Of a stretch of DNA of 64,000 bases, positions 1 through 64,000 are shown in pieces; position 1 is the first letter of the stretch, and every line of letters begins with the position of its first letter. This DNA comes from a virus, in the IMG/VR virus record IMGVR_UViG_3300021961_000068, positions 1 to 64,000 of that record; one strand, 5' to 3'. Under the pieces are notes generated by a model that saw only the letters and a list, made by a program, of their open reading frames with translations, searched no databases and was not told the origin of the DNA. Position numbers and translations under genes: made by a program.

Positions 1-498
1 CAAGATGTCTACAGGTTGTGGTGAGAGTAGGTCTACATCAAACGGGTTGATGAGTTCGCCTCTCCACCATGATTCGCCTTCAACTCGGTCTAACCAATCA
101 ACAGAATACGCACCGCCGTAACCCATCAAAGTGTTTCCTGCGATGGTGAAACGACACCCACGAGGGATGTATTGACACCACTCGTTAGGGGTGTTGATAG
201 GTGCGTGTTTGCCGAACTTGTCGGTAAGGTCACGAAGTATGTCGTGGTTTTCGTGGTTGCCGTCAATCCACAAAAACTTGATTTGTGCTTTTTCTGCGAG
301 TTGCGCAACACGGTTCACGAACTTTTGTCCACGAGGTAGGTGAACCCAATACCCGAAGTCGCCTACGGAGATGATGTGTGTGCAATCCTGTTCGGATGCA
401 TACTTGATTACCCATTCTGCGTGTTTCGTGTCGCCGTGGATATCACCTGCGAACAAGACTCTTTGGTTTAGTTGTTTAGTGTTGTCTAGTTGTTTCAT
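1..498 (-). CDS. Metallophosphoesterase, 3' end beyond window
   Basis: Reading from ATG at 498 leftward gives 166 uninterrupted codons that run off the window edge. The protein has calcineurin-like phosphoesterase motifs in the usual order: GDIHGD (residues 18-23), VGDFG (45-49) and GNHE (80-83). These supply the metal-binding Asp, His and Asn of the two-metal active site. Phage members of this family dephosphorylate nucleic-acid ends, nucleotides or proteins; the substrate here cannot be told. It is cytosolic, with no signal peptide. A consensus promoter ends 6 bases before the ATG and there is no Shine-Dalgarno sequence, so the mRNA is probably leaderless. The family call is firm and the role is open. 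Confidence 0.9.
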   Translation of the reverse strand, partial: MKQLDNTKQLNQRVLFAGDIHGDTKHAEWVIKYASEQDCTHIISVGDFGYWVHLPRGQKFVNRVAQLAEKAQIKFLWIDGNHENHDILRDLTDKFGKHAPINTPNEWCQYIPRGCRFTIAGNTLMGYGGAYSVDWLDRVEGESWWRGELINPFDVDLLSPQPVDIL

Positions 499-504
499 AC
501 TTCC

Positions 505-533
505 ATTATATAGCGTTACAGTCATATTGTCAA
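505..533 (-). promoter_or_regulatory. Consensus sigma70 promoter, leaderless
   Basis: On the minus strand TTGACA (533-528) is followed by exactly 17 bases and TATAAT (510-505). The hexamer ends six bases before the ATG at 498, so transcription should begin at or next to the start codon. This is the best promoter match in the window. It drives the metallophosphoesterase. Confidence 0.85.
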
Positions 534-597
534 GCCCATAAACGCCCTATTTTGAAGGCTTCCCGTGAAATACCCCCAATTAAGGTAGTGTATTCGT

Positions 598-1014
598 ATG
601 ACCCCCAAAGAACTAGTCGCCCGCATGCCCGAAGACTTCGTAGAACTAATCGGTCGTTTTATCTCCGACCCTGATATCAACACCGAACACCTTGATGTCC
701 AAGAACTGATGCCGTCGCAGCCGTGTGTGGCTTTAATTGCCAACCATTTGGGGCTAGAGAAAGAACCCCTCGGGACTGATGAATTAGATCAAGCAAAAGC
801 ATGGCTAGACGAACAATCCAGTTGGCAAGACAGGTCCGTTGCGGTTCAACAGAAACTCGCAGAAAAAGCCCCCTTCGGAGAAGAACAGGCGATGAAAGGT
901 GAAATCCCTTTATGGATGAACGCAAAATGGGCACCAAAGTTACTATTCCAATGGTCTGACGGTTTGCGTGACGCAGTATTACAAGCAGAAGAATATGTGG
1001 AGGAAGTCCAATGA
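598..1014 (+). CDS. Conserved-type hypothetical protein, 138 aa
   Basis: I do not recognise this acidic, helical protein. Residues 85-120 are rich in Trp (PLWMNAKWAP, QWSDGLRD). It opens a three-gene plus-strand operon, followed with ATGA-type overlap by a small DNA-binding-like protein and then an HNH nuclease. No Shine-Dalgarno sequence precedes the ATG. A -10-like TAGTGT (586-591) sits six bases upstream, as at other apparently leaderless starts in this window. Lack of a signal peptide or membrane segment suggests a cytosolic role. The tight overlap with the next gene supports a real coding sequence. Confidence 0.7.
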   Translation: MTPKELVARMPEDFVELIGRFISDPDINTEHLDVQELMPSQPCVALIANHLGLEKEPLGTDELDQAKAWLDEQSSWQDRSVAVQQKLAEKAPFGEEQAMKGEIPLWMNAKWAPKLLFQWSDGLRDAVLQAEEYVEEVQ

Positions 1015-1400
1015 ACGAAGAAACCACACCCGCAGAAGACAACCTTGAATCCGCGATGGACAAAGTCGCCGAAACGTTAGAACCAACCCGGTCACGATTG
1101 GTCGGCAAAAAGAAGAAAGACAAAGACGGGACTGAACTTTCTTCCACAGCACAAGAACAGGTCCTGTTCCGTGCAACAACTGAAGACAAACAGAAGTGGG
1201 AAGAGTGCGCCAAACATTTAGGTGTTTCCATGGCAGAGTTCCTTCGTGTTGCGGCTAACGAAAAGGTTGAAAGAAGCACTGTCGTATGTGAACACCCACA
1301 AGAGTTCCGTAAAACATACCCGTGGAGAGAAGATTGCTTGAAGTGCGGGAAAGTTCTGTGGATTAAGAACGACAACACTAACTTTGGGAATCGTCGCTAG
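1011..1400 (+). CDS. Small protein with RHH-like segment and Cys motif
   Basis: The 129-aa protein has a charged N-terminus with a KKKKDKD stretch. A middle segment (about 52-85) resembles a ribbon-helix-helix or Arc-type fold: VLFRATTEDKQKWEECAKHL followed by a helix ending ANEKVE. The C-terminal part has CEHPQEF...CLKCG, possibly binding one metal ion. A GGAGG ribosome-binding site lies before the ATG, which overlaps the previous stop codon (ATGA), so translation is coupled. A DNA-binding role is inferred from fold resemblance only. The next gene starts directly after its stop codon. Confidence 0.65.
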   Translation: MNEETTPAEDNLESAMDKVAETLEPTRSRLVGKKKKDKDGTELSSTAQEQVLFRATTEDKQKWEECAKHLGVSMAEFLRVAANEKVERSTVVCEHPQEFRKTYPWREDCLKCGKVLWIKNDNTNFGNRR

Positions 1401-1754
1401 TTGAAGTCCCGCAAACCGCTTAAACGGTCTCCACTGAAACGATCAACAAAACCAATTAAGCAGAAGTCCGCCAAAAGGGAAGTCGCCGATGTGGAAAGGC
1501 GCATCTTTGTTGCGATGATGCTCAACAAACACCCGTATTGTGTTGCGTGTCCTGTGTTCGCTGAACATGACGGCTTGGTTGCGTATGTGCGTCGTCCTTC
1601 GCGGGACATTCATGAACTTGTGCGTCGTTCTCAGGGTGGTTCTGTGGTGGATGAGGGCAACTGTATTGCTGTGTGTCGTCCGTGTCACACACGGATAGGT
1701 AACTACCCTCAACTAGCGTTTGACTTGGGGTTGGCTAAACGGTCATGGGAATAA
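1401..1754 (+). CDS. HNH endonuclease
   Basis: The 117-aa protein carries a compact HNH nuclease signature: CVACPVF, then DIHELVRRSQGG (the first His region), DEGNCIAVCRPCHTRI with the Asn and final His, and a Cys pair for structural zinc. The N-terminus is very basic (KSRKPLKRSPLKRSTKPIKQK), suited to DNA contact. It starts with TTG directly after the previous stop codon. Phage HNH proteins of this size are often terminase-associated nickases or free-standing nucleases. Neither terminase gene is nearby, so the specific role is unknown. Confidence 0.8.
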   Translation: MKSRKPLKRSPLKRSTKPIKQKSAKREVADVERRIFVAMMLNKHPYCVACPVFAEHDGLVAYVRRPSRDIHELVRRSQGGSVVDEGNCIAVCRPCHTRIGNYPQLAFDLGLAKRSWE

Positions 1755-1766
1755 CACCCGTAGGGC

Positions 1767-1812
1767 TGTGGATAACCCTGTGGAAAAATAATTAAAAAAA
1801 TAACTTAAAAAT
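1767..1812. other. Two DnaA-box-like sites beside AT-rich DNA
   Basis: TGTGGATAA (1767-1775) is the exact complement of the canonical DnaA box TTATCCACA. A second near match, TGTGGAAAA, follows at 1779-1787. A stretch almost without G or C (1784-1812) comes next and could melt easily. The group sits just upstream of a promoter. The arrangement resembles a small replication origin or a DnaA-controlled promoter. Confidence 0.5.
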
Positions 1813-1814
1813 AG

Positions 1815-1843
1815 TTGCTTTTTTAATTCGGGGTGGCTATGCT
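1815..1843 (+). promoter_or_regulatory. Promoter TTGCTT-N17-TATGCT
   Basis: TTGCTT (1815-1820) and TATGCT (1838-1843) are separated by 17 bases. They lie 48 bases before the ATG at 1891, which has an AAGGAG ribosome-binding site. The same -35 hexamer is used by the promoter near 7.8 kb. Confidence 0.55.
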
Positions 1844-1890
1844 TGTATATGTAAGGAAATAAACCAACTAGACAACAAGGAGAAACAAAA

Positions 1891-2142
1891 ATGAGCACAT
1901 CAACCAAAAGCCAAGGAATATGGCACAACGAGAATTTCGTTGAAGCGTCAGTAGAAATTGAAAAACTGTTCGCACAAGCAAAGCAAGTAGTCCGCAGTCT
2001 TGAAAAACTTGAAGAAGACGGCGATCTTGCGATGACATCACAAGACCTCCAAAACAAAGTTCAATTCATGATTGAATTTGCGCAAGGCATCTCGGGATTC
2101 AGCAAAATCAAACTTGTTGAAGACCTGAAAGATGTTCTCTAA
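1891..2142 (+). CDS. Small helical hypothetical protein, 83 aa
   Basis: I do not recognise this family. The protein is predicted almost wholly helical, with an amphipathic central helix (residues 16-45, VEASVEIEKLFAQAKQVVRS) and no Cys, signal peptide or membrane segment. A clear AAGGAG lies eight bases before the ATG, and a TTGCTT/TATGCT promoter with DnaA-like boxes lies upstream. It is followed by a perfect 11-bp hairpin. The strong translation signals suggest an abundant early protein, possibly one that binds a host factor. Confidence 0.75.
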   Translation: MSTSTKSQGIWHNENFVEASVEIEKLFAQAKQVVRSLEKLEEDGDLAMTSQDLQNKVQFMIEFAQGISGFSKIKLVEDLKDVL

Positions 2143-2153
2143 AACAAAAATGT

Positions 2154-2179
2154 TAAGGGGAGGGGAAACCCTCCCCTTA
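2154..2179. terminator. Perfect 11-bp hairpin with GAAA loop
   Basis: TAAGGGGAGGG pairs exactly with CCCTCCCCTTA across a GAAA tetraloop. It follows the stop of the 83-aa gene by 11 bases. The downstream side on the plus strand is A-rich rather than T-rich, while on the minus strand it is followed by a T-run. It may be a terminator, an mRNA-stabilising hairpin or an attenuator for the next gene. Confidence 0.55.
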
Positions 2180-2203
2180 CAAAAACTAGAGAAAAAAATA
2201 AGC

Positions 2204-2455
2204 ATGAACTATAAATACATACTGTTTTACACCAAATTAAATGACTACTATTTCATAGACAAAAACGATGTCAAACACATTCTGTTATCGGAAGACATCA
2301 TTGTTGCAGACATCTCCCATTGGAACAAAAACGATGCAACTAGGTTCGCATCATTAGGGCACGACCAAAGAATTAAAGAACTTGGAACACTTGAATCATT
2401 TAATGAAATAAAAAGAAACAAAGAAGGATTCTATTTAGACGAACTCAAGTATTAA
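2204..2455 (+). CDS. Hypothetical protein, 83 aa
   Basis: I do not recognise this protein. It is rich in Tyr, Lys, Asn and Asp (MNYKYILFYTKLNDYYFIDK), suggesting a small alpha/beta domain. The ATG at 2204 is preferred: an upstream in-frame start at 2132 would overlap the previous gene and the hairpin. No good ribosome-binding site is visible. It may depend on read-through past the 2154-2179 hairpin. It is the last plus gene before a minus-strand operon. Confidence 0.6.
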   Translation: MNYKYILFYTKLNDYYFIDKNDVKHILLSEDIIVADISHWNKNDATRFASLGHDQRIKELGTLESFNEIKRNKEGFYLDELKY

Positions 2456-2492
2456 CAAAACACGAACCACACCACCCACAACACCCGTAACA

Positions 2493-2591
2493 CTATTTTC
2501 GTTTGCGACCGTGTCTGCGTTCGTGTTGAACACTTATGCGATACAGCCATATGCCTGCTACTAGTAGCACGAAACCCACCACAACACTCAT
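2493..2591 (-). CDS. 32-aa single-pass membrane peptide
   Basis: The product begins with a hydrophobic run (VVVGFVLLVAGIWL, residues 3-16) followed by a strongly basic tail (HERRHGRKRK). This is the layout of a small inner-membrane protein with its C-terminus in the cytosol. Its ATG overlaps the stop of the upstream gene as ATGA, which supports coupled translation and makes chance unlikely. The function is unknown; comparable phage peptides act as lysis or superinfection factors. It ends the operon that starts at 3285. Confidence 0.6.
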   Translation of the reverse strand: MSVVVGFVLLVAGIWLYRISVQHERRHGRKRK

Positions 2592-3124
2592 ACAGTTTTA
2601 TTCCTCTTACAGAAGTCAATGAACTTAGACATTACGAAATCAACGAACTCTGATTTCACTATCGCCTCATCGTGTTCTTTGACGACAGTGAACTCGGGTA
2701 AACCTTTATCGTTGTAAACATAAGTTACACACTTGCCTGCACTCTCCCCGTGATACCCGTAGGTCGCTACAGTCAATGCCTCAGAAACAGGTGCATTGGG
2801 GTTGTGTTTGTATTCGCGTTCTAGATCACCTCTCTGATAATCACCAATACGGTCTGCGGGTTTAAGACGAACATAACTATCTACAACAATGCTGACAGTA
2901 TCAAACTCTGTTAAACCATCATTGAATGCGTCGCTCAAAACATCAGGCAACGACTCAAAAGGATGACCGTCCACACCACTCTGACGACACTCAAACACAT
3001 CGCCCCTCTGAAAGACAACGAAAGACTGCATATCACTAATACCATTATCTTCCTGACATACCTCAGTCTTACGAAGTTGCGCTATCTTCGCAACCTTCTC
3101 TACCTCTAACGCTATGTCAATCAT
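2588..3124 (-). CDS. Hypothetical protein, 178 aa
   Basis: I do not recognise this protein. It is acidic and looks globular, with a likely beta-rich middle (FVVFQRGDVFECRQ, SIVVDSYVRL) and helical ends. Its ATG overlaps the stop of the preceding 54-aa gene (ATGA) and its own stop overlaps the ATG of the membrane peptide, so three genes form one tightly coupled minus-strand unit. There is no signal peptide. One could suspect a host-takeover protein, but nothing in the sequence proves it. Confidence 0.7.
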   Translation of the reverse strand: MIDIALEVEKVAKIAQLRKTEVCQEDNGISDMQSFVVFQRGDVFECRQSGVDGHPFESLPDVLSDAFNDGLTEFDTVSIVVDSYVRLKPADRIGDYQRGDLEREYKHNPNAPVSEALTVATYGYHGESAGKCVTYVYNDKGLPEFTVVKEHDEAIVKSEFVDFVMSKFIDFCKRNKTV

Positions 3125-3285
3125 CTCTTCACCCGTGCGCCCTTTTTGTCAATCAACAAACATTCCCTATACGCCTCTGCCCTAGTGTCATGCGATGACA
3201 CAGGTGAATTGTTATTCAGTGTGTCAATCACTAACCACTTAGTAGACGGATATCTATCAGGTGATATGTCGTATCTGTAGTTCAT
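3121..3285 (-). CDS. Hypothetical protein, 54 aa
   Basis: This small protein (MNYRYDISPDRYPS...KGARVKR) starts at ATG 3285 behind a good AGGAG ribosome-binding site and ends in an ATGA overlap with the next gene. A consensus-like promoter lies upstream at 3328-3356, giving a leader of about 35 bases. It is therefore the first gene of the operon. The sequence is polar, with one Cys and a basic C-terminus. I recognise no family. Confidence 0.65.
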   Translation of the reverse strand: MNYRYDISPDRYPSTKWLVIDTLNNNSPVSSHDTRAEAYRECLLIDKKGARVKR

Positions 3286-3327
3286 TGTGCTCCTATGTCT
3301 AGTAATGCGTCTGTAGTCATGTGTCTA

Positions 3328-3356
3328 ACTATATAACAGTAGCGAGTATATGTCAA
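3328..3356 (-). promoter_or_regulatory. Promoter TTGACA-N17-TATAGT
   Basis: On the minus strand TTGACA (3356-3351) and TATAGT (3333-3328) are 17 bases apart. It drives the three-gene operon starting at 3285. It sits directly behind the stop codon of the 57-aa membrane protein. Confidence 0.75.
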
Positions 3357-3359
3357 GTA

Positions 3360-3533
3360 TCATCTGAAATGTTTCTGCAAGGCACTAGCAATCCAATAAA
3401 CAAACAAAATAACAAAACAAATCACAAAAGAAGCAACAACACCAGCGAAATGCGTAACAAACACAAACCACAACAACTGACAAAACCAATAAACCGCAAC
3501 CATCACAAACAACAAGGGCACAAAAAAACGCAT
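3360..3533 (-). CDS. 57-aa membrane protein with two hydrophobic segments
   Basis: Translation from ATG 3533 gives a very hydrophobic protein: a first segment at about residues 3-28 (VPLLFVMVAVYWF) and a second at about 31-50 (VVASFVICFVILFVYW), ending with a basic tail (LQKHFR). The strong A/C bias of the plus strand here is simply the complement of Phe/Val/Leu codons. Two membrane helices in under 60 residues is the form of a small holin or accessory lysis protein, but no lysin is nearby. No clear ribosome-binding site is seen, so expression is uncertain. Confidence 0.5.
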   Translation of the reverse strand: MRFFVPLLFVMVAVYWFCQLLWFVFVTHFAGVVASFVICFVILFVYWIASALQKHFR

Positions 3534-3645
3534 CACAAGAAGACCACAACTGATTTCATAAACGGGGCTGTGAACCTTTTTGCTCTTGGTCTATAGCGTG
3601 GGCGGTGGTGCGACAAATTTTTTGGTTGTAGTTCTTTTTTTAGGT

Positions 3646-4083
3646 TTATCTGACGGGGGTGTGTTGAGTTGTTTTTGGAGTTGTTGGTTTTCTTTTTGTA
3701 GTTGGGTTATTTCTTTTTGTAGTTTTTTGTTTTGTTGGTCTATTGAGGTTTTGGGTTTTGGGGTTGTCATTGGTTGTGCTTTCTTGTTGGTGGATCATGT
3801 TGATGCAGGTGAGGTAGCCGATGGTGTCTAGGAGTGTGTCGTAATGGAGTTGTCCTTGGTCTAGGTTTGTTTTTAGTCTTGCGAGTTTGACTGAGACCAT
3901 GAATAGTAGTGCTTCTGTGAGGGTGAGTTGTTTCCCCGTGAGAGTCTGATAGATGTTTACGACTTTGGTGTAGTCGTCTTTTGGGTGTCCGTAGGTGTTT
4001 TGTCTGTCTTGGTTGACTATTTGGTAGGCGTGCTGGAGGATTTCGGTTCCGGGTGTGGGTTTATTTTTTGGTGTGGTTGTCAT
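3646..4083 (-). CDS. DUF6378-like phage protein
   Basis: The first 100 of 145 residues match a family common in actinobacteriophages (catalogued, to my knowledge, as DUF6378): EILQHAYQIVNQDRQNTYGHP, then DDYTKV, then LFMVSVKLARLKTN and a helix with DTIGYL. It resembles all-alpha nucleotide pyrophosphohydrolases, although catalysis is unproved. The C-terminal 45 residues are low-complexity Thr/Lys/Asn/Pro. Codons are A/C-rich with little G. The start has no Shine-Dalgarno sequence; an AAACTAAAAC leader shared with other genes nearby precedes the ATG. Confidence 0.75.
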   Translation of the reverse strand: MTTTPKNKPTPGTEILQHAYQIVNQDRQNTYGHPKDDYTKVVNIYQTLTGKQLTLTEALLFMVSVKLARLKTNLDQGQLHYDTLLDTIGYLTCINMIHQQESTTNDNPKTQNLNRPTKQKTTKRNNPTTKRKPTTPKTTQHTPVR

Positions 4084-4094
4084 GTCGTTTTAGT

Positions 4095-4634
4095 TTATCT
4101 AAGCGGGGACTGTTGGGGTGTTTTTAAAATTTTTGCGCGGCGTTTATAGTTTTTTTGGTAGTTGCGGTCGTATTCTAATATTTTTTGTCGTTTTTCGGGG
4201 TTGTTTCTGTTGTTTTTTTTGAGGATGTTTCGGCATGTTCTACAGTTTTGGTATTGTGTGCCGTCGGGTTCAGTTCTGATGAAGGTAGTTTTGGGTGTGA
4301 ATTTGTGTCCTTTTCGGCAGTGTGTTTGTCGGCGCATGTTTTTGCCGTGCCTGTTTTTTTTGATCATGTCGCGATTGTTGTCGGTGTGTGTCCCCAACCA
4401 TAGGTGGTCGGGGTTGACGCATCGTGGTGTGTCGCAGGTGTGGCAGACGATGAGTTTGTCGGGTATTTCGCCTTTGTGTAGTAGGTAACTGAGTCTGTGG
4501 GCGGTGGTATTTTTTCCGTTGTATGACATGGCGCCGTAGCCTTTAGAGTTTTTTGCTCCTGTCCATAGCCAACATGTGTTGGTTTTGTTTGTTTTTTGGT
4601 TGAAGCGTTCTATGTAGGTCATGTGTTTTGCCAT
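4095..4634 (-). CDS. HNH homing endonuclease
   Basis: The protein has a typical homing HNH layout: [14 protein letters not shown] at about residue 21, [38 protein letters not shown] (the HNH core with zinc cysteines) and a C-terminal CRKGH...NCRTCR zinc-binding tail. It cuts a recognition site to spread its own gene. A second copy of this architecture lies at 6192-6659. Both genes end at or just before the same repeated 20-odd-base element. It sits two bases after the 71-aa gene. Confidence 0.85.
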
Positions 4635-4635
4635 T

Positions 4636-4851
4636 TTAGTTTTGTTCCTCGTAGAGTCGTTCTAATGTGATTCGGTTTTCCAGCATTGTCCAATGAAATG
4701 CGTCCATAAAGATGTCGCGTTTTATTTTGTTGCTGAGGACGCGAGTTGGGAATAGTCTTTCGGCTCGTTGACGCGCTTTTTCGGTTTCTGACGCAAGATG
4801 GACAATCCACCAGTCGTTGAATTTATTGAGGGCTTGCTTTGTGGTCTGCAT
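4636..4851 (-). CDS. Hypothetical protein, 71 aa
   Basis: The ATG at 4851 overlaps the stop of the secreted-protein gene by one base (TAATG), and its own stop lies two bases before the HNH gene, so it is part of one operon. The protein is helical and charged ([22 protein letters not shown]). I do not recognise it. A TTG start 15 bases upstream is also possible, but the TAATG junction favours the ATG. Confidence 0.65.
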
Positions 4852-5600
4852 TAGTTGTTGCTCCAATTCATTTGTGAACCTGGAAGCGTTCTCAGCCCAA
4901 AGTCCTTTGTGGCGATTCCGTTGGAATTTGACACGGTTGCTCTAGCGTAAAAACTTCCAGTTATTCTGTTTACTTTATTCCAAGACGCAAATGGGCTTTT
5001 ACCTGGCGCCGAAATATCAAAGCCCATAGAACACCATCTTAAATCACAGTTCCAACTGGAGTCAAAGTATGGGCTGGCGGTGAACGAATACACAACTTGT
5101 GTGTATGCCGAATCTAACGCTATTTGGAGGGTGTATGTGGTTGTTGTGTTGGTGCTTGTTTTTAGGTAGTAACCCACAAGACTGCCGTAGACAGAATACC
5201 CACCGTAGTCATCCCACCTGTCTTGGATTTCCGGTTGTATTGAATTTGATGCACGAGTTAGGCAGGTAAGGTTTTTGCCAAAGTTGCAGTCGTAGTATCT
5301 CCACAGCAGTAGGTTGCCGACTCTTTGGCACTGGTAGTTCCAGCCATCTTTGCCAAGAATTAAGGTTAAGTATTGACTTGTTCCGCAACGGTATTCACCT
5401 GGTGCAGGGTGGCTAGGCGTAGGCAGAATAACTGATGGCACCTCATCACTGAGTTCGTCTAATGGATCCGAAAGTGCTTGAACAGTTATGCCATTCTCTG
5501 TTTGTGAGCCCTGTTCTGCCGGTGGGTTTGCGAGCGCAGAGCCTGCCGTGAGCGTGGAGAGGATCAGTGTCAGAACAATGCTTGCTGAAATTTTTTTCAT
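4851..5600 (-). CDS. Secreted protein with N-terminal signal peptide
   Basis: The 249-aa protein starts with a textbook Sec signal: MKKIS, hydrophobic core ASIVLTLILSTL, and cleavage site SALA|NP near residue 24. The mature part is Thr/Ser/Tyr-rich and beta-like, with Cys in pairs (RCGTSQY...YQC, DCNFGKNLTC, NCDLRWC) that could form disulfides outside the membrane. I recognise no family. Base composition is balanced, unlike the strongly skewed neighbours, which suggests a recently gained cargo gene. An infected cell would export this protein, as a surface modifier or an inhibitor; the role is unknown. Confidence 0.75.
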   Translation of the reverse strand: MKKISASIVLTLILSTLTAGSALANPPAEQGSQTENGITVQALSDPLDELSDEVPSVILPTPSHPAPGEYRCGTSQYLTLILGKDGWNYQCQRVGNLLLWRYYDCNFGKNLTCLTRASNSIQPEIQDRWDDYGGYSVYGSLVGYYLKTSTNTTTTYTLQIALDSAYTQVVYSFTASPYFDSSWNCDLRWCSMGFDISAPGKSPFASWNKVNRITGSFYARATVSNSNGIATKDFGLRTLPGSQMNWSNN

Positions 5601-5631
5601 AGTTTAGTAATTCTTTCTATTTAGTTATGGT

Positions 5632-6165
5632 TTATAGGTGTGTTAGTTGGTTTTCGTTTAGGGTGAGTCTTGGTCCGTAACCGTAGTCGGTTTTTTGGGC
5701 GTTTGCAAAAAAGTTTTCGCGTGTTGTTCCGCCGATTATTTGGAATTGGGTGTTTGTGCCGATGTTTTCCCATTGGGTTTTGGGTTGGTTGCACCATACG
5801 ACGATGCATTGTTCTGTGTCGGGTTTCCATAGCCCGTATTTGCAGTGTTCAGGGTCGTTGATGATGAGACTTTTTTGGCTTGATGTTTTTATTTCGGTTG
5901 TTTTGTTGTTTATGGTGGTGTCAAAGCCGTGGTCTGCGCCTATGTAGATGTCCCAATCTATTTGTGTGTTGTAGTAGCGGGAGACGATTACTTCTCCTGC
6001 TTTGCCGAGCATGATGATGCCTTTTTCTGTGGCTGTGGGCGTGTATTTGCGGTCGGTGACTTGGTGTTGGTCTTTGTTTTGTTTACAGTTTTGTGTGAAT
6101 TGGCGCAGTTGTATTACTTCTTTGGCGGTGAGGTGCATCAACGGATATTTTGTAGCGGTTTCCAT
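5632..6165 (-). CDS. PD-(D/E)XK-type nuclease-like protein
   Basis: The 177-aa protein shows a likely nuclease core at about residues 53-95: KAGEVIVSRYY (helix with Glu), then FDTTINNKTTEIKTS with the spaced Asp and E-x-K of PD-(D/E)XK enzymes. Such cores occur in restriction enzymes and in phage nucleases that degrade host or rival DNA. Tyr and Trp are frequent at the C-terminus. Codons are A/C-rich. No Shine-Dalgarno sequence is present; the AAACTAAAAC leader precedes the ATG. Catalytic activity is inferred from motif spacing only. Confidence 0.6.
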   Translation of the reverse strand: METATKYPLMHLTAKEVIQLRQFTQNCKQNKDQHQVTDRKYTPTATEKGIIMLGKAGEVIVSRYYNTQIDWDIYIGADHGFDTTINNKTTEIKTSSQKSLIINDPEHCKYGLWKPDTEQCIVVWCNQPKTQWENIGTNTQFQIIGGTTRENFFANAQKTDYGYGPRLTLNENQLTHL

Positions 6166-6191
6166 GTTGTTTTAGTTTATCTAGCGGGGGG

Positions 6192-6659
6192 CTATTTACG
6201 ATATTTTTTCTTCCATTGCTTGATACATGTTCGGCAATGTCTTGCGGGTAGTCCTGTTCTTCTGCTTAGACGCCAAATTGTGTTTGATTCATCAAATGGG
6301 TGCCCTTGTACGCAATGTGTTTTTCTGCTTTGTTTGTTGTTGCCGTGTAGAACGGAGTATCTCATGTTGTGTGAGTGTGTCCCTATTTCTAGGTGGCTTG
6401 GTTTGACACATAGCGGGTTGTTGCATTTGTGGCAGACTTGAAGCCCTTTAGGGATTTTTGTTCCGTTCGTTTTTTCCCAACTGTATCTGTGGGTTGAAAC
6501 ATTTTTTGCTTTTCTGTTATTGGTGACTTTGAACATTCCGTAGCCTTTGGTTGAGTATCCTGTCCATTCCCAACAGTCTGGAAATTTTGGGTTTCGTCCG
6601 TTTTTGTCTACTTTTTCCCAAAAGCGTTCTTGTTCTGAGATTGGTTTTCTGCCGACCAT
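6192..6659 (-). CDS. HNH homing endonuclease (second copy)
   Basis: The 155-aa protein repeats the architecture of the 4095-4634 gene: CWEWTGYSTKGYG, STHRYSWEKTNG, CHKCNNPLCVKPSHLEIGTHSHN and a C-terminal HCVQGH...HCRTC zinc tail, so the two are diverged homologues. The start ATG overlaps an NcoI-like CCATGG context with AAACTAG just upstream and no Shine-Dalgarno sequence. It ends 11 bases before the same repeated element that ends the other HNH gene. It is probably a selfish insertion in this accessory operon. Confidence 0.85.
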   Translation of the reverse strand: MVGRKPISEQERFWEKVDKNGRNPKFPDCWEWTGYSTKGYGMFKVTNNRKAKNVSTHRYSWEKTNGTKIPKGLQVCHKCNNPLCVKPSHLEIGTHSHNMRYSVLHGNNKQSRKTHCVQGHPFDESNTIWRLSRRTGLPARHCRTCIKQWKKKYRK

Positions 6660-6661
6660 GG

Positions 6662-7066
6662 CTAGTTTGATTTACCTTTGGTTATTGGGCTAGTTTTTTT
6701 GTTTTTGAGTTCTAGTGCTTGTTTTGATAGCCAAATTTTAGAGTTCCAGATTTTAAGTTGGTTATCTACTTCTTTTGAACTCACTTTGTAAAGTGCGTGT
6801 GAGCCCGTATCTTGGGAGCCGTCATTGTCCCAAGTGAAAGTGTAGTTTATACATAGACCAAAACTTTTTTTACTTTGGCTTACTTCAATGGTGTAATTAA
6901 ACCAAACCCCGTCCTCTTCCCATTGACCCTTTTCGTTAATGTAGTATAAATAGTCGTATCGTTTTATTTCGCTTTTGTAGCGTAAATCCATTTCTACAAA
7001 TATCTGGTTTTTTTCTTTTTTATTTTCTTTAGTTGCTACGTTCATGTCTTTCTGCTTTCTGCCCAT
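6662..7066 (-). CDS. Hypothetical protein, 134 aa
   Basis: I do not recognise this protein. After a lysine-rich N-terminus it looks beta-rich (RYDYLYYINEKGQWEE, FNYTIEVSQSKKSF, LCINYTFTWDNDGS) and then helical. An internal ATG at 7045 is an alternative start. It lies between a 47-aa gene and an HNH gene in the minus operon driven from 7.8 kb. No membrane segment or signal peptide is present. Confidence 0.6.
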   Translation of the reverse strand: MGRKQKDMNVATKENKKEKNQIFVEMDLRYKSEIKRYDYLYYINEKGQWEEDGVWFNYTIEVSQSKKSFGLCINYTFTWDNDGSQDTGSHALYKVSSKEVDNQLKIWNSKIWLSKQALELKNKKTSPITKGKSN

Positions 7067-7087
7067 CGGGCGTTTGTTTATGTTTAA

Positions 7088-7231
7088 CTACTTTTTCATC
7101 CCGATCAGATATTCAATTGCCTCCGCTTGGTCGTCGGTGACATCATCGGTTATTGGTTTGTTAAAGTAGTCTGCAATTTGAGCCTCGCACCACTTTGTGT
7201 ATTCGTCTGAGTTGAGTTCTGGCTTGTTCAT
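7088..7231 (-). CDS. Hypothetical acidic protein, 47 aa
   Basis: Translation from ATG 7231 gives MNKPELNSDEYTKWC followed by an acidic helix (DDQAEAIEYLIGMKK). An AAAAAGGAAAA purine tract precedes the start at a suitable distance. It fits exactly between the 7263 stop and the 7066 start with no overlap. Composition is protein-like, but the short length limits certainty. The function is unknown. Confidence 0.55.
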   Translation of the reverse strand: MNKPELNSDEYTKWCEAQIADYFNKPITDDVTDDQAEAIEYLIGMKK

Positions 7232-7262
7232 TGGTTTTCCTTTTTGATTGGTTTATGTTTAA

Positions 7263-7766
7263 TTACTTCTGTGCTTCTCTGTCTGCTTTTGCGTCACGGA
7301 TCTCCCACAAACCTTTTTTGAGTTTACGGAATGTTGGGGTTTCTTGTAGATACTTGAGGGTGGTTTGGTAGGAGAAACCGCTTCGCTCGGTCAGTTGCTC
7401 GGTTGTGTATTGCTCAAAATGGTGTTCGTTCGCCCATTTTAAGAACTTGCTAAATTTCTCTGCTCGCGACGGTTCACGCAGTTCTTCGGGTTTTGCACAG
7501 GTTTGTTTGCCGAGGTATTGGGTTACGAGTACAGGGATGACTTGTTCGTGGACGCTATAACTGCTTAAAAAGATTTCGGGTGCTGTCTTTGCGCCCTCGC
7601 TTTGCCACTTTGATAAAACACACAAACCTCTGTAGATTTCGCTTAGAAATGTGCTTTCATCTTGATGTTCTTTTCGCCACGACCAACCATCACCATATTT
7701 GGTGGTTCGTTCTGAAAAAAGTGATTTGAATGTTTCGTTTACAAAACTGTCGGTTATTTGTTTCAT
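7263..7766 (-). CDS. Hypothetical protein with C-terminal winged-helix-like segment
   Basis: The first gene of the minus operon encodes 167 residues. The C-terminal part (about 110-155, YTTEQLTERSGFSYQTTLKYLQ followed by LKKGLWEIRD) fits a helix-turn-helix or winged helix; the N-terminal part (YGDGWSWRKEHQDES) is unrecognised. A CGGAGA ribosome-binding site and a TTGCTT-N17-TAGAAT promoter lie upstream, and a 4 x 10 bp repeat lies behind the promoter. It could be an autoregulator that binds that repeat, which is inference from position. Confidence 0.65.
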   Translation of the reverse strand: MKQITDSFVNETFKSLFSERTTKYGDGWSWRKEHQDESTFLSEIYRGLCVLSKWQSEGAKTAPEIFLSSYSVHEQVIPVLVTQYLGKQTCAKPEELREPSRAEKFSKFLKWANEHHFEQYTTEQLTERSGFSYQTTLKYLQETPTFRKLKKGLWEIRDAKADREAQK

Positions 7767-7808
7767 TTTTATCTCCGTGTCTAGATATGTTTATTTGTTA
7801 CAGATGAC

Positions 7809-7837
7809 ATTCTAGCAACACCGTCAATAAAAAGCAA
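7809..7837 (-). promoter_or_regulatory. Promoter TTGCTT-N17-TAGAAT
   Basis: On the minus strand TTGCTT (7837-7832) and TAGAAT (7814-7809) are 17 bases apart. It heads the accessory operon that starts at 7766. The 10-bp repeat array begins 36 bases upstream of the -35 box. Confidence 0.65.
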
Positions 7838-7873
7838 CTCTTATTTTTTGACCCATTTTTGGGGTGTACCTTT

Positions 7874-7913
7874 TTTCTGCCAGTTTCTGCCAGTTTCTGC
7901 CAGTTTCTGCCAG
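7874..7913. repeat. Four exact tandem copies of a 10-bp unit
   Basis: TTTCTGCCAG occurs four times in direct succession at 7874, 7884, 7894 and 7904. Ten bases is one helical turn, so four sites would face the same side of the DNA. It sits upstream of the promoter at 7809-7837 and just downstream of the stop of the methyltransferase at 7951, as expected of an iteron or a regulator-binding array. Confidence 0.9.
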
Positions 7914-7950
7914 TATCCAATATTTGATAACTGTATTATATAGTTCGCGT

Positions 7951-8658
7951 CTATTGACTTGCCTGTTTTACATATTTCTCATCTAGGTCGTATCCGATAT
8001 AGCGTCTACCGAGTTTCTGTGCCATAGATGTGGTGGTGCCTATCCCATTGAAGGGGTCTAGGACAATATCATCAGGTTGTGTGGTTAGAAGGATGCAGTT
8101 TTCCACCAATTGTGGTGGGAATGGCGCAGGGTGTGTGGTTTGTCTTTGTGGTGAAATGTCCCATATTTCACCTAGGTATTTTGAGTCTATGTTCCCGCGA
8201 AATGTTTTTGGCTTGTTCTTAGATAGCCAATAGATGTGTTCTGTGTTTGGGAGTAGATGGTCTTTGCGTATGTTCGGACTGTTCTTGCGGTTCCAAATAA
8301 TGAGTTGATAGATGTTTGCATTTGTCTTGTGAATGAACTCTGTTGGTAGCCGTGCTTGATTATTGTGTCGTCTTGGTTTGTGATTAAAAAAGATGGATCC
8401 GTCGGGGGTAATAACACGGTGTAGTTCGTTGATTATTTCTATCATCCATTCTTGATACATTTTTTCTGGCATGTTGTCGTGATATTCGTTGTAATCAATG
8501 TTGTGTTTCTGCCATATTTGATTACTGTTCTGTGTTTTACCGTTCTGTATTCCTTTTTTGTTGTATGGGGGTGAGGTGACAACAGTGTTGATTGTGCAAT
8601 CAGACAATTTTTTTAATTCATCTAACGCGTCAGCGCATTTCACGAAGTTTGATTCCAC
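7951..8658 (-). CDS. DNA methyltransferase (beta class, N6-adenine or N4-cytosine)
   Basis: The 235-aa enzyme has the catalytic motif TSPPYN near residue 29 and the S-adenosylmethionine motif LDPFNGIGTT near the C-terminus, the permuted order of beta-class amino-methyltransferases. TSPPY leaves N6-adenine or N4-cytosine open. It probably methylates phage DNA against host restriction; no partner nuclease is adjacent. The start is taken as GTG 8658, 10 bases after the previous stop, with a GGAG and an AAACTAAAC leader. A second GTG at 8643 is possible. Confidence 0.88.
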   Translation of the reverse strand: MESNFVKCADALDELKKLSDCTINTVVTSPPYNKKGIQNGKTQNSNQIWQKHNIDYNEYHDNMPEKMYQEWMIEIINELHRVITPDGSIFFNHKPRRHNNQARLPTEFIHKTNANIYQLIIWNRKNSPNIRKDHLLPNTEHIYWLSKNKPKTFRGNIDSKYLGEIWDISPQRQTTHPAPFPPQLVENCILLTTQPDDIVLDPFNGIGTTTSMAQKLGRRYIGYDLDEKYVKQASQ

Positions 8659-8668
8659 TCCGTTTAGT

Positions 8669-9859
8669 TTATTTAACTAGGGACTCCTCGGCGAGTCTTA
8701 ACGAGGCAATTTTTGCATATTCGGGGTTTATTTCGCATCCAATCCAATTTCGCCCATATTTCTGTGCGACTAAACCTGTTGTCCCTGAGCCAAAAAACGG
8801 GTCTAGAACAGTGGCGGGAACTGGTTGACTGTTTATGCATTCACAAGTTTTCTGCCAACCAACTTGATGTTGTGGTATAGCAACCATGTCAACACTATTA
8901 AGACGAGTAGTTGTCAATCTGTTTGGATGAACACCCAATGTGTTGTCTCTTGTTTTTCTTTCAGGTATTGTGCCTTTTTCCATTTTGCGTTCGTATTGTT
9001 TTCCGCATTGATTGCAAACACCGAATTCTGATGTGCCAGAAAGAATGCATGGTTCTATGAGTTCTGGTGGAAATGTTGCAAAATGTGCTTCTTTGAATGG
9101 TTTTACATTTATTGTCCAAACAGATCTTCTATTGCGCTTACCATCTTGTCGTGTGAGGTTTGATGTGACTCCTTTGCCGTGAACCACTCTTTGTGTTCCG
9201 TTGCGTGTACCGTCTCCAACGATTACATTTCCTGCTGTTGCCCCCGCTTCTTTGCGTTCTTGCCATGTTGCGCCGGGTTTTGTTTTTGCATCTTCTTGTA
9301 TTGCTCGTGAATCAAAAAAATATTTTGGCGATTTGGTTAGAAGAAATATGTACTCATGGCTTTTGGTGCATCTGTCTAGAACAGATTCAGGCATCGGGTT
9401 GGGTTTAGCCCAAATAATGTCTTGTCTTAAATACCATCCGTCTGCTTGTAGGGCGAAAGCAAGACGCCATGGGATACCGACTACATCTTTGTGTTTGATT
9501 GAAGTGTTGACAAATGACGACGCCATACGGTTGGATGCTTTACCTTTTTCTACAAGCGTTCCGTCACTTTCGCCTCGTGCGGTGTCAGGTGTGACTTTCC
9601 CATCTCTGAACGACGCATAACTATCACCAATGTTCAGCCACAAGGTGCCATCGTCTCGCAACACCCGATAAATTTCTCGGAATACTTTTACTAGTTCTTC
9701 AATATATTCGGTTGGTGTCGGCTCTAAACCTAGTTGCCCTTCGTTGCCGTAGTCTCGTAACCCCCAATAGGGCGGGCTCGTAACACAGCAATGAACCGAT
9801 TTATCTGCTATCTGTTTGAGTGTGTCCCGCACATCGCCAACAAGTAAATGGTTTTTCAT
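8669..9859 (-). CDS. DNA methyltransferase with zinc-knuckle insert
   Basis: The 396-aa protein has TSPPYWGLRDYG at residues 27-38 and LDPFFGSGTTG near residue 360, a permuted beta-class amino-methyltransferase. Between them lie WAKPNPMPESV, HEYIFLLTK and a Cys cluster (FGVCNQCGKQYE and CECINS) that may bind zinc. It is clearly paralogous to the enzyme at 16227-17603. The ATG overlaps the previous stop as ATGA. It lies beside a ParB-like gene, a pairing often seen in phages, and likely modifies phage DNA. The target sequence cannot be read. Confidence 0.9.
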   Translation of the reverse strand: MKNHLLVGDVRDTLKQIADKSVHCCVTSPPYWGLRDYGNEGQLGLEPTPTEYIEELVKVFREIYRVLRDDGTLWLNIGDSYASFRDGKVTPDTARGESDGTLVEKGKASNRMASSFVNTSIKHKDVVGIPWRLAFALQADGWYLRQDIIWAKPNPMPESVLDRCTKSHEYIFLLTKSPKYFFDSRAIQEDAKTKPGATWQERKEAGATAGNVIVGDGTRNGTQRVVHGKGVTSNLTRQDGKRNRRSVWTINVKPFKEAHFATFPPELIEPCILSGTSEFGVCNQCGKQYERKMEKGTIPERKTRDNTLGVHPNRLTTTRLNSVDMVAIPQHQVGWQKTCECINSQPVPATVLDPFFGSGTTGLVAQKYGRNWIGCEINPEYAKIASLRLAEESLVK

Positions 9860-10263
9860 TTTTGTTTAGACCACCGAATAATGCCATTAATTTGCGCGTT
9901 TTTCATTCTTGTTTTATATTCTCGTTCTCTTTGTTTTCTGGCTAAATACATTAAAGCGTGTTCTCCAGACAAAGTAATTTTGTACATGTTTTTCATGTTG
10001 TGATGTGTTGGGTTGGGATTATCGGATTTTTCTAAATAGCCGACATCTGATAAAAAATTTACTGCTTCACGCACTCTTTCGGGCAATACTTCTTTGAGCA
10101 TAAATTCTCGGTAATCAGTAGTCGTAAAAGAACGATTGTTTCTGAAACGGGCGTAAGACAATACTTTGTAAGCAATTGAATTGTATTTAACGTATTTGCC
10201 GGGGTTTGTTAGTGGGGTGTTTGATTTTTTTATAATTTTCGTAATCGCAATGTCTTTTTTCAT
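9856..10263 (-). CDS. Winged-helix-like DNA-binding protein
   Basis: The 135-aa protein has a likely winged helix at about residues 40-80 (FTTTDYREFMLKEVLPERV, then AVNFLSDVGYLEKSD and a Tyr-Lys-Ile-Thr wing), the pattern of MarR/PadR-like or replication-initiator winged helices. The N-terminus is basic. I take ATG 10263 as start; a TTG nine bases earlier is possible, and neither has a Shine-Dalgarno sequence. It is co-transcribed with the ParB-like gene and the methyltransferase and may act as their regulator. No specific family is assigned. Confidence 0.6.
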   Translation of the reverse strand: MKKDIAITKIIKKSNTPLTNPGKYVKYNSIAYKVLSYARFRNNRSFTTTDYREFMLKEVLPERVREAVNFLSDVGYLEKSDNPNPTHHNMKNMYKITLSGEHALMYLARKQREREYKTRMKNAQINGIIRWSKQK

Positions 10264-10284
10264 TGCCGTCAATTTACAGGTAAT

Positions 10285-11052
10285 TTAATAGTTTGCGTGT
10301 GCGTCAACGAAATTTAATACTCGTTCCGCAGTTGTTTCTCCGTCCGTGCCAGGATCTGTTTTTAGCCAGCGAATAAAGTCGTACCATTTTCGTTGTTGGT
10401 CAGGGCTGTCAAATACGAGCGTGTATTGAACTATGGTTTTGGAACCGTTTGCCACCACAGATGGTGCGCCTTGAGTTACTGCTTGTTGTATGTCTGTGCC
10501 TTTGGGCGCGGTGAGCATTGTTTCACCGTTCTCCATTTGAGTGCTTATTGCAGTTGGGTTATTTGATGATTCCGTCGTTGCTATTTGTTGAATGACTGGT
10601 GCTTCGTAGGGTACGTCATCCTCTTGGTAGTATTCGCCTTCCATGGCGGCTAAATCAAATTGATCCCAGCCAAGCGCATCTATCAGTGTGTCGTATTGTT
10701 CTCCGACTTCTCCTAGTAATTCAAAAAGCATATTGCTGTCTGTGGTACCGAGTTCATTTGTTCGGTTGTCGGCTAAGGCGTAAGCAATAGCGCTTTCTGT
10801 GTCGCCTTCAAATTTGACGCAAGCAATTTTATCCCAACCAAGTTTTTTAGCGGCTTCGTATTGATGGTTGCCTGCAATGATTGTTGAAGTTCCATCTTTA
10901 TTGTCTTTAATCACGATCGGCTTTACTTGACCGAATTCTTTGTATGAGGCAACAATTGCGTCTATGTTGCCTTTTCTTGGGTTGTTCTCTAGGTGAACAA
11001 GTTCGGAGAGGGGAACAGCCAAGTGCTCAATGTTTTTGTGAATATTAGACAT
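10285..11052 (-). CDS. ParB-like nuclease-domain protein
   Basis: The N-terminal 100 residues are a ParB/sulfiredoxin-type domain: VPLSELVHLENNPRKG, then GQVKPIVIKDNKDGTSTIIAGNHQYEAAKKLGWDKI and ADNRTNEL. The G-N-H-Q-Y form replaces the usual GHRR-type motif, as in many phage ParB-like proteins beside DNA methyltransferases. Such domains can bind CTP or act on DNA. The C-terminal half (about 150-255) is unrecognised. It lies between a helical 114-aa gene and a winged-helix gene. A DNA-modification accessory role is more likely than plasmid-type partition, because no ParA is present. Confidence 0.82.
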   Translation of the reverse strand: MSNIHKNIEHLAVPLSELVHLENNPRKGNIDAIVASYKEFGQVKPIVIKDNKDGTSTIIAGNHQYEAAKKLGWDKIACVKFEGDTESAIAYALADNRTNELGTTDSNMLFELLGEVGEQYDTLIDALGWDQFDLAAMEGEYYQEDDVPYEAPVIQQIATTESSNNPTAISTQMENGETMLTAPKGTDIQQAVTQGAPSVVANGSKTIVQYTLVFDSPDQQRKWYDFIRWLKTDPGTDGETTAERVLNFVDAHANY

Positions 11053-11397
11053 CTATAATCCTGTTTGTACACGAACATTGGCGTTCAAGGTTCTGAGTGC
11101 GTCCAATGATGTTCGCACGGTCAATAGTTTTTCTCTCTTAGATTTAACCAACGCCTCACTAATCTTATATGAGTACGCTTCGTCAGAAAGTTTGTAGTCA
11201 GCCCACGCTTCTCGTTCCTTGATGCTTCCTTTGGCGGCTAGGTATTCTTTAGCCCAGTTGCCTTTCATAAGTGCATCTTTTTTCGCCGCATCTACTGCGA
11301 GAACTTCAAATGCCTCGGTTTCTTCTTCAAGAATACTCAACAAGCGCATAATCTCCGACTCAATTTCCACCTGCGATATGGGTTGCGACCTAGCCAT
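11053..11397 (-). CDS. Helical hypothetical protein, 114 aa
   Basis: I do not recognise a named family. The protein is almost wholly helical and charged (SEIMRLLSILEEETEAFEVLAVDAAKK, then SYKISEALVKSKREKLL), likely a coiled-coil bundle. Comparable small helical proteins sit beside RuvC-like genes in actinobacteriophages. Its ATG overlaps the end of the RuvC-like gene by eight bases, and its stop lies one base before the ParB-like start. A DNA-replication accessory role is inferred from neighbours only. Confidence 0.65.
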   Translation of the reverse strand: MARSQPISQVEIESEIMRLLSILEEETEAFEVLAVDAAKKDALMKGNWAKEYLAAKGSIKEREAWADYKLSDEAYSYKISEALVKSKREKLLTVRTSLDALRTLNANVRVQTGL

Positions 11398-11920
11398 TTT
11401 TGTCCTTTTCTATTTCCTTGAAATCACATTTATCTAATCCGAGCATTTGTTCTTTTCGCCATTCGTATTCAGAAAAACCTAAATATGTAAGCGTCATTTG
11501 TTCTAGTATCCACGCATCGCATTTGTCGCTTCCATCAGCACCTGTAAACATTATCCCTGTTTTCTGTGCTACGGCGCTCATAACTTCTATTTTCCCTGAA
11601 TTACCTTTTCCTGTAGCAAATTTAGCCCTACATGTCGGTGGAATTATGACGATGGGAAGACCCAATTCCTTCATGGCGACTTTTACGACTCCACCTAGTT
11701 CCCCAATGGAGTGGGCTTGAGAATACTGAGAAGCATACGAATAGCCTTCAATTGCGACTATTTCTATTTTTTCGTTTTTTGCGATTTTTACGATTTCGTC
11801 ACGAATCTCTATGAGGCGTTTTGCACCCCTATTTTTTGACTTTATGCTCTGAGTTAACCCACCGACGCTTACCCCTGTGCTCGTCAATGAGAGATCTAGA
11901 CCCATCACATTTTTTTTCAC
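11390..11920 (-). CDS. RuvC-like Holliday junction resolvase
   Basis: The 176-aa protein starts with the RNase-H-fold signature GLDLSLTSTGVSV (catalytic Asp near residue 9), has IVAIEGYSYAS with the second acid near residue 56, and SDKCDAWILEQM with a late Asp pair, the spacing of RuvC-type resolvases. It would cleave branched DNA before packaging. The start is GTG 11920, with no ribosome-binding site. A -10-like TAATGT lies seven bases upstream, and only 26 bases separate it from the divergent GTG at 11947, so both transcripts are probably leaderless. Confidence 0.82.
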   Translation of the reverse strand: MKKNVMGLDLSLTSTGVSVGGLTQSIKSKNRGAKRLIEIRDEIVKIAKNEKIEIVAIEGYSYASQYSQAHSIGELGGVVKVAMKELGLPIVIIPPTCRAKFATGKGNSGKIEVMSAVAQKTGIMFTGADGSDKCDAWILEQMTLTYLGFSEYEWRKEQMLGLDKCDFKEIEKDKNG

Positions 11921-11946
11921 AGTCGCAACATTACTACAATAAATGT
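11921..11946. promoter_or_regulatory. 26-bp divergent promoter region, two leaderless starts
   Basis: Two GTG starts face away from each other across 26 bases. On the plus strand TACAAT (11935-11940) lies six bases before GTG 11947. On the minus strand TAATGT (11933-11928) lies seven bases before GTG 11920. There is no room for ribosome-binding sites. The -35 boxes would lie inside the opposing genes. Confidence 0.6.
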
Positions 11947-12381
11947 GTGATAAATAAAAAGTCTGCTCCGCAAAAAAATATTGTTTCTATTGACAAACAA
12001 GGGGCTTGGGGTGATGTTTCTTATTATCATAAACTTGAGTGCGGGCATATAGAAGTTCGCAAACGAGCGTCAACAGCCCCAAAAATTGCGTGCACTTGGT
12101 GTGTTATTGGTGAAGAAAAGGGCAGAGAATTAAAAGCATTAACTATCGTTCAGCCACCAACTCTTGAAGAAGTGTGGGACTTTTACGATGACTCAATCAA
12201 CGAGGAAGTCAATGTTGCTCAATTGCGTGCAGGAATTGCTAGCGCAATAGGTTGTCCACAGGACAGTGTTGAAGTGATATCCGAAGTCGGAGATGACAAC
12301 ATTCTTCGTGTCAATTATGTAACAATTTTTTTAGACATTGAACTCGCAAAGAAAATTGGCAAATATCAAAAAAATATTTGA
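11947..12381 (+). CDS. Hypothetical protein with Cys-His cluster
   Basis: The 144-aa protein begins VINKKSAPQKN and carries YYHKLECGHIEVRK and CTWCVIG, a C-x-H...C-x-x-C set that could bind zinc. The C-terminal half (EEVWDFYDDSINEEVNVAQLRAG..., VSEVGDDNILRVNYVTIFLDIELAKKI) looks like an alpha/beta domain. An open frame extends further upstream, but GTG 11947 is preferred because TACAAT lies six bases before it and the longer form would overlap the divergent gene. The function is unknown. Confidence 0.6.
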   Translation: MINKKSAPQKNIVSIDKQGAWGDVSYYHKLECGHIEVRKRASTAPKIACTWCVIGEEKGRELKALTIVQPPTLEEVWDFYDDSINEEVNVAQLRAGIASAIGCPQDSVEVISEVGDDNILRVNYVTIFLDIELAKKIGKYQKNI

Positions 12382-12406
12382 TGTTTCTCGCAAGGTTTGG
12401 TAGGGT
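12378..12406 (+). promoter_or_regulatory. Promoter TTGATG-N17-TAGGGT
   Basis: TTGATG (12378-12383) overlaps the previous stop codon, and TAGGGT (12401-12406) follows after 17 bases. It drives the WhiB gene with a leader of about 35 bases. TAGGGT is also the apparent -10 of both genes around 15.85 kb. Confidence 0.6.
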
Positions 12407-12448
12407 AAGGCGAATCATCAATCACTTATAGGTTTATTCGGGGGAAAT

Positions 12449-12805
12449 TTGAAAAGTCAAGTTATAGACGACTTTTTTGATACGGAAAAAGCCGCATGCA
12501 GAGGTAAAGACATCACATTGTTTTATCCAGTCATCTCACCGCGCCAAAGAAGAATTGAGCCAACTCAATCAGCAAAGTTTATTTGCGGTCAATGCTCTGT
12601 TGCGGAAGGCTGTTTAGAGTATTCTCTCCATTTTGAACCGCTTGGTGTATGGGGTGGTAGAAATGAGGTTGAGAGAGAAATTTTGAGGCGCCAAAAAAAC
12701 ATAAGTTTGCCTTTTGACCGTCAAGCATCTCATTCGGTACGACGGTCAGTGAACGCTGGGAGGGTTGGCAGGATGGTTAACCGATTAAACTCTTTAGATG
12801 AGTAA
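12449..12805 (+). CDS. whiB: WhiB-family iron-sulfur transcription regulator
   Basis: The 118-aa protein has all four [4Fe-4S] cysteines of the WhiB family (C17, C46, C49, C55 in ICGQC...GC), followed by the LGVWGG turn at 65-70 and a basic C-terminus for DNA contact. WhiB proteins are restricted to actinobacteria and their phages. They bind the primary sigma factor and redirect transcription. Phage copies may block host WhiB paralogues. It starts at TTG 12449 with a GGGGG ribosome-binding site five bases away and overlaps the primase-helicase gene by eight bases. This gene is the main evidence for the host. Confidence 0.93.
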   Translation: MKSQVIDDFFDTEKAACRGKDITLFYPVISPRQRRIEPTQSAKFICGQCSVAEGCLEYSLHFEPLGVWGGRNEVEREILRRQKNISLPFDRQASHSVRRSVNAGRVGRMVNRLNSLDE

Positions 12806-14552
12806 TGTTTCCGTCCCTATTCATGTTGATAAGTTCCTAGCCAAATTAAACGGGGTTCGCTCAACAAGTAACGGATGGGAGGCACGCTGTCCCTGTCGTA
12901 ACGACGACGAAAATCCATCGCTATCCGTAGGTGTAGGTAACGAGGAAAAGATTTTGGTTACTTGCCATCGTGGTCAGGGTTGTTCCGTTGACCAAGTTTG
13001 TCAGGCGATGGGTCTCAAAGTGGTGGATTTGTACCCACCCAAAAAGGAAGAAAGAAAACTTTCTTTAGTCGCAACATACGATTACCGTGACGAAAAAGGT
13101 CAACTTTTGTTTCAAAAGCAAAGGTTTGTAGACCAGTGGGGCAAAAAAACTTTTAGGCAACGAAGACCCGATCCCGCCAATAAAGGTAAATATATTTTTT
13201 CGTTGGATGACACACCCAAAATTCTTTACCGTTTACCTGATGTGCTTCACGCTAAAAGTCTTGGTGAAGTTATTTGGCTTGTTGAGGGAGAAAAAGATGC
13301 CGACAATTTAGTCAAACTTGGCTTATGCGCAACCACCCCACCAAACGGTGCGGGTAAATGGCTTGATATACATACACGAGCATTAGAGGGCGCTCAGGTT
13401 TGGATCATTGCAGATAATGATGTTGTTGGTAGAGATCACGCAAAAATGGTCACCAAAACCCTTCAACAAAACGGTTGCACAGTTGTTAGTTGGGTTCCCC
13501 CAAATAACTATAAAGATGTTTCTGAACTTCTTGGCGCAGGTGGAAGCGTTGATGACTTAATTGAGATGGAAAACGCCGAACCGCTTGATGACATCGTTCA
13601 ACATGAAGAAGAAGAACAGCAAACAGAAGCAATCATTGAAGCAACAACTCCCCTGATAGCGCTTGCTGAGCGCATTAATTCTCTTTTAATACGAGAAGAC
13701 ATTTCTGAGACAGTACGACTTACAAAAGCATCAATGATGATTGGTTCTTTTGGGCATGAAGACGAAATTGATAGAGGCAGGCTCGTTAATTGGTCTGATT
13801 TTTTGTTGGAGGCAGAAAATGATAGTTATGACTGGATTATCCCTAATGTTCTTGAAAGAGGTGAGCGAGTAATCGTCGTTGCTGCAGAGGGTGTCGGAAA
13901 GACGATGCTCGCTAGACAGATAGCAATATGTAGTTCTTTTGGTATTAATCCATTCAATTTTTCAAGGATGAAACCAATCAGAACATTGACAATTGATCTT
14001 GAAAATCCTGAGCGAATTATTAGAAGAACTTCAGCAAATATTATGGGTGCCGCTCGGCGACTTGGATACTTAGAAGGGCAACCAGAATGCCATATTTTGA
14101 TAAAGCCTTCGGGTGTGGATTTGATGCGACCATCAGATCGTTTAATCATTGAAGAAGCAGTTGAGACTATTAAACCTGATTTAATTCTGCTCGGTCCGAT
14201 TTACAAGTCTTTCGTTGACCCAGGTGGGAGAACATCTGAATCAATTACTGTTGAAGTAGCAAAATATTTTGACATGTTGCGTGACTACTACAACTGTGCC
14301 TTATGGCTTGAGCACCATGCGCCGTTGGGGACATCTTCATCCACAAGAGATCTGAGACCATTTGGTTCTGCTGTTTGGTCACGCTGGCCGGAGTTCGGTC
14401 TTTCCCTTACCCCCGATCCAACCGCTGTTGGCGATTATGTTTACGATGTACGCCATTTCCGTGGGGCGCGAGACCTAAGAGCATTTCCGACTAAAATGAG
14501 AAGAGGGAAAGTTTTCCCGTTTGAAGTTATTGAATTCATGGAAGCATCTTAA
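12798..14552 (+). CDS. Primase-helicase (TOPRIM plus RecA-fold ATPase)
   Basis: The 584-aa protein combines an N-terminal CHC2-like zinc region (CPCRNDDENPSL...CHRGQGC, residues 31-62), a TOPRIM domain with VEGEKDA (162-168) and IIADND (203-208), and a C-terminal RepA/DnaB-like ATPase with Walker A AAEGVGKTM (363-371) and Walker B DLILLGPI (461-468), followed by EHHAP. The zinc region lacks the classic CHC2 spacing, so primase activity is likely but not certain. It would load on the phage fork, unwind DNA and make primers. It overlaps the WhiB gene and is followed after one base by the HTH protein. Confidence 0.88.
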   Translation: MSNVSVPIHVDKFLAKLNGVRSTSNGWEARCPCRNDDENPSLSVGVGNEEKILVTCHRGQGCSVDQVCQAMGLKVVDLYPPKKEERKLSLVATYDYRDEKGQLLFQKQRFVDQWGKKTFRQRRPDPANKGKYIFSLDDTPKILYRLPDVLHAKSLGEVIWLVEGEKDADNLVKLGLCATTPPNGAGKWLDIHTRALEGAQVWIIADNDVVGRDHAKMVTKTLQQNGCTVVSWVPPNNYKDVSELLGAGGSVDDLIEMENAEPLDDIVQHEEEEQQTEAIIEATTPLIALAERINSLLIREDISETVRLTKASMMIGSFGHEDEIDRGRLVNWSDFLLEAENDSYDWIIPNVLERGERVIVVAAEGVGKTMLARQIAICSSFGINPFNFSRMKPIRTLTIDLENPERIIRRTSANIMGAARRLGYLEGQPECHILIKPSGVDLMRPSDRLIIEEAVETIKPDLILLGPIYKSFVDPGGRTSESITVEVAKYFDMLRDYYNCALWLEHHAPLGTSSSTRDLRPFGSAVWSRWPEFGLSLTPDPTAVGDYVYDVRHFRGARDLRAFPTKMRRGKVFPFEVIEFMEAS

Positions 14553-14553
14553 A

Positions 14554-15174
14554 ATGGCTGAAAAAGGATTAACAAGAGAATTTCTTGCTGAACGTGATTT
14601 GCGTATTTTTAAAATGAGACAAGCAGGGGTGCCTACAGCCGAGATTGCTAGAAGGTTTGGGATTGGCACGTCTAATGTTTCAAATTCTATTAAGAGACAA
14701 TTAAATAAATTAAGCCAAGAAGCATTGCTTGTTTATCCAGAAGTGCTTCAGATGGAACTTGAACGATTGGATGCTTTGCAGTCTGCGATCTGGCCGTTAA
14801 CGCAACACAGAAAACAGAAAATGGATGATGGTACAGAAGTTTCAATTGAACCTGACATCAAAGCGGTATCAACTGTTCTTTCAATAATTGACCGACGGGC
14901 AAAACTGCTTGGCATGGAACAAACGAATGTGAATGTTCAGATGGATGTTAGAGACGCTTCGCCAATGCGGGCGGTATTGGCTGGCGCACCAGGTGTTGTT
15001 CAGGCTGAGAAGTTTGATTCAGAGGCTGAGGCTAAAAAACTTTTGATACTGATGAGCGACGCTGGCATCATGCCTAGGGAAACAATTAAAGAACTTCTTG
15101 GTGATTTACCAGCCCTGAATGATGGCGAAGAAGATATTGAAGATGCAGATATTGTTGAAAAGACAGACGAATAA
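14554..15174 (+). CDS. HTH protein, probable small terminase subunit
   Basis: The 206-aa protein has a clean helix-turn-helix at about residues 10-40 (RIFKMRQAGVPTAEIARRFGIGTSNVS) and then a long helical segment (ELERLDALQSAIWPL...DIKAVSTVLSIIDRRAKLLGM), a pattern frequent in actinobacteriophage proteins annotated as small terminase or HTH proteins. It would recognise the packaging site and hand DNA to the large subunit. The acidic tail (EEDIEDADIVEKTDE) could bind a partner. It lies over 30 kb from the large subunit, which weakens the call; a replication-linked regulator is the alternative. ATG 14554 follows the primase stop by one base. Confidence 0.55.
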   Translation: MAEKGLTREFLAERDLRIFKMRQAGVPTAEIARRFGIGTSNVSNSIKRQLNKLSQEALLVYPEVLQMELERLDALQSAIWPLTQHRKQKMDDGTEVSIEPDIKAVSTVLSIIDRRAKLLGMEQTNVNVQMDVRDASPMRAVLAGAPGVVQAEKFDSEAEAKKLLILMSDAGIMPRETIKELLGDLPALNDGEEDIEDADIVEKTDE

Positions 15175-15180
15175 AAACTT

Positions 15181-15813
15181 TTATACGTCATCTCTATAAA
15201 AAACTTCAAACCCGCAATGCATTATTGCAGAAGCAAGTGTTCCGAAATATATTTCTCTATCCATGGAAGTATCTACTGGTTCTGTTTTAAGTTTCAATGA
15301 TGCCTTGAGGGCGGCGGGGTATTCAATGTCTCGCATTGCTTTTCCACCGTTAAACCAAAGAACATCACCAAAGTCAACTTTTCTGCCTAGTTTTACTTGA
15401 TATGGCATGGCGACAAATGTGTGGTCGTCGTCTTTCAGGTGGGTAAAAGATATGCATTCTTTAACTGGTGAATTGTTTAAAGCAAAAAGTTGTGCAAGGT
15501 TTTCTCCCTGTGTTTCGGCGGGAGAAATTGAACAATACCCTTCTGCAGCGAGGGTGTATTCCGTAATACCCCATCCTCGTCTCATGATTATTGACGCTTC
15601 TATTAAGGACTCAATTCTCTTATTTTTTGGAGTAGCAAAAGTATTTTTCAACTGAATTATTGTTGCTAATTCATTATTTCTCCACCCAAATATGTTTATA
15701 TTTAAATCTGAGCCTATTCCATCTTCGTCTATTAAAGATGTTTTTGCGGTCTTAATTGACTCAACGCATAGCGCGATTTTGTCAAAGTCTGTCTCGTAAA
15801 AACCTGTGTACAC
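15181..15813 (-). CDS. Hypothetical protein, 210 aa
   Basis: I do not recognise this globular alpha/beta protein (IALCVESIKTAKTS, INIFGWRNNELATIIQLKN, EASIIMRRGWGITEYTLAAEGYC). It is a single minus-strand gene between plus-strand operons. GTG 15813 lies seven bases downstream of a -10-like TAGGGT (15826-15821) with no ribosome-binding site, so it is likely leaderless. Its divergent neighbour at 15895 has the same TAGGGT-N7-start layout. The two are probably co-regulated. Confidence 0.65.
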   Translation of the reverse strand: MYTGFYETDFDKIALCVESIKTAKTSLIDEDGIGSDLNINIFGWRNNELATIIQLKNTFATPKNKRIESLIEASIIMRRGWGITEYTLAAEGYCSISPAETQGENLAQLFALNNSPVKECISFTHLKDDDHTFVAMPYQVKLGRKVDFGDVLWFNGGKAMRDIEYPAALKASLKLKTEPVDTSMDREIYFGTLASAIMHCGFEVFYRDDV

Positions 15814-15820
15814 AAAACAA

Positions 15821-15887
15821 ACCCTACTTCATTAAGGCTTTATAAAAATAATAGGTTGCATTTTGTCGGAAAACTTTGTACTAGGGT
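15821..15887. promoter_or_regulatory. Divergent promoter region with two TAGGGT -10 boxes
   Basis: TAGGGT occurs on the minus strand at 15826-15821, seven bases before GTG 15813, and on the plus strand at 15882-15887, seven bases before ATG 15895. The symmetric layout implies paired leaderless promoters. No good -35 box is visible at 17 bases for either, so an activator may be needed. Confidence 0.5.
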
Positions 15888-15894
15888 TTTGAAT

Positions 15895-16188
15895 ATGACA
15901 TCAAAACAACCTAAAAAATCCAACAAAAAGAAGGCTCCTGCGAAGAAGGCTCCCGCAAAGAAGGCGTCTGCTAGCAAAAAGGCTTCCGCATCTAAAAGCA
16001 CAATCGGTGTTCAAACAAAAGACGCAGATCTTCTGCTGTCAAAAGTGGGCGAACAAAAAACACAGTTTGTGGGCGCAGAAAAAATGATGAAAGCGATTGC
16101 TGAAACATCAACTATCGTTAGGGCAAATGACGTAAAGTCAAAATCTATTCGTCAAAAAATGCTTGCGTGGTTTAAAATTTCCAAGTAG
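15895..16188 (+). CDS. Histone-H1-like Lys/Ala-rich basic protein
   Basis: Residues 4-38 of this 97-aa protein are built from repeats of KKAPAKKAPAKKASASKKAS type, as in the tails of histone H1 and actinobacterial HupB/Lsr2-associated proteins. The rest is a helical domain (ADLLLSKVGEQKTQ, EKMMKAIAETSTIV, SIRQKMLAWFKISK). It likely binds DNA without sequence preference, compacting or masking phage or host DNA. ATG 15895 is chosen because TAGGGT lies seven bases upstream; the frame is open further 5' but has no other good start. It is followed by a methyltransferase gene with its own promoter. Confidence 0.65.
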   Translation: MTSKQPKKSNKKKAPAKKAPAKKASASKKASASKSTIGVQTKDADLLLSKVGEQKTQFVGAEKMMKAIAETSTIVRANDVKSKSIRQKMLAWFKISK

Positions 16189-16191
16189 TAT
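16163..16191 (+). promoter_or_regulatory. Promoter TTGCGT-N17-TAGTAT
   Basis: TTGCGT (16163-16168) and TAGTAT (16186-16191) are 17 bases apart. The -10 box overlaps the stop codon of the basic-protein gene. It would drive the methyltransferase at 16227. Confidence 0.55.
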
Positions 16192-16226
16192 TTGTCTCCT
16201 ACATGGGAGACAACGGGGGAGACGCA

Positions 16227-17603
16227 ATGACAGAAACAATTAGTGGGCTGCCTCTAAATCTTGATCCCAAAATTCTTCTTGGTGATGTCCGAGAAACTTT
16301 GGCTTCGTTGCCAGACAAAAGTATTCATTGCGTAGTCACATCGCCACCGTATTGGGGTTTGCGGGATTATGGCACGGCAACTTGGGTGGGTGGAGATCCC
16401 GATTGCTCACATAAAAGAGACAGTAAATTTAGCGAAAGTTGCTCAACCGGACAAAAACTTTTAGAGGGTGCGATTGGCGACGGAATCTACAAGGTTCAAT
16501 GTCCTCGTTGTGGCGCAATGAGGGAAGATAGCCAACTTGGTTTAGAGCCAACAGTGGATGAATATGTAGAACATATGGTTCAAGTTTTTCGTGAAGTTCG
16601 TAGAGTTCTACGAGACGATGGGACTTTGTGGCTAAATCTTGGTGATTCTTATGCAGGTAGCAACGGTAACGGTTGGAAGCAAGCGATTGCTACAACGAAT
16701 GCTTCAAACGGTGGCGGGGAAAACGAGATTTTCAGAGCAAAAAACGGTAGAGATGACGGCGATTTAAAACCAAAAGATTTGGTTGGTGTGCCATGGCGTG
16801 TGGCTTTTGCGTTGCAAGCAGACGGGTGGTATCTGCGTCAGGATATTATTTGGGCTAAACCGAACCCGATGCCTGAATCGGTGCGAGACAGATGCACCAA
16901 GGCGCATGAGTACATGTTTTTGCTCACTAAAAAATCTCATTATTTTTTTGACAGCGAAGCAATTAAAGAGCCAGCCAAATATGCTTATGATGACAGGGGG
17001 TCTCGTGCTGATAGTAGAAAAGGAGCAGGGATATCTAATGCGATGTATGGCTCAACAGGGGCATTCAGGAACAAGAGGTCAGTATGGACAGTAACTACCA
17101 AACCGTTCAAAGGGGCGCACTTCGCCACATTTCCACAAGACCTGATAGAGCCTTGTATTGCTGCTGGTACGAGCAAAAAGGGTTGCTGTGCTCAATGTGG
17201 CTCGCCGGTGGTTCGTCAAGTCAGTCGCAAACGGATAGCACGCAACGAACTTCCGACAAACGACCCGAGATACCGACCAAACGACTACAACGGCGCATAT
17301 GGAGAAATAAATGGGAAAGGGGACGCAGGGTTCTCTCAAACAGACACAATTGGTTGGGCTAAAGAATGTAAATGTGACACCCAAGAGGTTGTCCCTTGTA
17401 CTGTTTTGGATGTCTTTTTCGGTGCAGGAACCACTGGTGTCGTAGCCCAAAGACTCGGTAGGGCGTACCTTGGGTGTGAGTTGAACCCCGAATACGCAAA
17501 AATAGCGACCGAACGCCTCGCAAGCGAAAAAGAAAAAAACAGGCTTTTAGCAATAGAAAATGAAAGCCAGCCTTCTTTATTTGAGGTTGCTTCCGACGAG
17601 TAG
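16227..17603 (+). CDS. DNA methyltransferase with two Cys clusters
   Basis: The 458-aa enzyme has TSPPYWGLRDYG near residue 41 and LDVFFGAGTTG near residue 400, the permuted beta-class order. It shares long stretches with the enzyme at 8669-9859 (DDGTLWLN, WAKPNPMPESV, HFATFP). It differs by an inserted Cys region (PDCSHKRD...VQCPRCGAM) besides the later CCAQCG and CKCD pair, so one or two zinc sites are likely. ATG 16227 has GGGGGAG six bases upstream; an upstream ATG at 16203 is less likely. It probably marks phage DNA at a site different from its paralogue. Confidence 0.88.
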   Translation: MTETISGLPLNLDPKILLGDVRETLASLPDKSIHCVVTSPPYWGLRDYGTATWVGGDPDCSHKRDSKFSESCSTGQKLLEGAIGDGIYKVQCPRCGAMREDSQLGLEPTVDEYVEHMVQVFREVRRVLRDDGTLWLNLGDSYAGSNGNGWKQAIATTNASNGGGENEIFRAKNGRDDGDLKPKDLVGVPWRVAFALQADGWYLRQDIIWAKPNPMPESVRDRCTKAHEYMFLLTKKSHYFFDSEAIKEPAKYAYDDRGSRADSRKGAGISNAMYGSTGAFRNKRSVWTVTTKPFKGAHFATFPQDLIEPCIAAGTSKKGCCAQCGSPVVRQVSRKRIARNELPTNDPRYRPNDYNGAYGEINGKGDAGFSQTDTIGWAKECKCDTQEVVPCTVLDVFFGAGTTGVVAQRLGRAYLGCELNPEYAKIATERLASEKEKNRLLAIENESQPSLFEVASDE

Positions 17604-17658
17604 TAAATGTTGTATGATTTATCTACATAAGAATTCTCTTTGACTTGGAGGTCAAATA

Positions 17659-18090
17659 ATGTCAGCATCAGCCCCACTCCTTCTCCCAATGACAGTCACA
17701 GGCGCTTGCGCAACATCTTCAACAGTTGTCGCTCGCACTCCTGTTGCAGGTCGTGTCCGTGGAATCACAGTCGCAGTTGGTACTGCTCCTGCAGGTTCGG
17801 CACTTAACGGAACTGTTCGCAAGGCAACAGCCGCAGGAACAGTTATCGGAACTTGGTCAATCGCAGCCGCTGGAACTTCGGCAGTCGCAACAATGTCAAC
17901 AGTAGACGGCGCTGATGAACTCGCCGCTGACGACTTGGTTCACCTCGTGGTCGCTGCTGTAGGTTCAGGAACTGCTGGTTCAAACTTGACCGCTCTTCTT
18001 CAGATTGATCAGTCAGCAGATCAAGACGGCTCAGATGTTGTTGCAGTAGCAACACTTCGTGGCAACCACCCAGGTGGCGTAGTCGCCTGA
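17659..18090 (+). CDS. Ala/Thr/Val-rich protein, probable virion decoration protein
   Basis: The 143-aa protein is small-residue-rich and predicted beta (RGITVAVGTAPAGSALNGTV, GTVIGTWSIAAAGTSAVATM), without Lys-rich or hydrophobic membrane parts. This resembles capsid decoration or tail-surface proteins, but I match no named family. A GGAGG ribosome-binding site, a codon choice richer in G/C than its neighbours and a strong terminator right after it suggest a single highly expressed transcript. It is far from other head genes, so the structural role is inference. Confidence 0.6.
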   Translation: MSASAPLLLPMTVTGACATSSTVVARTPVAGRVRGITVAVGTAPAGSALNGTVRKATAAGTVIGTWSIAAAGTSAVATMSTVDGADELAADDLVHLVVAAVGSGTAGSNLTALLQIDQSADQDGSDVVAVATLRGNHPGGVVA

Positions 18091-18133
18091 TTTTAAGTAA
18101 GTAAGTAAAAGAGAATTAAACCCGACAAACTTT

Positions 18134-18169
18134 TAGTCCCCCACTTCCGTGCAGGTCGGTGGGGGACTA
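18134..18169. terminator. Bidirectional terminator, 11-bp stem
   Basis: TAGTCCCCCAC pairs exactly with GTGGGGGACTA. It lies between converging genes (plus gene ending at 18090, minus gene ending at 18177) with T-rich sequence on either side (TTGTATTT on plus, AAAAGTTT on minus). It is likely a two-way intrinsic terminator. Confidence 0.85.
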
Positions 18170-18176
18170 ATTGTAT

Positions 18177-18542
18177 TTACGGGCGTAAAAATGTTATAGC
18201 GACTCTCTCGCTTGCTCTCACAAGCAAAAACAATGCTTCAGTTTGTGTGTGTGTTGAACACCATTCCGAGATTTCTGTATCAGTAATAAGTTCCAAATAT
18301 TCACAAAAGAATCTTGACCTACCACACATAAATGGTGGCACACCGCACTCTTCTGCTTCCATGAAGCCTTCTGCTAAAAGTTTTTCTTTAGCGCCACATG
18401 CAAGAAGTATTGCCCCCCATATATCTATTTCTTTTGTGTATGGATCGTAGGTTGCGTAGTTGGAGAACCCATGTTCCTTTATGTAGTCAATAGCCTTGTC
18501 GTAGATCCCGTCAGCCCCAAGTTGTTTTAATGTTGGGAACAT
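18177..18542 (-). CDS. Hypothetical protein, 121 aa
   Basis: I do not recognise the family, but the layout suggests a small Cys-containing helical domain (DKAIDYIKEHGFSNYATYDPYT, ILLACGAKEKLLAEGF, CEYLELITDTEISEW). Similar stand-alone proteins occur in actinobacterial phages and hosts. Its ATG overlaps the stop of the ribonucleotide reductase by one base (TAATG), so it is translated from the same mRNA. A nucleotide-metabolism role is possible from context alone. Confidence 0.65.
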   Translation of the reverse strand: MFPTLKQLGADGIYDKAIDYIKEHGFSNYATYDPYTKEIDIWGAILLACGAKEKLLAEGFMEAEECGVPPFMCGRSRFFCEYLELITDTEISEWCSTHTQTEALFLLVRASERVAITFLRP

Positions 18543-20470
18543 TATCTAATTGGGCAAGCACCTGTTGCACAATCGTCAAGCGACAATTCTGAACCTGTTG
18601 CCTGACTTAAAGGCAAAGATGTATCAATCTTTTTCACAAGTGCATCATAATCGGCTTGAGTGATCTGCTCATACGGAGGAAGTGGGAAGTTGTGGTCTGC
18701 GTGCAGAAGAAATGATACCGATTTGACACCGGTGTCATAATTTTTTGACAACCATTCTTTGATTGATTCAAGTTCTTCTTTGCGGTAATAAACGGTTACA
18801 GAAACAGCGTTGTCAGCCCATTCTGTCTGCATTTTTTTGACCCATTCAAGTTGTTCTACTGCCGTCATGTTCTCGGCGAGAACTGCGTTGTCTGGTGACT
18901 TGCATGGGAACTCAACGACATAACGACTGTGATCCTCGCGACCATCAATACCGATGTCCCAAACAACCTTATGTCCCCTTGCACGCAAGCCTGCCACAAG
19001 GGCGTCAGACGCACCAAAACGCACCCTACGGATGTAAAACGGCGCAAATGCGGGATGAATGCCCGGAGTGATACCGGGGAGCAAGGAGAGCGTTCCTGAC
19101 GGTTGGACAGTGGTAAGTCTGACAGAACGAGGGAAGCCTTTTTCCTTTGAGTAATAAATGTCAAACTCGTCTAGGTGTCTGTAAGCCTCGTCCAGCCAAG
19201 AAACTTGCTCTGCTGAAGCCTGCAAAACACCAGAAATGCTTTGTCCTAGTCGTGCATTTTTTGCAACGATTGCGTTTGTTTTTGCATAGGGGTAGGTAAG
19301 ACGGGTGATCTGTTTTTGAACCATGTAGAGAAGTTCTGATATTTCTTTGAATTGTTTGATGTCGCAGATATTGGGTAGGAATATGGTTGAAAGATTGCAT
19401 GACTCTCCGTCACCTAAACCGATCTCGGCGCATGGGTTGAAACCTTCAATGGTTTTATCTGCTCGTTCTTCTTTGAGGCGACCGTATTTGCGGGCAAGAC
19501 GGCGATTTACGAGACCGTAAGGTTCTCCACCGCCCGTATAGCCCTTCCATAGTTCAGGCATGATGTGGTCGTAGTAGTCGGCATAGATGCTGTTGTTTGA
19601 ATTTGCTCGGTAACCAGGGATATCTCCCGAAGCCCAATTTTTTGCTCGCAGGAAAAGCACATCGTCGGGGTCGCCAATAGCGATTTGAGCGGAGCGACGA
19701 GATGAACCCGAGACAACCACGCGACCGATGATGTTGCAAATGTCTAGAACATCAATTGAGCGAAGTTTCTTTCCCTCTCGTGCTTCCATGACTTGGCATA
19801 TGTCTGTAATTCCGTCAACTAGTGCGCCAGGTCCGCTTGCTGTACCGCCAAATGTTTTGAGGGGTGCACCGAATTCTCGGATAAGAATCGTTGAGTATGA
19901 GAATGATTTACCTGTATCAAAATATGATTTCAATACGCTGTGTAGTAGTCGTCGCCAACCTTGACGGGAATCGGGGACAATAATGTCTGCGTCGTTTGAA
20001 CGCTCGTGAGTGATTTTTACATTAGGGAGAACCTTTGGAAGATCGTGAATTTTTGCTCGTTCCACAGAGAACCCAACACCACCGCCAAGCATTAGGTGGT
20101 CAAAAAGAAACTCAAAATCTTCTACTTTTTCTATGTTTACGAAATAGCAGTTATTAAGCGATGCGGCGTTAAATTGTTTGATGAGTGGTGTCCCCAGTTG
20201 CCAAAGAGCACGACCTGAGAACGAACCACGCAAGTTGAAAACATGATCAAAAAGTTTCTCTGCTTGAGTCTTAGTAAGAGGAGTTCCAATATCTATGGCT
20301 CCGTTTACACAGCGTTGTACAGTTTCAAGCCAAGTTTCATTGCGATTCATGTCCTCAATGCGTCGAGAATATGTGCGGAGGTAGACAACTTCTCCTAGCC
20401 CATTAAATCCCCAAGGAGGTGTCTGTGTTTTGTATTGGTCTACGAATTCTTGGGATAGGTGGGCAGTCAT
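18542..20470 (-). CDS. nrdJ: Adenosylcobalamin-dependent (class II) ribonucleotide reductase
   Basis: The 642-aa protein matches the monomeric RTPR type of class II reductases. It has NNCYFVN (redox C108), NPCAEI (345-350, thiyl radical C347) and GESCNLST (redox C358); the 11-residue gap between C347 and C358 equals that of the Lactobacillus enzyme. PSGTLSLLPG and the C-terminal CATGACPIR re-reducing cysteines are also present. It converts ribonucleoside triphosphates to dNTPs using coenzyme B12, so phage replication would depend on cobalamin in the host. AGAGGA precedes the ATG. A 121-aa gene is coupled downstream. Confidence 0.95.
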   Translation of the reverse strand: MTAHLSQEFVDQYKTQTPPWGFNGLGEVVYLRTYSRRIEDMNRNETWLETVQRCVNGAIDIGTPLTKTQAEKLFDHVFNLRGSFSGRALWQLGTPLIKQFNAASLNNCYFVNIEKVEDFEFLFDHLMLGGGVGFSVERAKIHDLPKVLPNVKITHERSNDADIIVPDSRQGWRRLLHSVLKSYFDTGKSFSYSTILIREFGAPLKTFGGTASGPGALVDGITDICQVMEAREGKKLRSIDVLDICNIIGRVVVSGSSRRSAQIAIGDPDDVLFLRAKNWASGDIPGYRANSNNSIYADYYDHIMPELWKGYTGGGEPYGLVNRRLARKYGRLKEERADKTIEGFNPCAEIGLGDGESCNLSTIFLPNICDIKQFKEISELLYMVQKQITRLTYPYAKTNAIVAKNARLGQSISGVLQASAEQVSWLDEAYRHLDEFDIYYSKEKGFPRSVRLTTVQPSGTLSLLPGITPGIHPAFAPFYIRRVRFGASDALVAGLRARGHKVVWDIGIDGREDHSRYVVEFPCKSPDNAVLAENMTAVEQLEWVKKMQTEWADNAVSVTVYYRKEELESIKEWLSKNYDTGVKSVSFLLHADHNFPLPPYEQITQADYDALVKKIDTSLPLSQATGSELSLDDCATGACPIR

Positions 20471-20544
20471 TACGTCCTCTTTCGGCGCATATGGGGATAT
20501 GGGTGAACAACCATATTACAACACGAGAGATTTTAAGTAAAATG

Positions 20545-20838
20545 CTAATTACGGGTAAGGTTATATTTTCTTGCCTCAGATAGGGGAATGATCTGTCCGA
20601 CAGCAAATTTACGAGTTTTTGCAAAAACTCCAGTAGAAACTTCTTCGGCAACAAAAAAATCTTCTTCCACACGAAATGTTTGTTTTTCGTCTAATGATTT
20701 AAAAAGCCCCAACCCAAGAAGTTTTTCAGGTGGTTTGTGCCCTTTGGGCACACAATTCCCTGTTGGATCACCACAGACAATGCAAGGCTCTCCTGTGGCA
20801 CGGAGAATTTCTATATCGCCATAGATGTATTCAGGCAT
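20545..20838 (-). CDS. Hypothetical protein with Cys motif, 97 aa
   Basis: The protein starts MPEYIYGDIEILRATGEPC and has CIVCGDPTGNC near residue 19, a compact metal-binding knuckle. The rest looks like small beta strands (KQTFRVEEDFFVAEEVSTG, FAVGQIIPLSEARKY). A TTG six bases upstream of the ATG is equally well placed after an AGAGG, so the product may be two residues longer. It lies between the reductase and a terminator. Similar small zinc-knuckle proteins are common in actinobacteriophages; the function is unknown. Confidence 0.65.
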   Translation of the reverse strand: MPEYIYGDIEILRATGEPCIVCGDPTGNCVPKGHKPPEKLLGLGLFKSLDEKQTFRVEEDFFVAEEVSTGVFAKTRKFAVGQIIPLSEARKYNLTRN

Positions 20839-20869
20839 AAACAATGATACCTCTTGCCCTTAAAAGGAA

Positions 20870-20893
20870 AAGGAGCACCTTGCGGTGCTCCTT
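20870..20893. terminator. Intrinsic terminator, 10-bp stem
   Basis: AAGGAGCACC pairs exactly with GGTGCTCCTT across a four-base loop. On the minus strand it is followed by TTTTCCTTTT. It ends the transcript of the gene at 20939-21184. Confidence 0.85.
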
Positions 20894-20938
20894 AGTCGTT
20901 CCTTCTATGCGGGGGGCATAGACTTTGTGCCCTAAAGA

Positions 20939-21184
20939 TTAGTTTTTGGGTGCGAACTTGTTTTCTGACTTCATCGCTTTCATTTCCTCTGCAAACAGTT
21001 CATCAAATTCTTCGTTGTACCGTGTCTGTAAAACAAAAGATGCTCGTCGTTTTGCCTCATTGCGGCGCTTTGCCTCAATTTTGCGAAGTTCTGCTCGCCG
21101 TGCACGTTCCTCGGCTGGAAGTGGCTTACGTCCACGACTAACTCCGAGTTTCTTTTTAAGTTGCTGATATGTTGTTGTAGCCAT
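20939..21184 (-). CDS. Small highly basic helical protein, 81 aa
   Basis: The protein is mostly one charged helix with many Arg, Lys and Ala (EERARRAELRKIEAKRRNEAKRRASF), likely a coiled coil that may bind nucleic acid. The N-terminus has KKKLGVSRGRKPLP. An AAGGAG ribosome-binding site lies six bases before the ATG, a TTGTTT-N17-TAGTAT promoter lies upstream and an intrinsic terminator follows, so it is its own transcription unit. I do not recognise a family. Confidence 0.7.
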   Translation of the reverse strand: MATTTYQQLKKKLGVSRGRKPLPAEERARRAELRKIEAKRRNEAKRRASFVLQTRYNEEFDELFAEEMKAMKSENKFAPKN

Positions 21185-21237
21185 TAAGGGCTCCTTAATC
21201 TTTCTGTTTAGTTGTTTATGTACTTCTTACAAGAAAG

Positions 21238-21266
21238 ATACTAACTAGTTTCTCAAAGAAAAACAA
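21238..21266 (-). promoter_or_regulatory. Promoter TTGTTT-N17-TAGTAT
   Basis: On the minus strand TTGTTT (21266-21261) and TAGTAT (21243-21238) are 17 bases apart. It drives the basic protein at 20939-21184. Confidence 0.65.
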
Positions 21267-21334
21267 CTTTTATTAAAAAAAATATTAAATACATTTCTGT
21301 TTATCCACAGGGCTCACCATAGGGCTTATCCACA
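21267..21334. other. AT-rich segment plus two exact DnaA boxes
   Basis: A stretch almost without G or C (about 21267-21296) is followed by TTATCCACA at 21301-21309 and again at 21326-21334, 25 bases apart and in the same orientation. Both match the canonical DnaA box perfectly. The region lies between divergent promoters. It is the stronger of two candidate origin-like sites in the window. Confidence 0.6.
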
Positions 21335-21347
21335 GGGTTTTAGGGGG

Positions 21348-21377
21348 TTGCTAAACCCCATCTATGGGGGCTACACT
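21348..21377 (+). promoter_or_regulatory. Promoter TTGCTA-N18-TACACT with short hairpin
   Basis: TTGCTA (21348-21353) and TACACT (21372-21377) are 18 bases apart. The spacer contains a small inverted repeat, GGGGTT...AACCCC and CCCC...GGGG. It drives the phosphatase-deacetylase operon and lies just downstream of the DnaA boxes. Confidence 0.55.
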
Positions 21378-21423
21378 TACGGTATAAGTAATATAAACTA
21401 CAAATACTAAAGAAAGAAAAACA

Positions 21424-21912
21424 ATGGAAACATCCTTAATAACCCCACCAACGGTCAGAAATCTAGAAGAAGCAAGAGAGCAATGTCTTGAATATGACGC
21501 AGTTTTGACCGCAGGACCAAACAAAGATGAAGTCAGCGACTTCAATCACCCTATTCATAAAGTCGTTCAGTTTATTGACACTGCGTATGAGAAGAACGGC
21601 GGACCGACCTTAGAGAATGTTGTTGAACTTATAGAGTTCGGCGCAGGTGTCCCCAAATTGTTGGTGCACTGTCACGCAGGTATTTCCCGTTCAACAGCAA
21701 CAGCGTGGGGGGTATCAATAGCAAACGGCAACGATCCTTTGGAAGCATTTCTATACCTGCAAGATAAACACCCTGAAGAAAAAGGATATTTCGGTCACGG
21801 TAAAAGACCCTTTGCGCCGAACATCCTAATTGTTAAGCACCTAGATACATATTTCAATCTTGGTACTACTCTTTTGGAAATTCGCAACAAGTATTCACGG
21901 AGAGGTTGGTAA
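21424..21912 (+). CDS. Dual-specificity/tyrosine-type protein phosphatase
   Basis: The 162-aa protein has the cysteine-phosphatase loop HCHAGISRS (C83 nucleophile, R89 phosphate-binding Arg) in a short domain of dual-specificity type, with D39 (VSDFNHP) a possible general acid. The helix STATAWGVSIA after the loop and the following EAFLYLQDKHP fit the fold. It would remove phosphate from proteins, RNA ends or small molecules. It leads an operon, and the next gene is a deacetylase-family enzyme starting five bases later. The purine-rich leader has no clear Shine-Dalgarno sequence. Confidence 0.85.
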   Translation: METSLITPPTVRNLEEAREQCLEYDAVLTAGPNKDEVSDFNHPIHKVVQFIDTAYEKNGGPTLENVVELIEFGAGVPKLLVHCHAGISRSTATAWGVSIANGNDPLEAFLYLQDKHPEEKGYFGHGKRPFAPNILIVKHLDTYFNLGTTLLEIRNKYSRRGW

Positions 21913-21916
21913 AGCA

Positions 21917-22888
21917 ATGAAGGTTTTTTGGAACGAAAACTACACATCCATCAAATATGACTTTGATACATCAAGAAAATCCAACAATATTGTTCGTTTA
22001 ATTAACAAAATAGCGTCAGAAACACCTACGAAAGTTCGTGTGTTGCAGGATGTTCCGACAGTAGAGATAGTTGATCCCGAACAAGTATCCGACATTTCAA
22101 AAACAGAAAAATTGATTAACAGATGGTTGCACCCCACATATGTTGAGGCGTTAAAAACGAACAACAACCCACGACTATCGCAAAGTCAAGGTTTTGAATG
22201 GTGTCCCAACACTTACGAGTTTGCTCGTGCACATACACACGGTTTAATCGCATCAGTTGATCAAGTTTTAGTGAATGGTGGGAGAAGCGGAAGTCTTTCT
22301 TCAGGTTTGCATCACGCATCAAAAACTAGTGGCGCAGGATTTTGCACAATCAACGGCATAGCACTATCAGCAATTCACGCATACGAGCAAGGTCTTGAAC
22401 CTATAGTTTTAGACTTTGACGCACATTGCGGTGGAGGCACGATGGACTTTTTAAAAACTTTCAATGGTGTTTTGCAAACCAAAGACACTATTTTAGGTAA
22501 ATCAACACCCTTAATCCGTCACATTGATTTATCAACCAACTACTTTGACGAATACGAGATTAAAGTTCATGAAACTTGGGCGAATCTGCATGTTCTTGAC
22601 TGGGAAGAAGATTATTTAGACGAAGTACAAAAATCTCTTTCTTTAACAGAACCTCACATCACCGACAAAACTGTGTTTATTTATAATGCAGGGATTGACC
22701 CTATTGGTTCGCAGGGGATAGATGAGGAAGTTATCGGGCAACGAGAAAAAATTGTTTCCGAATTCATTGGTAACCGCAAGGCTGTCTTTGCGTTAGCAGG
22801 CGGTTATTCAGGTATGTCAACAACACGAGACGATGTGGCAAACATGCACCTCAAAACGATTTATGGTTGGTCATGGCAGACGAAATAA
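21917..22888 (+). CDS. Histone-deacetylase-superfamily amidohydrolase
   Basis: The 323-aa protein keeps every catalytic feature of class I/II deacetylases and acetylpolyamine amidohydrolases: the His pair SGLHHA (H132, H133), GAGFCTINGIA, zinc ligands D168 and H170 in LDFDAHCGG, D261 in NAGID, and Y297 in AGGYSG. The second His of the usual DAHHG is Cys here (C171). It would remove acetyl groups from lysines or polyamines. The N-terminal 90 residues carry no recognised domain. It is co-transcribed with the phosphatase. This enzyme class is rarely reported in phages. Confidence 0.85.
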   Translation: MKVFWNENYTSIKYDFDTSRKSNNIVRLINKIASETPTKVRVLQDVPTVEIVDPEQVSDISKTEKLINRWLHPTYVEALKTNNNPRLSQSQGFEWCPNTYEFARAHTHGLIASVDQVLVNGGRSGSLSSGLHHASKTSGAGFCTINGIALSAIHAYEQGLEPIVLDFDAHCGGGTMDFLKTFNGVLQTKDTILGKSTPLIRHIDLSTNYFDEYEIKVHETWANLHVLDWEEDYLDEVQKSLSLTEPHITDKTVFIYNAGIDPIGSQGIDEEVIGQREKIVSEFIGNRKAVFALAGGYSGMSTTRDDVANMHLKTIYGWSWQTK

Positions 22889-23139
22889 TTCACGGGCTTT
22901 ACGCCACATATACGAACGAAAAATGCAGATGCCCCATCTGTAAAAAAGCCGCCGCCGAATATATGCGCGGTTACAGAAAAACAGCCGTAGGTAAAGACAA
23001 TGCAAAGTTTTATCAAATTGTTGCAAATAAACGCTCACAAATGGCTATCAAATGGATCAAAGATAATCACCCAGAACAATGGGATAAGATATGTGCTAGA
23101 GCATTAAAAATTGTTGAAAAACAAGAAAGCAGAGAATAA
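22873..23139 (+). CDS. Small zinc-knuckle protein (HG-Y-C-C-P-C type)
   Basis: The 88-aa protein begins MADEIIHGLYATYTNEKCRCPICKKAAAEYMRGYR, here cited in parts: HGLYATY and CRCPICKKA. This is a known small actinobacteriophage pattern where Cys residues hold one zinc ion. The remaining helix (WIKDNHPEQWDKICARALKI) is amphipathic. ATG 22873 overlaps the end of the deacetylase gene by 16 bases. It may act as a DNA- or protein-binding adaptor; the role is unknown. Confidence 0.7.
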   Translation: MADEIIHGLYATYTNEKCRCPICKKAAAEYMRGYRKTAVGKDNAKFYQIVANKRSQMAIKWIKDNHPEQWDKICARALKIVEKQESRE

Positions 23140-23140
23140 T

Positions 23141-23362
23141 ATGCCTTATGGTGCCGAAAGCATGGAAAGCCGTTTTGATGACTTCGTGGAAGAAACAAAC
23201 AAAAAGATTGACGAACTTGAAGCAAAAATTCGTTCACTTCAAACAGAAATTAATAAAACAAAAACTTTAAAAAACACCAACAATGCGGTTAACATAACTA
23301 ACCAAGACATAAAAAACTCTCTTGGTGCAACAATCAGATCAGTTGGGGATATTGTTAAATAA
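23141..23362 (+). CDS. Coiled-coil hypothetical protein, 73 aa
   Basis: After MPYGAESMESRF the protein is a long heptad-like helix (EETNKKIDELEAKIRSLQTE) and then a polar Asn/Thr tail. ATG 23141 lies one base after the previous stop, so an upstream in-frame start within that gene is unlikely. I do not recognise a family. It continues the operon started at 21424. Confidence 0.6.
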   Translation: MPYGAESMESRFDDFVEETNKKIDELEAKIRSLQTEINKTKTLKNTNNAVNITNQDIKNSLGATIRSVGDIVK

Positions 23363-23390
23363 GGCTTAATATATCTACTAAGATATCAAA

Positions 23391-23549
23391 ATGCTTGAAA
23401 AAACATCTTTAGCCGAAACAGAATTTAACACCCTATACAACAACGCTACACGCAGATTACAAGATGAGATAGCGTCGCTCAAACTAAAGATCGGCGAACT
23501 TCAAAGTCAAATAAATTGGTTAGAGCGAGAAAACTCTAAATATTTGTAA
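23391..23549 (+). CDS. Small coiled-coil protein, 52 aa
   Basis: The frame from ATG 23391 encodes MLEKTSLAETEFN, then a predicted coiled coil (RRLQDEIASLKLKIGELQSQ) ending NSKYL. It resembles the preceding coiled-coil protein in character and lies 28 bases behind it. It converges with minus-strand genes 5 bases further on. The short length keeps confidence moderate. Confidence 0.55.
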   Translation: MLEKTSLAETEFNTLYNNATRRLQDEIASLKLKIGELQSQINWLERENSKYL

Positions 23550-23553
23550 CCTT

Positions 23554-23904
23554 CTATTGTTTTGCTTTTACAACTCCGTCAGGAATGACAGCGAATCTGC
23601 ATTTCCCTTCAGGGGCGACAGGGAGAGAAATTATCTTGCACGAAGAACCGCCTTCGTATAAAACACAATTAGAACACTTGACACCTATCTGCGCCACCTC
23701 ATTTTTTGATGGATCTTCATAGCCAGCCCACACTCCTGTGTAATCTTGGTTAAATTTTCCATATTTTTGAGTTATTTCAATAAGCGAATCGGCGAGTGCT
23801 CGTTCTTCGGGGTGAAGAGTTGGTGTTTGTGGTTTAGATATGGCAATCATCCTCATAGGGAGTTGCGACATCAGCATTTCAATAAAAGATTTTTCTGTTG
23901 CCAT
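23554..23904 (-). CDS. Cys-containing protein, 116 aa
   Basis: The C-terminal half reads VGVKCSNCVLYEG-type: C-x-x-C, then SSCKIIS and GKCRFAVIPDG, four cysteines arranged as in small metal- or iron-sulfur-binding domains often found near head genes of actinobacteriophages. The N-terminal part is helical (MATEKSFIEMLMSQLPMRM). ATG 23904 is one base after the nuclease stop; a longer form would overlap that gene. It is probably a virion or assembly-associated factor; the function is not known. Confidence 0.68.
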   Translation of the reverse strand: MATEKSFIEMLMSQLPMRMIAISKPQTPTLHPEERALADSLIEITQKYGKFNQDYTGVWAGYEDPSKNEVAQIGVKCSNCVLYEGGSSCKIISLPVAPEGKCRFAVIPDGVVKAKQ

Positions 23905-23905
23905 T

Positions 23906-24313
23906 TTACTTTGTTTCCTTTTTGAACTCTGCCCAAGTTTTATCTCCGACGCCATAATATTCTCTAGCGTTCCCTGATTGAATCATGTCAATATTGAGGC
24001 ACGCTGTTTGAGGGTCATCAATTTTGTCTGATGAATAAATTCTTGCCAAAACACGACCATACTTGTCGCTCTTATCAGGAATTGTGTTAACAAAAACCCA
24101 TTTATGATTAGTCATCCAATCCTGAACAAACTTCTTGGCTTTCAAACCGAGTTCCTTTTCTTTCAAATCTTTTGTTCGTGATTCAGGGGTGTTGATGCCA
24201 TACAGGCGGACACGAATTTTGTGGTGAACACTAAAACCAAGATCAACCATTAAATCAACGGTGTCGCCGTCAACTACTTTGAGAATTGTTGCTCCATACC
24301 AAAATCGTTCCAC
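23906..24313 (-). CDS. Staphylococcal-nuclease-like (SNase/TNase) protein
   Basis: The 135-aa protein matches the SNase fold: VVDGDTVDLMVDLG (residues 12-25, calcium-binding Asp), KIRVRLYGINTPESR (catalytic Arg and Glu), and DKYGRVLARIY near residue 87. It has no signal peptide, unlike secreted bacterial nucleases, so it should act in the cytosol or inside the virion, degrading DNA or RNA. It lies between a DUF6321-like gene and a Cys protein, two bases behind the former. Placement at the end of the head block suits DNA entry or host DNA breakdown. Confidence 0.88.
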   Translation of the reverse strand: MERFWYGATILKVVDGDTVDLMVDLGFSVHHKIRVRLYGINTPESRTKDLKEKELGLKAKKFVQDWMTNHKWVFVNTIPDKSDKYGRVLARIYSSDKIDDPQTACLNIDMIQSGNAREYYGVGDKTWAEFKKETK

Positions 24314-24315
24314 GG

Positions 24316-25077
24316 CTAATCCTTTTCTTTAGAGTTCTTATAGCGCTCCAACAATCGTCTGCCTTTTTCGGCAAGGCGAGCCGCCGATTCTCTGTCTTGT
24401 GGAACTGGTTCACCCCACGCCGCGGCGGAAAGAGCAAGTCGTGTTGGGCGTCCTTTTTCGTCTTTCATGGGACCTGAAGGGTTTGTGAAGAACCGTGTAA
24501 GGAATGATCCTTTGCGACGCATTTTCTCTGGTGTGTCAGCGCGACCCTTGACACCAGGTTTTAGGTTTGATCCTTCGGTGCGATTAAAGTGCGCTCTACC
24601 CGCGGCGGTTAAACCACCTTTAGGGTCTCGTAACGGTTCAGCAGATTTTTCTTTAATGATTGGTCCACCAGCGACCCATGCGCGACATGTTCTTTTTGAT
24701 GCACATTTGAAATCAAACGCTTCGCAATATCCAAGTTCACCAGCGCTATCTATCGCTTCCCATTCATCTTGTCTTTCCCCACCGGTGACACCAGATTCAA
24801 TACATTTTTTCATTGACGGGGTTTGAATAAAAAGAGAACAGTTGCCGCACAGTTGTTTCTTTGCAGATGTTGTATCCACATCCCACTCTTTTGCCAACTT
24901 GCCCCAATACTCTGTGTTGGGTTCGGCGGGATTCAGTGGACCATACATTGCTGTCTTGATTGCTTTGCCTCTGTTGGCAAGATTGACTGCAATGTCCTGT
25001 GTTGCTTTCGGGCATTGTTTATCGGCTTTGATGCGAACAGAAATCTGTTGCTCAGCCAAAATGTCAGAGAATTTCAT
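24316..25077 (-). CDS. DUF6321-like phage protein with Cys-rich N-terminal part
   Basis: The C-terminal half (about 150-253) matches a domain widespread in marine and freshwater phages (to my knowledge DUF6321): GLTAAGRAHFNR, LKPGVKG, TPEKMRRKGSFLTRFF and ALSAAAWGEPVP. The N-terminal half contains LCGNCSLF, KKCIES, GYCEAFDFKC and TCRAW, likely a metal-binding module. Its function is unknown; genomic position suggests a virion-associated basic protein. A GAGGG ribosome-binding site precedes the ATG. It follows a strong terminator after the capsid gene, so it needs its own promoter or read-through. Confidence 0.75.
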   Translation of the reverse strand: MKFSDILAEQQISVRIKADKQCPKATQDIAVNLANRGKAIKTAMYGPLNPAEPNTEYWGKLAKEWDVDTTSAKKQLCGNCSLFIQTPSMKKCIESGVTGGERQDEWEAIDSAGELGYCEAFDFKCASKRTCRAWVAGGPIIKEKSAEPLRDPKGGLTAAGRAHFNRTEGSNLKPGVKGRADTPEKMRRKGSFLTRFFTNPSGPMKDEKGRPTRLALSAAAWGEPVPQDRESAARLAEKGRRLLERYKNSKEKD

Positions 25078-25104
25078 TGTCCCTCATTATCTCACAAAAC
25101 ACAA

Positions 25105-25140
25105 AACCCCCACCCCAACCTTGCGGTTAGAGCGGGGGTT
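25105..25140. terminator. Terminator after the major capsid gene
   Basis: On the minus strand AACCCCC (25140-25134) pairs with GGGGGTT (25111-25105), with an inner AACC/GGTT pair and a GCAA loop. T-rich sequence follows (TTTGTGTTTT). It ends the long head operon just behind the capsid gene and should limit transcription of the downstream genes. Confidence 0.8.
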
Positions 25141-25158
25141 CTGTTAATTACTTAGTGA

Positions 25159-26472
25159 TTACGGTGCTGCTGGTGCGCCGTCAAAACTTACCTTCACGAA
25201 CGACTCTGGTCGCTTCACAGCGAGAGCCAATCGTTGCTCGGCAAGGATCACGATTGCGTTGCGGACGAAGAAGTCTGCATGCTGTTCGCTCACTCGGATG
25301 CTTGGTGATTCACGGTCGTAGATTTGTGCTCCCGTACCGAATGCACCGATCAATGCTGTACCTTCAGCAATTGCTGGAGTGTCCACTACTGGAATTCTCC
25401 ACAAGCGCTGTTCGCCACCCATTGCAACAGAGACTGCTACGACGTAAGCGCCGTTGCCATCTTTGCTGAGTTCAATGTCTTCCCAATCGTTCGGGTTAAG
25501 AACGATACCCGATGGCTCGTAGTAAGCCAAGAAGGAAAGGGTTGCGGCACGGCGGACTGCGTCAGCCTTGGTGTCAGTCTGACCTGCTACTGCTGAGTAT
25601 GTGCCTGCCGACCAATCGTAGGTTTGCACGCCCGGTGTATTCAAGATACCTCGGAGGTTTTCGCCTGATCCTGAACCGTTCAAGATTTGTGCATCTTCCT
25701 GCAAACGGAGACCGTACATCAACTCGTTGTCGATGATTGAGCGTAGTTGTGGCTCATCAGCAAGAACATTGCGGTGTGCGGCTTCCCAGTGTGCCATTGT
25801 GCGAACAGGAGCCTGCTCACCAACGAAGGTGAAGGACGACTGTGGCTTCGCACCGAAGGCATCGCCTGAACGCTCAGATACTGCTGCTGCGTTGTTGACG
25901 AAACCTGTCATACGGAAGTATTCAATGATCGCGGCGTTCGTGGTGCGGCTTGGGAACAAGTCACGGACACGCTTCGTGCGCATTGGTGGGATAACCATTG
26001 CATCGCGTTGAATGGTTCCAAACGAGCCAGGTGTACCTGTCGGAAGTGCCGAGTACAGATCTTTTACGCTGTAATCGCTACCCGAACGGTATGGGCTTGG
26101 CATGTTTGCTGAACCGCTTGCGAGCAACGACTTGAACTCTGCTGAAGCAAGGAATGCTTCGCCGATTGTCTTTGCACGCATTGGCTGTACTGCGTTTTGC
26201 AATTCTGCAGTTGCGTAAGCCGAAGCCTGTGCTACTGAATCTTGTGGTTCTGAAGCCCATTTGTCGGCATCGCGCATTGACTCAAGGCTCTCAACGAGGG
26301 ACTTGATTTCGCGGATGTCTGACATGTTCTTGTCAAACGCTGTTTTTTGTTCTGCTGATACGAGAACAGTGCCATCTTCAATTTTGAAGTTGTCTGCGAT
26401 CTCTTTGTTTTCTGCCATCTTGGCACGCATTGCGCCTTGAAGTTCAGTTAAACGACTGTTGTCAAATGACAT
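25159..26472 (-). CDS. Major capsid protein, HK97 fold
   Basis: The 437-aa protein has the HK97-family layout: an N-terminal coiled-coil delta region (about 1-110), then core sequence with FVGEQAPVRTMAHWEAAHRN (E-loop/P-domain area), LQEDAQILNGSGSGENLRGI (typical capsid signature) and LNPNDWEDIELSKD...WRIPVVDTPAI. The prohead protease would cut after the delta region, near residue 115-130. ATG 26472 is chosen: AGGAG lies eight bases before it; a GTG nine bases upstream abuts that AGGAG. Its own promoter and a strong terminator give high expression. It is the last gene of the head block. Confidence 0.93.
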   Translation of the reverse strand: MSFDNSRLTELQGAMRAKMAENKEIADNFKIEDGTVLVSAEQKTAFDKNMSDIREIKSLVESLESMRDADKWASEPQDSVAQASAYATAELQNAVQPMRAKTIGEAFLASAEFKSLLASGSANMPSPYRSGSDYSVKDLYSALPTGTPGSFGTIQRDAMVIPPMRTKRVRDLFPSRTTNAAIIEYFRMTGFVNNAAAVSERSGDAFGAKPQSSFTFVGEQAPVRTMAHWEAAHRNVLADEPQLRSIIDNELMYGLRLQEDAQILNGSGSGENLRGILNTPGVQTYDWSAGTYSAVAGQTDTKADAVRRAATLSFLAYYEPSGIVLNPNDWEDIELSKDGNGAYVVAVSVAMGGEQRLWRIPVVDTPAIAEGTALIGAFGTGAQIYDRESPSIRVSEQHADFFVRNAIVILAEQRLALAVKRPESFVKVSFDGAPAAP

Positions 26473-26562
26473 GATTTTCACTCCTAGTGAATTGGATTTA
26501 TGTTGGTGTTTACTTATTTTTTATTATTAAGACTTCGGTAAGCACCTAGTCCAGTTACATTT

Positions 26563-26591
26563 ACTGTAATACGAGAATAACATCAAAGTAA
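26563..26591 (-). promoter_or_regulatory. Promoter TTACTT-N17-TACAGT for capsid gene
   Basis: On the minus strand TTACTT (26591-26586) and TACAGT (26568-26563) are 17 bases apart, in the only sizeable gap before the capsid gene. It gives a leader of about 85 bases. It would let the capsid protein be made in excess over the accessory proteins upstream. Confidence 0.5.
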
Positions 26592-26620
26592 CATCAGAAA
26601 TGCAACCCCCATGATTGGGT

Positions 26621-28303
26621 TTATTTTGCGTGATATCGTTTTACGACTTGTGGGCAACATTTTTCGGCGTACTTGACTCCGTATTCGCCGTCGTCAAATC
26701 CTGCCCATTTTTTGGTTGTTTTTCGGTTCCGCCAAGGGTGGTCTAATGGGAGCAGGTCATTATCATCAAAATATTTGACATCTTTAGGTTTGTCTGACAT
26801 CAATAGTGATAAGAACTTGGAAATGCGCTTATTTGCTGAGGCTTTGTCACCATCTTGAAGACCTCGTAGGTATACATTTTTGAGGTCTCGCAGGTTAGCC
26901 CGCTGTGCAGGCTTGGCTTTAGCGTTGTGTTGACGCACACGGACAGCAAGATTGTTGATATCGGTGCTTGTGACTGTCGGCGGTTTCTTGCGGGCTTTGG
27001 GTACGCCTTTGAATAAAAACAAGCCTTCACCTAGTTTTTCGGCAGGCTGGTCAAGTGATTTTTTTTCTTGGTTTTTAACAATAACAAACCCAGACAGTTC
27101 CCCTTTTTCATTGGTTGACGTTTCAATGAGTACTTCGTACCCTTTGTCCTTAAGCGTCTTTGCGTAGTTTTCTAATGTTGTTTGTAACATTCTTGTGGCT
27201 TTTTCAAAGTTTGCTTTTCTTTGATCATCAGAAAGACCGATCAAGCCCACATTTCGGTAAACACCCATTGGAACTGTGTGTTCAATTTCAAAATCGCCAT
27301 TTTCTAATTTTCTAGATCGCCAACCAGCCGTCGTTGATCCATAACCACGAACCATAGCCCCACCCCTGTAGCCTGCCTTGCGATAATTACGATCATTTAG
27401 TGCTCGGGCAATTCCTACCTGTGTTGGATTTCTGAACTTTTCCTTTATGATTTTTGGGACTACTGGTATTTTGTCTTTCCCGCCAACAATTCCACCAGTT
27501 GTGAACCCATCCCCGTCGCCGTCCACGAGTTCGTCACTAGGTTTTACTCCGATCGGCGTACCAAGAACCTTTTTCCTGAATTTTGAACCTCGTCGTCTTG
27601 GATTGTTCCTAGGGCTGTTATCCCCTCGGATACCTGTGCGACGGTTGTAGTCAGACACGTTTGTGCAGGGCATCCAAACAAGTTTTCCATCTCGTGCCGT
27701 GTAACGGCGAATACCAATACACCCAAGATTCCTTGAACGGATACGGGCAGACTCAGGGTTACTGAAAGTATCAGGGTCGGTTGAACGGCTAACAAAGTTA
27801 ACGAAACCTTTTTCCTCTACATCATCTTCAGCGTCTTTCCCCGAGAAAGAACCAGTGACCAACCCACCACCCGGTAAGGTCGCAATACCTGTAATAGGTT
27901 TCTCATCAAGTTTTTCCCAACCTTTACGGGGTTTATGGTCGCAAGGCGTGTAATACCTTTTCCCCGCAAGGATCACAGTGCGGACACCTCCGCAACCACG
28001 CGCCTTAGAAATAGATAGAGCGTCAGCACGGCTTTCGTAATACGCATCAGATTTTGTTTCCAAACGCTTAGTGCGTTGAACCATCTTAGGCAAAGGTTTC
28101 TTTTTCTTTGAAGCAAGGGCTTTCAGATATTCTTCTTTGCCTTTTTTGATCGCCTCATACTCTTCATACGACCCGCACGGCATCCAATTGCCGTCTTCTC
28201 CTTCATGCGCACCACTACACCCGAGTTGACGGGCAACACGCATCGCCTGCTCTCTTGTGACCTTTGGTTTCTCTGCTTTAACAGAGAAAGGGATTGATTC
28301 CAC
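26621..28303 (-). CDS. Large accessory virion protein with three GC-x-G...PC repeats
   Basis: The 560-aa protein has three N-terminal copies of a Cys module: LGCSGAHEGEDGNWMPC (about 28-44), GCGGVRTVILAGKRYYTPC (about 103-121) and a third ending LVWMPC near residue 213. A DGDGDGFTTGG segment (about 265) looks like a calcium-binding loop. The C-terminal half includes FEIEHTVPMGVYRNVG and long helices. I recognise no family. It lies between the GNAT-like giant protein and the capsid gene, with gaps of a few bases, so I infer a head-associated or injected protein. Confidence 0.72.
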   Translation of the reverse strand: MESIPFSVKAEKPKVTREQAMRVARQLGCSGAHEGEDGNWMPCGSYEEYEAIKKGKEEYLKALASKKKKPLPKMVQRTKRLETKSDAYYESRADALSISKARGCGGVRTVILAGKRYYTPCDHKPRKGWEKLDEKPITGIATLPGGGLVTGSFSGKDAEDDVEEKGFVNFVSRSTDPDTFSNPESARIRSRNLGCIGIRRYTARDGKLVWMPCTNVSDYNRRTGIRGDNSPRNNPRRRGSKFRKKVLGTPIGVKPSDELVDGDGDGFTTGGIVGGKDKIPVVPKIIKEKFRNPTQVGIARALNDRNYRKAGYRGGAMVRGYGSTTAGWRSRKLENGDFEIEHTVPMGVYRNVGLIGLSDDQRKANFEKATRMLQTTLENYAKTLKDKGYEVLIETSTNEKGELSGFVIVKNQEKKSLDQPAEKLGEGLFLFKGVPKARKKPPTVTSTDINNLAVRVRQHNAKAKPAQRANLRDLKNVYLRGLQDGDKASANKRISKFLSLLMSDKPKDVKYFDDNDLLPLDHPWRNRKTTKKWAGFDDGEYGVKYAEKCCPQVVKRYHAK

Positions 28304-28306
28304 GGT

Positions 28307-28570
28307 TTAACCTTTTTTGCGTTTACGTTGTGATGTTTCTGTTTCTGTTTCTATAGATGTTGCTCCAGCGAACTTTGGGAACAATTCATCAACTCGTTCA
28401 GGGTTTTCTGTCAAAAAATAAACCATCTCATCTAATGCGTTTTCGTCTTTAGGATTTTCATTAGCGTAATGGAATCCAATTGTGAGTATTCGGCTACGAG
28501 TTTTTTCGTCTTTGATTTTTTCAAATAATGACATCCGTATTTCGGTTCGTTGTTCTTCTGTAATTTTCAT
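28307..28570 (-). CDS. Small helical protein, 87 aa
   Basis: This is a helical, charged protein (MKITEEQRTEIRMSLFEKIKD, then YANENPKDENALDEMVYFLTEN) ending in a basic tail (SQRKRKKG). The ATG overlaps the stop of the 1,336-aa gene by one base (TAATG), and the next gene starts four bases after its stop. I recognise no family. Its coupling to two giant accessory genes suggests a chaperone or partner. Confidence 0.65.
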   Translation of the reverse strand: MKITEEQRTEIRMSLFEKIKDEKTRSRILTIGFHYANENPKDENALDEMVYFLTENPERVDELFPKFAGATSIETETETSQRKRKKG

Positions 28571-31500
28571 TATCGTATGTTCCCGTCTGTTGGAGCCCGC
28601 AGACTTCTTGGTGTTACATCTGAATTTACTGGAATACGTGGTCGTCTTGTACGAGTCACCCTAGGAGTAGGGGCAACTGCTTGCCCTCGTCTTCTACTAC
28701 CTATTCTTTGTTCAGCAAAACTTAAAAAACCATGACCACCCTTCGCGTTTTGTTTGAACCAGTTTTTTATTTGGTTTTCTCTTCTATTACTACCAACACC
28801 GCTACCGCCCGGCAGTGAACGAGATTGGCTAACAGCAAAAATAAATTCTTGGTGTGTCCCTGGTGGTCGTTTCTCAACTAGGTATTTTAGTCTCCAATAT
28901 TCTTCCGGCGAAGAAATTAGTGGTGAATATCCAAATTTTGCATACTTGTCAAGTTCGGATTGAAATCTGCCAACATTTAGCGGATTGTCGGGTTTGAATC
29001 CAACTTTAGCCCAAACAAACTCACCGTCATCTGCTGGTCCAACCTCTGCTGTGGTCACACCTATTTTTTGCAAGAAATGGAAAGCATGTTGATTATAAAG
29101 TGTTGCTATACCTGCTCCCTTGTCAGTTTCACCTCGTCTGTTAATAAATAAACGACTCTGATACACCTTGTTTGAACCTAATTGAATGCTTCTGACTGAT
29201 TCACCAATATCGGCAGCAATAATATTGCCATTGCTGTCTATCTCATGAAAACGAATACCTATGGTGTAATTAGGTCCAGCACCAGAAACATCAGCCTCCG
29301 ATTTATATGTGCGACCATTTTGTCCTTTTATTGGACCAATTGAATATGCTTCTTTGAGGTACGTTTTTTTATCTGTGCGGCTTAAAGCAGCCCATTTTTG
29401 GGGAGTCATATCGGCGTATGGTTCGTTCGCTGATCCATACTTTTCGTCTAAATAATTAAACAAAACGTCTTGTCGTTTTTCAATCTGCGCAGAAATTTTG
29501 GCTTGTATTTGGTCGCCAACAGGTCCCATTGCTTGACGTCTTTGAGAAACTTCGGGGTCGTTTAAATTCATGAACTCGTCACCTGGATTATTGGATGTTG
29601 CTCTATGTATCAACGCAGAATCAGCATCCCAGTTATCAACGACAAGTTGTAATTGACCGACCTGTGTTAACTGTTTATACAGTTCGGTATTTTTGTATAC
29701 TTGTTCCTTGACTTGCAGAGCAACAATTTGACGGTCTGCCAATAATGTGTTTAATCTTTCTTTTGTGCTTGCAAGAAGTGTTTCCGCATCCTCTTTAGTG
29801 CGAAGTGAGCCATTTGGGTCAATATATCCCCTAAGTCTTGCTTCTCTTTCTTTTCTCGCATCTCTAACACTTAATGTTTGAATTTTAGCAATTGCATTAC
29901 CGTGCTCAGCAGACAACGAGTCTTCAATTGATTTAACTATCAAATTCCATTGAGTTTTGGATGCTGCTCGTCTTACTTCAATTTCTTGTTCATCAATTGC
30001 ATCTAAGACTTTTTGTGCGTTTCCACCAGCGGTAACTTTTGCTACAGCATTATCAAAAACGGGAGCCATATTTCTTACTTGCGCAAAATTAATTGGCTGT
30101 ACAGGACCTGCTAACTGTGCCTGTCGTAATGCTTCTGCTTGTTCTCGGGCTATTCTTTCTGCCTCAAGAACCGCCACTGCTTCTTTTCTTGTTTCAAGAT
30201 TTTCTAGTCTTTGTTCTAGGTTGGATACATTGCCTAGGTTGGCGATTATTCTGTTTAATCTCTGTTCATTTGCGTTTCGCCCACTAGCATCGTCCGCTTC
30301 ACGATTGCTTATCAATGCAGTTAATTCTGTCATAGCCGCTCGCAAAGCCGTTTCGCGTTCTCTTTTTCTTTCAGCAATAGTTGAATTTACTGAATCTAGA
30401 CTCATGCCATTTACAGTACTTAGACGACCCCGAGCATCGCTTTCCGCATTTTGTTTTGCAGCCACCGCCGCCCGTTCAAGTCGTTGCAATACTTGCGTTC
30501 TCTCTGCTTCGGGGAAAACTTCAGCAAAATCTGTTATGAGGTCATTAACTTTTTGCTCTAAATCTTGTCTACGTGCTTGTCCATCTGGGGTATTGATTGC
30601 GTTTTGTATTGCTGCGCTAAGTCTTGATACTGGGGCGGTTCTAGCAAATGCCGCTTGCGTGTTTGGTGCCGCAGGTGCAGGGTCAGGCGCAGGCGCATCA
30701 TTGCGATTAAGAACATTTTGCTTGTGCCAAGCAATTGCATCTTCGCGGTTGGTAAACCCTTGTTTATCTTGCGCAGGTCGACCATGGATAACAAACCATG
30801 TATTGGTAACAGCCTGCTGGTCAATGATGTCGCCGTTTTCGTGCGTAATAATGGTGCCAGGTCCTTGATTCCACCCTTGTGGTAAAGCATTTTGTGCCCC
30901 ACGATCAGGTGCTTGAGGTGCCGCGGGTGTCGGGTCGGGCGTAGGTGCTTGAGGTGCCGCGTCTGGTCTCGGTGACTGTGCTTCGGCTGCTGGTGGTGGA
31001 TTATTTTCAGGTCGTCTTGTTGCAGTTCTTTCTGCTTGCCGTTCCGATGCACGACGACGATTATTTCTATTATTGGTTCTGTTGCCCTGAGCAACCTGTT
31101 CTCGTCTTTGAATTTCCGCTAATACTCGTTGATATTCGGGATTTTCTTTATCAAAATCTGGGTCTGCTTCCATTTCTCTTCGCATACCTTGGAGAACTTC
31201 ATCTGATTCTGGTGCCAACAAATTTACATTTTGTCTTTCGTTTGCATTTGGTCGGCGTCTTTGAGGGCGAGCAGGAATATTTCTTGGTGCGCGTTCATCC
31301 GTGCGAGGGGCGCCGGGTTCAATAATTTCTCGTTCCATTCTCCGTTGTTCAGATTCACGAAGATTAGGTCGTCGCCTTTGACGGGCAGGACGAGCCTGCG
31401 GCGCTGGTGGTTCAAAATCTTGTGGTGCGCTACGACCGTGAGCATCTTTCCAAGCGTCACGAAGATTTTCTTTATTGATTGCGTACCATTCTCGGCGTGT

Positions 31501-32580
31501 CAACATTCCTGCGTTGCCTCCACCTTCACGGATTTCGCGGACACGCTGTGCGTACTCATCGTATTTTCGTAATACGTAAGGTTTGAAGTCTTCTGTTTCT
31601 CCTGCGTCTGATGCGTCTCGTGCTGTGAGTACATCAACATTTTCAGGTTGTGGTGCAACTTGTGGGCGTGGTCGTCGTGCGGGTCTTGGAGTTGGTTCTG
31701 TTTCTGGTGTTACATCTTGTCTTGGAAGTTCAGGAACTTCCCGAGTTAGGGTTGCAGGACGAGCCCGTGGTCTATCCCTATTAATTCTTCGGTTAATAAC
31801 ACCGGCTAAGCCTTCGTTATTTACTCTTTCTAACAAATTCCCTCTTTGTTGAGGTTCTCCTCCCTCAAGACGCTCGGCAACGTTTCGTAGACCGCCTTCA
31901 ATGCGACCCGGCTCGGCGACCCCACTTAACCTTCTGATCATTCGTGCGTTGCGACGGTCAAGGCGACGTTTCCGTTTGTCATCATCTCGTTGCTCTAGTC
32001 GTTCACCGATGTCGGCGATTTGGTTTGCGATTCGTCGCGCTACTCCCCATCCACAAGATCTGCCGAATCTGTCAGTAATCTGTCCGCCGTAGCGTGTCCC
32101 CACAGGGCATCGCCAGCCACCTCTACGGTTCGTTCCAGGAATAGACAAACCTGGATCCCAAAGAGCACGAACTCTTTTAACTTCGTAGTTGAAAGTTGTT
32201 TTTTGTTGTTCACTAATAAATGTGGCGGCTTTATAAGAAATAACGTTTTCAAATTCATATTCAGAAAATATTTTAATTGGTGCATCAGAAACAGACATAA
32301 TAGGAAGATAGTCCCTGTAAATAAAGTCCGATTTGCTTCCACTTTTCAACGCCGAGGGAACTGCCGATTGAGGCATCGGACCTTGCACTGTCATTCCCGA
32401 ATCTAAGGCAGCAGTTAATTCGGTTTTATTTATTTGAGATTTACTGTATTCTTCACTAAATGCTTTGGCAATGTTTTTAGCGTCATTGGAAAGAGGTTTA
32501 AAAGTGCTTCCTTCAGCGGATGACATAACAAGCATGAATGGCTTGCCGTTTCGTGTTTTGATAACAAACGAGGTTTTCAT
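28570..32580 (-). CDS. Giant accessory virion protein with GNAT-like domain
   Basis: The 1,336-aa protein starts with an unrecognised domain. At about 136-200 it has the shared Cys module (RALWDPGLSIPGTNRRGG, then WRCPVGTRYGGQITDRFGRSC), followed by a long disordered Pro/Arg/Gln region (about 215-680) and a coiled-coil region (about 690-1010). Near 1085-1200 it resembles a GNAT acetyltransferase: DKGAGIATLYNQHAFHFL, TTAEVGP and WAKVGFK. The size, disorder and place next to the capsid genes fit an internal head protein or one ejected with DNA. Acetyltransferase activity is inferred from motif shape. Confidence 0.75.
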   Translation of the reverse strand: MKTSFVIKTRNGKPFMLVMSSAEGSTFKPLSNDAKNIAKAFSEEYSKSQINKTELTAALDSGMTVQGPMPQSAVPSALKSGSKSDFIYRDYLPIMSVSDAPIKIFSEYEFENVISYKAATFISEQQKTTFNYEVKRVRALWDPGLSIPGTNRRGGWRCPVGTRYGGQITDRFGRSCGWGVARRIANQIADIGERLEQRDDDKRKRRLDRRNARMIRRLSGVAEPGRIEGGLRNVAERLEGGEPQQRGNLLERVNNEGLAGVINRRINRDRPRARPATLTREVPELPRQDVTPETEPTPRPARRPRPQVAPQPENVDVLTARDASDAGETEDFKPYVLRKYDEYAQRVREIREGGGNAGMLTRREWYAINKENLRDAWKDAHGRSAPQDFEPPAPQARPARQRRRPNLRESEQRRMEREIIEPGAPRTDERAPRNIPARPQRRRPNANERQNVNLLAPESDEVLQGMRREMEADPDFDKENPEYQRVLAEIQRREQVAQGNRTNNRNNRRRASERQAERTATRRPENNPPPAAEAQSPRPDAAPQAPTPDPTPAAPQAPDRGAQNALPQGWNQGPGTIITHENGDIIDQQAVTNTWFVIHGRPAQDKQGFTNREDAIAWHKQNVLNRNDAPAPDPAPAAPNTQAAFARTAPVSRLSAAIQNAINTPDGQARRQDLEQKVNDLITDFAEVFPEAERTQVLQRLERAAVAAKQNAESDARGRLSTVNGMSLDSVNSTIAERKRERETALRAAMTELTALISNREADDASGRNANEQRLNRIIANLGNVSNLEQRLENLETRKEAVAVLEAERIAREQAEALRQAQLAGPVQPINFAQVRNMAPVFDNAVAKVTAGGNAQKVLDAIDEQEIEVRRAASKTQWNLIVKSIEDSLSAEHGNAIAKIQTLSVRDARKEREARLRGYIDPNGSLRTKEDAETLLASTKERLNTLLADRQIVALQVKEQVYKNTELYKQLTQVGQLQLVVDNWDADSALIHRATSNNPGDEFMNLNDPEVSQRRQAMGPVGDQIQAKISAQIEKRQDVLFNYLDEKYGSANEPYADMTPQKWAALSRTDKKTYLKEAYSIGPIKGQNGRTYKSEADVSGAGPNYTIGIRFHEIDSNGNIIAADIGESVRSIQLGSNKVYQSRLFINRRGETDKGAGIATLYNQHAFHFLQKIGVTTAEVGPADDGEFVWAKVGFKPDNPLNVGRFQSELDKYAKFGYSPLISSPEEYWRLKYLVEKRPPGTHQEFIFAVSQSRSLPGGSGVGSNRRENQIKNWFKQNAKGGHGFLSFAEQRIGSRRRGQAVAPTPRVTRTRRPRIPVNSDVTPRSLRAPTDGNIR

Positions 32581-32625
32581 TTAGGTCTTTCTTCTTGATA
32601 TATCCCTAGAAACGAGGGAGAGAAT

Positions 32626-32654
32626 ACCTTAAAATGGTATCACTATTATGTAAA
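32626..32654 (-). promoter_or_regulatory. Promoter TTTACA-N17-TAAGGT
   Basis: On the minus strand TTTACA (32654-32649) and TAAGGT (32631-32626) are 17 bases apart, in a 101-base gap before the 1,336-aa gene. It suggests an internal promoter for the second half of the head block. Confidence 0.45.
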
Positions 32655-32681
32655 CCCAAAAGAGCAGTATAGGCACCGCCA

Positions 32682-32972
32682 CTAATTATTCAGGCTGTAA
32701 CCCATTTCCTGGATTAACCCATCAATCTTAATTTTTGCTTTACCGCTATATTCACCGCTTTCGCAGTCGTAATACGAAAAGCCAGATGTGACGTCTTCAA
32801 ATCCTGCCATTTCAGGACTTTCTTTAGCCACATCTTTATACCAATTAGCAAAAAATTCGTCTTCTTCTTTGTCGTCAGAGTATCTAACTACCCCATCTTC
32901 TTTTTCAATAAAAATAATAGGGTTAAGGTTTGGAACAGCAATTCCTGTCAACCTGAAAATTTTATATCGCAT
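32682..32972 (-). CDS. Acidic hypothetical protein, 96 aa
   Basis: The protein starts MRYKIFRLTGIAVPNLNPII and is then acidic (KEEDEFFANWYKDVAKESPE), ending in a small beta part. I recognise no family. It follows the 900-aa kinase-fold protein by ten bases and precedes the promoter region at 32.63 kb. A small acidic protein beside a large basic one could be its chaperone or inhibitor, by position only. Confidence 0.6.
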   Translation of the reverse strand: MRYKIFRLTGIAVPNLNPIIFIEKEDGVVRYSDDKEEDEFFANWYKDVAKESPEMAGFEDVTSGFSYYDCESGEYSGKAKIKIDGLIQEMGYSLNN

Positions 32973-32982
32973 ATATACTTGA

Positions 32983-35685
32983 CTATATCACAGGTGCGAG
33001 CATCGCATCAACTATTTGTTCTGGAGTCTGCGACAACACCCAGTCTATTCTTTGTTGAGTAAATGAAATTTTGCGTGGTTCACTCGCTCGCGCACCTGAC
33101 GCTCCAGTAACAGGCGGTACTTGTGGGTTTTGACCAGCGGCATCAATAACATTTTGACCAAACTCAGCGAATCTTTTTTGTGCTTCAGCCTCGCGCAAAA
33201 GTTGTTGCGATTTTCTCGCTTCTTCAATCATTGCTGTTCTAGTCCTGCCAGCATCACGACCAGTTTCGGAGTCATGTTTAGTTCTCAAAGACCCAATTAA
33301 TTTGTTTCTTCTACCTCCGTAGGAACTCTTTAACCACTTTTTAAAACCTGTTTCGTCCGCATAAGACAAATCACGGTCAAATTCTCTAGCCGCAAAACCA
33401 AGAGACGGGTCATACGGAATAACATGGTCTTGACCATTGGCATCCCTTTGGACAAAAAAGTTACCACCGTGTCTATCTGTGTTTAGAATCAAAAAATCTA
33501 ACATTGTCAAACGAATTTTTTCGTTTAACGGGATTGAATTTTCGTACCCATTTCTTTGTGGTGGGGCTACTGTGCCGTCAATGTAGTTTTCTGCATGTTC
33601 AAACAAAATTGGTCTACCTTGACCATGTCTGTCTCTGTACACAGGTCCAGCAAATCTAAATTCGCCTACCGGGTATCCAAGTCGTCCTTGAATTTCGTTT
33701 CCTAAAATCTCATTAACATCTTCATTATTCCTATATCTTGTTCCGTCATATTTTATAAGTAGTGTTTTACCAGTATTTGCGTCTTTGTATTGCTGTATTT
33801 GACCATTACTGTTTCGCCCCAGATCACCTAATGGTTTTAATTTGATAAAACGTTTAGACGCATCAACTGGTCCGCCCGGCTGACCGGGTCTGCCTACGCG
33901 TATTGTCGTTGAGTTTTTCTTGATTGCTTCATACACAAACTCATCGGGGACATCTGCTAAATCGCCACCATTGTTGACATGTGCTACCGCATCTTGCTTA
34001 GTGTTGATGCTTTTGTTCCCTATATCAACTCTTTTACCTGTCCCTAAACCGTTAAAATCTCTTGGGGCAAGTTTGTTATCGTTTTCTTTTGCTTTAGCCA
34101 GGTCTGAATCCACTGTTCTTGGGGCTGGACGACCATCGTTATCGTTTCCTCTTTGTTGTTGCCTATTTGTCTCTCTTGGTCTTCTTGGTGCTCTTGGTGC
34201 TCTTGGAGCAGGTGGAGCAGGTGGAGCAGGTGGTTCTGATCGTGCAGGGGCAGGTTCCTGTGTAATTATGGCTCCGTCTAAGTCCCTTGTTCTTGTATCT
34301 TGTAAATTCCCAATACGATTACGTAGCGCATCCCTTCTTCTTTGTTCTTCTCGAACAATTGCGTCTCTTGCACCGTTTCGCTCCATTTGGTCAAGATTGC
34401 GTTCTGCTTCTGATACAAGTTTGCGTAGTTCAGCAATTTGTCTTTGGCGCTCAACTTCGTCTGATGGCATGCGAGCGTTTACAGCATTTTCCGCATTATC
34501 CGCTCTCTGTCTAGCGTCTTCAATTGCTGCTTCAGCCATTGCTTCACGGTTTTGTCGTAATTCTTCTGAACGAGCAGCATTATCGCTGTTTCCGGGTTGC
34601 CGTGGCGGTTGAGGAGGTTGACTTCTTGGTTGGGCTGGCGTATTAGTCTCTTTTTTAATTTTTCGGTTTACATAATCGCCTCGTGCGTTACGTTGATTGT
34701 TATCGTCGTAGTAGCGACCAAATCTACGTTCAAGTTCCGCCTTGTCGTCTCCTTGATATGCGTCTTCGCGCCAGTAAGCGGTATCTGGAAGTCCTCTTTC
34801 ACGAAAACGATTACGCACATTTCTTTGTGACCGAGTATCAGGAAGACTCCCACCTAGGTCTGGTGCGTTAAAATCAGGATCTGGTTCTACAACTAATGGC
34901 TGTGGAGGCGCTGATGGTGGCTTTCGTTGTGGAACCGCTGTAGGTACGGGCTTAGCGCCGTCAACGAAATCTGCTTCAGGTTTTCTGCGTGCGGTTCTCC
35001 TTGCACCCTGTTGTGTGGCGGCTCTGCGTCGCCCTCTTGGTCTATTAGGTTTTGGTGGTTCACCTGTACGAGGTGCACCGGGTTCTACGATTTCTCGTTC
35101 CATTCGTCTTTGTTCTGATTCACGAAGATTTCCGCGACGACGTCTTGCAGGTTTTCGTCCACGTTGTTCTCGTTCTACAAGTTCCACAATTTGGTCTGTA
35201 TTAATTTGTGGTGACGGTCTACCTCTTCTGCGTTGTGGACGAGGTGAAACTGAATCAATATCAGCAACTGGGAGTTGAGGTGGTTGCTCGCCGTCAAGTG
35301 CTTCAGCAACACCTCTTGCGCCACGCTCAAGAAAACCGGGTTTCTGCTGACGAGACAAAAGCCTTTGCATACGAGCATTCCGTTTAGCGATACGGTTATT
35401 TCGTTTGCGGTCATCAATATTCTCTAAACGCTCACCAATGTCGGCAATTTGATTAGCAATACGCCTAGCAACACCCCAACCACACGAACGACCAAACCTG
35501 TCAGTTATTTGACCGCCGTAACGAGTACCGACAGGACAACGCCAACCACCACGGCGGTTAGTGCCGGGGATGGAAAGACTTGGATCCCATAAAGCACGGA
35601 CACCTTTTACTTCGTAGTTGAAAGTGCTTGCTGTTTGTTCTGAGATGAAAGTCAAAGCCTTGAAGTTGACTTCATTTTTCTGCAT
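32983..35685 (-). CDS. Large accessory virion protein with kinase-fold domain
   Basis: The 900-aa protein opens with the Cys module nearly identical to that of the 1,336-aa protein (residues 8-100), then a disordered Arg/Pro/Asp region (about 110-560). The C-terminal domain (about 610-780) looks like a PI3/4-kinase or HipA-like fold: TLLIKYDGTRYR (likely nucleotide-binding Lys), EILGNEI, LNTDRHGGN with D737 and N742, and IPYDPSLGF with metal-binding D759. These are the key catalytic and metal positions of that superfamily. It may phosphorylate host or virion proteins. It is fused to a head-type protein, so delivery with the phage is plausible. Confidence 0.78.
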   Translation of the reverse strand: MQKNEVNFKALTFISEQTASTFNYEVKGVRALWDPSLSIPGTNRRGGWRCPVGTRYGGQITDRFGRSCGWGVARRIANQIADIGERLENIDDRKRNNRIAKRNARMQRLLSRQQKPGFLERGARGVAEALDGEQPPQLPVADIDSVSPRPQRRRGRPSPQINTDQIVELVEREQRGRKPARRRRGNLRESEQRRMEREIVEPGAPRTGEPPKPNRPRGRRRAATQQGARRTARRKPEADFVDGAKPVPTAVPQRKPPSAPPQPLVVEPDPDFNAPDLGGSLPDTRSQRNVRNRFRERGLPDTAYWREDAYQGDDKAELERRFGRYYDDNNQRNARGDYVNRKIKKETNTPAQPRSQPPQPPRQPGNSDNAARSEELRQNREAMAEAAIEDARQRADNAENAVNARMPSDEVERQRQIAELRKLVSEAERNLDQMERNGARDAIVREEQRRRDALRNRIGNLQDTRTRDLDGAIITQEPAPARSEPPAPPAPPAPRAPRAPRRPRETNRQQQRGNDNDGRPAPRTVDSDLAKAKENDNKLAPRDFNGLGTGKRVDIGNKSINTKQDAVAHVNNGGDLADVPDEFVYEAIKKNSTTIRVGRPGQPGGPVDASKRFIKLKPLGDLGRNSNGQIQQYKDANTGKTLLIKYDGTRYRNNEDVNEILGNEIQGRLGYPVGEFRFAGPVYRDRHGQGRPILFEHAENYIDGTVAPPQRNGYENSIPLNEKIRLTMLDFLILNTDRHGGNFFVQRDANGQDHVIPYDPSLGFAAREFDRDLSYADETGFKKWLKSSYGGRRNKLIGSLRTKHDSETGRDAGRTRTAMIEEARKSQQLLREAEAQKRFAEFGQNVIDAAGQNPQVPPVTGASGARASEPRKISFTQQRIDWVLSQTPEQIVDAMLAPVI

Positions 35686-37425
35686 TTAATTTTTCTTTCG
35701 GTTTTTAGCCAAATCTGGTTTAATGAATGTCTCGTAAAGCCAGCGTGTAGCAGTTCGTTTAATGCCGTCAGCGCCTGTGTACTCCACAAGTTCTAATGCG
35801 TCAGGCACGGCTCCCGTATCAGCAACAAATTTGAATGCACCATCAGAATTTTTTGCGAAGTCTTCAATGTTTTTGATGATGTTGTCTTTGTTGCTTGACT
35901 CTGCAAGAGAATTGATCATGCGTGGGAACTTGCGTTTTTCACCAATCGTGAAAGGTCGTGAGCGTTCAATACTGACAGTCACGCCGTTCGGTGCAACAAA
36001 AGCAATTTTACTCATCGATGGACCACCAAGAAGTGCCAAATCGTCCGCCTCTATGTCGGCAGGTAATTGAATAGCACGAATCATTGCGCCATCTTCCATG
36101 TCAGGGTTTTCACTAAACGAACGCAGAACCGAAGAAGGAACAACAGGACGCAAAATGACACCATCTCGGCGAATCATTCTACCTTCTCCCCTTGGGGCAC
36201 CTTTAAGCAGTTTGATTGAATCCGCTACTGAACGATTAAATTTATCTTTTTGAAAAGCGCCAGTTCTTGGGATTTGTGCCATGCGTTGAATTTGAATAGT
36301 TCTCGTATTGCTTGGATTTCCTTCTAATACTTCAGAAAGATTTTCTGCTCTTGCTGTTGGAAGTTTAGGGTTTACAAGTCTGCGTGCTGCTCGTGCAAGT
36401 AAAGCAAGCGGTCCTGGTATTTCAAATAGTTGCGCACCACAAGTAGAGAAACGGTTATCTGTAAATCGTCCGCCGAATGCAAAACCGGCAGGGCATCGTG
36501 CTTGTCTTCTGCGGTTTGGCTTTAATCTACTGAGTACACCTTGTCCTCCACCCGGTATTAAAGCACCGTAAACTCTTGAACGAATAGGTGAATTTGATGG
36601 AGAAATATTTCCTGGTGTTAGCGCTGATCCAACCGCCTGAGCCGCTCTACCTAATGGGTTACCTGAACCGATAATACCTGCTTTGGTTTCAATATCCTCA
36701 GCGTCGTCTTTCTCAACACGGTATCCACCGCCACGTTTCTTGTATTCGCGAACAAGCCAAGCATTTGCATAAGCAGACGGGTACACATTGAACTTCTTTT
36801 TTGCTTCCGCTTTCACCCTTGCGTAAAGTTCGGAGTCAGTCGGAATATTGACACCCTTGATTTCGGTTTCTTCGCAACAAGATGTGACTACATCAGACTT
36901 CATTGTGGACACATTGATTGGCTTCTTATCTACACGAGTCTGAGAGTTTTCGGCTCGGCGTTTCCTGCTTATAGCAGAAGCAATCTGCTCGGGAGTCATG
37001 CTCATTGCTCTAGATTTTTTTACACATTTTGGATACTTGCCCGTATTGGCGTCTCCTCTACCGCAAGACTCAAAACCTCCACCTTTTTTGGGACGAGATA
37101 TATCAACCCATTCTTCTTCAAACCATTTACCTAAACCACCTCGTTTAGTTTCATCGCCAATAAAAGTTTCTGCACCCAAACGAGAGGTACGGGATTTTAG
37201 GTAAAGTTTTGCTTTAAAGTTTAAAAGAGCCCTATTCCCGTCCAAGGGTGTTTTGCGAACGTTGGATCCTTTGGTAAAAATAAACTGTGTTTTTGCGTTC
37301 TCGGGGTCAAAAAATAGTTCTTGCCCTAACGCAATATTTGTTCTTTTCATTTTCGTTTTCTCACGCATAGACATACGAAGTTTCCGTGCGAAATATTCAA
37401 AGTCTTGGTTGAGGTAATTGTTCAT
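35686..37425 (-). CDS. Large accessory virion protein with DUF5872-like and Cys modules
   Basis: The 579-aa protein has a domain known from many phages (to my knowledge DUF5872) at about 97-150: GLGKWFEEEWVDISRPKKGG, ESCGR, KYPKCV. A YARVKAEAKKKFNVYPSAYA segment follows (201-220). The shared module RCPAGFAFGGRFTD...STC lies at about 310-330. The C-terminal part is unrecognised. Its stop is immediately followed by the ATG of the 900-aa gene (TAAATG). With no membrane or signal segment, it is best seen as a structural or head-internal protein. Confidence 0.75.
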   Translation of the reverse strand: MNNYLNQDFEYFARKLRMSMREKTKMKRTNIALGQELFFDPENAKTQFIFTKGSNVRKTPLDGNRALLNFKAKLYLKSRTSRLGAETFIGDETKRGGLGKWFEEEWVDISRPKKGGGFESCGRGDANTGKYPKCVKKSRAMSMTPEQIASAISRKRRAENSQTRVDKKPINVSTMKSDVVTSCCEETEIKGVNIPTDSELYARVKAEAKKKFNVYPSAYANAWLVREYKKRGGGYRVEKDDAEDIETKAGIIGSGNPLGRAAQAVGSALTPGNISPSNSPIRSRVYGALIPGGGQGVLSRLKPNRRRQARCPAGFAFGGRFTDNRFSTCGAQLFEIPGPLALLARAARRLVNPKLPTARAENLSEVLEGNPSNTRTIQIQRMAQIPRTGAFQKDKFNRSVADSIKLLKGAPRGEGRMIRRDGVILRPVVPSSVLRSFSENPDMEDGAMIRAIQLPADIEADDLALLGGPSMSKIAFVAPNGVTVSIERSRPFTIGEKRKFPRMINSLAESSNKDNIIKNIEDFAKNSDGAFKFVADTGAVPDALELVEYTGADGIKRTATRWLYETFIKPDLAKNRKKN

Positions 37426-37437
37426 TTTGTCAGTTCT

Positions 37438-37539
37438 TTAGGTGCTAGTCGGTCTGAAAGGGATTTCCTTATTGCATATTGGGCACCAACCCACTGTTCC
37501 AAGAATATCAGGTTTAATACCTTCGTAAATCTTTGTGTA
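37438..37539 (-). pseudogene. Possible zinc-ribbon gene remnant
   Basis: An open frame without ATG encodes KIYEGIKPDILGTV then GWCPICNKEIPFRPTST and a stop. The C-P-I-C knuckle and the protein-like composition suggest the 3' end of a gene that lost its start; a GTG would allow only an 18-residue product. It lies in the gap before the 579-aa gene. An alternative frame that overlaps the next start as ATGA is also open, so this call is weak. Confidence 0.25.
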
Positions 37540-37567
37540 CTAGTCAATAAGTTTTAGTCGTTTTGTT

Positions 37568-37729
37568 TTACGGGCTCCCAATACCCACAAGATAAACCTG
37601 ACCCGCCCCAGATGTTGGGCTCCAAACCGCATCTACGGTTGGCGTACCAACGGGCGCGGGTTTGTAGGTAGGTCTTCCAAGACTATCTCCGCCTGCATAT
37701 GTTGAAAGCGACTCAATCTCTTTTTTCAT
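37568..37729 (-). CDS. Small protein, 53 aa, possible
   Basis: From ATG 37729 the frame encodes MKKEIESLSTYAGGDSLGRP, then a Pro/Gly/Val-rich tail (VDAVWSPTSGAGQVYLVG). It overlaps the end of the previous gene by 17 bases, as neighbours in this block often do. The sequence looks like a flexible structural peptide. There is no family match and no strong ribosome-binding site. Confidence 0.45.
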   Translation of the reverse strand: MKKEIESLSTYAGGDSLGRPTYKPAPVGTPTVDAVWSPTSGAGQVYLVGIGSP

Positions 37730-37952
37730 CATTAATTGATTGGCGCCAAGATTCTATGTTTTTATCGTTGATATTAAATGGAATTTTGTTTGGTTCGTTT
37801 TTGAGCATCAAACTGAAATCAGCAGACGATACTTTGTCTCCACTGACCATATACCAAACTTTGCCATCTGTCCCATGTACAGCAAAGCCGTCGCCATACG
37901 GGAAAACTCTTTCACTCGTATTCCCACTATATTTCGGTGAACCAATATCCAT
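37713..37952 (-). CDS. Hypothetical protein, 79 aa
   Basis: The ATG directly follows the stop of the 788-aa gene (TAAATG), so coupled translation is likely. The protein (MDIGSPKYSGNTSERVFPYG..., KVWYMVSGDKVSSADFSLML) looks like a small beta domain followed by a helix. I recognise no family. Its neighbours suggest a role with the large head-associated proteins. Confidence 0.6.
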   Translation of the reverse strand: MDIGSPKYSGNTSERVFPYGDGFAVHGTDGKVWYMVSGDKVSSADFSLMLKNEPNKIPFNINDKNIESWRQSINDEKRD

Positions 37953-40319
37953 TTAGATAACGCTACCCTGTTCTAATTCGGGCATGGAATTTATTGCTGT
38001 CTGAAGCATCTTAACCCATGCTTTTGCTTGTGGAGTCATAATAGTCGGAGTCGCTAGACCTGAATCACTTGGTGCCATTGATTGCACCATATTTTTCATT
38101 TCGTCAAAAGATTTATCGTCCATAATTTTGGTATCAGGGAAGTTTTCTGTGAGCATTGTCAATAATTTTGCCTCAGCGAAAGCCTCCCAATTATTGGTTT
38201 GAGCATATTTTGAAGCAGAGCCAAGAACAGGCATAATTTCGCTTGGTTTGATGCCTTTAGTATTTATTCTTGTCGAATCAAAACCTAAAGTTTCGTCAAA
38301 TAGTTGTTTCCCTTCTTCCAAAAACTTTTCAATTGTTTGACCACCAAGTTGGTTTTCTACAAGTTCTCTAATTTTTTCAACTGAAGAAATACTGTCATTG
38401 TCTTCAAAAGAGTACATTGAAACTTTATTATTTTTAACTGAAATCAATGCTTCTCTAAACAGTTTCTTTTTAGGGTCAAGACCTTCGCTAAAATTGTTAA
38501 GAATAAAACCCAAATTATCCATTACTGAATCAGAATCTAAGTCATTATCGTTGTGGGCTATATTTTTTGCATATACAGCAAAAAGAGAATTTAAATTTGG
38601 TGTAGATGTATAACCAAAAATTTTTGCCCGCATTCTTTTATCGTTGAATGCTATTTCAACATCTTCCCAATCAGTATCGGGGTCAATATTGTAAGAAACA
38701 GCAAACTTTGCGCCAATAAAAGTGTCGCCAATTTTTGAACCTTGTTTTTTGATTTGTTCAAGCGCTGGTGGGTCGGATGCTGTTGAATTTATGCCTAGCG
38801 TTTTTAAAACTTCCGCATAATGGGCGACATGAGATAGTTCGTGTATTGAAAGACCTATTTGATAGTCATCGGTTCCTGCAATTTTTACAGAGCCGTTAAA
38901 CATGTCCCCTTTTTCCATTGCGTCACCACCGGCGCCAACATTACTTATCAGCAGTGAATCAGCATAAAATCTTGTTGCTGAAATAATTTTCCCGTCAGGG
39001 TAATCCGCTATCCACGCATAAGCCGAAGCAGTTTCAGGTCCGCCATCACCTGTTTGATGTATCTCAAATGTGAATGCTCCACGCAAAGAAGGATTGTCTT
39101 GCATATGCAATTCTGCTCCCGCGAGAGCCTCAACAAAACCTCTTCCTATTTCTTTACGGACAGCGTCACGACCATCTTCTGTCTCCAACATTGATTTGAT
39201 TTTTTCTAGTTGGTCAGCGGTGTTTCTCAATCGTTCCTTTGATGCATCATCAACCCCATCTTCATCAGATTTATTTCTCAGTCGGGAAATCCTTGTAGTT
39301 AACAAATCACCTCTTAAATCATTCATCCCACCATCAAGCATTTCTTTCATGCTTCTTGACTTAGGGATACCCATTTTTGCAATCAGTTCATCACCGTATT
39401 CTTCAACTTCTTTGTTTTTTGCGTCGGGAACATATTTGTCTAAAAGTTTTGTGATTTTTGCATCCAACTCTGTGTTGAAAGAATCAGCGTCAAATGTAAC
39501 TTTTGCTAAATCATCTTTTCTTATTGAAGCATCAGGTGGAGCCGCATTTGCTTTAGTGATGTCATCGGTTGGGGAGCGCGTATCTACTTTGGATTTTTCT
39601 ATTTTGGGTGTATTGACTACATCTGTTGCGCCGCTTAATTCTGAGATCAAGTTGTCATCAATTTCTTTCTGTTTTTCTTTTTTCTCTTTACGCCTTTTTA
39701 GGTTCGCTAGAACAAAGTTTCTTGCATCAACTAAGGCATCTTTTTTAAGTTTTGACGCAATTGCATCTAGTTGCTCTTTCCTTTGGTCAGATATTTTTCC
39801 TCTTTTTTGAAGAGACTCGGTAGCGAACTCTAAAACCTGAGCCCCACCAGCCCTCAATAAAAGCATGCTCATTAATGTGGAATCAGTAAGAGAACCTGAA
39901 CCGTCCACTTGCATATAATCCATTGCTTGCAAAGCCGCGAGTGCTGTTGCTTTTGCGCCGTTTCTTACGTTTTCGCTTTTTAAGATGCCTTTTGCGCCGT
40001 CAATCATTTTCCCTACCAAAGCAGCGGCTCCTCGTGCCGCCGTCTCCGCGCTAGGTATCAAACAATTGGACATTTGCATGTCGGTGAATTGGTTTGCGTT
40101 CGGAGTACCTGGTGGGCATCGCAATTTACCTAGCGCATCCACTATCACGCCAGACGCACGAGCAGCACGTGTTCCAACAGAATCTAGATCGGGTCTATCT
40201 TTTACGGTCGGTCCGAGGAATCCTTTAAAAAGTAAAAGGTTTTCTTGAACTACCGCAACGGATTTGCGATACTCTGCGACTCTTTCGTTTGCGTCAAAAG
40301 CGCGAGACGATTTAATCAT
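37953..40319 (-). CDS. Large accessory virion protein with HELSH zinc-protease motif
   Basis: The 788-aa protein has the shared Cys module near residues 67-86 (LRCPPGTPNANQFTDMQMSNC) and a helical, charged middle. A predicted metallopeptidase domain follows, with IHELSHVAHY (H493, E494, H497) and NNWEAFAEAKL (E712 or E716, a likely third zinc ligand). HExxH plus a distant E-x-F-A-E fits zincin-type enzymes. Related domains occur in phage head proteins and toxins. It may process virion proteins or act on host proteins after entry. AAGGAGAGG precedes the ATG. Confidence 0.75.
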   Translation of the reverse strand: MIKSSRAFDANERVAEYRKSVAVVQENLLLFKGFLGPTVKDRPDLDSVGTRAARASGVIVDALGKLRCPPGTPNANQFTDMQMSNCLIPSAETAARGAAALVGKMIDGAKGILKSENVRNGAKATALAALQAMDYMQVDGSGSLTDSTLMSMLLLRAGGAQVLEFATESLQKRGKISDQRKEQLDAIASKLKKDALVDARNFVLANLKRRKEKKEKQKEIDDNLISELSGATDVVNTPKIEKSKVDTRSPTDDITKANAAPPDASIRKDDLAKVTFDADSFNTELDAKITKLLDKYVPDAKNKEVEEYGDELIAKMGIPKSRSMKEMLDGGMNDLRGDLLTTRISRLRNKSDEDGVDDASKERLRNTADQLEKIKSMLETEDGRDAVRKEIGRGFVEALAGAELHMQDNPSLRGAFTFEIHQTGDGGPETASAYAWIADYPDGKIISATRFYADSLLISNVGAGGDAMEKGDMFNGSVKIAGTDDYQIGLSIHELSHVAHYAEVLKTLGINSTASDPPALEQIKKQGSKIGDTFIGAKFAVSYNIDPDTDWEDVEIAFNDKRMRAKIFGYTSTPNLNSLFAVYAKNIAHNDNDLDSDSVMDNLGFILNNFSEGLDPKKKLFREALISVKNNKVSMYSFEDNDSISSVEKIRELVENQLGGQTIEKFLEEGKQLFDETLGFDSTRINTKGIKPSEIMPVLGSASKYAQTNNWEAFAEAKLLTMLTENFPDTKIMDDKSFDEMKNMVQSMAPSDSGLATPTIMTPQAKAWVKMLQTAINSMPELEQGSVI

Positions 40320-40331
40320 CGCCTCTCCTTA

Positions 40332-40595
40332 TCAGTCGCTTGAATCTGACGCTTTATTAATCGTTGACATTGAAACCACATCATCATCCTCTACTTCTTT
40401 TTTCTTAGAAGCCTTTTTGGGTTCCACTTTTTCTTCAACAACTTTTTCAACGACTACTGGTTCTTCTTTGACTTCAACCTCAACAACAGCAACCTCTACT
40501 TCAGGTGTCACCACCACAGGGGCTTGTTCTTGTTTTGTATCAAAAAGGAGCCCTGAAGTGTTTACCGAATCAACAGGTTGATTTAGTTTTTTCAC
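40332..40595 (-). CDS. Low-complexity Val/Glu/Lys-rich protein, 87 aa
   Basis: The middle of the protein is runs of Val, Glu and Lys (VEVAVVEVEVKEEPVVVEKV), ending in KKASKKKEVEDDD. It may be a flexible linker or scaffold-like peptide. GTG 40595 overlaps the previous stop as GTGA, so it is coupled to the PepSY-like gene. There is no family match. Such sequences are hard to confirm without homologues. Confidence 0.55.
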   Translation of the reverse strand: MKKLNQPVDSVNTSGLLFDTKQEQAPVVVTPEVEVAVVEVEVKEEPVVVEKVVEEKVEPKKASKKKEVEDDDVVSMSTINKASDSSD

Positions 40596-41938
40596 TTGTC
40601 AAAACCTGTTTCAATTTCAAGCATCTCAAGTTCCATCAAACTGCTCAAGAACTCTTTTGCTTCATCGTCAAGGAGAACTTTCTCGTTTGGTTTCTCTGAA
40701 TTCCATGATTCTGGAATCATGTCTTCTTTGCCGAGTTCCTTAGCACGCTTCATGCAATGCATCTTCGCTTCGTCTTGATCTTTTGCACGACCGACAGCCA
40801 TAATTGCCATCTTCAAGTCCTCTTCATCCTTGATTGGGTAAGAGCCGTCTGCCATTGCCATTCCGCCCTTAGCCATTTCCATGCGCTCATCTTCGCTATA
40901 CATTGCTTTTAAAGCAATGTCGGCTACTTCTTCGTCAATGTCGGCTGCTTCCTCTGGCTCATATTCATCAAAGCCAAGAATTTCACCGTCAACACCAACA
41001 TAAACATCGTAAGATTTTCCGTCTACGCCTTCAATCTCTACGGCGTAAGCGTCATATCCGTCAAACATGTCTGCGTCAACAGAAACAACTTCACCATCAA
41101 TTGACTTTGTTGCAATAGCGGAAGCCTCACTGAACGAAATCACTTTCTGACCAGGAACTGTTGCTACTTCGCCAATCAAGTCTTCATTGAGAAGATGCCA
41201 ACCCATGCATTCACCGCTTGAACCATCAAAGTAAGCCTCAACAGGTTTTCCGTCTTTGCGTTGAACATCAACAACAAAAATATCAACTTCATCTGCGTAG
41301 CCCGAGTCAAGAACTTTCCCTGCAAACATACTTTCAGCCATACCTTCAACCTCTAGAAGACTTGGCATTGTGTCTTGCTGTTCGCAACCACCTGGGCATG
41401 ATGCACAAATTTCTGAACCGCCCGCATAAACCCGACGCTCAATAGCGCAAACAAAAGCAAGATCGTCATAGTCAGCCGACTTGACGCCCATTGTTTCCAT
41501 GCGCTTCGCACGAGCCTTCTTGCGTTGCTCCATCATTTTTTCAATTTCGCCGTACATTTTTTCTTCTTCGTCGTCAAGATCTTCTGGCATGTCTTCTTCT
41601 TCGTCGTCTTCTTCTTCGGCGACCATTGGCATTGCAGGCTTCTTTTTCTTTTTAGGAGTAGGCATATCCTCGTCCATCACGGCGATGTCTTCTTCTAACT
41701 TTGCACCCTTTTCTTCGGATGCAGTGACCCACTCACTCTTTTCGCCCTCAACCGGCGTTGCTACTTCTGGTGCAGCGTCATTGGGTACGGCTTCTTCTGT
41801 TTGGGTCACAGCCTTTGCTCCGCACTTACCACAAACTTTTGCACCCGGCTTGTAACCACAATCTTTGAGTTCTAAACCTTTTGCGCACTCAATTCCGCCG
41901 TCTGCCAAAAGTTTTACTATCGGTGTTTCGCTAGCCAT
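40592..41938 (-). CDS. Acidic protein with PepSY-like domain
   Basis: The 448-aa protein has a Cys region near the N-terminus (IECAKGLELKDCGY, VCGKCGAKA), a strongly acidic stretch (EEEDDEEEDMPEDLDDEEEK), another CASCPGGC, and a PepSY-like segment near 280-355 (VISFSEASAIATKSIDGEV, AYAVEIEGVDGKSYDVYVG, GEILGF). PepSY domains often inhibit or guide proteases, which fits its place beside the prohead protease. ATG 41938 is chosen for AAGGAG nine bases upstream; an in-frame ATG at 42088 would add 50 residues. Confidence 0.68.
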   Translation of the reverse strand: MASETPIVKLLADGGIECAKGLELKDCGYKPGAKVCGKCGAKAVTQTEEAVPNDAAPEVATPVEGEKSEWVTASEEKGAKLEEDIAVMDEDMPTPKKKKKPAMPMVAEEEDDEEEDMPEDLDDEEEKMYGEIEKMMEQRKKARAKRMETMGVKSADYDDLAFVCAIERRVYAGGSEICASCPGGCEQQDTMPSLLEVEGMAESMFAGKVLDSGYADEVDIFVVDVQRKDGKPVEAYFDGSSGECMGWHLLNEDLIGEVATVPGQKVISFSEASAIATKSIDGEVVSVDADMFDGYDAYAVEIEGVDGKSYDVYVGVDGEILGFDEYEPEEAADIDEEVADIALKAMYSEDERMEMAKGGMAMADGSYPIKDEEDLKMAIMAVGRAKDQDEAKMHCMKRAKELGKEDMIPESWNSEKPNEKVLLDDEAKEFLSSLMELEMLEIETGFDK

Positions 41939-42142
41939 GTTCGTGGACTCCTTATAGTGCATTGTTTTGGCAATGCACCGTGATGGATTAGAGCAAACAG
42001 AGCATGGTGTCAAGCGTTTTTCGCCTGACATCAAACACTGATACTTTGCTGTTTTTTGTGGTAAACCTGTTATTGAAGTATAACTCATCTTAGTCTTTTG
42101 TTTTTGCTACAAATGGAACCAACATAAAAAGGTTTTAATTAT

Positions 42143-44278
42143 TTACATTGTGTCCATAATGTTGAGTAACGCATCAAACGCATCGTCTGTTGCGCCGCCA
42201 ATTTCAACCTGTACACCTTCTTCCGTAACCTCTGATTTCATTTGATAATAATCCAAAATTGGATCTAAAAGTTCTTTAACTTCGTACAAACTATGTTCTG
42301 GTGAAGAAATTAAAAGTGTTTCTTTTTCATCAACCGACAAGGATTTGGCTTCAATATCAGACATAGCGCCACCCGCACTCAAGACTTCTTTGAGAAGATT
42401 GAAGGCGTTTTGTAGTTTTGCCATGTTGCGAGAGTTGATAACCCTGCCCGCCTTAACTTCAATGTCTTCCTCGGCATCTTTGCCCATGAGTTCAGAAATA
42501 GCCGCCATCAACATTGGAATCATGCTTTGTGGGGTCATGCTCTCCCCACCGCCACAACCACAGTCGTGTTCTTTTTCTGAGTCATAGTAAGGCATTTCTA
42601 TGACACCACCTTTATCGTCGTCGCCCTCCATAATCCAGTTATCTTTATCTGCCATGTAGTTGATGAAGTCAGGTTCTTCGTTCATGAATTCTTTTAGAAC
42701 CTCGTAAGCCTTTTCGTTGCCCTCGTCTTCGTTTTCAAACTCAACGTCCTCAAGTTGCATCTCTTGTTCGCCCTTTGGTGTGTCTTCTTCGGCAAGACGG
42801 GTAGCAAGTTGTTCCATCATTTCGTATCCCTTTTCCTCACCATCAAGGAAATCAAAGATTGATTTGAGTTCTTGTTCGTTTAAGGAATCTAGAGATTTGC
42901 CCGGCGTGATCATTCTGCCTAACCGCCTACCGAACTCTGAATCGTTCCAATTATTCTTCCTTAACTTGCCTCGGCAGTTCTTCATGCCGGGGTGATGGCA
43001 TCCTTCGTTCGGCCAGAGACCAGTGGTTTCATGGTGTAGCCACGCGCAGATATTGCTCAACGGGTATAACTCGGGGTGGTTTGCGAGGATTACTCGGCAC
43101 CGACGGAAACCGCCTGGCTTTCGCATAATTGGGCGCCAATAGCGCAACAACTTTTCAAGGTTGCCTCTGCGAGGACCGTAGCCTCGTGTGCGTGCAGTGA
43201 TAATTTCCTGAGGAATGATTCCGCCAAGAGGGTCAGCCTTTTCGGGGGACTTTGGTTTTACGCCTGCTGGAACTTGTGGGTCTTGTTCCATTCGGTAGCG
43301 GTCTTCAAAACGGCGTTCACCATCAGAGCCACTTGGTTTATCTCCGTCAACATTTACATATACGGTTTGTGGTTTAACTCTCGTAGGTTCGCCAATCATG
43401 AACTGATCGTCTTCGTAATGATAGGAAACACGCATTGTGACTATTTCGCCTGTTTCCCCTCTGTGGTCAAATATGACGCTGTTTGGGTCGGACTCACGAA
43501 TTCTTACTGAGCCGCCGAATTTTTTTGCTAAGGCGTATGGGAGATTTTCTTTGCGTCCTTTGTCAGGCATGGGAGCATCAACTGCGTCATCGTTGCCATC
43601 TTCTTCTGACTCTTTACGAGGCTTCTCTTCTTCGGGCTTTTGTCTTGCCATGCTGCTTGCTAAAATGCGCATCAGTAATGAACGACCTTGTTCTGTGAGT
43701 TTGCCATCCTCGCCACGCATCTGACCTTTGATGCTCTCGTTTTCGTTTTGCCCTTCAACAGATTTGATTGAGATAGTGCCAGTGAGTTGATTTGCGCCGT
43801 GAAGAACAGGGCTTGCTTCGTAGAGTTCAACTTTTTTAAGAACATTGGCTTGACGCTTGGGATCAAAATCTGCGTCTAATGTTTTGTAGCCAATTGACCA
43901 CTCTTGTTCCTCTCCAAAGAAAGCAACATCAGCAAAAGCCTGTTTCCCTCGTTCTGATTTCAGGTTGAATTGAACTTTGGCGTAAAGACCGCCAATCCCC
44001 GCAGCACGCATTTTTATTGGGAGACGAGGGTCGGAGGCTGGTACTTCGTACATTTCAAGAACTTTGCCAATAGGTTCATTCCAGTTGTGACCCCACACAA
44101 CTCGGGGTTTGCGCCTCTTTAGACTTTCGTTGAAAGCACCCGGCACGATGATGTCACCCACAGAGTCTTTGTTCCCGATACCAGCAACGAAACATTCAAC
44201 AACGCCAAGTGCCTCGTCAATGTTGAATTGACCTTGGAGTGCTTTATATTGCTGTGATTCAGATAGTGCTGTAGGCAT
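42143..44278 (-). CDS. Prohead protease fused to long C-terminal scaffold-like region
   Basis: Residues about 20-190 form an HK97-type prohead protease (peptidase U35): GDIIVPGAFNESL, RVVWGHNWNEPIG (catalytic His), GEEQEWSIGYK and EASPVLHGANQ. At 711 aa it is far longer than the usual 180-300. The extra part has a PRRGNLEKLLRYWRPIMRK...CAWLHHETTGLWP...CHHPG segment known from other actinobacteriophage proteins, and a C-terminal helix (RNMAKLQNAFNLLKEVLSAG) typical of fused scaffolds. It would assemble with and then cleave the capsid shell. GGAG precedes the ATG. Confidence 0.88.
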   Translation of the reverse strand: MPTALSESQQYKALQGQFNIDEALGVVECFVAGIGNKDSVGDIIVPGAFNESLKRRKPRVVWGHNWNEPIGKVLEMYEVPASDPRLPIKMRAAGIGGLYAKVQFNLKSERGKQAFADVAFFGEEQEWSIGYKTLDADFDPKRQANVLKKVELYEASPVLHGANQLTGTISIKSVEGQNENESIKGQMRGEDGKLTEQGRSLLMRILASSMARQKPEEEKPRKESEEDGNDDAVDAPMPDKGRKENLPYALAKKFGGSVRIRESDPNSVIFDHRGETGEIVTMRVSYHYEDDQFMIGEPTRVKPQTVYVNVDGDKPSGSDGERRFEDRYRMEQDPQVPAGVKPKSPEKADPLGGIIPQEIITARTRGYGPRRGNLEKLLRYWRPIMRKPGGFRRCRVILANHPELYPLSNICAWLHHETTGLWPNEGCHHPGMKNCRGKLRKNNWNDSEFGRRLGRMITPGKSLDSLNEQELKSIFDFLDGEEKGYEMMEQLATRLAEEDTPKGEQEMQLEDVEFENEDEGNEKAYEVLKEFMNEEPDFINYMADKDNWIMEGDDDKGGVIEMPYYDSEKEHDCGCGGGESMTPQSMIPMLMAAISELMGKDAEEDIEVKAGRVINSRNMAKLQNAFNLLKEVLSAGGAMSDIEAKSLSVDEKETLLISSPEHSLYEVKELLDPILDYYQMKSEVTEEGVQVEIGGATDDAFDALLNIMDTM

Positions 44279-44284
44279 GGTACT

Positions 44285-44335
44285 CCAAAAAATGTTTGTT
44301 TATTAACAATAAACTATTTGGAGCGCCAAAAAATG
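44285..44335. promoter_or_regulatory. Palindrome flanked by 10-bp direct repeats
   Basis: GTTTATT-AAC-AATAAAC (44298-44314) is a perfect inverted repeat. CCAAAAAATG occurs at 44285-44294 and again at 44326-44335 in direct orientation. The group lies between the portal stop and the protease start. It looks like an operator or an mRNA hairpin controlling protease expression. Confidence 0.5.
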
Positions 44336-44370
44336 AACACTTTAAGTATATTGGGGGTATTTTACTGAAA

Positions 44371-46581
44371 CTACCCCTCGTTGAATCCGAAACGGAGACG
44401 GCAACGGCAGTTAAAAGTGAGTGCGGGTGGGGCTATCGGGTCGCCAGGAAAACGCAACACCATTCCGTCAACAACAAACCCATCACCAAAATCTACTGTT
44501 TTCCCTTCAAGAAATTTATGCGCAGTACGAACACGAGAATCTTTTCGGGTTAGCCAAGTCTTAGTAAAATTACCTGTGCTGTCTTTGCCTGCCAAATATA
44601 CGCCCCCGTTATAGGAAGACTGTGCTTCATGTTCGGCAATGTCTCGTTTACGCTTGGAAATAAGTTTCAAGAATATTGCGATTAAAGCCAGACGTAGAAG
44701 AACTGATCTTTCTTCTTGATTTTCTTCCATCAACGCTACAGCAATAGCCGCGGCAATTTCCGCTCCTGTACTTGTATTGGCTTCTTGCACCCTTGCAACT
44801 TGTTGTTGGGCGAGTTTCTCAACTTCTTGAGGATTAAGGGATACCTGCTCGCTAGTTCTAGAAGCAACATATTCTTTTGCATCTTGATAGATGGCAACGA
44901 TTATTGGTTCCAAATCATCTGCAAGTTGTTTGTTCCAAACCTCAGGGTCAAAGACCATGTCTACAGTCAGAGCACCGCTTGTCAACGCTTTCATTCCTCG
45001 TTTACCAAATGCTTTCTCCATGACGACTCTTTGTTGTCTCTCAAATAGTCGTTCAAGGGCGCGGTCAAGAATCTCAGTCCATCTTTCGGTGTCTGTGTCC
45101 GCTTTGGTTTCAAGGTCGTTGAGAAACTTGAGTTGCATTTCGCTCTGAATCTTTTCAAACTCAGAGAGTTGTTGATCAGGTGTGAGAGCCGCTGTTTCTG
45201 TTGGTGCTTCCGCTGGTAGGTCTGGCGCAGGTACTGGCGCTGGCGGTGCGGGTTGTGGCATTTCCATAGCACCTTCTTGTGGTGGGAGACCACCGGGGAC
45301 AGCGTTTGGATCAACACCCGCCATATCAACTGGCTGTTGTTCTTCAGGTTTAAACGGTTTCTCTGTGTTGGCAATAGGTGTGAGGTTCGGGTTAGACAGA
45401 AGACTGTCAGCGAGTTCGGACTCAACCTTTTTACGACCTGTTGCGTTTCGGTATTCGTTAAGGCTGATCAAGCCTTGCTGAAATTCGTCCATGACATAGC
45501 GTTCACGTTCTTGTTTGGCGAGAATAAGAATTGGAATATCGTCAGTATCAAAGTCAACATAATATTTATCGTCAAGTTCATCAAGCGCCCGAGCAAGAGT
45601 GTGAAGATGAGGTGCCATTGTTTCCATCCAAAACACTCTTAATTCTTCAGAAGCGTTCGCAAAAGTTCTGCCAGCGGCGTTACCTATAACTGATTCAGGA
45701 ACACCGAACGCGGCGAAGATTTCATTCTTTTGTATTTCACGCATCTGTGTATAAGCGGCGTCTCTTGGTGACGCGGAAGTATCCACATAGTCAACTCCTG
45801 CTTCTGAAGCAATAACTGTCGTAGAACCTGTTTTGGAAAGGTTGCCACGAAAACGGTTTTTTAACTCTTGTTTGTCATCGTCTTCCATGTCGCCACGAAC
45901 AACAAGTAACCCGCCAGGTCGTCCATCATTTAGAAGATAGTTGCGGTTATAAAGTTTTGACAAAGTTTCTAATTCAATCGCTATACCAGCAGATTCCATT
46001 GGGGTCATTGAAAGGTATGGATCTAGCGGATGTGGTCTACGGATCCAACAAACATCTTCTGGTTTGAGGGTAAATTTTGTGCCGTTACGCATATCTACTT
46101 CAAAACCTGACACAAATTTTTTCGGGTCAGGAAGCGGAGCAGTAAATTGAGGAGGAAGAAGTTGTAGGGCAATAATTTTGCCGTCACGAGAACGAACCTT
46201 CTCAATGAAAACACCTCTTGTACTCATCAAAAGTTGTGCTGAAATTCTGTACCTAAAAGCAAAAGAATTTTCGCCCTCATTTGATTTTGAGTTAAAAATT
46301 TCTAGCAACGATTCGTTACTTTTAGTTTTTTCCCCACGTTGGTCGTTGCCTTTTCTTAAAATTACAGGGAGTCGGGCTTGGTTTCCTGCGATTGCATCGA
46401 TACACCGAAAAACCCAAGTAACTTTTTGCATACCGTCTCGGTACGCACGCTCAATATCCCAACCATCTTTATACGGTTTTCCTGCCCGTTGAGTATCAAA
46501 CGCAATAGGGGCGCCAGGATTGGACATCGCTTTTTCACTGATGTTCCTAAGATCTTTATTGTTATTACTGTTCCAAGCCAT
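44371..46581 (-). CDS. Portal protein fused to MuF-like domain
   Basis: The 736-aa protein has an HK97-type portal core in the first 400 residues (AIAGNQARLPVILRK, PPQFTAPLPD, DVCWIRRPHPLDPYLSMTP, FGVPESVIGNAAGRT and NASEELRVFWMET). A Pro/Ala-rich linker (about 415-480) leads to a C-terminal MuF-like domain (about 660-736: KTWLTRKDSRVRTAHKFLEG, LTFNCRCRLRF). Portal and MuF are usually separate genes; fusion puts the minor head protein on the portal. It is the first large gene of the minus head block and is coupled to the upstream 58-aa gene by TAATG. Confidence 0.9.
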   Translation of the reverse strand: MAWNSNNNKDLRNISEKAMSNPGAPIAFDTQRAGKPYKDGWDIERAYRDGMQKVTWVFRCIDAIAGNQARLPVILRKGNDQRGEKTKSNESLLEIFNSKSNEGENSFAFRYRISAQLLMSTRGVFIEKVRSRDGKIIALQLLPPQFTAPLPDPKKFVSGFEVDMRNGTKFTLKPEDVCWIRRPHPLDPYLSMTPMESAGIAIELETLSKLYNRNYLLNDGRPGGLLVVRGDMEDDDKQELKNRFRGNLSKTGSTTVIASEAGVDYVDTSASPRDAAYTQMREIQKNEIFAAFGVPESVIGNAAGRTFANASEELRVFWMETMAPHLHTLARALDELDDKYYVDFDTDDIPILILAKQERERYVMDEFQQGLISLNEYRNATGRKKVESELADSLLSNPNLTPIANTEKPFKPEEQQPVDMAGVDPNAVPGGLPPQEGAMEMPQPAPPAPVPAPDLPAEAPTETAALTPDQQLSEFEKIQSEMQLKFLNDLETKADTDTERWTEILDRALERLFERQQRVVMEKAFGKRGMKALTSGALTVDMVFDPEVWNKQLADDLEPIIVAIYQDAKEYVASRTSEQVSLNPQEVEKLAQQQVARVQEANTSTGAEIAAAIAVALMEENQEERSVLLRLALIAIFLKLISKRKRDIAEHEAQSSYNGGVYLAGKDSTGNFTKTWLTRKDSRVRTAHKFLEGKTVDFGDGFVVDGMVLRFPGDPIAPPALTFNCRCRLRFGFNEG

Positions 46582-46757
46582 TATTCAGATCCCAACAGAT
46601 ACCCATAGATTCCGCAAGCAATACCACCAGTAATAAATCCCGCAGGCGGAAATATAAGACCAGTACCTAACGCAACGCCTACGACGAATAGAAACATCAG
46701 ACAGTTTGCAAGGTTGCGGCGTGTGGCGAATAACTTAAGTTTGCGATAAATATCCAT
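46581..46757 (-). CDS. Small membrane protein with two hydrophobic segments, 58 aa
   Basis: From ATG 46757 the product is MDIYRKLKLFATRRN, then two hydrophobic segments (LANCLMFLFVVGVALGTGLI and PPAGFITGGIACGIYGYLL). AAGGTG precedes the ATG, and its stop overlaps the portal ATG (TAATG). Short two-helix proteins next to portal genes may be holin-like or membrane anchors, but none is proved here. A GTG 12 bases upstream is an alternative start. Confidence 0.6.
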   Translation of the reverse strand: MDIYRKLKLFATRRNLANCLMFLFVVGVALGTGLIFPPAGFITGGIACGIYGYLLGSE

Positions 46758-46831
46758 TGAGACCGTCACCTTAGCAAATGAAAGACCTATTTAATACTAC
46801 ATTATGTATCTACCTATTTTTACGAGGGCTA

Positions 46832-48136
46832 ATGGCTGACTGGGATAAAATTTACGAATACCTTCAACCGAAGGAACCTTTGTTTTGTCCTGAGGAAGCA
46901 TCGTTGACTCAAAAAGTTTTTTTGAGAAGTTATTCACTTGAAGGTCTTTTTGGTGGGGCGGCTGGCGGAGGTAAGTCTTCTGCGTTGTTGATGTCTGCTT
47001 TGCAGTATGTAGATGTACCTAATTATTCAGCCATTTTGTTCCGTCGCACATATGCGGACTTGGCTTTGCCTGGTGCGCTAATGGATCGTTTCCGTGGTTG
47101 GGTTTCGGCATACGAAGATGTTCATTGGAACGCCAATAGTTATGTTGCAACATTCCCATCTGGTGCCCGTGTTTCGTTTGGATATCTAAATAACACAAAC
47201 GACTACCTGAGATATAAAGGCTCGGAGTTTCAGTTTATTGGCATGGACGAGGTGACAGAAATCCGTGAGAATGATTACAGGTATATGTTTTCTCGTTTGC
47301 GCCGACCTGCTTCTGGTCCTCTTTCTAAGGTTCCCCTACGAATGCGTTCAGCCTCTAACCCTGCCCCTAACTGGGTTCGGCAGAGATTTATTGTGGAAGG
47401 CAAAAATGAGCAGCGATTTTTTGTACCTTCATTTTTAACTGATAACCCAGGAATTGATGCCGAGTCATATCGTCAGGCATTGTCCGTCCTTGACCCTGTT
47501 GAGCGCCGAAGGCTTGAATTTGGTGACTGGTGGGCAACCACTCTTGGAACATTGTTTGACAGAACTGACTTCCCGATTATTGATGGAGCAGACGTCCCAA
47601 CAATCACTAGCGCTGCTCGTGCCGTAAGGTATTGGGACTTGGCGGCTACAGAACCGCACTCAGGTAATACCGACCCTGACTGGACGGTGGGAACATTAAT
47701 GCTTTTTGACCAAGGAATTGCCTACATTATGGATGTTCGCAAGATTAGGGCAAAATCAGACAAAGTAGAAACCTTTATTTCGCAGACCGCTCAAGAAGAC
47801 GGCAAAGCCGTGGCTATCCGAATGGAGCAGGAACCGGGTTCTTCAGGTAAAGCATTGATAGACCAATATGCAAGATACGTCGTGCCGGGTTGGGATTTGG
47901 AGGGAATTCGTTCATCAGGCGATAAACAAACCCGAGCGAGACCATTTGCCGCGGCTGTTGCTAACGGCAATGTGCGTTTAGTGCGTGGGAAATGGATTAC
48001 TGACTGGTTGGATGAAATATCTTCGTTTCCCGAGGCTTGTAATCATGATGACCAAGTGGACTCGGCGGTTGGAGCATTTACTTTTTTAACTGGTTTAGGG
48101 TTGCCTCAAAGGAAAAGAGCCACTATCATCGTCTAG
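46832..48136 (+). CDS. terL: Terminase large subunit
   Basis: The 434-aa enzyme has a Walker A GGAAGGGKSS (41-50), Walker B FIGMDEVTE (D139, E140) and a C-terminal RNase-H-like nuclease with RYWDLAATEPHSGN, MEQEPGSSGK and NHDDQVDS acidic residues. It drives DNA into the head and cuts the concatemer. ATG 46832 is chosen for GAGGG just upstream; the frame is open 18 codons earlier. It heads the plus-strand tail block and is divergent from the portal gene. The presumed small subunit lies near 14.5 kb. Confidence 0.93.
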   Translation: MADWDKIYEYLQPKEPLFCPEEASLTQKVFLRSYSLEGLFGGAAGGGKSSALLMSALQYVDVPNYSAILFRRTYADLALPGALMDRFRGWVSAYEDVHWNANSYVATFPSGARVSFGYLNNTNDYLRYKGSEFQFIGMDEVTEIRENDYRYMFSRLRRPASGPLSKVPLRMRSASNPAPNWVRQRFIVEGKNEQRFFVPSFLTDNPGIDAESYRQALSVLDPVERRRLEFGDWWATTLGTLFDRTDFPIIDGADVPTITSAARAVRYWDLAATEPHSGNTDPDWTVGTLMLFDQGIAYIMDVRKIRAKSDKVETFISQTAQEDGKAVAIRMEQEPGSSGKALIDQYARYVVPGWDLEGIRSSGDKQTRARPFAAAVANGNVRLVRGKWITDWLDEISSFPEACNHDDQVDSAVGAFTFLTGLGLPQRKRATIIV

Positions 48137-48173
48137 GTAAACCTATACCACTATTGCCGAGAGGATTAAACTA

Positions 48174-48425
48174 ATGAATAAAACGTATAAATCCCCAACC
48201 AAAACGCAGTTAAAAACTGCAACTAATCAAAGCAAAGATGTAATTGCTGAATGGGTGAAAAAGTCAAGAAAAAATCTTGAACTAAGCCAAGAGGGTTTAG
48301 CAGAAATTGCAGGCATTGATCGCAAGACTATTAACCGAATTGAGAACGGTCACTTTTCTCCAAGCATTGAAACCTTGGTCAGAATTTCTGTTTCACTTAA
48401 CTCCAAAATTCCTTCACTTGTATGA
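48174..48425 (+). CDS. XRE-family helix-turn-helix regulator
   Basis: The 83-aa protein has an XRE/Cro-type helix-turn-helix (VKKSRKNLELSQEGLAEIAGIDRKTINRI, cited in parts: NLELSQEGLAEIAG and DRKTINRIENG) at about 30-62, with the rest a short basic extension. It would bind operator DNA as a dimer. It lies between terminase and the recombination genes, with AGAGGA before the ATG, and overlaps the next gene by four bases. With no integrase present, it is more likely a timing regulator than a lysogeny repressor. Confidence 0.85.
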   Translation: MNKTYKSPTKTQLKTATNQSKDVIAEWVKKSRKNLELSQEGLAEIAGIDRKTINRIENGHFSPSIETLVRISVSLNSKIPSLV

Positions 48426-48934
48426 GCGAATTCCCTTTTAAAAATGTTGACAGGCTTAAGCCTTTCCTTGAATTTCGTAAAGCGTTAATGGCGGTAGAAG
48501 AAAGCGCTTTACAAAATTTAGAAACAGACGATGAGCAACTATGGTATGACACCCTTGTCTTGCTTCACTCAATCAAAGGTGATGTTGCTTCTATGTTTAC
48601 GCAATATTCAAACCTGTTCGCAAACAAAATTGAGACCGATGAAGCAACAGCATCTAACGGTCAAAAGATTGAGAAGAAATCGGCGTTTGATCGCAAAGGA
48701 TGGAAGCACGAAGATCTTGCTTCTGAGGTTTTACGGAGACTCAATGATTTGTCTGTTGATATGGATACGGGCGAAGTTGTCATGTCAGCCAATGAGGTTG
48801 CTATGAAACTTCTTGACTATGTACAACCTTCTTATTGGCGCATAAAAGAGTTGTCAAAACTAGGTATCAATGCAGATCAATACTGTGAAGTAGGCGAACT
48901 TAAAACAAGCATCATCGTAAGAAAGGAACAATAA
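48422..48934 (+). CDS. Hypothetical protein, 170 aa
   Basis: I do not recognise this mainly helical protein (FLEFRKALMAVEESALQNL, then LWYDTLVLLHSIKGDVASMF). It starts as ATGA-type overlap with the regulator and ends one base into the Rad52-like gene. The C-terminal half (DLASEVLRRLNDLSVDMDTG, VGELKTSIIVRKEQ) is alpha/beta. Its place in a recombination operon suggests a partner of the annealase or nuclease, by context only. Confidence 0.65.
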   Translation: MSEFPFKNVDRLKPFLEFRKALMAVEESALQNLETDDEQLWYDTLVLLHSIKGDVASMFTQYSNLFANKIETDEATASNGQKIEKKSAFDRKGWKHEDLASEVLRRLNDLSVDMDTGEVVMSANEVAMKLLDYVQPSYWRIKELSKLGINADQYCEVGELKTSIIVRKEQ

Positions 48935-49629
48935 TGAATAACATTTATTCACAACTCACAGAATCTTTTCCACCCGAAATGGAAAAACGCCTCAACAAAG
49001 GTGGCGCGAACTTGGTCTATGTGCCAATTAGTGAGGTCATCAACCGTATGAATAAAGTTCTCGGCGTGGAAAATTGGTCGTTCACTGTCAAAAATTGGCA
49101 ACAACTTGGAACATCAATCGTTGCCCAAGTTTCTGTCGTCGCAACTATTGAAGGCAATACCGTTACCCGTGATGGTGTTGGCGGACAAAAAATTAAAATG
49201 TCCAAAAATGGTGACCCTGTTGATATTGGGGACGAAGTTAAAGGCGCTGTTTCGGACGCTTTGAAGAAAGCGGTTCAGACTCTTGGCATTTGCTTGTATC
49301 TTGCCCGCTCAGAAGAAGCAATTGAAATAGAGCAAGCAATGGAAGCCACTGCGGTTGTATCTTTAGCGCCTGTTGTCTCTCCTAAATATGCGCAGTTCAA
49401 AACATTACTTGAAGCCAAAGATGAAAATAAAGCAAAGATTAAAAGTTTTTGGTCTAACTATGGCGGAGGTCGCCCTGTTCCTAAACCATCAGAGTTCACC
49501 GAAGAAGAACTTGATGTGCTTATTACAGAACTAATTTCTTACCAGTTTGAAGGATCAGTTGTCGTGGAAACGCCGACACCTAAAAAGACCAAATCTCCCG
49601 AGATGCCACCTCGCAAAGATATTGACTAG
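48934..49629 (+). CDS. Rad52/Rad22-like single-strand annealing protein
   Basis: The 231-aa protein fits the phage Rad52/22 or Sak-type annealase fold: MEKRLNKGGANLVYVPISEV, NRMNKVLGVENWSF, VVATIEGNTVTRDGVGGQK and VKGAVSDALKKAVQTLGICL. These proteins anneal complementary single strands during phage recombination. The C-terminal third (PTPKKTKSPEMPPRK) is flexible. It overlaps the previous stop and is followed by a Cas4-like nuclease, the usual annealase plus exonuclease pair. Confidence 0.85.
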   Translation: MNNIYSQLTESFPPEMEKRLNKGGANLVYVPISEVINRMNKVLGVENWSFTVKNWQQLGTSIVAQVSVVATIEGNTVTRDGVGGQKIKMSKNGDPVDIGDEVKGAVSDALKKAVQTLGICLYLARSEEAIEIEQAMEATAVVSLAPVVSPKYAQFKTLLEAKDENKAKIKSFWSNYGGGRPVPKPSEFTEEELDVLITELISYQFEGSVVVETPTPKKTKSPEMPPRKDID

Positions 49630-49630
49630 T

Positions 49631-50395
49631 GTGCTCAATGCCCCTGAATATCTCTCACCGAGTTCAATAAGCACATTTCAGCAATGTCCGTATAAGTACA
49701 AACTTTCTCGGATTGATGGGCTTAAAGAACCTGCAACAGAGCATACATTGCTCGGCAATTATGTGCATTCCATTTTGGAAGAGTTCTACCGTCTTGATGC
49801 ATCACAGCGGACAGTGTTAGGTGCTCGGACTTTATTTCGTTCTATTTGGGATAACTATTCTGAAGAAGTCATCAATATTTATCGTGGTAACAAAACTCGT
49901 ATCAATGAATTTAGGTTAAGGGCGCGTTACTGCATAGAAAACCTTATGGCGATGGAACCGTCTGATGCAATTGAGTTTGACGGTATTGAGACAGAACTAA
50001 ATCACTCCGTGCTTGGCGTTCAAATCAAAGGTTTTATTGACAGATGGGTAGTCAAAGAAGGAAAAATAAATATTGGAGATTACAAAACAGGCAAAGTTCC
50101 TCAGTTGCGATTCCGAGATGACAAATTTGACCAACTACTTATTTATGCGGTTATCTTGTCCGAAATTGAAGAGAAGGAGATTGGTACCTTAGAGTTGCTC
50201 TACATTAAAGACGGGGTTAAACTAACCAAGGATCCAACTCAAGAAGATGTAAATAGAATAAAAACAATGTTAGTGGAAGTAAGAAGCGCCATAGATGAAC
50301 GATGCCAAACGGAAGTTTTTGAAACCAAAGTCGGTGTATTGTGCGGATGGTGTCACTTTAAACCTATATGTCCTGCATGGAGTAAAAAGAAATGA
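49631..50395 (+). CDS. Cas4/RecB-like PD-(D/E)XK exonuclease with Fe-S cluster
   Basis: The 254-aa protein has a PD-(D/E)XK core (VKGFIDRWVV-type Asp at IDRW, then GDYKTGKVPQLRF with D-Y-K), and four cysteines in Cas4/AddB spacing: QQCPYKYK near residue 19 and CGWCHFKPIC near the end, likely holding a [4Fe-4S] cluster. It would resect DNA ends for the upstream annealase. GTG 49631 follows the previous stop by one base; TTG 49622 is also possible. The ATGA overlap at its end couples the next gene. Confidence 0.87.
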   Translation: MLNAPEYLSPSSISTFQQCPYKYKLSRIDGLKEPATEHTLLGNYVHSILEEFYRLDASQRTVLGARTLFRSIWDNYSEEVINIYRGNKTRINEFRLRARYCIENLMAMEPSDAIEFDGIETELNHSVLGVQIKGFIDRWVVKEGKINIGDYKTGKVPQLRFRDDKFDQLLIYAVILSEIEEKEIGTLELLYIKDGVKLTKDPTQEDVNRIKTMLVEVRSAIDERCQTEVFETKVGVLCGWCHFKPICPAWSKKK

Positions 50396-50901
50396 ACGAC
50401 GAAGCATTCTCGCGACTTGTCGCAGAAGAAGTAAAAAACAAAGCATCCGAAGCACAAAAAAAATATTTGTCAATGCCTGAAAATCTAGATAGATGGAAGC
50501 GGGCGTTGCAGTATCTCGCCACAAACCTTGAAGAACAAATCAAAGAAATTGATCGTCAAGAAAAATTACGCTCAATTCAATATAAGAGTTTAGGTGAGGA
50601 AGGCGACCTTTTGCTCGCCGAGGCTTCAGCAAACTCTGGTGTACGTAGATCAAAAATTGACAGGTTCAGATTTTTTGTGTCAGCCAAACTTGATGAAGTT
50701 TCAAGGATGGTTGCATCTGTTTCTGATGATGGTTCTTCAGATGATTTTCATCGTAAAGCAATAAAAAAGTGGTGGTCTCTAATGCAAGAATTTGAGATGG
50801 AACCAACACGAATAGACCATGCGCTTTATGCGTCGCTAGATGGCAAATGGGAGTTTGACGAACTTAGCCTAGAAAACAACTTTGACGATTTTGAAGACTA
50901 G
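50392..50901 (+). CDS. Helical hypothetical protein, 169 aa
   Basis: I do not recognise this protein. It is charged and helical, with a likely coiled coil at about 38-60 (RALQYLATNLEEQIKEIDRQ) and a C-terminal acidic tail (ENNFDDFED). It overlaps the nuclease stop as ATGA and lies 11 bases before the IbrA-like gene. A recombination or packaging accessory role is possible. Confidence 0.65.
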   Translation: MNDEAFSRLVAEEVKNKASEAQKKYLSMPENLDRWKRALQYLATNLEEQIKEIDRQEKLRSIQYKSLGEEGDLLLAEASANSGVRRSKIDRFRFFVSAKLDEVSRMVASVSDDGSSDDFHRKAIKKWWSLMQEFEMEPTRIDHALYASLDGKWEFDELSLENNFDDFED

Positions 50902-50912
50902 GAAATTGTCTT

Positions 50913-52046
50913 TTGACCCGTCAACGACTGTTCCTTGACACATCGTGTGTTGATGCGGCAAGAGAACGGCTACGCCATGTCTACAACACTTTTGACACTG
51001 TCTGCTACCAATTTTCTGGAGGGAAGGACAGCACAGCCATAATTTATTTGGCTAAAGAAATACACGAAGAAAGAAACCTTGGAAAAGTAAAAGTTATTTT
51101 TCGTGACGAAGAAATGGTTAGCCCTGCCGTAATCAGATTTGTTGAAAAAGTTCGGCAATACGATTGGGTTGACATGGAATGGTATTGCCTTCCATCGGGT
51201 CAAGAGATTTGGGTTTTAGGTAGACGAGAATATGTTTTGTTGTGGTCACCCCAACGACGAGAAGATGGTCGTTTAATAAGAGAAATGCCTGAGTGGGCTA
51301 TTAAGGCGGAACATTTTGGTTTAGATCCGTCTAAACCCTGTCCGAATCTTGTTGATTATTACACCATGCAAGGCAAAAAAGGTAGAACTGCCTTCGTTAT
51401 GGGTGTTAGAGCAAACGAGTCAATGGTTAGGTATCGGTCGTGTGTTCAAAAACTTCACGAAAATTATATTGTTTCCCCGTTCCTACTGCAAAAATCTATT
51501 CCATTAAAATTTGCAAAAGTTATTTACGATTGGACAACTGAAGACGTTCTCAAATTCATTATTGACGAACACAAAGCCGAGTATTGCGAATATTATGACT
51601 TGGCTGAATTAACTGGAAGCAATAGTCGTGTTGGGATACCGCTTCACTCAGTTGCAATTCGGAGAATAGGTGATGTTGTTGCAACCGAACCAGAGTTCTA
51701 CGACCAACTTGTTCGTTGTTTCCCGCAGATAGACGCACAACGAAGATACTGGGCGGATTTCAACATTGAGACACTCATTTTAAATTATGCGGTCAATGGG
51801 TGGGATGGTGTTTCTGAGTGCATAGATGACCACATGCTGACGCCAGGTATCCGCTTAGACGCACTAAAATTTGCTTCCGCGTTTCGCAAAAAACGTGCCG
51901 TAGATCCTCACGGGTTCCCCTTGGAGTATCTAATAAGAACTTTGATGTTAAATGAATTCCATCAGTCAACACCAACACCCGTAGGACCCAAAACAAGAGC
52001 GCACACAATGAGGCTTAAAGCCATAGAGGCTGGAGAGGATTACTAA
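50913..52046 (+). CDS. PAPS-reductase-family PP-loop ATPase, IbrA-like
   Basis: The 377-aa protein has the PP-loop FSGGKDST (34-41) and DEEMVSP, IRFVEKVRQYD, RANESMVRY features of the phosphoadenosine phosphosulfate reductase superfamily. Phage and prophage members often pair with a ParB-like protein as IbrA/IbrB; the next gene, three bases on, is just that. DndC-type DNA sulfur modification is the main alternative, but no DndA, D or E is near. It starts at TTG 50913. The true reaction is unknown, and a DNA-modification or host-regulation role is most likely. Confidence 0.82.
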   Translation: MTRQRLFLDTSCVDAARERLRHVYNTFDTVCYQFSGGKDSTAIIYLAKEIHEERNLGKVKVIFRDEEMVSPAVIRFVEKVRQYDWVDMEWYCLPSGQEIWVLGRREYVLLWSPQRREDGRLIREMPEWAIKAEHFGLDPSKPCPNLVDYYTMQGKKGRTAFVMGVRANESMVRYRSCVQKLHENYIVSPFLLQKSIPLKFAKVIYDWTTEDVLKFIIDEHKAEYCEYYDLAELTGSNSRVGIPLHSVAIRRIGDVVATEPEFYDQLVRCFPQIDAQRRYWADFNIETLILNYAVNGWDGVSECIDDHMLTPGIRLDALKFASAFRKKRAVDPHGFPLEYLIRTLMLNEFHQSTPTPVGPKTRAHTMRLKAIEAGEDY

Positions 52047-52048
52047 CT

Positions 52049-52597
52049 ATGAAAATTGTTGATGTAAGTAATAAGGTTTTAAAAATATCCCCATGGGGGG
52101 CAACAAGTATTTTACGACCTGAAAAGATGTTATTGAGGGTCTCTTTGTTGGAACACGGTTGGCTTCAACCGCTTGTTGTGAGATCGTCAGACAACACAAT
52201 CATTGACGGTTATCAGCGTTATCTTATTTCTGTGGACGAAGACAAGTTTGTGAAGAAGCACGGGAGTTCTATCCCTGTTCTATATCAGGATGTGGATGAA
52301 ATTGATGCAATGGTTCTCCATGTGAGATTGAACAGGGCTAAGGGTTCGGTCAACTCTTACGCTTTAAGTAGGCTGATTAAAAGAATAATTTCGTCAAATA
52401 AATATGATGAAAACGACTTGGCTAATTTGTTTTTAATGCATGACGACGAAATAGACCTTCTCATGTCTGATGGTTTATTAAAGAAAAAGAATTGGCAGAA
52501 GTACGAGTATTCTCGTGCTTGGGTTCCGATTGAGGTAGCCAAACCCGCATCGGAGGATTCTATGCAGATTGAGCGACCTCCAAACAAAGATCGTTAG
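52049..52597 (+). CDS. ParB-like protein, IbrB-like
   Basis: The 182-aa protein has a ParB-type domain in its first 110 residues: ISPWGATSILRPEKMLLRVS, HGWLQPLVVRSSDN and IIDGYQRYL. The D-G-Y-Q-R-Y form is typical of IbrB-like proteins. It lies three bases behind the PAPS-reductase-like gene, so the two act together. The C-terminal tail is polar. It differs from the ParB-like protein at 10285, so the phage has two unrelated uses of this fold. Confidence 0.8.
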   Translation: MKIVDVSNKVLKISPWGATSILRPEKMLLRVSLLEHGWLQPLVVRSSDNTIIDGYQRYLISVDEDKFVKKHGSSIPVLYQDVDEIDAMVLHVRLNRAKGSVNSYALSRLIKRIISSNKYDENDLANLFLMHDDEIDLLMSDGLLKKKNWQKYEYSRAWVPIEVAKPASEDSMQIERPPNKDR

Positions 52598-52655
52598 ATA
52601 TTGCCAATAGATGATATGTGGTAAAATTCGGGTAGTCCTTTTCAGGAGAGTACCC

Positions 52656-53066
52656 ATGCCACGACCAAGAATGACGGAAGATGTTGAATTCCGAACAGAT
52701 GTAGATGCTGACGGCGGTGTTGTTCGTCGTGCCCGTTTTGTTAGTCGCCCTCGTGTCGTGGGTGGTCGTAGGGTTCCAGGTAATGCAAGATATTACCGCC
52801 GTCGTCAAGCACAACTGAACGCAGCAAGAAGGCAACGCCGTGGTGCTGTCGCTGGTGCCCGTAATGCTGCTCGTCGTGGTCGTGCTGCCGAAAGAACAGC
52901 GCGTGGTGCGGGTCGTACGGGTCGTAATGCAGGCAATCCAAGAACAGTAACCCCAAGAAGCGCTGGAAGCGCAGGTCGTCGTCGTGGCGGTGTCAGGGGG
53001 GCTCTTGCTCGTGTCGCTAGAGGTGTTGCTGACAGGCTTGAAAGACGCCGCACCCGTCGTCGCTAA
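52656..53066 (+). CDS. Very Arg-rich protamine-like protein, 136 aa
   Basis: The protein is about one-quarter to one-third Arg, with Ala and Gly making most of the rest (NARYYRRRQAQLNAARRQRR, GAARRGRAAERTARG-type runs, ending RLERRRTRRR). The first 40 residues are less biased. AGGAG lies eight bases before ATG 52656. Such a charge suits DNA condensation in the head or neutralising DNA at the portal, though it lies at the start of the connector genes and could also be a head-tail protein. There is no family match. Confidence 0.7.
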   Translation: MPRPRMTEDVEFRTDVDADGGVVRRARFVSRPRVVGGRRVPGNARYYRRRQAQLNAARRQRRGAVAGARNAARRGRAAERTARGAGRTGRNAGNPRTVTPRSAGSAGRRRGGVRGALARVARGVADRLERRRTRRR

Positions 53067-53082
53067 CAATCGGAGGTAACCG

Positions 53083-53958
53083 ATGGCTTTAGTGACGGTA
53101 TCTGATCTAAAGACTTACATGGATATTAGTTTTTCTAATAGGCAAGAAGACGCTGCCCAATTTGTTATTGATGGTCTTCAAAGCGAGTTGGAAACATATT
53201 TGCGCCGACCCATTGAGGTTGCATCATTTGTGGAGACTTATGTTCTTGATTCTGACCATGTTGGTTTGCCAATGGGTTCAAGTCTTTTCAACGATGTTTA
53301 CAACTCCACCGATGTTGACCCTGTTGGAATTATTACTTACGGCACACCACCTCCAACAATTTATTTAAAGAATTCTCCTGTTATTTCCGTTCAAAGCGTT
53401 ACCGTCAAAAATCTTTCGGAAGTTCAGCAAACTTTAGGTGAGGCACTAAAGAGGCAAGCAACAGTTAGTTCAGTAACGGTGTCAGGCTCCAATGCTGTCT
53501 ACACTGCTTCTAGTCACGGTATGACTGTTGGTCAGACAGTGTCTATAACGGAGATGTCTAGTAGCGCATTGAATTTAACTTCAAAGGTGATTACTGCTGT
53601 TGCGACCAATACGTTCACTGTTGTCCAGAGTGGTCTCTCAGCAGGAACCTACGCTGAAGCAGGCACTGCAAATGCATACGGTTACGACTACACGGTTCGC
53701 ACATATGGCATTGATTATTACCGTGGGTACGCCAACGACAATGTGACCATAACTTACACTGCTGGTTTGGCTGGCGACGGAATCAAAATGTTTAAGTTAA
53801 TGATTCTTCGCGCTGCGGCTCGTGAAGTACAAAACATGCACGACGATGTTGTAGGTATTAAAGATCTCGGTGCTCGTGAAGTTGCTTTACAGGAAACAGG
53901 TTTCTTGGAAAAAGAATTGATGTCTGTGAAACGGTGGCGCAGAAACAGGATTGGTTAA
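53083..53958 (+). CDS. Head-tail connector (gp6-like), large form
   Basis: The protein begins like phage gp6-type adaptor proteins: VTVSDLKTYMDISFSNRQED, then VIDGLQSELETYLRRP, followed later by LMILRAAAREVQNM and KDLGAREVALQETGFL. A beta-rich insert (about 120-210, VTVSGSNAVYTASSHGMTVG...VITAVATNTFTVVQ) extends it to 291 aa. It would form the ring under the portal. It begins the tail-joining series with an AGGAGG-like site before the ATG. Confidence 0.72.
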   Translation: MALVTVSDLKTYMDISFSNRQEDAAQFVIDGLQSELETYLRRPIEVASFVETYVLDSDHVGLPMGSSLFNDVYNSTDVDPVGIITYGTPPPTIYLKNSPVISVQSVTVKNLSEVQQTLGEALKRQATVSSVTVSGSNAVYTASSHGMTVGQTVSITEMSSSALNLTSKVITAVATNTFTVVQSGLSAGTYAEAGTANAYGYDYTVRTYGIDYYRGYANDNVTITYTAGLAGDGIKMFKLMILRAAAREVQNMHDDVVGIKDLGAREVALQETGFLEKELMSVKRWRRNRIG

Positions 53959-53961
53959 ATC

Positions 53962-54426
53962 GTGCCAAGTAATCTGCGAATCAAAATCAAAGTTGACGCC
54001 CGAGCGGCTATAGCAAGAATGAACGCCATGGAGCGCCGTTCTAAAGATTTTCGTCCTGTTTTTAGGTGGGCTAAAAGAGAACTAGAAAAAGCAAACGCAG
54101 AAAACTTTGCACGAAACGGTTTACCGGTTGGTGGATGGTCTCCTCTTAAACCTCGTTACGCAGCATGGAAAGCAACTAAGTTCCCAGGCGCTCCAATTAT
54201 GGTGGCGTCTGGAAAACTGTTCAGAGAATTGCGATCCTTAAACGGTCCTGCCAACAGCATTAGATTGAGATCAGCAACTTTTGGTACGAATTTAGAGTAT
54301 GCAAAATTCCATCAATATGGAACGAGTAAGATGCCTAAACGACAGATTGTTTACGAACCAAAACAATTTGCTGAGCGTCTTGCAATATTGGCAGCAGATT
54401 ATGTTTCAGATGGAAGAACAAGATAA
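53962..54426 (+). CDS. Virion morphogenesis (Mu gpG/P2 gpS-type) tail completion protein
   Basis: The 154-aa protein fits the phage virion morphogenesis family: a basic N-terminus, WAKRELEKANAENFARNG, GGWSPLKPRYAAWKATK, SGKLFRELRS and EYAKFHQYGTSKMPKR. This W-P-L...LxxSGxLxxS...FHQYGT pattern is characteristic. It helps complete the neck and attach tail to head. GTG 53962 is three bases after the previous stop. The next gene is the predicted tail terminator. Confidence 0.82.
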   Translation: MPSNLRIKIKVDARAAIARMNAMERRSKDFRPVFRWAKRELEKANAENFARNGLPVGGWSPLKPRYAAWKATKFPGAPIMVASGKLFRELRSLNGPANSIRLRSATFGTNLEYAKFHQYGTSKMPKRQIVYEPKQFAERLAILAADYVSDGRTR

Positions 54427-55038
54427 ATGAGCACACCAGTAACAGACTTGATGCACGGGGCACAGTGGGCTAAGTACTATGTCAACACATATTTGAACAG
54501 CGATTTGCCTAACAGAATCAACCGTTATCGCTCAGGTTGGAATCTTGACTCAAATGAGTTGCCAACACCTGAGTTCTTTTTGACCTATGAACCCATCGCT
54601 TTAGATCACTGGCCGACAATTATTACGGTATGTTTATCAAGTTCTCCTTTTGAGCGCATGATGCAAGGCATTCAAGGTGATCCCCTTTATAGGGTCACCT
54701 ATAATATGCGCACCTATATTTGGACAAAAACTGAGGGTTCGGAAGCCGTCACATTAATGCGAGATAGGTTGACAACGGTTGTTCGCTCGGCATTGATGGA
54801 TAAACCTTGTTTGACACGGTATGACAGCACTTTTGATGCCGATGTGATGGTTGACGAATCTTCTATTACTGAGGAGTTTTCTGATTTAACTCTGATAAAA
54901 GGTGACCGAGTATTAGCAGGTGCTTATTTAGGCTACAATTTAATATTGAACGAAGTCATTTATAGAGATCAAATTGCGGCTATAACTGGTTACGAGATAC
55001 AAAATTACAACATGCGCAATACGGGAGCAACTTACTAA
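54427..55038 (+). CDS. Probable tail terminator protein
   Basis: The 203-aa protein has the overall form of phage tail terminators: AKYYVNTYLNSDLPNRINRY, PFERMMQGIQGDPLYRVTY, LMRDRLTTVVRSALMDKP, then beta strands. It follows the morphogenesis gene without a gap and lies upstream of sheath and tube, the usual place of the terminator. No single motif is decisive, so the call rests mainly on order and size. Confidence 0.55.
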   Translation: MSTPVTDLMHGAQWAKYYVNTYLNSDLPNRINRYRSGWNLDSNELPTPEFFLTYEPIALDHWPTIITVCLSSSPFERMMQGIQGDPLYRVTYNMRTYIWTKTEGSEAVTLMRDRLTTVVRSALMDKPCLTRYDSTFDADVMVDESSITEEFSDLTLIKGDRVLAGAYLGYNLILNEVIYRDQIAAITGYEIQNYNMRNTGATY

Positions 55039-55403
55039 TGGAACCAAGTTACGGTAAAACAGGCTCAAAAGGCACTATGCGTGTCTGGAATAAGACCAAT
55101 GGGTATCTTGATGTGTCTAAAGAAGGACATTTACTTATGGGTCAGACCGCTGCCTGGGTTGAGGAAACCGATGAAATCGTTGCCCTTATTGATGGCGGAT
55201 TGTTAGAAGTTTTAGAAGGTCAGTTAAGCAAGGTATCTTCAGCCTCATCTGACGAAAATTCAAAAAAAAAGAAGTCTTTACCTACAACAGATCAGCCGCC
55301 CCTCAGTTCGGGCACAGAAAATCTAGTTGTTGCGGTTGAGAATAAAAAAGATGAAAAAGAAATAGTCCCATCAAATAATGATGTTTCTGTTAAGACAGTT
55401 TAA
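55038..55403 (+). CDS. Small protein before tail sheath, 121 aa
   Basis: The first 55 residues (MRVWNKTNGYLDVSKEGHLL, TDEIVALIDGGLLEVLEG) resemble a small domain often found just upstream of the sheath in actinobacteriophages. The rest is a low-complexity polar tail with KKKKS and acidic residues. It overlaps the previous stop by one base. The function is unknown; it is probably an assembly factor or minor virion protein. Confidence 0.6.
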   Translation: MEPSYGKTGSKGTMRVWNKTNGYLDVSKEGHLLMGQTAAWVEETDEIVALIDGGLLEVLEGQLSKVSSASSDENSKKKKSLPTTDQPPLSSGTENLVVAVENKKDEKEIVPSNNDVSVKTV

Positions 55404-55415
55404 GTAATGTATACT
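55387..55415 (+). promoter_or_regulatory. Possible promoter CTGTTA-N17-TATACT for tail sheath
   Basis: TATACT (55410-55415) is a good -10 box and lies 42 bases before the sheath ATG. The -35 match is weak. Sheath and tube genes are highly expressed in contractile phages, which would fit a promoter here. Confidence 0.35.
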
Positions 55416-55456
55416 CGTTTTACGGAAATTTCTTCAACTCAAATGGAGGGTGCTAG

Positions 55457-56923
55457 ATGCCCGGCGTAACAATCTCAACAGCAGTTCGTACAGGCGCAAC
55501 AAATACTGGCACTGCACCAGCAGCAACATTTTTTCTTTTAGGTACAGCGGAGCGTGGAAAAGGCTCTGTAGCCGTACCCGTTACTTCGCTTTCAGACTTT
55601 GAAACAAAATTTGGTGAGCATGTAACTGGCTCTTACTCGTGGTATTCCATGAAAACATTCTTCGAAGAAGGTGGCGTAAGCGCTTACTTCGTTAAAGTTA
55701 ATGCCGCCGCTGGCGTTGCGGCAACAAATGCATTCACAACCGCAACTGGTGCAGGACCTGGTGTAACTTTTACGGCAGTAAGTAAAGGCGCTTGGGGTAA
55801 CACGGCAACATTCGTGGTAGCCAATAACACAACCACTTTTGACGTGACTATCGCCTATAGCGGAACAACCATTTTTTCTGGCACGGGCTACACCTCGCTT
55901 ACCGAATTGGTCACTGCAGCGAATGCAGATACGACACTGGCGAACTATTACACCTGCGCTCTGACATCTGGTGCAGATGCTTCACACCTTTTGGCGACAT
56001 CTGCTTCTTCTTCGGCAGTTAACGGAGCGGACGGAACTGTAGCGAAAACAGATTTCATTTCCGCAATTTCTTTGTTCACCGAAGAACTTGGCGCAGGCGC
56101 TGTAGCGGCACCTGGTATCGCTACAGGTTCTTCAGATGCAACTTTGTATGATGCTCTTCGCACACACGCAGCCGCAAACAATCGTATTGCGTTGGCAGGT
56201 TTTGCTTCAACAAACACTTTGGCGCAGGCTCGTTCCGCTTCAACTGGATACACGGGAACAACTTCACACGAATACATGGCTTTCTACCATCCATGGGTCA
56301 CAATCCCACAGGGTTCAGCAACAGTTGAACTACCACCAGAAGCGTATGTAGCCGCTGTCCGTGCTCGTACACACAACTCAACAGGTCCGTGGAAGGCTTA
56401 TGCAGGTGTTGCGTCAGAGGCAAGGTTTGTCACAGGCATCACGCTTGCGGTTAGCCGTGCGGATGCTGATTTGATGGACGCATCATATGTGAACCCTTTG
56501 CGTTTGGTTAACGGACGAGTTCGCATCTACGGCGCTCGTTCACATTCATCAGTTGTTGCTCAATGGCGTTTCATCACCGCACGCGAGACGATCAACTACA
56601 TCGTCACACAAGCGAACAACCGTCTTGAGGATCTCGTGTTCTCAACGATTGACGGTCGTTCAACACTGTTTGCAAACATTATTAACGCCATTCAATCAGT
56701 TGTGGAACCAATCCGCATTGAAGGTGGTTTCTACGAAGGGTTTGATTCCCTTGGCAAGCGAATTGATTACGGTTACACAATTAAGTGTGACGCTTCATTG
56801 AACCCTGTCGCTGACCTTGAAACAGGAACAGTTAAGGCAAGAATCGGTGTCCGTGTTTCAAGCGTCGGAGACAAAATTGAAGTTGATCTAATCAAGTCAA
56901 ATCTAACAACTGCTTTGGCATAA
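55457..56923 (+). CDS. Contractile tail sheath protein
   Basis: The 488-aa protein matches phage tail sheath proteins: N-terminal PGVTISTAVRT-type start, FFLLGTAERG, SDFETKFGEHVTGSY, a variable outer domain (about 90-220), then YMAFYHPWVTIPQ, PPEAYVAAVRAR, WRFITARETINYIVTQA and IEGGFYEGFDSLG. GGAGG precedes the ATG, and codon use is richer in G/C than in flanking genes. It polymerises around the tube and contracts on infection. This gene sets the morphotype. Confidence 0.93.
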   Translation: MPGVTISTAVRTGATNTGTAPAATFFLLGTAERGKGSVAVPVTSLSDFETKFGEHVTGSYSWYSMKTFFEEGGVSAYFVKVNAAAGVAATNAFTTATGAGPGVTFTAVSKGAWGNTATFVVANNTTTFDVTIAYSGTTIFSGTGYTSLTELVTAANADTTLANYYTCALTSGADASHLLATSASSSAVNGADGTVAKTDFISAISLFTEELGAGAVAAPGIATGSSDATLYDALRTHAAANNRIALAGFASTNTLAQARSASTGYTGTTSHEYMAFYHPWVTIPQGSATVELPPEAYVAAVRARTHNSTGPWKAYAGVASEARFVTGITLAVSRADADLMDASYVNPLRLVNGRVRIYGARSHSSVVAQWRFITARETINYIVTQANNRLEDLVFSTIDGRSTLFANIINAIQSVVEPIRIEGGFYEGFDSLGKRIDYGYTIKCDASLNPVADLETGTVKARIGVRVSSVGDKIEVDLIKSNLTTALA

Positions 56924-56934
56924 CGGAGGAATAA

Positions 56935-57411
56935 ATGGCTCGTCCAACACTGTTCAAAAATCTTGCTACACAACGCCAAATTGTTGGCAGGATCACGCCT
57001 TCAGAGGGCACAACAGGTCTTCCAACATTCCCTGACTATTTCACTCAGGTCGCTGGTGGAGAAATCACCGCTTCAGTAGAAAAGGTTTACCACGGTGGAG
57101 ACTTGTTCTCTGAGACGCTTTGCGCGCCATCAGAAATTGGTGACATCACTTTGACTGGTTATGTGTCAACAGATACTGCATTTCTTGGAAAAATTCAACA
57201 GTTGCGTCAAGTGGTCGGTCGTGTTCGTTACGACATAGATGTTCATCTTTTTGACTGCGACATTGCTGTTCCTGGTGCCGACCGTCAGTACACAAAGGCT
57301 TTGCTTGTCGGTTTAACTGAGCCAGACGGTGATGCAACCTCGGGAACGCCAGCAACTTTTACGCTGACTTTTAGTGTCGCCACTGTTTCTGTAGGTAACG
57401 CACCTTTCTGA
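56935..57411 (+). CDS. Tail tube protein
   Basis: The 158-aa protein is the size and position of contractile-phage tail tube proteins and has suitable beta-rich segments (ITASVEKVYHGGDLFSETLC, DITLTGYVST, YDIDVHLFDCDI, FTLTFSVATVSVG). It would form the inner tube inside the sheath. GGAGG lies seven bases before the ATG, 12 bases after the sheath stop. It is followed by a short hairpin. Confidence 0.85.
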   Translation: MARPTLFKNLATQRQIVGRITPSEGTTGLPTFPDYFTQVAGGEITASVEKVYHGGDLFSETLCAPSEIGDITLTGYVSTDTAFLGKIQQLRQVVGRVRYDIDVHLFDCDIAVPGADRQYTKALLVGLTEPDGDATSGTPATFTLTFSVATVSVGNAPF

Positions 57412-57415
57412 TAGA

Positions 57416-57430
57416 CCTCAAAGTTTGAGG
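57416..57430. terminator. Short hairpin behind tube gene
   Basis: CCTCAAA and TTTGAGG are inverted repeats around one base, followed by TTACATTTT. The stem is short, so it may be a weak terminator that lowers transcription of the chaperone and tape-measure genes relative to sheath and tube. Confidence 0.4.
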
Positions 57431-57457
57431 GTTACATTTTGATGGTTTGAGTCATGC

Positions 57458-57463
57458 TAGTGT
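57458..57463 (+). promoter_or_regulatory. Possible leaderless promoter, TAGTGT -10
   Basis: TAGTGT lies six bases before ATG 57470 and no ribosome-binding site is present. The same hexamer and spacing precede ATG 598. The -35 region is not recognisable. Confidence 0.4.
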
Positions 57464-57469
57464 TCGGTT

Positions 57470-58000
57470 ATGACCAACATTACATTCAGTTCAGACGACA
57501 ATAAGACATCAAAGACATCTAAGAGTTCACAGGAAGTCACAGACACTGACAATGTTCTTGACCAACTAAAAAAGGTAATCAAAGACAAAGTCCGTCGTGA
57601 CGATGTTTATATTCCAATTCCTGAGCGACCAGGCGTCATGATTCGTGTTTCCCCAAACATCACACAACAACAATTGAAGTCTTGGCGTAGGAACGCTGGC
57701 GAAGAACGCAAGGGAGGTATGGACACCTTGAAGTTCTCAACCAACTTGATTGCCGCAACAACAACAGGCATTCTGCTTAATGATGTTGTCGCAACCGATT
57801 CCAACGGTGTTGAGGTCACTTTTGCTTCACCAGAAATCATGCAGATGACAGACACGACACGACCACATCCTGATTGTGTTTTGGCTTTCTTCGGGTTGGA
57901 ACCTCATGTTGAGTCCGCAGCGGTTGCAATTATTGAGGCTGCTGGTTACGGAGATGCGGTTGATGCGTTGGACCCTATGAAGAGGTCTTCCGAGATTTAA
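57470..58000 (+). CDS. Tail assembly chaperone (gpG-like)
   Basis: The 176-aa protein lies between tail tube and tape measure, the position of tail assembly chaperones. It contains VYIPIPERPGVMIRVSPN, then KFSTNLIAATTTGILLNDVV and FFGLEPHVESAAVAIIEAAG. It would coat the tape-measure protein during tail growth. Its last 12 codons overlap a second reading frame that continues to 58173 without its own start codon, so a fraction is probably made as a longer frameshift product. The start appears leaderless. Confidence 0.78.
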   Translation: MTNITFSSDDNKTSKTSKSSQEVTDTDNVLDQLKKVIKDKVRRDDVYIPIPERPGVMIRVSPNITQQQLKSWRRNAGEERKGGMDTLKFSTNLIAATTTGILLNDVVATDSNGVEVTFASPEIMQMTDTTRPHPDCVLAFFGLEPHVESAAVAIIEAAGYGDAVDALDPMKRSSEI

Positions 58001-58173
58001 CGGACGATTTCCGCGTAATTTTAGCGGCAAGGCTTGGAGACCTCTTCAAAACAGATCCGATAAAACTCCTTGATAGCAGTGAAGAAGAATGGATCATACG
58101 CCTTGCGTGTGCTAAAGTAATACAGACGGATAGAGAAAAACAGGAAGCAGAATTACGGAAACAAAACCGTTAA
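57976..58173 (+). CDS. Frameshift extension of tail chaperone (gpT-like)
   Basis: In the -1 frame relative to the chaperone, codons from 57964 onward are open to TAA 58171-58173 and encode YEEVFRDLTDDFRVILAARL, then SSEEEWIIRLACAKVI and a charged end. No ATG, GTG or TTG is available, so it must be reached by slippage, perhaps at CCCT (57973-57976). TGAAGAGGTCT (57978-57988) can pair perfectly with AGACCTCTTCA (58038-58048) as a stimulatory stem. The exact slip site is uncertain. Confidence 0.7.
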   Translation, partial: YEEVFRDLTDDFRVILAARLGDLFKTDPIKLLDSSEEEWIIRLACAKVIQTDREKQEAELRKQNR

Positions 58174-58220
58174 TCTGCTGGAGCGCTCATATTCATAACC
58201 TTTAACACGGAGATGAATCC

Positions 58221-61200
58221 ATGCCAGCAGAGCGCGTAGTAATTGACATTGAGGTCAATTCTGATATTGCAACGATTGTTGCTACTCGTCGTGCGCTTGA
58301 AGATTTAACCAATGCTCAAAGACGGTACAACCGTGAGAAAGACCGAGAACCCAGAGGCGGTGGCGGTGATGACTCAAGCGGAGGCAGAGGCGGAGGCGGC
58401 GGCGGTGGTGGTGGTCGTAGACGCCCTAGGGGAGGCGGGGGTCGTCGTGGAAACGGACGTTACGACGGTTTGGCTGGTCAAGTTTTTGATTTCCGTGGCG
58501 ACGCCGGGAAAATGATTCAGGCGTATGGCTCGCTTCTCAGGATAGTTAACAAACTTGCCATGATTTCCCTTCCATTAATGATGGGTTTGCTTGGCTCAAT
58601 CAGCCTCTTGTTCAAAATGGGTACATATTTTGTAAATATGTATAGAGCAGCAATGTCATCTATGGCTAGTGCCGTCGGTCTTGCGTATGTTGCTTTAACA
58701 ACGTTGTTGGCTGCCCAAAGAGAATTTTCTGCGGTACAAAACTCTCCTGCCTACATAAAGGGCACAATGAATACCAACAGCAGGTTTACCGCTGCTAGTC
58801 AAGCAATTTCTATGTTTGTCGGTAATTCACAACTTGCTGTTGTCAGTGCAAAATCTTTGCAATCTTCGTTCACAACTTTAAGTAAGGTTTCTCCTGTAAC
58901 TGGCAAGACTACTGAGGCATTCACATCTTTGATGGATGTTGTTGCTGGTAGCGGTGGGGATTTAGATAAGGGGTCAGAAAAACTTGCAACGTTTCTGTCG
59001 GAAGTTCAAAAGAAAGGCACTCTTGCTGCTGGTGCAGAAGCCGCCAAGGATTTGGGTCCTGACTTTGAAAAGATTGTTAAAGAAGCAAGCGCATTGGGTA
59101 TCAAGACTAGTGATGAGTTCCTTAAAGCAGCCGCTGAAGGAAAACTTGGTGAAACGTTTGCCACAAAATATGCTGGCACATTGGACGCATTAAACAATAC
59201 GGTGATGGGTCGTTTCAAGACCGCTATTAGTGTTATCAAAGAGCAGTTAACAAGTCTCGGCGGCGAATATTTAGACGAAGCAGGTGGAGCGATTAGTCGC
59301 CTTCAAGGAATCATTTCCACAACTATTACTCGTCTCAGTTTTGTGCTTCAAGATTTTGATGCCACAGGTAAAATGGGAAGTTTCATGGATATGGTGCAAG
59401 ATGCTTCAGACAAACTGATTCACCTGATGACCAAATATCTTAATACTACACCAACTATTTTTGAATTTTTTGCAGACAGTTTTACAAAAATTGGTGATGG
59501 TTTTGATGCGATGCAGGATTGGATGCGTCAGTTTCAAAAAGCGGGCGAATTGATCAATAAATATTTTTTTGATCCGTTGTTTAACGCTATGGGTGAGAGT
59601 TTTACGGCAAGCATGCGAGACCTCGCGGACGTGATTGAGGGCAACGCTCCACTGATTGAAAGTTTTGCGACACAAATAGGTAATACTCTTGTGGCGATAG
59701 GAAAATATGGTGATGTTGTCAGAAGGTTGTTTCTTTCGGCTATCCCTTTCTTTAATATGGTTTTGAAACTTGTTGAACTGTTTTTTAAGGGTTTAGATAA
59801 ATTTGGTGAAGCAGCGATTAAGATAGGGGATATTTTTGCCAAGTTAGGACCTTTAGGAAAAGTTGCTGGTCAGTTAGTTAAAGTCGCTGCTCTTTACTCA
59901 TTGTTCACTCTTGCTACAAGATTTTTTAAAGTTTTTGGGACAATGTTTGGCAGAAAAATACCTGCTATGAATATTCAGGCTGGAATCGTTAATGTCAATG
60001 GGGGAATGGGATTAAGTCCTGGTCAGATGGCTGGTAGGGGCTACATGTCGGGGAGCCAGAGGGCTATGTCCTTTGGCAGAAGTACTCTTTCTAGAATCCC
60101 TGGTGGCGGAAGATTGGCAAGTGCTGGAGGAAGAGTAGCGAGCGCTGGTAGTCGTATCGCATCTGGCGGGATGGCTCCACTTGCTATCGCTGGTGGCGCG
60201 TATATGGCTGGAAGCGCAATATCTGGCAAGTTTAACGATGACTCTGTTACATCTCGGGGAATGTCCGCTGGTGCGAGCGCTCTCGCTGGTGCTGCAATTG
60301 GTGCAACTATTGGCTCGTTCGTTCCTATTATCGGAACTGGCATCGGAGCAGCAATAGGCGCGGCTGTAGGTGGTCTTACAGGATATCTCAAAGCAGGTAA
60401 ACAGAGAAAAGAAACACGCAAAGCCGCAGAAGCCCTTTTGACCAATTTTTCGGAAAGTATTAATGATGCTATTGCTGGCGGAAATATTGATGATCTTCTT
60501 AAAGCACGGGAAGATTTGATTGAAAGCAAAGCAAAACTGATCAGCGAGAACGACGACCCAGCGTATGCTGCTCAGGCTTTAGCAAAATATAATGCAGAGT
60601 TTACAATGTTGAATAGGACTATAGATAACTATACGAACAATGCTGGTCTTGCTGAAAAATATTTTGATACTGGTGCTGAGGCTTTAAACAAACTTGCGAA
60701 AGATGCTGGTATTAATCTTACAGATAAAATGATGAATTTCCGAGAAGTTCTTTCTCTTGTTGGCAAGACCGCTGAAGACCAAGCCAGATTGATGAAAGTT
60801 GCGTGGGCGAATATTGGCGCACAGGCTACTAGTGATGTGATGAGTTATTTTGATAAGAAAGCACAGGAAAAAGATCAAGCATTGGCTATAAATGCAGCCG
60901 AAGCCAGAATTCTTGGCGGCGATACTAGTGTCGAAGCGCAAGATGATTTACTCAAGAAAGCATTAGATTTCAATATTGCAAAATTTGGTGATGTTGGGGG
61001 CATAATAAATACTTTGGCAGGTTTTCAAGCCGACTTTGGTGAGGGTGGGAGACTCTCTGGTTTGGATCCAGAGGTAATTGCGAACATGCAACAAACATTG
61101 AATGATGCTGGTGTTTCCGGTACAGCAATTTTGAAGACCTTTGACTTTCAAGACCTCGCCGACAGGACTGGTGGAATCGCCAACATGGGTGGGCTACTAA

Positions 61201-61583
61201 ATCCAGAGGGGTTAGTTGACCCTCAAAAACTTGAAAAAATGCTTTACGAACAAGTGGAGAAGAATCCTCTTTTCTTGCAACAATTTATAAATGCTGCGTC
61301 TAACCCTGACACAGTTATTGCTGGTGCAAGAATGAATAACTTATTGAAAGATACAGGCTATGGAGGTACTGGAACTGGTAAAGTTCGTGTTCCTGCTGAC
61401 AGTATGGTTCCTCCTGCTCAAGGTGCACAAAACTATATAGCGAACACAAACATAACTGCGGCAATGTTGGATGGCAAAACTATTGATCAAATTGAGAGGA
61501 CTATTGCAAAAGCGTTGAAAGAGCAGAGGGAACGCGGTATGGCGCCAGTAACGGGTGGCACAGTAGACCCGAACAGAAACTAG
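58221..61583 (+). CDS. Tape measure protein
   Basis: The 1,120-aa protein is the longest plus-strand gene, placed after the chaperones as expected. It has an N-terminal Gly/Arg-rich stretch (about 45-80), hydrophobic segments (about 110-170, MISLPLMMGLLGSISLLFKM; and about 680-720, ALAGAAIGATIGSFVPIIGT), long helices and a flexible end. It sets tail length; at about 0.15 nm per residue this predicts roughly 165 nm. No peptidase or lysozyme motif is apparent. ACGGAG precedes the ATG. Confidence 0.92.
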   Translation: MPAERVVIDIEVNSDIATIVATRRALEDLTNAQRRYNREKDREPRGGGGDDSSGGRGGGGGGGGGRRRPRGGGGRRGNGRYDGLAGQVFDFRGDAGKMIQAYGSLLRIVNKLAMISLPLMMGLLGSISLLFKMGTYFVNMYRAAMSSMASAVGLAYVALTTLLAAQREFSAVQNSPAYIKGTMNTNSRFTAASQAISMFVGNSQLAVVSAKSLQSSFTTLSKVSPVTGKTTEAFTSLMDVVAGSGGDLDKGSEKLATFLSEVQKKGTLAAGAEAAKDLGPDFEKIVKEASALGIKTSDEFLKAAAEGKLGETFATKYAGTLDALNNTVMGRFKTAISVIKEQLTSLGGEYLDEAGGAISRLQGIISTTITRLSFVLQDFDATGKMGSFMDMVQDASDKLIHLMTKYLNTTPTIFEFFADSFTKIGDGFDAMQDWMRQFQKAGELINKYFFDPLFNAMGESFTASMRDLADVIEGNAPLIESFATQIGNTLVAIGKYGDVVRRLFLSAIPFFNMVLKLVELFFKGLDKFGEAAIKIGDIFAKLGPLGKVAGQLVKVAALYSLFTLATRFFKVFGTMFGRKIPAMNIQAGIVNVNGGMGLSPGQMAGRGYMSGSQRAMSFGRSTLSRIPGGGRLASAGGRVASAGSRIASGGMAPLAIAGGAYMAGSAISGKFNDDSVTSRGMSAGASALAGAAIGATIGSFVPIIGTGIGAAIGAAVGGLTGYLKAGKQRKETRKAAEALLTNFSESINDAIAGGNIDDLLKAREDLIESKAKLISENDDPAYAAQALAKYNAEFTMLNRTIDNYTNNAGLAEKYFDTGAEALNKLAKDAGINLTDKMMNFREVLSLVGKTAEDQARLMKVAWANIGAQATSDVMSYFDKKAQEKDQALAINAAEARILGGDTSVEAQDDLLKKALDFNIAKFGDVGGIINTLAGFQADFGEGGRLSGLDPEVIANMQQTLNDAGVSGTAILKTFDFQDLADRTGGIANMGGLLNPEGLVDPQKLEKMLYEQVEKNPLFLQQFINAASNPDTVIAGARMNNLLKDTGYGGTGTGKVRVPADSMVPPAQGAQNYIANTNITAAMLDGKTIDQIERTIAKALKEQRERGMAPVTGGTVDPNRN

Positions 61584-61590
61584 AGGTGTC

Positions 61591-62436
61591 ATGGCTAGCA
61601 CAGTAACAGTTTGGGTGAGAATGAGAGACTCAGGAGAGGAAGCAGACCGTCTTCAGTCGTCAACACCTGGTGCTTTGCCTCTTATCTTGCGTATGCGTTC
61701 ATCAAATCCCGCCGAGGAGCAAGATTTTGTTTTCCCATATAGCCCGAGGGAAATGAGTATCGGACAATTGGCGGACGAAATGGTTCAGATACCAAGACCT
61801 GGCACTACGCCTATAGTTGCGTTTAAATCACACAGACTCATGACTCTTGATTTCACAGCACTTATTGCTCATCCGGGTGATGGTCTTATTAGGGATGTTG
61901 AAAAAGAGATTTTTAATTTGCGGTCATTTGCTTCAAGTAGTAACAAAGTTTTCCAATTAATTAATTACGACGTTTTCACTCAAGAACCTTATGTTTTTCG
62001 CAACATGAGCGAAGAAAGAGTGAGTGGTTTGTTTTTCTCCATCACAGATATGAGCGTTGAGGTTATGAGAAGAAACAAAGATAATTTGATTACTCAAGCA
62101 AATGTGAGAATAAGTCTGGTTGAGAACAGAAACCCTAGAATTAATGTTGTATTGATCCCGCCTCTTGTTTTGACAAGGCAAAACCCTAATTGCACAAAGC
62201 GTAAATATGCAAAAAAATATCCTGACAGATGTAAAAAACCAAAAGATGAGCCTACTCCTGTGGGTTTCAGTAAATCTCAGAGCGATTCAGCGATTGAGTT
62301 TTTCAACAGAAGACATGGTCCGAATTCGTTTACGCCCAATACTTTAAAGAGTTTTAAACTGTGTTATATCAAAGCCGCTAAAATGGCTCGCTATGTTCCA
62401 ATGAATACAACTCCGTGTCTTGGTAATCCTAAATAG
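61591..62436 (+). CDS. Baseplate/tail protein (gp53 or XkdP-like)
   Basis: The 281-aa protein follows the tape measure, where myoviruses encode a LysM-type or gp53-like baseplate component. It contains VFPYSPREMSIGQLADEMVQ, RPGTTPIVAFKSHRLMTLDF, then beta strands; a basic Cys/Lys stretch near 190-215 (CTKRKYAKKYPDRCKKP) is unusual. I do not see a clear LysM repeat, so the assignment rests on order and fold appearance. It is probably at the tube-baseplate junction. Confidence 0.62.
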   Translation: MASTVTVWVRMRDSGEEADRLQSSTPGALPLILRMRSSNPAEEQDFVFPYSPREMSIGQLADEMVQIPRPGTTPIVAFKSHRLMTLDFTALIAHPGDGLIRDVEKEIFNLRSFASSSNKVFQLINYDVFTQEPYVFRNMSEERVSGLFFSITDMSVEVMRRNKDNLITQANVRISLVENRNPRINVVLIPPLVLTRQNPNCTKRKYAKKYPDRCKKPKDEPTPVGFSKSQSDSAIEFFNRRHGPNSFTPNTLKSFKLCYIKAAKMARYVPMNTTPCLGNPK

Positions 62437-62438
62437 TC

Positions 62439-63461
62439 ATGATTAGCGACCAAACAATAGTTTTTGTTGGACACAAGGAAGCAAACGTTAGGGCACAAAT
62501 TGCTCAAAGTATTACAAATATTTCTGTAAGTTACACAGTTGACGGTGCATCTCAGATCACGGTTGAACTTGTTGATGAAAAACTTGAGATGTGGAATAAC
62601 GGTTATTTTGCCATTGGGAATATCGCAAATTTTTTTGACGGAACAATTACTGAAAGATACATGGTTGCTTCTCATGAAATTTCTGCAGGGGAAGGCGAGT
62701 ATTTTAAGATTACCTTAGCGTTAAGAACTGAAGCGATTCAGCGAATGAAATTGGACAAAAAACCTCAAGCGTTTAAATCAACTACCGCATACGATTTTGC
62801 GGAAAAAGTAGCCAAAAAATTTGGTTTACAGTTTTTGGGTCAAAGACCTGTTGGTGTAAAAACCACCACAATCAAAGTCAAAACCGAAAAAAATCAAGAG
62901 TCCGTTTACGATGTTTTGGTTCGTTCAGCAAAAGACCTTCAATATCTTTGTTTTGTTATGTATGCGATTCCTGCTGGCGGAACTGTTCCAGTACCAACCT
63001 TATTTTATGGTTCACCAAAATGGCTTCTTGGTCGTTGGGGTATAGAAAAAACAGAGGAATTTACTTTTGCCAAAATTGGTGGAGGCACAGAAAAACGTTC
63101 TCTTTATTTTATTCCCCTAAAGTACCCAAACGACGACAAGTTAAATTTTTTTCTTACGCAAGTTCCAGAAATGCGCAGGTCTATGGATAGCCCTAAAGAA
63201 TCTGAAGGCTCCGCCAGTCTTTGGGTTGGTGACAGATTCGAGGAAAATGTTGGGAGTGCTTACAACATAAGAGCGGGCATGACGGTAGTCGTATACGGGA
63301 TTAAAGGTTTTGATACGACCGCATATTTGATTACATCAGTTGAATATCAGTATGGGCAACCAGAACCGTTGGCAATCAGTTTTGCTACGATAGACAAAAT
63401 CTCGCCTGACGACAAAGAAAAAATTGATAAAAAAGTAGGCGAAACAACGGTGATTGGGTAA
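62439..63461 (+). CDS. Baseplate hub protein (gp27/XkdQ-like)
   Basis: The 340-aa protein has the beta-rich hub layout (SITNISVSYTVDGASQITVE, AYDFAEKVAKKFGLQFLGQR, SVYDVLVRSAKDLQYLCFVM, YNIRAGMTVVVYGIKGFDTT). The motif of a 'KKxGL' domain followed by a joining domain is typical of XkdQ or gpD-type hubs. It would join the tube end to the baseplate and spike. It begins two bases after the previous gene and is followed by a spike-like protein. Confidence 0.75.
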   Translation: MISDQTIVFVGHKEANVRAQIAQSITNISVSYTVDGASQITVELVDEKLEMWNNGYFAIGNIANFFDGTITERYMVASHEISAGEGEYFKITLALRTEAIQRMKLDKKPQAFKSTTAYDFAEKVAKKFGLQFLGQRPVGVKTTTIKVKTEKNQESVYDVLVRSAKDLQYLCFVMYAIPAGGTVPVPTLFYGSPKWLLGRWGIEKTEEFTFAKIGGGTEKRSLYFIPLKYPNDDKLNFFLTQVPEMRRSMDSPKESEGSASLWVGDRFEENVGSAYNIRAGMTVVVYGIKGFDTTAYLITSVEYQYGQPEPLAISFATIDKISPDDKEKIDKKVGETTVIG

Positions 63462-63469
63462 AGGGGAAA

Positions 63470-63880
63470 ATGTCTATTTACGGTGATTCTATGGATGGGA
63501 TGGATAGGGCAGATTCCGCTGCGCAAACTAATGCATCTTTTTCGTCTATCCATGTGGGTATTTTGACTGCAAAAAATAATTCTGACAAAACTGGTTTTGT
63601 TAAAGTTCCAGCGTTAAACAATGAGGCTCAACTAGGTCCATACAAGTTCATGGCTCATTTCACTTTTCCCGTAACCACCCCGATTCAGCAAACTTTGACC
63701 ACGACTACAGGTACGGTTGATTCAACCAGTGTGGTTACGGGGGTTTCCCTGTCGGCAACCACGACCAGTATCTCTGGTGTCTACAACACCTCATTGAATT
63801 TGCCTAATGTGGGGACACGCGTTCTTGTTGTATTATTGAATGGTTCCCTTGATGAAGGCGTGATTGTAGGGTCAATATGA
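63470..63880 (+). CDS. Probable baseplate spike/gpV-like OB-fold protein
   Basis: The 136-aa protein has SSIHVGILTAKNNSDKTGFV, then a Thr/Val-rich variable part and PNVGTRVLVVLLNGSLDEGV, which resembles OB-fold proteins at the tip of contractile tails (gpV/gp5-N type). It lacks an obvious needle repeat, so the spike tip may be elsewhere. The stop overlaps the next ATG (ATGA). The call is based on position and the closing OB-fold-like strand pattern. Confidence 0.6.
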   Translation: MSIYGDSMDGMDRADSAAQTNASFSSIHVGILTAKNNSDKTGFVKVPALNNEAQLGPYKFMAHFTFPVTTPIQQTLTTTTGTVDSTSVVTGVSLSATTTSISGVYNTSLNLPNVGTRVLVVLLNGSLDEGVIVGSI

Positions 63881-64000
63881 ACACAATTAGATTACCGATA
63901 CAGTTCAATAAAGACAATTTTGAAATGGAAAAAATACTTGAAAACACTGACGAATATTATGCGAATCTCATAGGTTTGACTGTGCAAATAGTTCCAGGCG
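63877..64000 (+). CDS. Probable baseplate wedge protein (gp25-like), 3' end beyond window
   Basis: Only the first 41 codons are present (MNTIRLPIQFNKDNFEMEK, then TDEYYANLIGLTVQIVPG). The start resembles the GPW/gp25 family, which often begins with a basic strand and reaches a Q-x-x-P-G motif. It overlaps the spike-like gene as ATGA and would be next in the usual baseplate order. The rest lies outside the window. Confidence 0.55.
   Translation, partial: MNTIRLPIQFNKDNFEMEKILENTDEYYANLIGLTVQIVPG

What the first reader, a model, noticed from the sequence alone, without database searches (positions are those of the whole stretch)
21917..22888. Phage-encoded histone-deacetylase-superfamily enzyme with an intact active site
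All catalytic positions (H132/H133, D168, H170, D261, Y297) are present with spacing close to the bacterial HDAC homologue, while the second His of DAHHG is Cys. Deacetylases of this class are rare in phage genomes. Possible substrates are polyamines bound to DNA, acetylated host RNA polymerase or nucleoid proteins, or the phage's own Lys-rich protein at 15895.
Basis: partly seen in the sequence, partly recalled or inferred. Interest (0 to 1): 0.75.

Follow-up and report, generated by a model that had tools for sequence, protein, structure and literature searches.

The report
Phage zinc amidohydrolase, HDAC superfamily
A virus of (probably) freshwater actinobacteria carries a real, selected enzyme gene from the histone-deacetylase superfamily; it belongs to a little-noticed branch, shared by many uncultured phages and scattered bacteria, with one otherwise conserved catalytic-support residue replaced by glycine, and its most likely job is to strip an acyl group from a small amine such as a polyamine rather than from proteins.

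Summary
Window 21917-22888 (+) is a 323-codon gene with a ribosome-binding site and omega of about 0.1, matching Pfam Hist_deacetyl (5.7e-18). Its AlphaFold2 model (pLDDT 94) matches HDAC-fold enzymes, best the cluster-5 (class-IV-like) VcHdaH. Zinc ligands D168/H170/D261, tandem H132/H133 and Y297 are invariant in the 80-member alignment. 'Intact active site' needs correcting: the residue that orients the general-base His (Asp in HDAC8, Asn or Gln elsewhere) is Gly173, and Gly in 112 of 113 scorable relatives. The RPP motif of robust deacetylases is replaced by SSGLHH.

The branch covers at least 74 IMG/VR loci, annotated Rhodococcus phage E3 gp202, and scattered bacteria. In beta-proteobacterial MAGs a member sits inside a polyamine-uptake operon; an actinobacterial member abuts a spermidine-acetyltransferase-like gene. 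Best guess: an N-acyl-amine (acetylpolyamine-type) hydrolase. Fatty-acyl-lysine deacylase is the main rival. The upstream DSP-like phosphatase is syntenic but not obligate: related phages keep it without the deacetylase.

Novelty: new variant of a known kind. Substrate unproven.

The parts
21917..22888 (+). HDAC-superfamily (PF00850) amidohydrolase gene, 323 aa
21899..21905 (+). GGAGAGG, likely ribosome-binding site 11 nt before the ATG at 21917
   Evidence: sequence printed; inference
22298..22315 (+). SSGLHH: foot-pocket loop (replaces the RPPXHH of robust deacetylases) plus tandem H132/H133
   Evidence: PMC11532494
22412..22441 (+). D166-F-D168-A-H170-C171-G-G173-G-T175: first-dyad Asp, two zinc ligands, and Gly173 in place of the second-dyad Asp/Asn/Gln
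   Evidence: PMC11532494
22697..22699 (+). D261, third zinc ligand (YNAGID)
22805..22807 (+). Y297, oxyanion-stabilising Tyr (AGGY)
21424..21912 (+). syntenic neighbour: dual-specificity-phosphatase-like protein (HCHAGISRS), ends 4 nt before the amidohydrolase
   Evidence: Pfam DSPc 1.8e-4, below its cut-off; HCHAG.SRS invariant in 19 relatives; AF2 model and Foldseek matches to DSP/PTP structures; not an obligate partner
22876..23139 (+). syntenic downstream small Cys-pair protein (87 codons from a start at 22876; CRCPICKKAAAEYMRGYRK), its family present also where the amidohydrolase is missing
   Evidence: no Pfam or NCBIfam family

Best explanation
The gene encodes an active zinc-dependent amidohydrolase of the arginase/deacetylase fold. 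By the family mechanism, zinc held by D168, H170 and D261 activates water and the acyl carbonyl, H132/H133 handle protons, and Y297 stabilises the oxyanion. It most likely releases a free amine from an N-acylated small molecule, an acetylpolyamine or similar, during infection, giving the phage usable polyamine for packaging or translation. Shown here: gene, family, residues, purifying selection, phage distribution, polyamine operon around some bacterial relatives. Inferred: activity, substrate and role. How H133 works without its Asp/Asn/Gln partner is unexplained; a water or a neighbouring side chain may take over.
For: Pfam PF00850; catalytic residues invariant in 80 relatives; omega about 0.1; AF2 pLDDT 94.2, pTM 0.93, with many HDAC-fold structures matched. 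Bacterial members: in four beta-proteobacterial MAG loci (two of them close relatives of each other) the gene follows potD-potA-potB-potC, overlapping potC by 4 nt in L107, L109 and L120; L107 also has glutamine/gamma-glutamylputrescine-synthetase-like, aminotransferase and a second potF-like gene downstream. In actinobacterial L105 the gene directly follows a GNAT whose best NCBIfam match is spermidine/spermine N1-acetyltransferase PaiA (5.9e-19, below its cut-off); a 77%-identical GNAT piece lies at the contig edge beside L091. Precedent: giant-virus acetylpolyamine amidohydrolases release spermidine (PMC9992855).
Against: The polyamine context belongs to bacterial relatives only about 32-33% identical to this protein. 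Most bacterial loci show no such polyamine genes within 5 kb (blast, one search list). None of 30 records carrying this gene encodes AdoMetDC/SpeD. The RPP motif present in characterised bacterial polyamine deacetylases (PMC11532494) is absent. A Glu three residues after the zinc Asp, possibly comparable to the HDAC10 PEG gatekeeper, is in 28 of 38 bacterial rows but only 5 of 42 viral rows and not in this protein, so specificity may have shifted in the phage arm. Gly173 could lower activity.
Confidence: 0.42

Rival explanations
1. A longer-chain (fatty) acyl-lysine or acyl-amine deacylase of the class-IV/HDAC11 type, removing acyl groups from host or phage proteins or a lipid-like metabolite.
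For: Best solved relative by profile and by fold is VcHdaH 9GKV/9GKY, crystallised with decanoic acid, then by fold Leptospira HDAC11 with dodecenoic acid. RPPXHH is replaced by SSGLHH, resembling SGGYHH of VcHdaH and GGGFHH of HDAC11, linked to an enlarged foot pocket (PMC11532494).
Against: Identity to VcHdaH is only about 20%; the subfamily is a separate, well-supported clade from the class-IV-like rows tested; VcHdaH's own activity was too weak for kinetics (PMC11532494); polyamine operon context of some bacterial members.
Confidence: 0.25
2. A protein deacetylase that resets lysine acetylation on host or phage proteins, or reverses an acetyltransferase-type host defence.
For: Superfamily precedent (KpHdaH, HDACs); neighbour is a DSP-like phosphatase, giving a possible pair of modification erasers.
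Against: RPP motif of robust acetyl-lysine deacetylases is missing. The phosphatase pairing is not obligate: 35 phosphatase loci are followed by the amidohydrolase but 18 are not, 13 of these running straight into the next conserved gene, and 40 of 74 viral amidohydrolase loci show no such adjacent phosphatase (some are cut by contig ends). No match to defence models in PADLOC.
Confidence: 0.15
3. An amidohydrolase acting on another small N-acyl metabolite (for instance an acylated amino sugar or nucleotide precursor) in phage nucleotide or cofactor metabolism.
For: Frequent phage neighbours are ThyX and, a kilobase or more away, ribonucleotide reductase; Graf et al. leave small-molecule substrates open for VcHdaH.
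Against: The neighbours are general phage metabolism genes; no conserved biosynthetic partner was found.
Confidence: 0.13
4. A catalytically weak or inactive HDAC-fold protein kept as a binder or sensor.
For: The general-base partner is Gly in 112 of 113 scorable relatives against Asp in all 45 outgroup loci.
Against: All zinc ligands, tandem His and Tyr are strictly invariant in 80 rows, which is hard to explain without catalysis; some bacterial members sit in a polyamine uptake and breakdown operon.
Confidence: 0.05

Closest known systems
Vibrio cholerae HdaH (VcHdaH, PDB 9GKV/9GKY; cluster 5b of Graf et al. 2024, class IV/HDAC11-like)
   Same: HDAC fold, zinc ligands, tandem His, Tyr, no RPP motif, best profile (4.5e-43) and best fold match
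   Different: About 20% identity; GDG instead of GGG after the zinc His; different foot-pocket loop; subfamily separates from class-IV-like rows in the tree
Rhodococcus phage E3 gp202, 'putative histone deacetylase protein'
   Same: Same subfamily, same DFDAHCGGGT and SSGLHH motifs, phage-encoded
   Different: 37% identity in the alignment; different gene neighbourhood; has the Glu after the zinc Asp that this protein lacks
Acetylpolyamine amidohydrolases (M. ramosa APAH, PsApaH, giant-virus APAHs)
   Same: Superfamily and general mechanism; possible shared substrate class
   Different: No RPP motif here; weaker profile and fold match than VcHdaH; giant-virus APAHs form their own lineage (PMC9992855)
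HDAC8 / KpHdaH (class I and cluster 1 deacetylases)
   Same: Zinc ligands, tandem His, Tyr
   Different: Asp183/Asn186 general-base partner is Gly here; the RPP motif of KpHdaH is absent
Microbacterium phage Magritte gp204
   Same: Unannotated phage HDAC-superfamily protein with HH, DWDAHHGDG and AGGY
   Different: 26% identity, GDG present, falls with the outgroup, on a very long branch

Membership tests
HDAC superfamily (Pfam PF00850, arginase/deacetylase fold) | Profile match above the curated cut-off | tested here: met
   65.7 bits against 27.9
HDAC superfamily (Pfam PF00850, arginase/deacetylase fold) | Asp-His-Asp zinc ligands, tandem His, catalytic Tyr | tested here: met
   D168, H170, D261, H132, H133, Y297 invariant in 80 rows
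HDAC superfamily (Pfam PF00850, arginase/deacetylase fold) | Asp/Asn/Gln partner for the general-base His (conserved in characterised members, not needed for the Pfam assignment) | tested here: not met
   Gly173; Gly in 112 of 113 relatives; expected residue from PMC11532494. Read as a variation within the superfamily, not exclusion from it
HDAC superfamily (Pfam PF00850, arginase/deacetylase fold) | Zinc-dependent amide hydrolysis | not testable with these tools
   needs an enzyme assay
Cluster 5 / class IV (HDAC11-like) | Best sequence and fold similarity to class IV enzymes | tested here: met
   VcHdaH first by profile and fold, Leptospira HDAC11 next by fold
Cluster 5 / class IV (HDAC11-like) | GGGXHH-type loop instead of RPPXHH | tested here: inconclusive
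   SSGLHH: RPP absent, but not the GGG form
Cluster 5 / class IV (HDAC11-like) | Nested within class IV in a tree with all classes | tested here: inconclusive
   Separate clade from a small class-IV-like outgroup (99 SH-aLRT); class I, II and APAH rows were not included
Acetylpolyamine amidohydrolase (cluster 4) | RPPGHH motif | tested here: not met
   SSGLHH
Acetylpolyamine amidohydrolase (cluster 4) | L2 polyamine-specificity loop and head-to-head dimer | not tested
   no model coordinates or oligomer prediction available
Acetylpolyamine amidohydrolase (cluster 4) | Genomic association with polyamine metabolism | tested here: inconclusive
   seen for some bacterial relatives; SpeD not found in the phage records

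The most novel reading that the evidence does not exclude
The branch marked by SSGLHH and DxDAHxGGGT is a distinct functional class of the HDAC superfamily, with altered general-base chemistry and its own substrate, which phages of actinobacteria have taken up to manipulate a host acyl-amine pool or undo an acyl-based host response.
Probability: 0.2. Interest if true: 0.75.

Novelty: new variant of a known kind. Interest (0 to 1): 0.5.

Why it matters
A systematic search of viral polyamine enzymes reported acetylpolyamine amidohydrolases only from giant viruses (PMC9992855), and the main survey of bacterial HDAC-type enzymes does not contain the word phage. This branch supplies a phage-borne lineage in many metagenomic viral contigs, with a single clear oddity (Gly at the general-base partner) that makes a mechanistic question directly testable, and an isolated phage (Rhodococcus phage E3) in which a deletion could be made.

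Tried and rejected
A defence or counter-defence reading: no PADLOC match. A tight phosphatase-deacetylase functional pair: rejected as obligate by the reciprocal scan. Co-encoded polyamine synthesis via SpeD: absent in 30 records. A co-encoded acetyltransferase in the phage: no PF00583 match in the 73-kb record and only one marginal match over the cut-off in nine related records. Riboswitch or other RNA element: no Rfam match in the window; promoter-like patterns were no more frequent than in shuffles and terminator-like ones only slightly. A wider genome survey in the order of one beta-proteobacterial carrier found only 2 of 300 genomes with the gene, one of them the carrier itself, so the operon statistics could not be enlarged. 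PHROGs has no matching family. Literature searches for phage deacetylases gave nothing on this family; subscription journals are not held, so the original phage E3 paper was not read. A mycothiol-type role (phosphatase plus deacetylase) was considered and dropped for lack of any supporting gene.

Full report
Check of the observation. Window 21917-22888 (+) is a 323-codon open frame; the reverse strand is full of stops. It matches Pfam Hist_deacetyl at 5.7e-18 and PDB HDAC sequences, best phmmer E 7.9e-12. A GGAGAGG lies 11 nt before the ATG, and dN/dS against relatives is about 0.06-0.12 where dS can be measured. The gene is real and selected. The window lies in a 73-kb virus record; the capsid protein's best isolated relatives infect Brevibacterium and Gordonia, which suggests an actinobacterial host. 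The freshwater origin is my inference and was not tested.

Active site. In an alignment of 80 viral and bacterial relatives, D166, D168, H170, D261, H132, H133 and Y297 are invariant. More telling is G173. Graf et al. 2024 (PMC11532494) describe the general-base His as oriented by Asp (HDAC8 D183) or Asn (KpHdaH N186), with Gln also listed. Here it is Gly, in 112 of 113 scorable subfamily loci, the one exception having Asp; all 45 outgroup loci have Asp. These counts include some redundant contigs (L009 and L055 are the same phage). 'Intact' is therefore right for metal binding, the His pair and the Tyr, but not for the second dyad.

Fold and class. The AlphaFold2 model has pLDDT 94.2 and pTM 0.93. 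The best PDB folds are VcHdaH (9GKY, 9GKV) and Leptospira HDAC11 (9GZ5), ahead of HDAC6, HDAC8 and APAH. A profile of the subfamily also ranks VcHdaH first, 4.5e-43. VcHdaH is the cluster-5b enzyme of Graf et al., with weak de-decanoylase activity. The RPPXHH loop of robust deacetylases is replaced by SSGLHH; VcHdaH has SGGYHH and HDAC11 GGGFHH. In a quick ML tree the subfamily separates from a small class-IV-like outgroup with 99 support; class I, II and APAH rows were not in that tree, so its place in the superfamily is open. Coordinates of the model could not be read, so the surroundings of H133 were not inspected.

Distribution. Among 50,697 phage records only Rhodococcus phage E3 (two copies, annotated 'putative histone deacetylase') and Microbacterium phage Magritte match; a query with the E3 protein adds weaker matches including huge phages and Staphylococcus phage records. 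IMG/VR gave 74 loci and the genome collection 39 loci of the subfamily in Actinomycetota, Chloroflexota, Pseudomonadota, Planctomycetota and others. In the tree, one arm is mostly viral with some Acidimicrobiaceae rows, the other mostly bacterial; some 'bacterial' contigs could be unrecognised phage. In the viral structure library only giant-virus HDAC/APAH proteins match well. The class is thus rare in isolates but a recurring family in uncultured phages.

Context of bacterial relatives. In beta-proteobacterial MAG loci L107, L108, L109 and L120 (L108 and L109 are close relatives) the gene sits just after potD, potA, potB and potC homologues, overlapping potC by 4 nt in L107, L109 and L120; in L107 a glutamine or gamma-glutamylputrescine synthetase relative, an aminotransferase and another potF-like gene follow. 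NCBIfam scores for the Pot and synthetase proteins are below the equivalog cut-offs, so names are by similarity. In L105 a GNAT with best match to spermidine/spermine acetyltransferase directly precedes the gene, and a 77%-identical GNAT piece lies beside L091. Other bacterial loci show no common theme. This is the main evidence for an acyl-polyamine substrate, and it concerns relatives about 32-33% identical to the phage protein.

Context of phage relatives. Upstream of the window gene is a DSP-like phosphatase, 21424-21912, with HCHAG.SRS invariant in 19 relatives and structural matches to DSP/PTP enzymes. It is directly upstream in 34 of 74 viral loci. A reciprocal scan found 35 phosphatase loci with the amidohydrolase next and 18 without (one more ended at a contig edge); in 13 of the 18 the phosphatase runs straight into the same downstream Cys-pair gene. 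The amidohydrolase therefore behaves as an optional gene in a conserved spot. Other viral relatives have ThyX or ParB-like neighbours. No SpeD was found in 30 records and no acetyltransferase in the window's record.

Specificity hint. A Glu three residues after the zinc Asp is present in 28 of 38 bacterial rows and 5 of 42 viral rows, and absent here. It may correspond to the HDAC10 PEG gatekeeper described, but the correspondence is not secure because the loop is shorter here. It is a reason for caution in carrying a polyamine substrate over to the phage arm.

Judgement. Zinc amidohydrolase of the HDAC superfamily: near certain by sequence. Acyl-amine substrate of polyamine type: about 0.42. 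Longer-chain deacylase: 0.25. Protein deacetylase: 0.15. Other small metabolite: 0.13. Inactive: 0.05. Compared with the literature, viral acetylpolyamine amidohydrolases were reported only from Imitervirales (PMC9992855), and the bacterial deacylase survey does not mention phages. I therefore class it as a new variant of a known kind, with one annotated precedent in phage E3.

Noticed in passing
window 21424-21912: DSP-like phosphatase family, found in over 50 IMG/VR loci with and without the amidohydrolase; no match in 50,697 phage records.
   Followed up: partly
window 18542-20470 (-): Class II (B12-dependent type) ribonucleotide reductase, PF17975/PF02867/PF21995.
   Followed up: no
window 7951-8658, 8669-9859, 16203-17603: Three DNA methyltransferases of the N6/N4 type, plus a ParB-like protein (10285-11052) and a weak RuvC-like match (11390-11920), in one phage fragment.
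   Followed up: no
window 50913-52046 and 48934-49629: PAPS-reductase-domain protein and a Rad52-like annealing protein.
   Followed up: no
L010 7908-8873 (Microbacterium phage Magritte): gp204, annotated hypothetical, looks like another phage HDAC-superfamily protein outside this subfamily.
   Followed up: partly
one search hits H6, H7, H13, H14: Huge uncultured phage records (595-735 kb) hold HDAC-like stretches; records without annotation.
   Followed up: no
L066, L087, L114, L116: A second DSP-like lineage (HCHMGxNRAPS) lies near amidohydrolase genes in these loci, next to it in L087 and L114.
   Followed up: no
   Followed up: no
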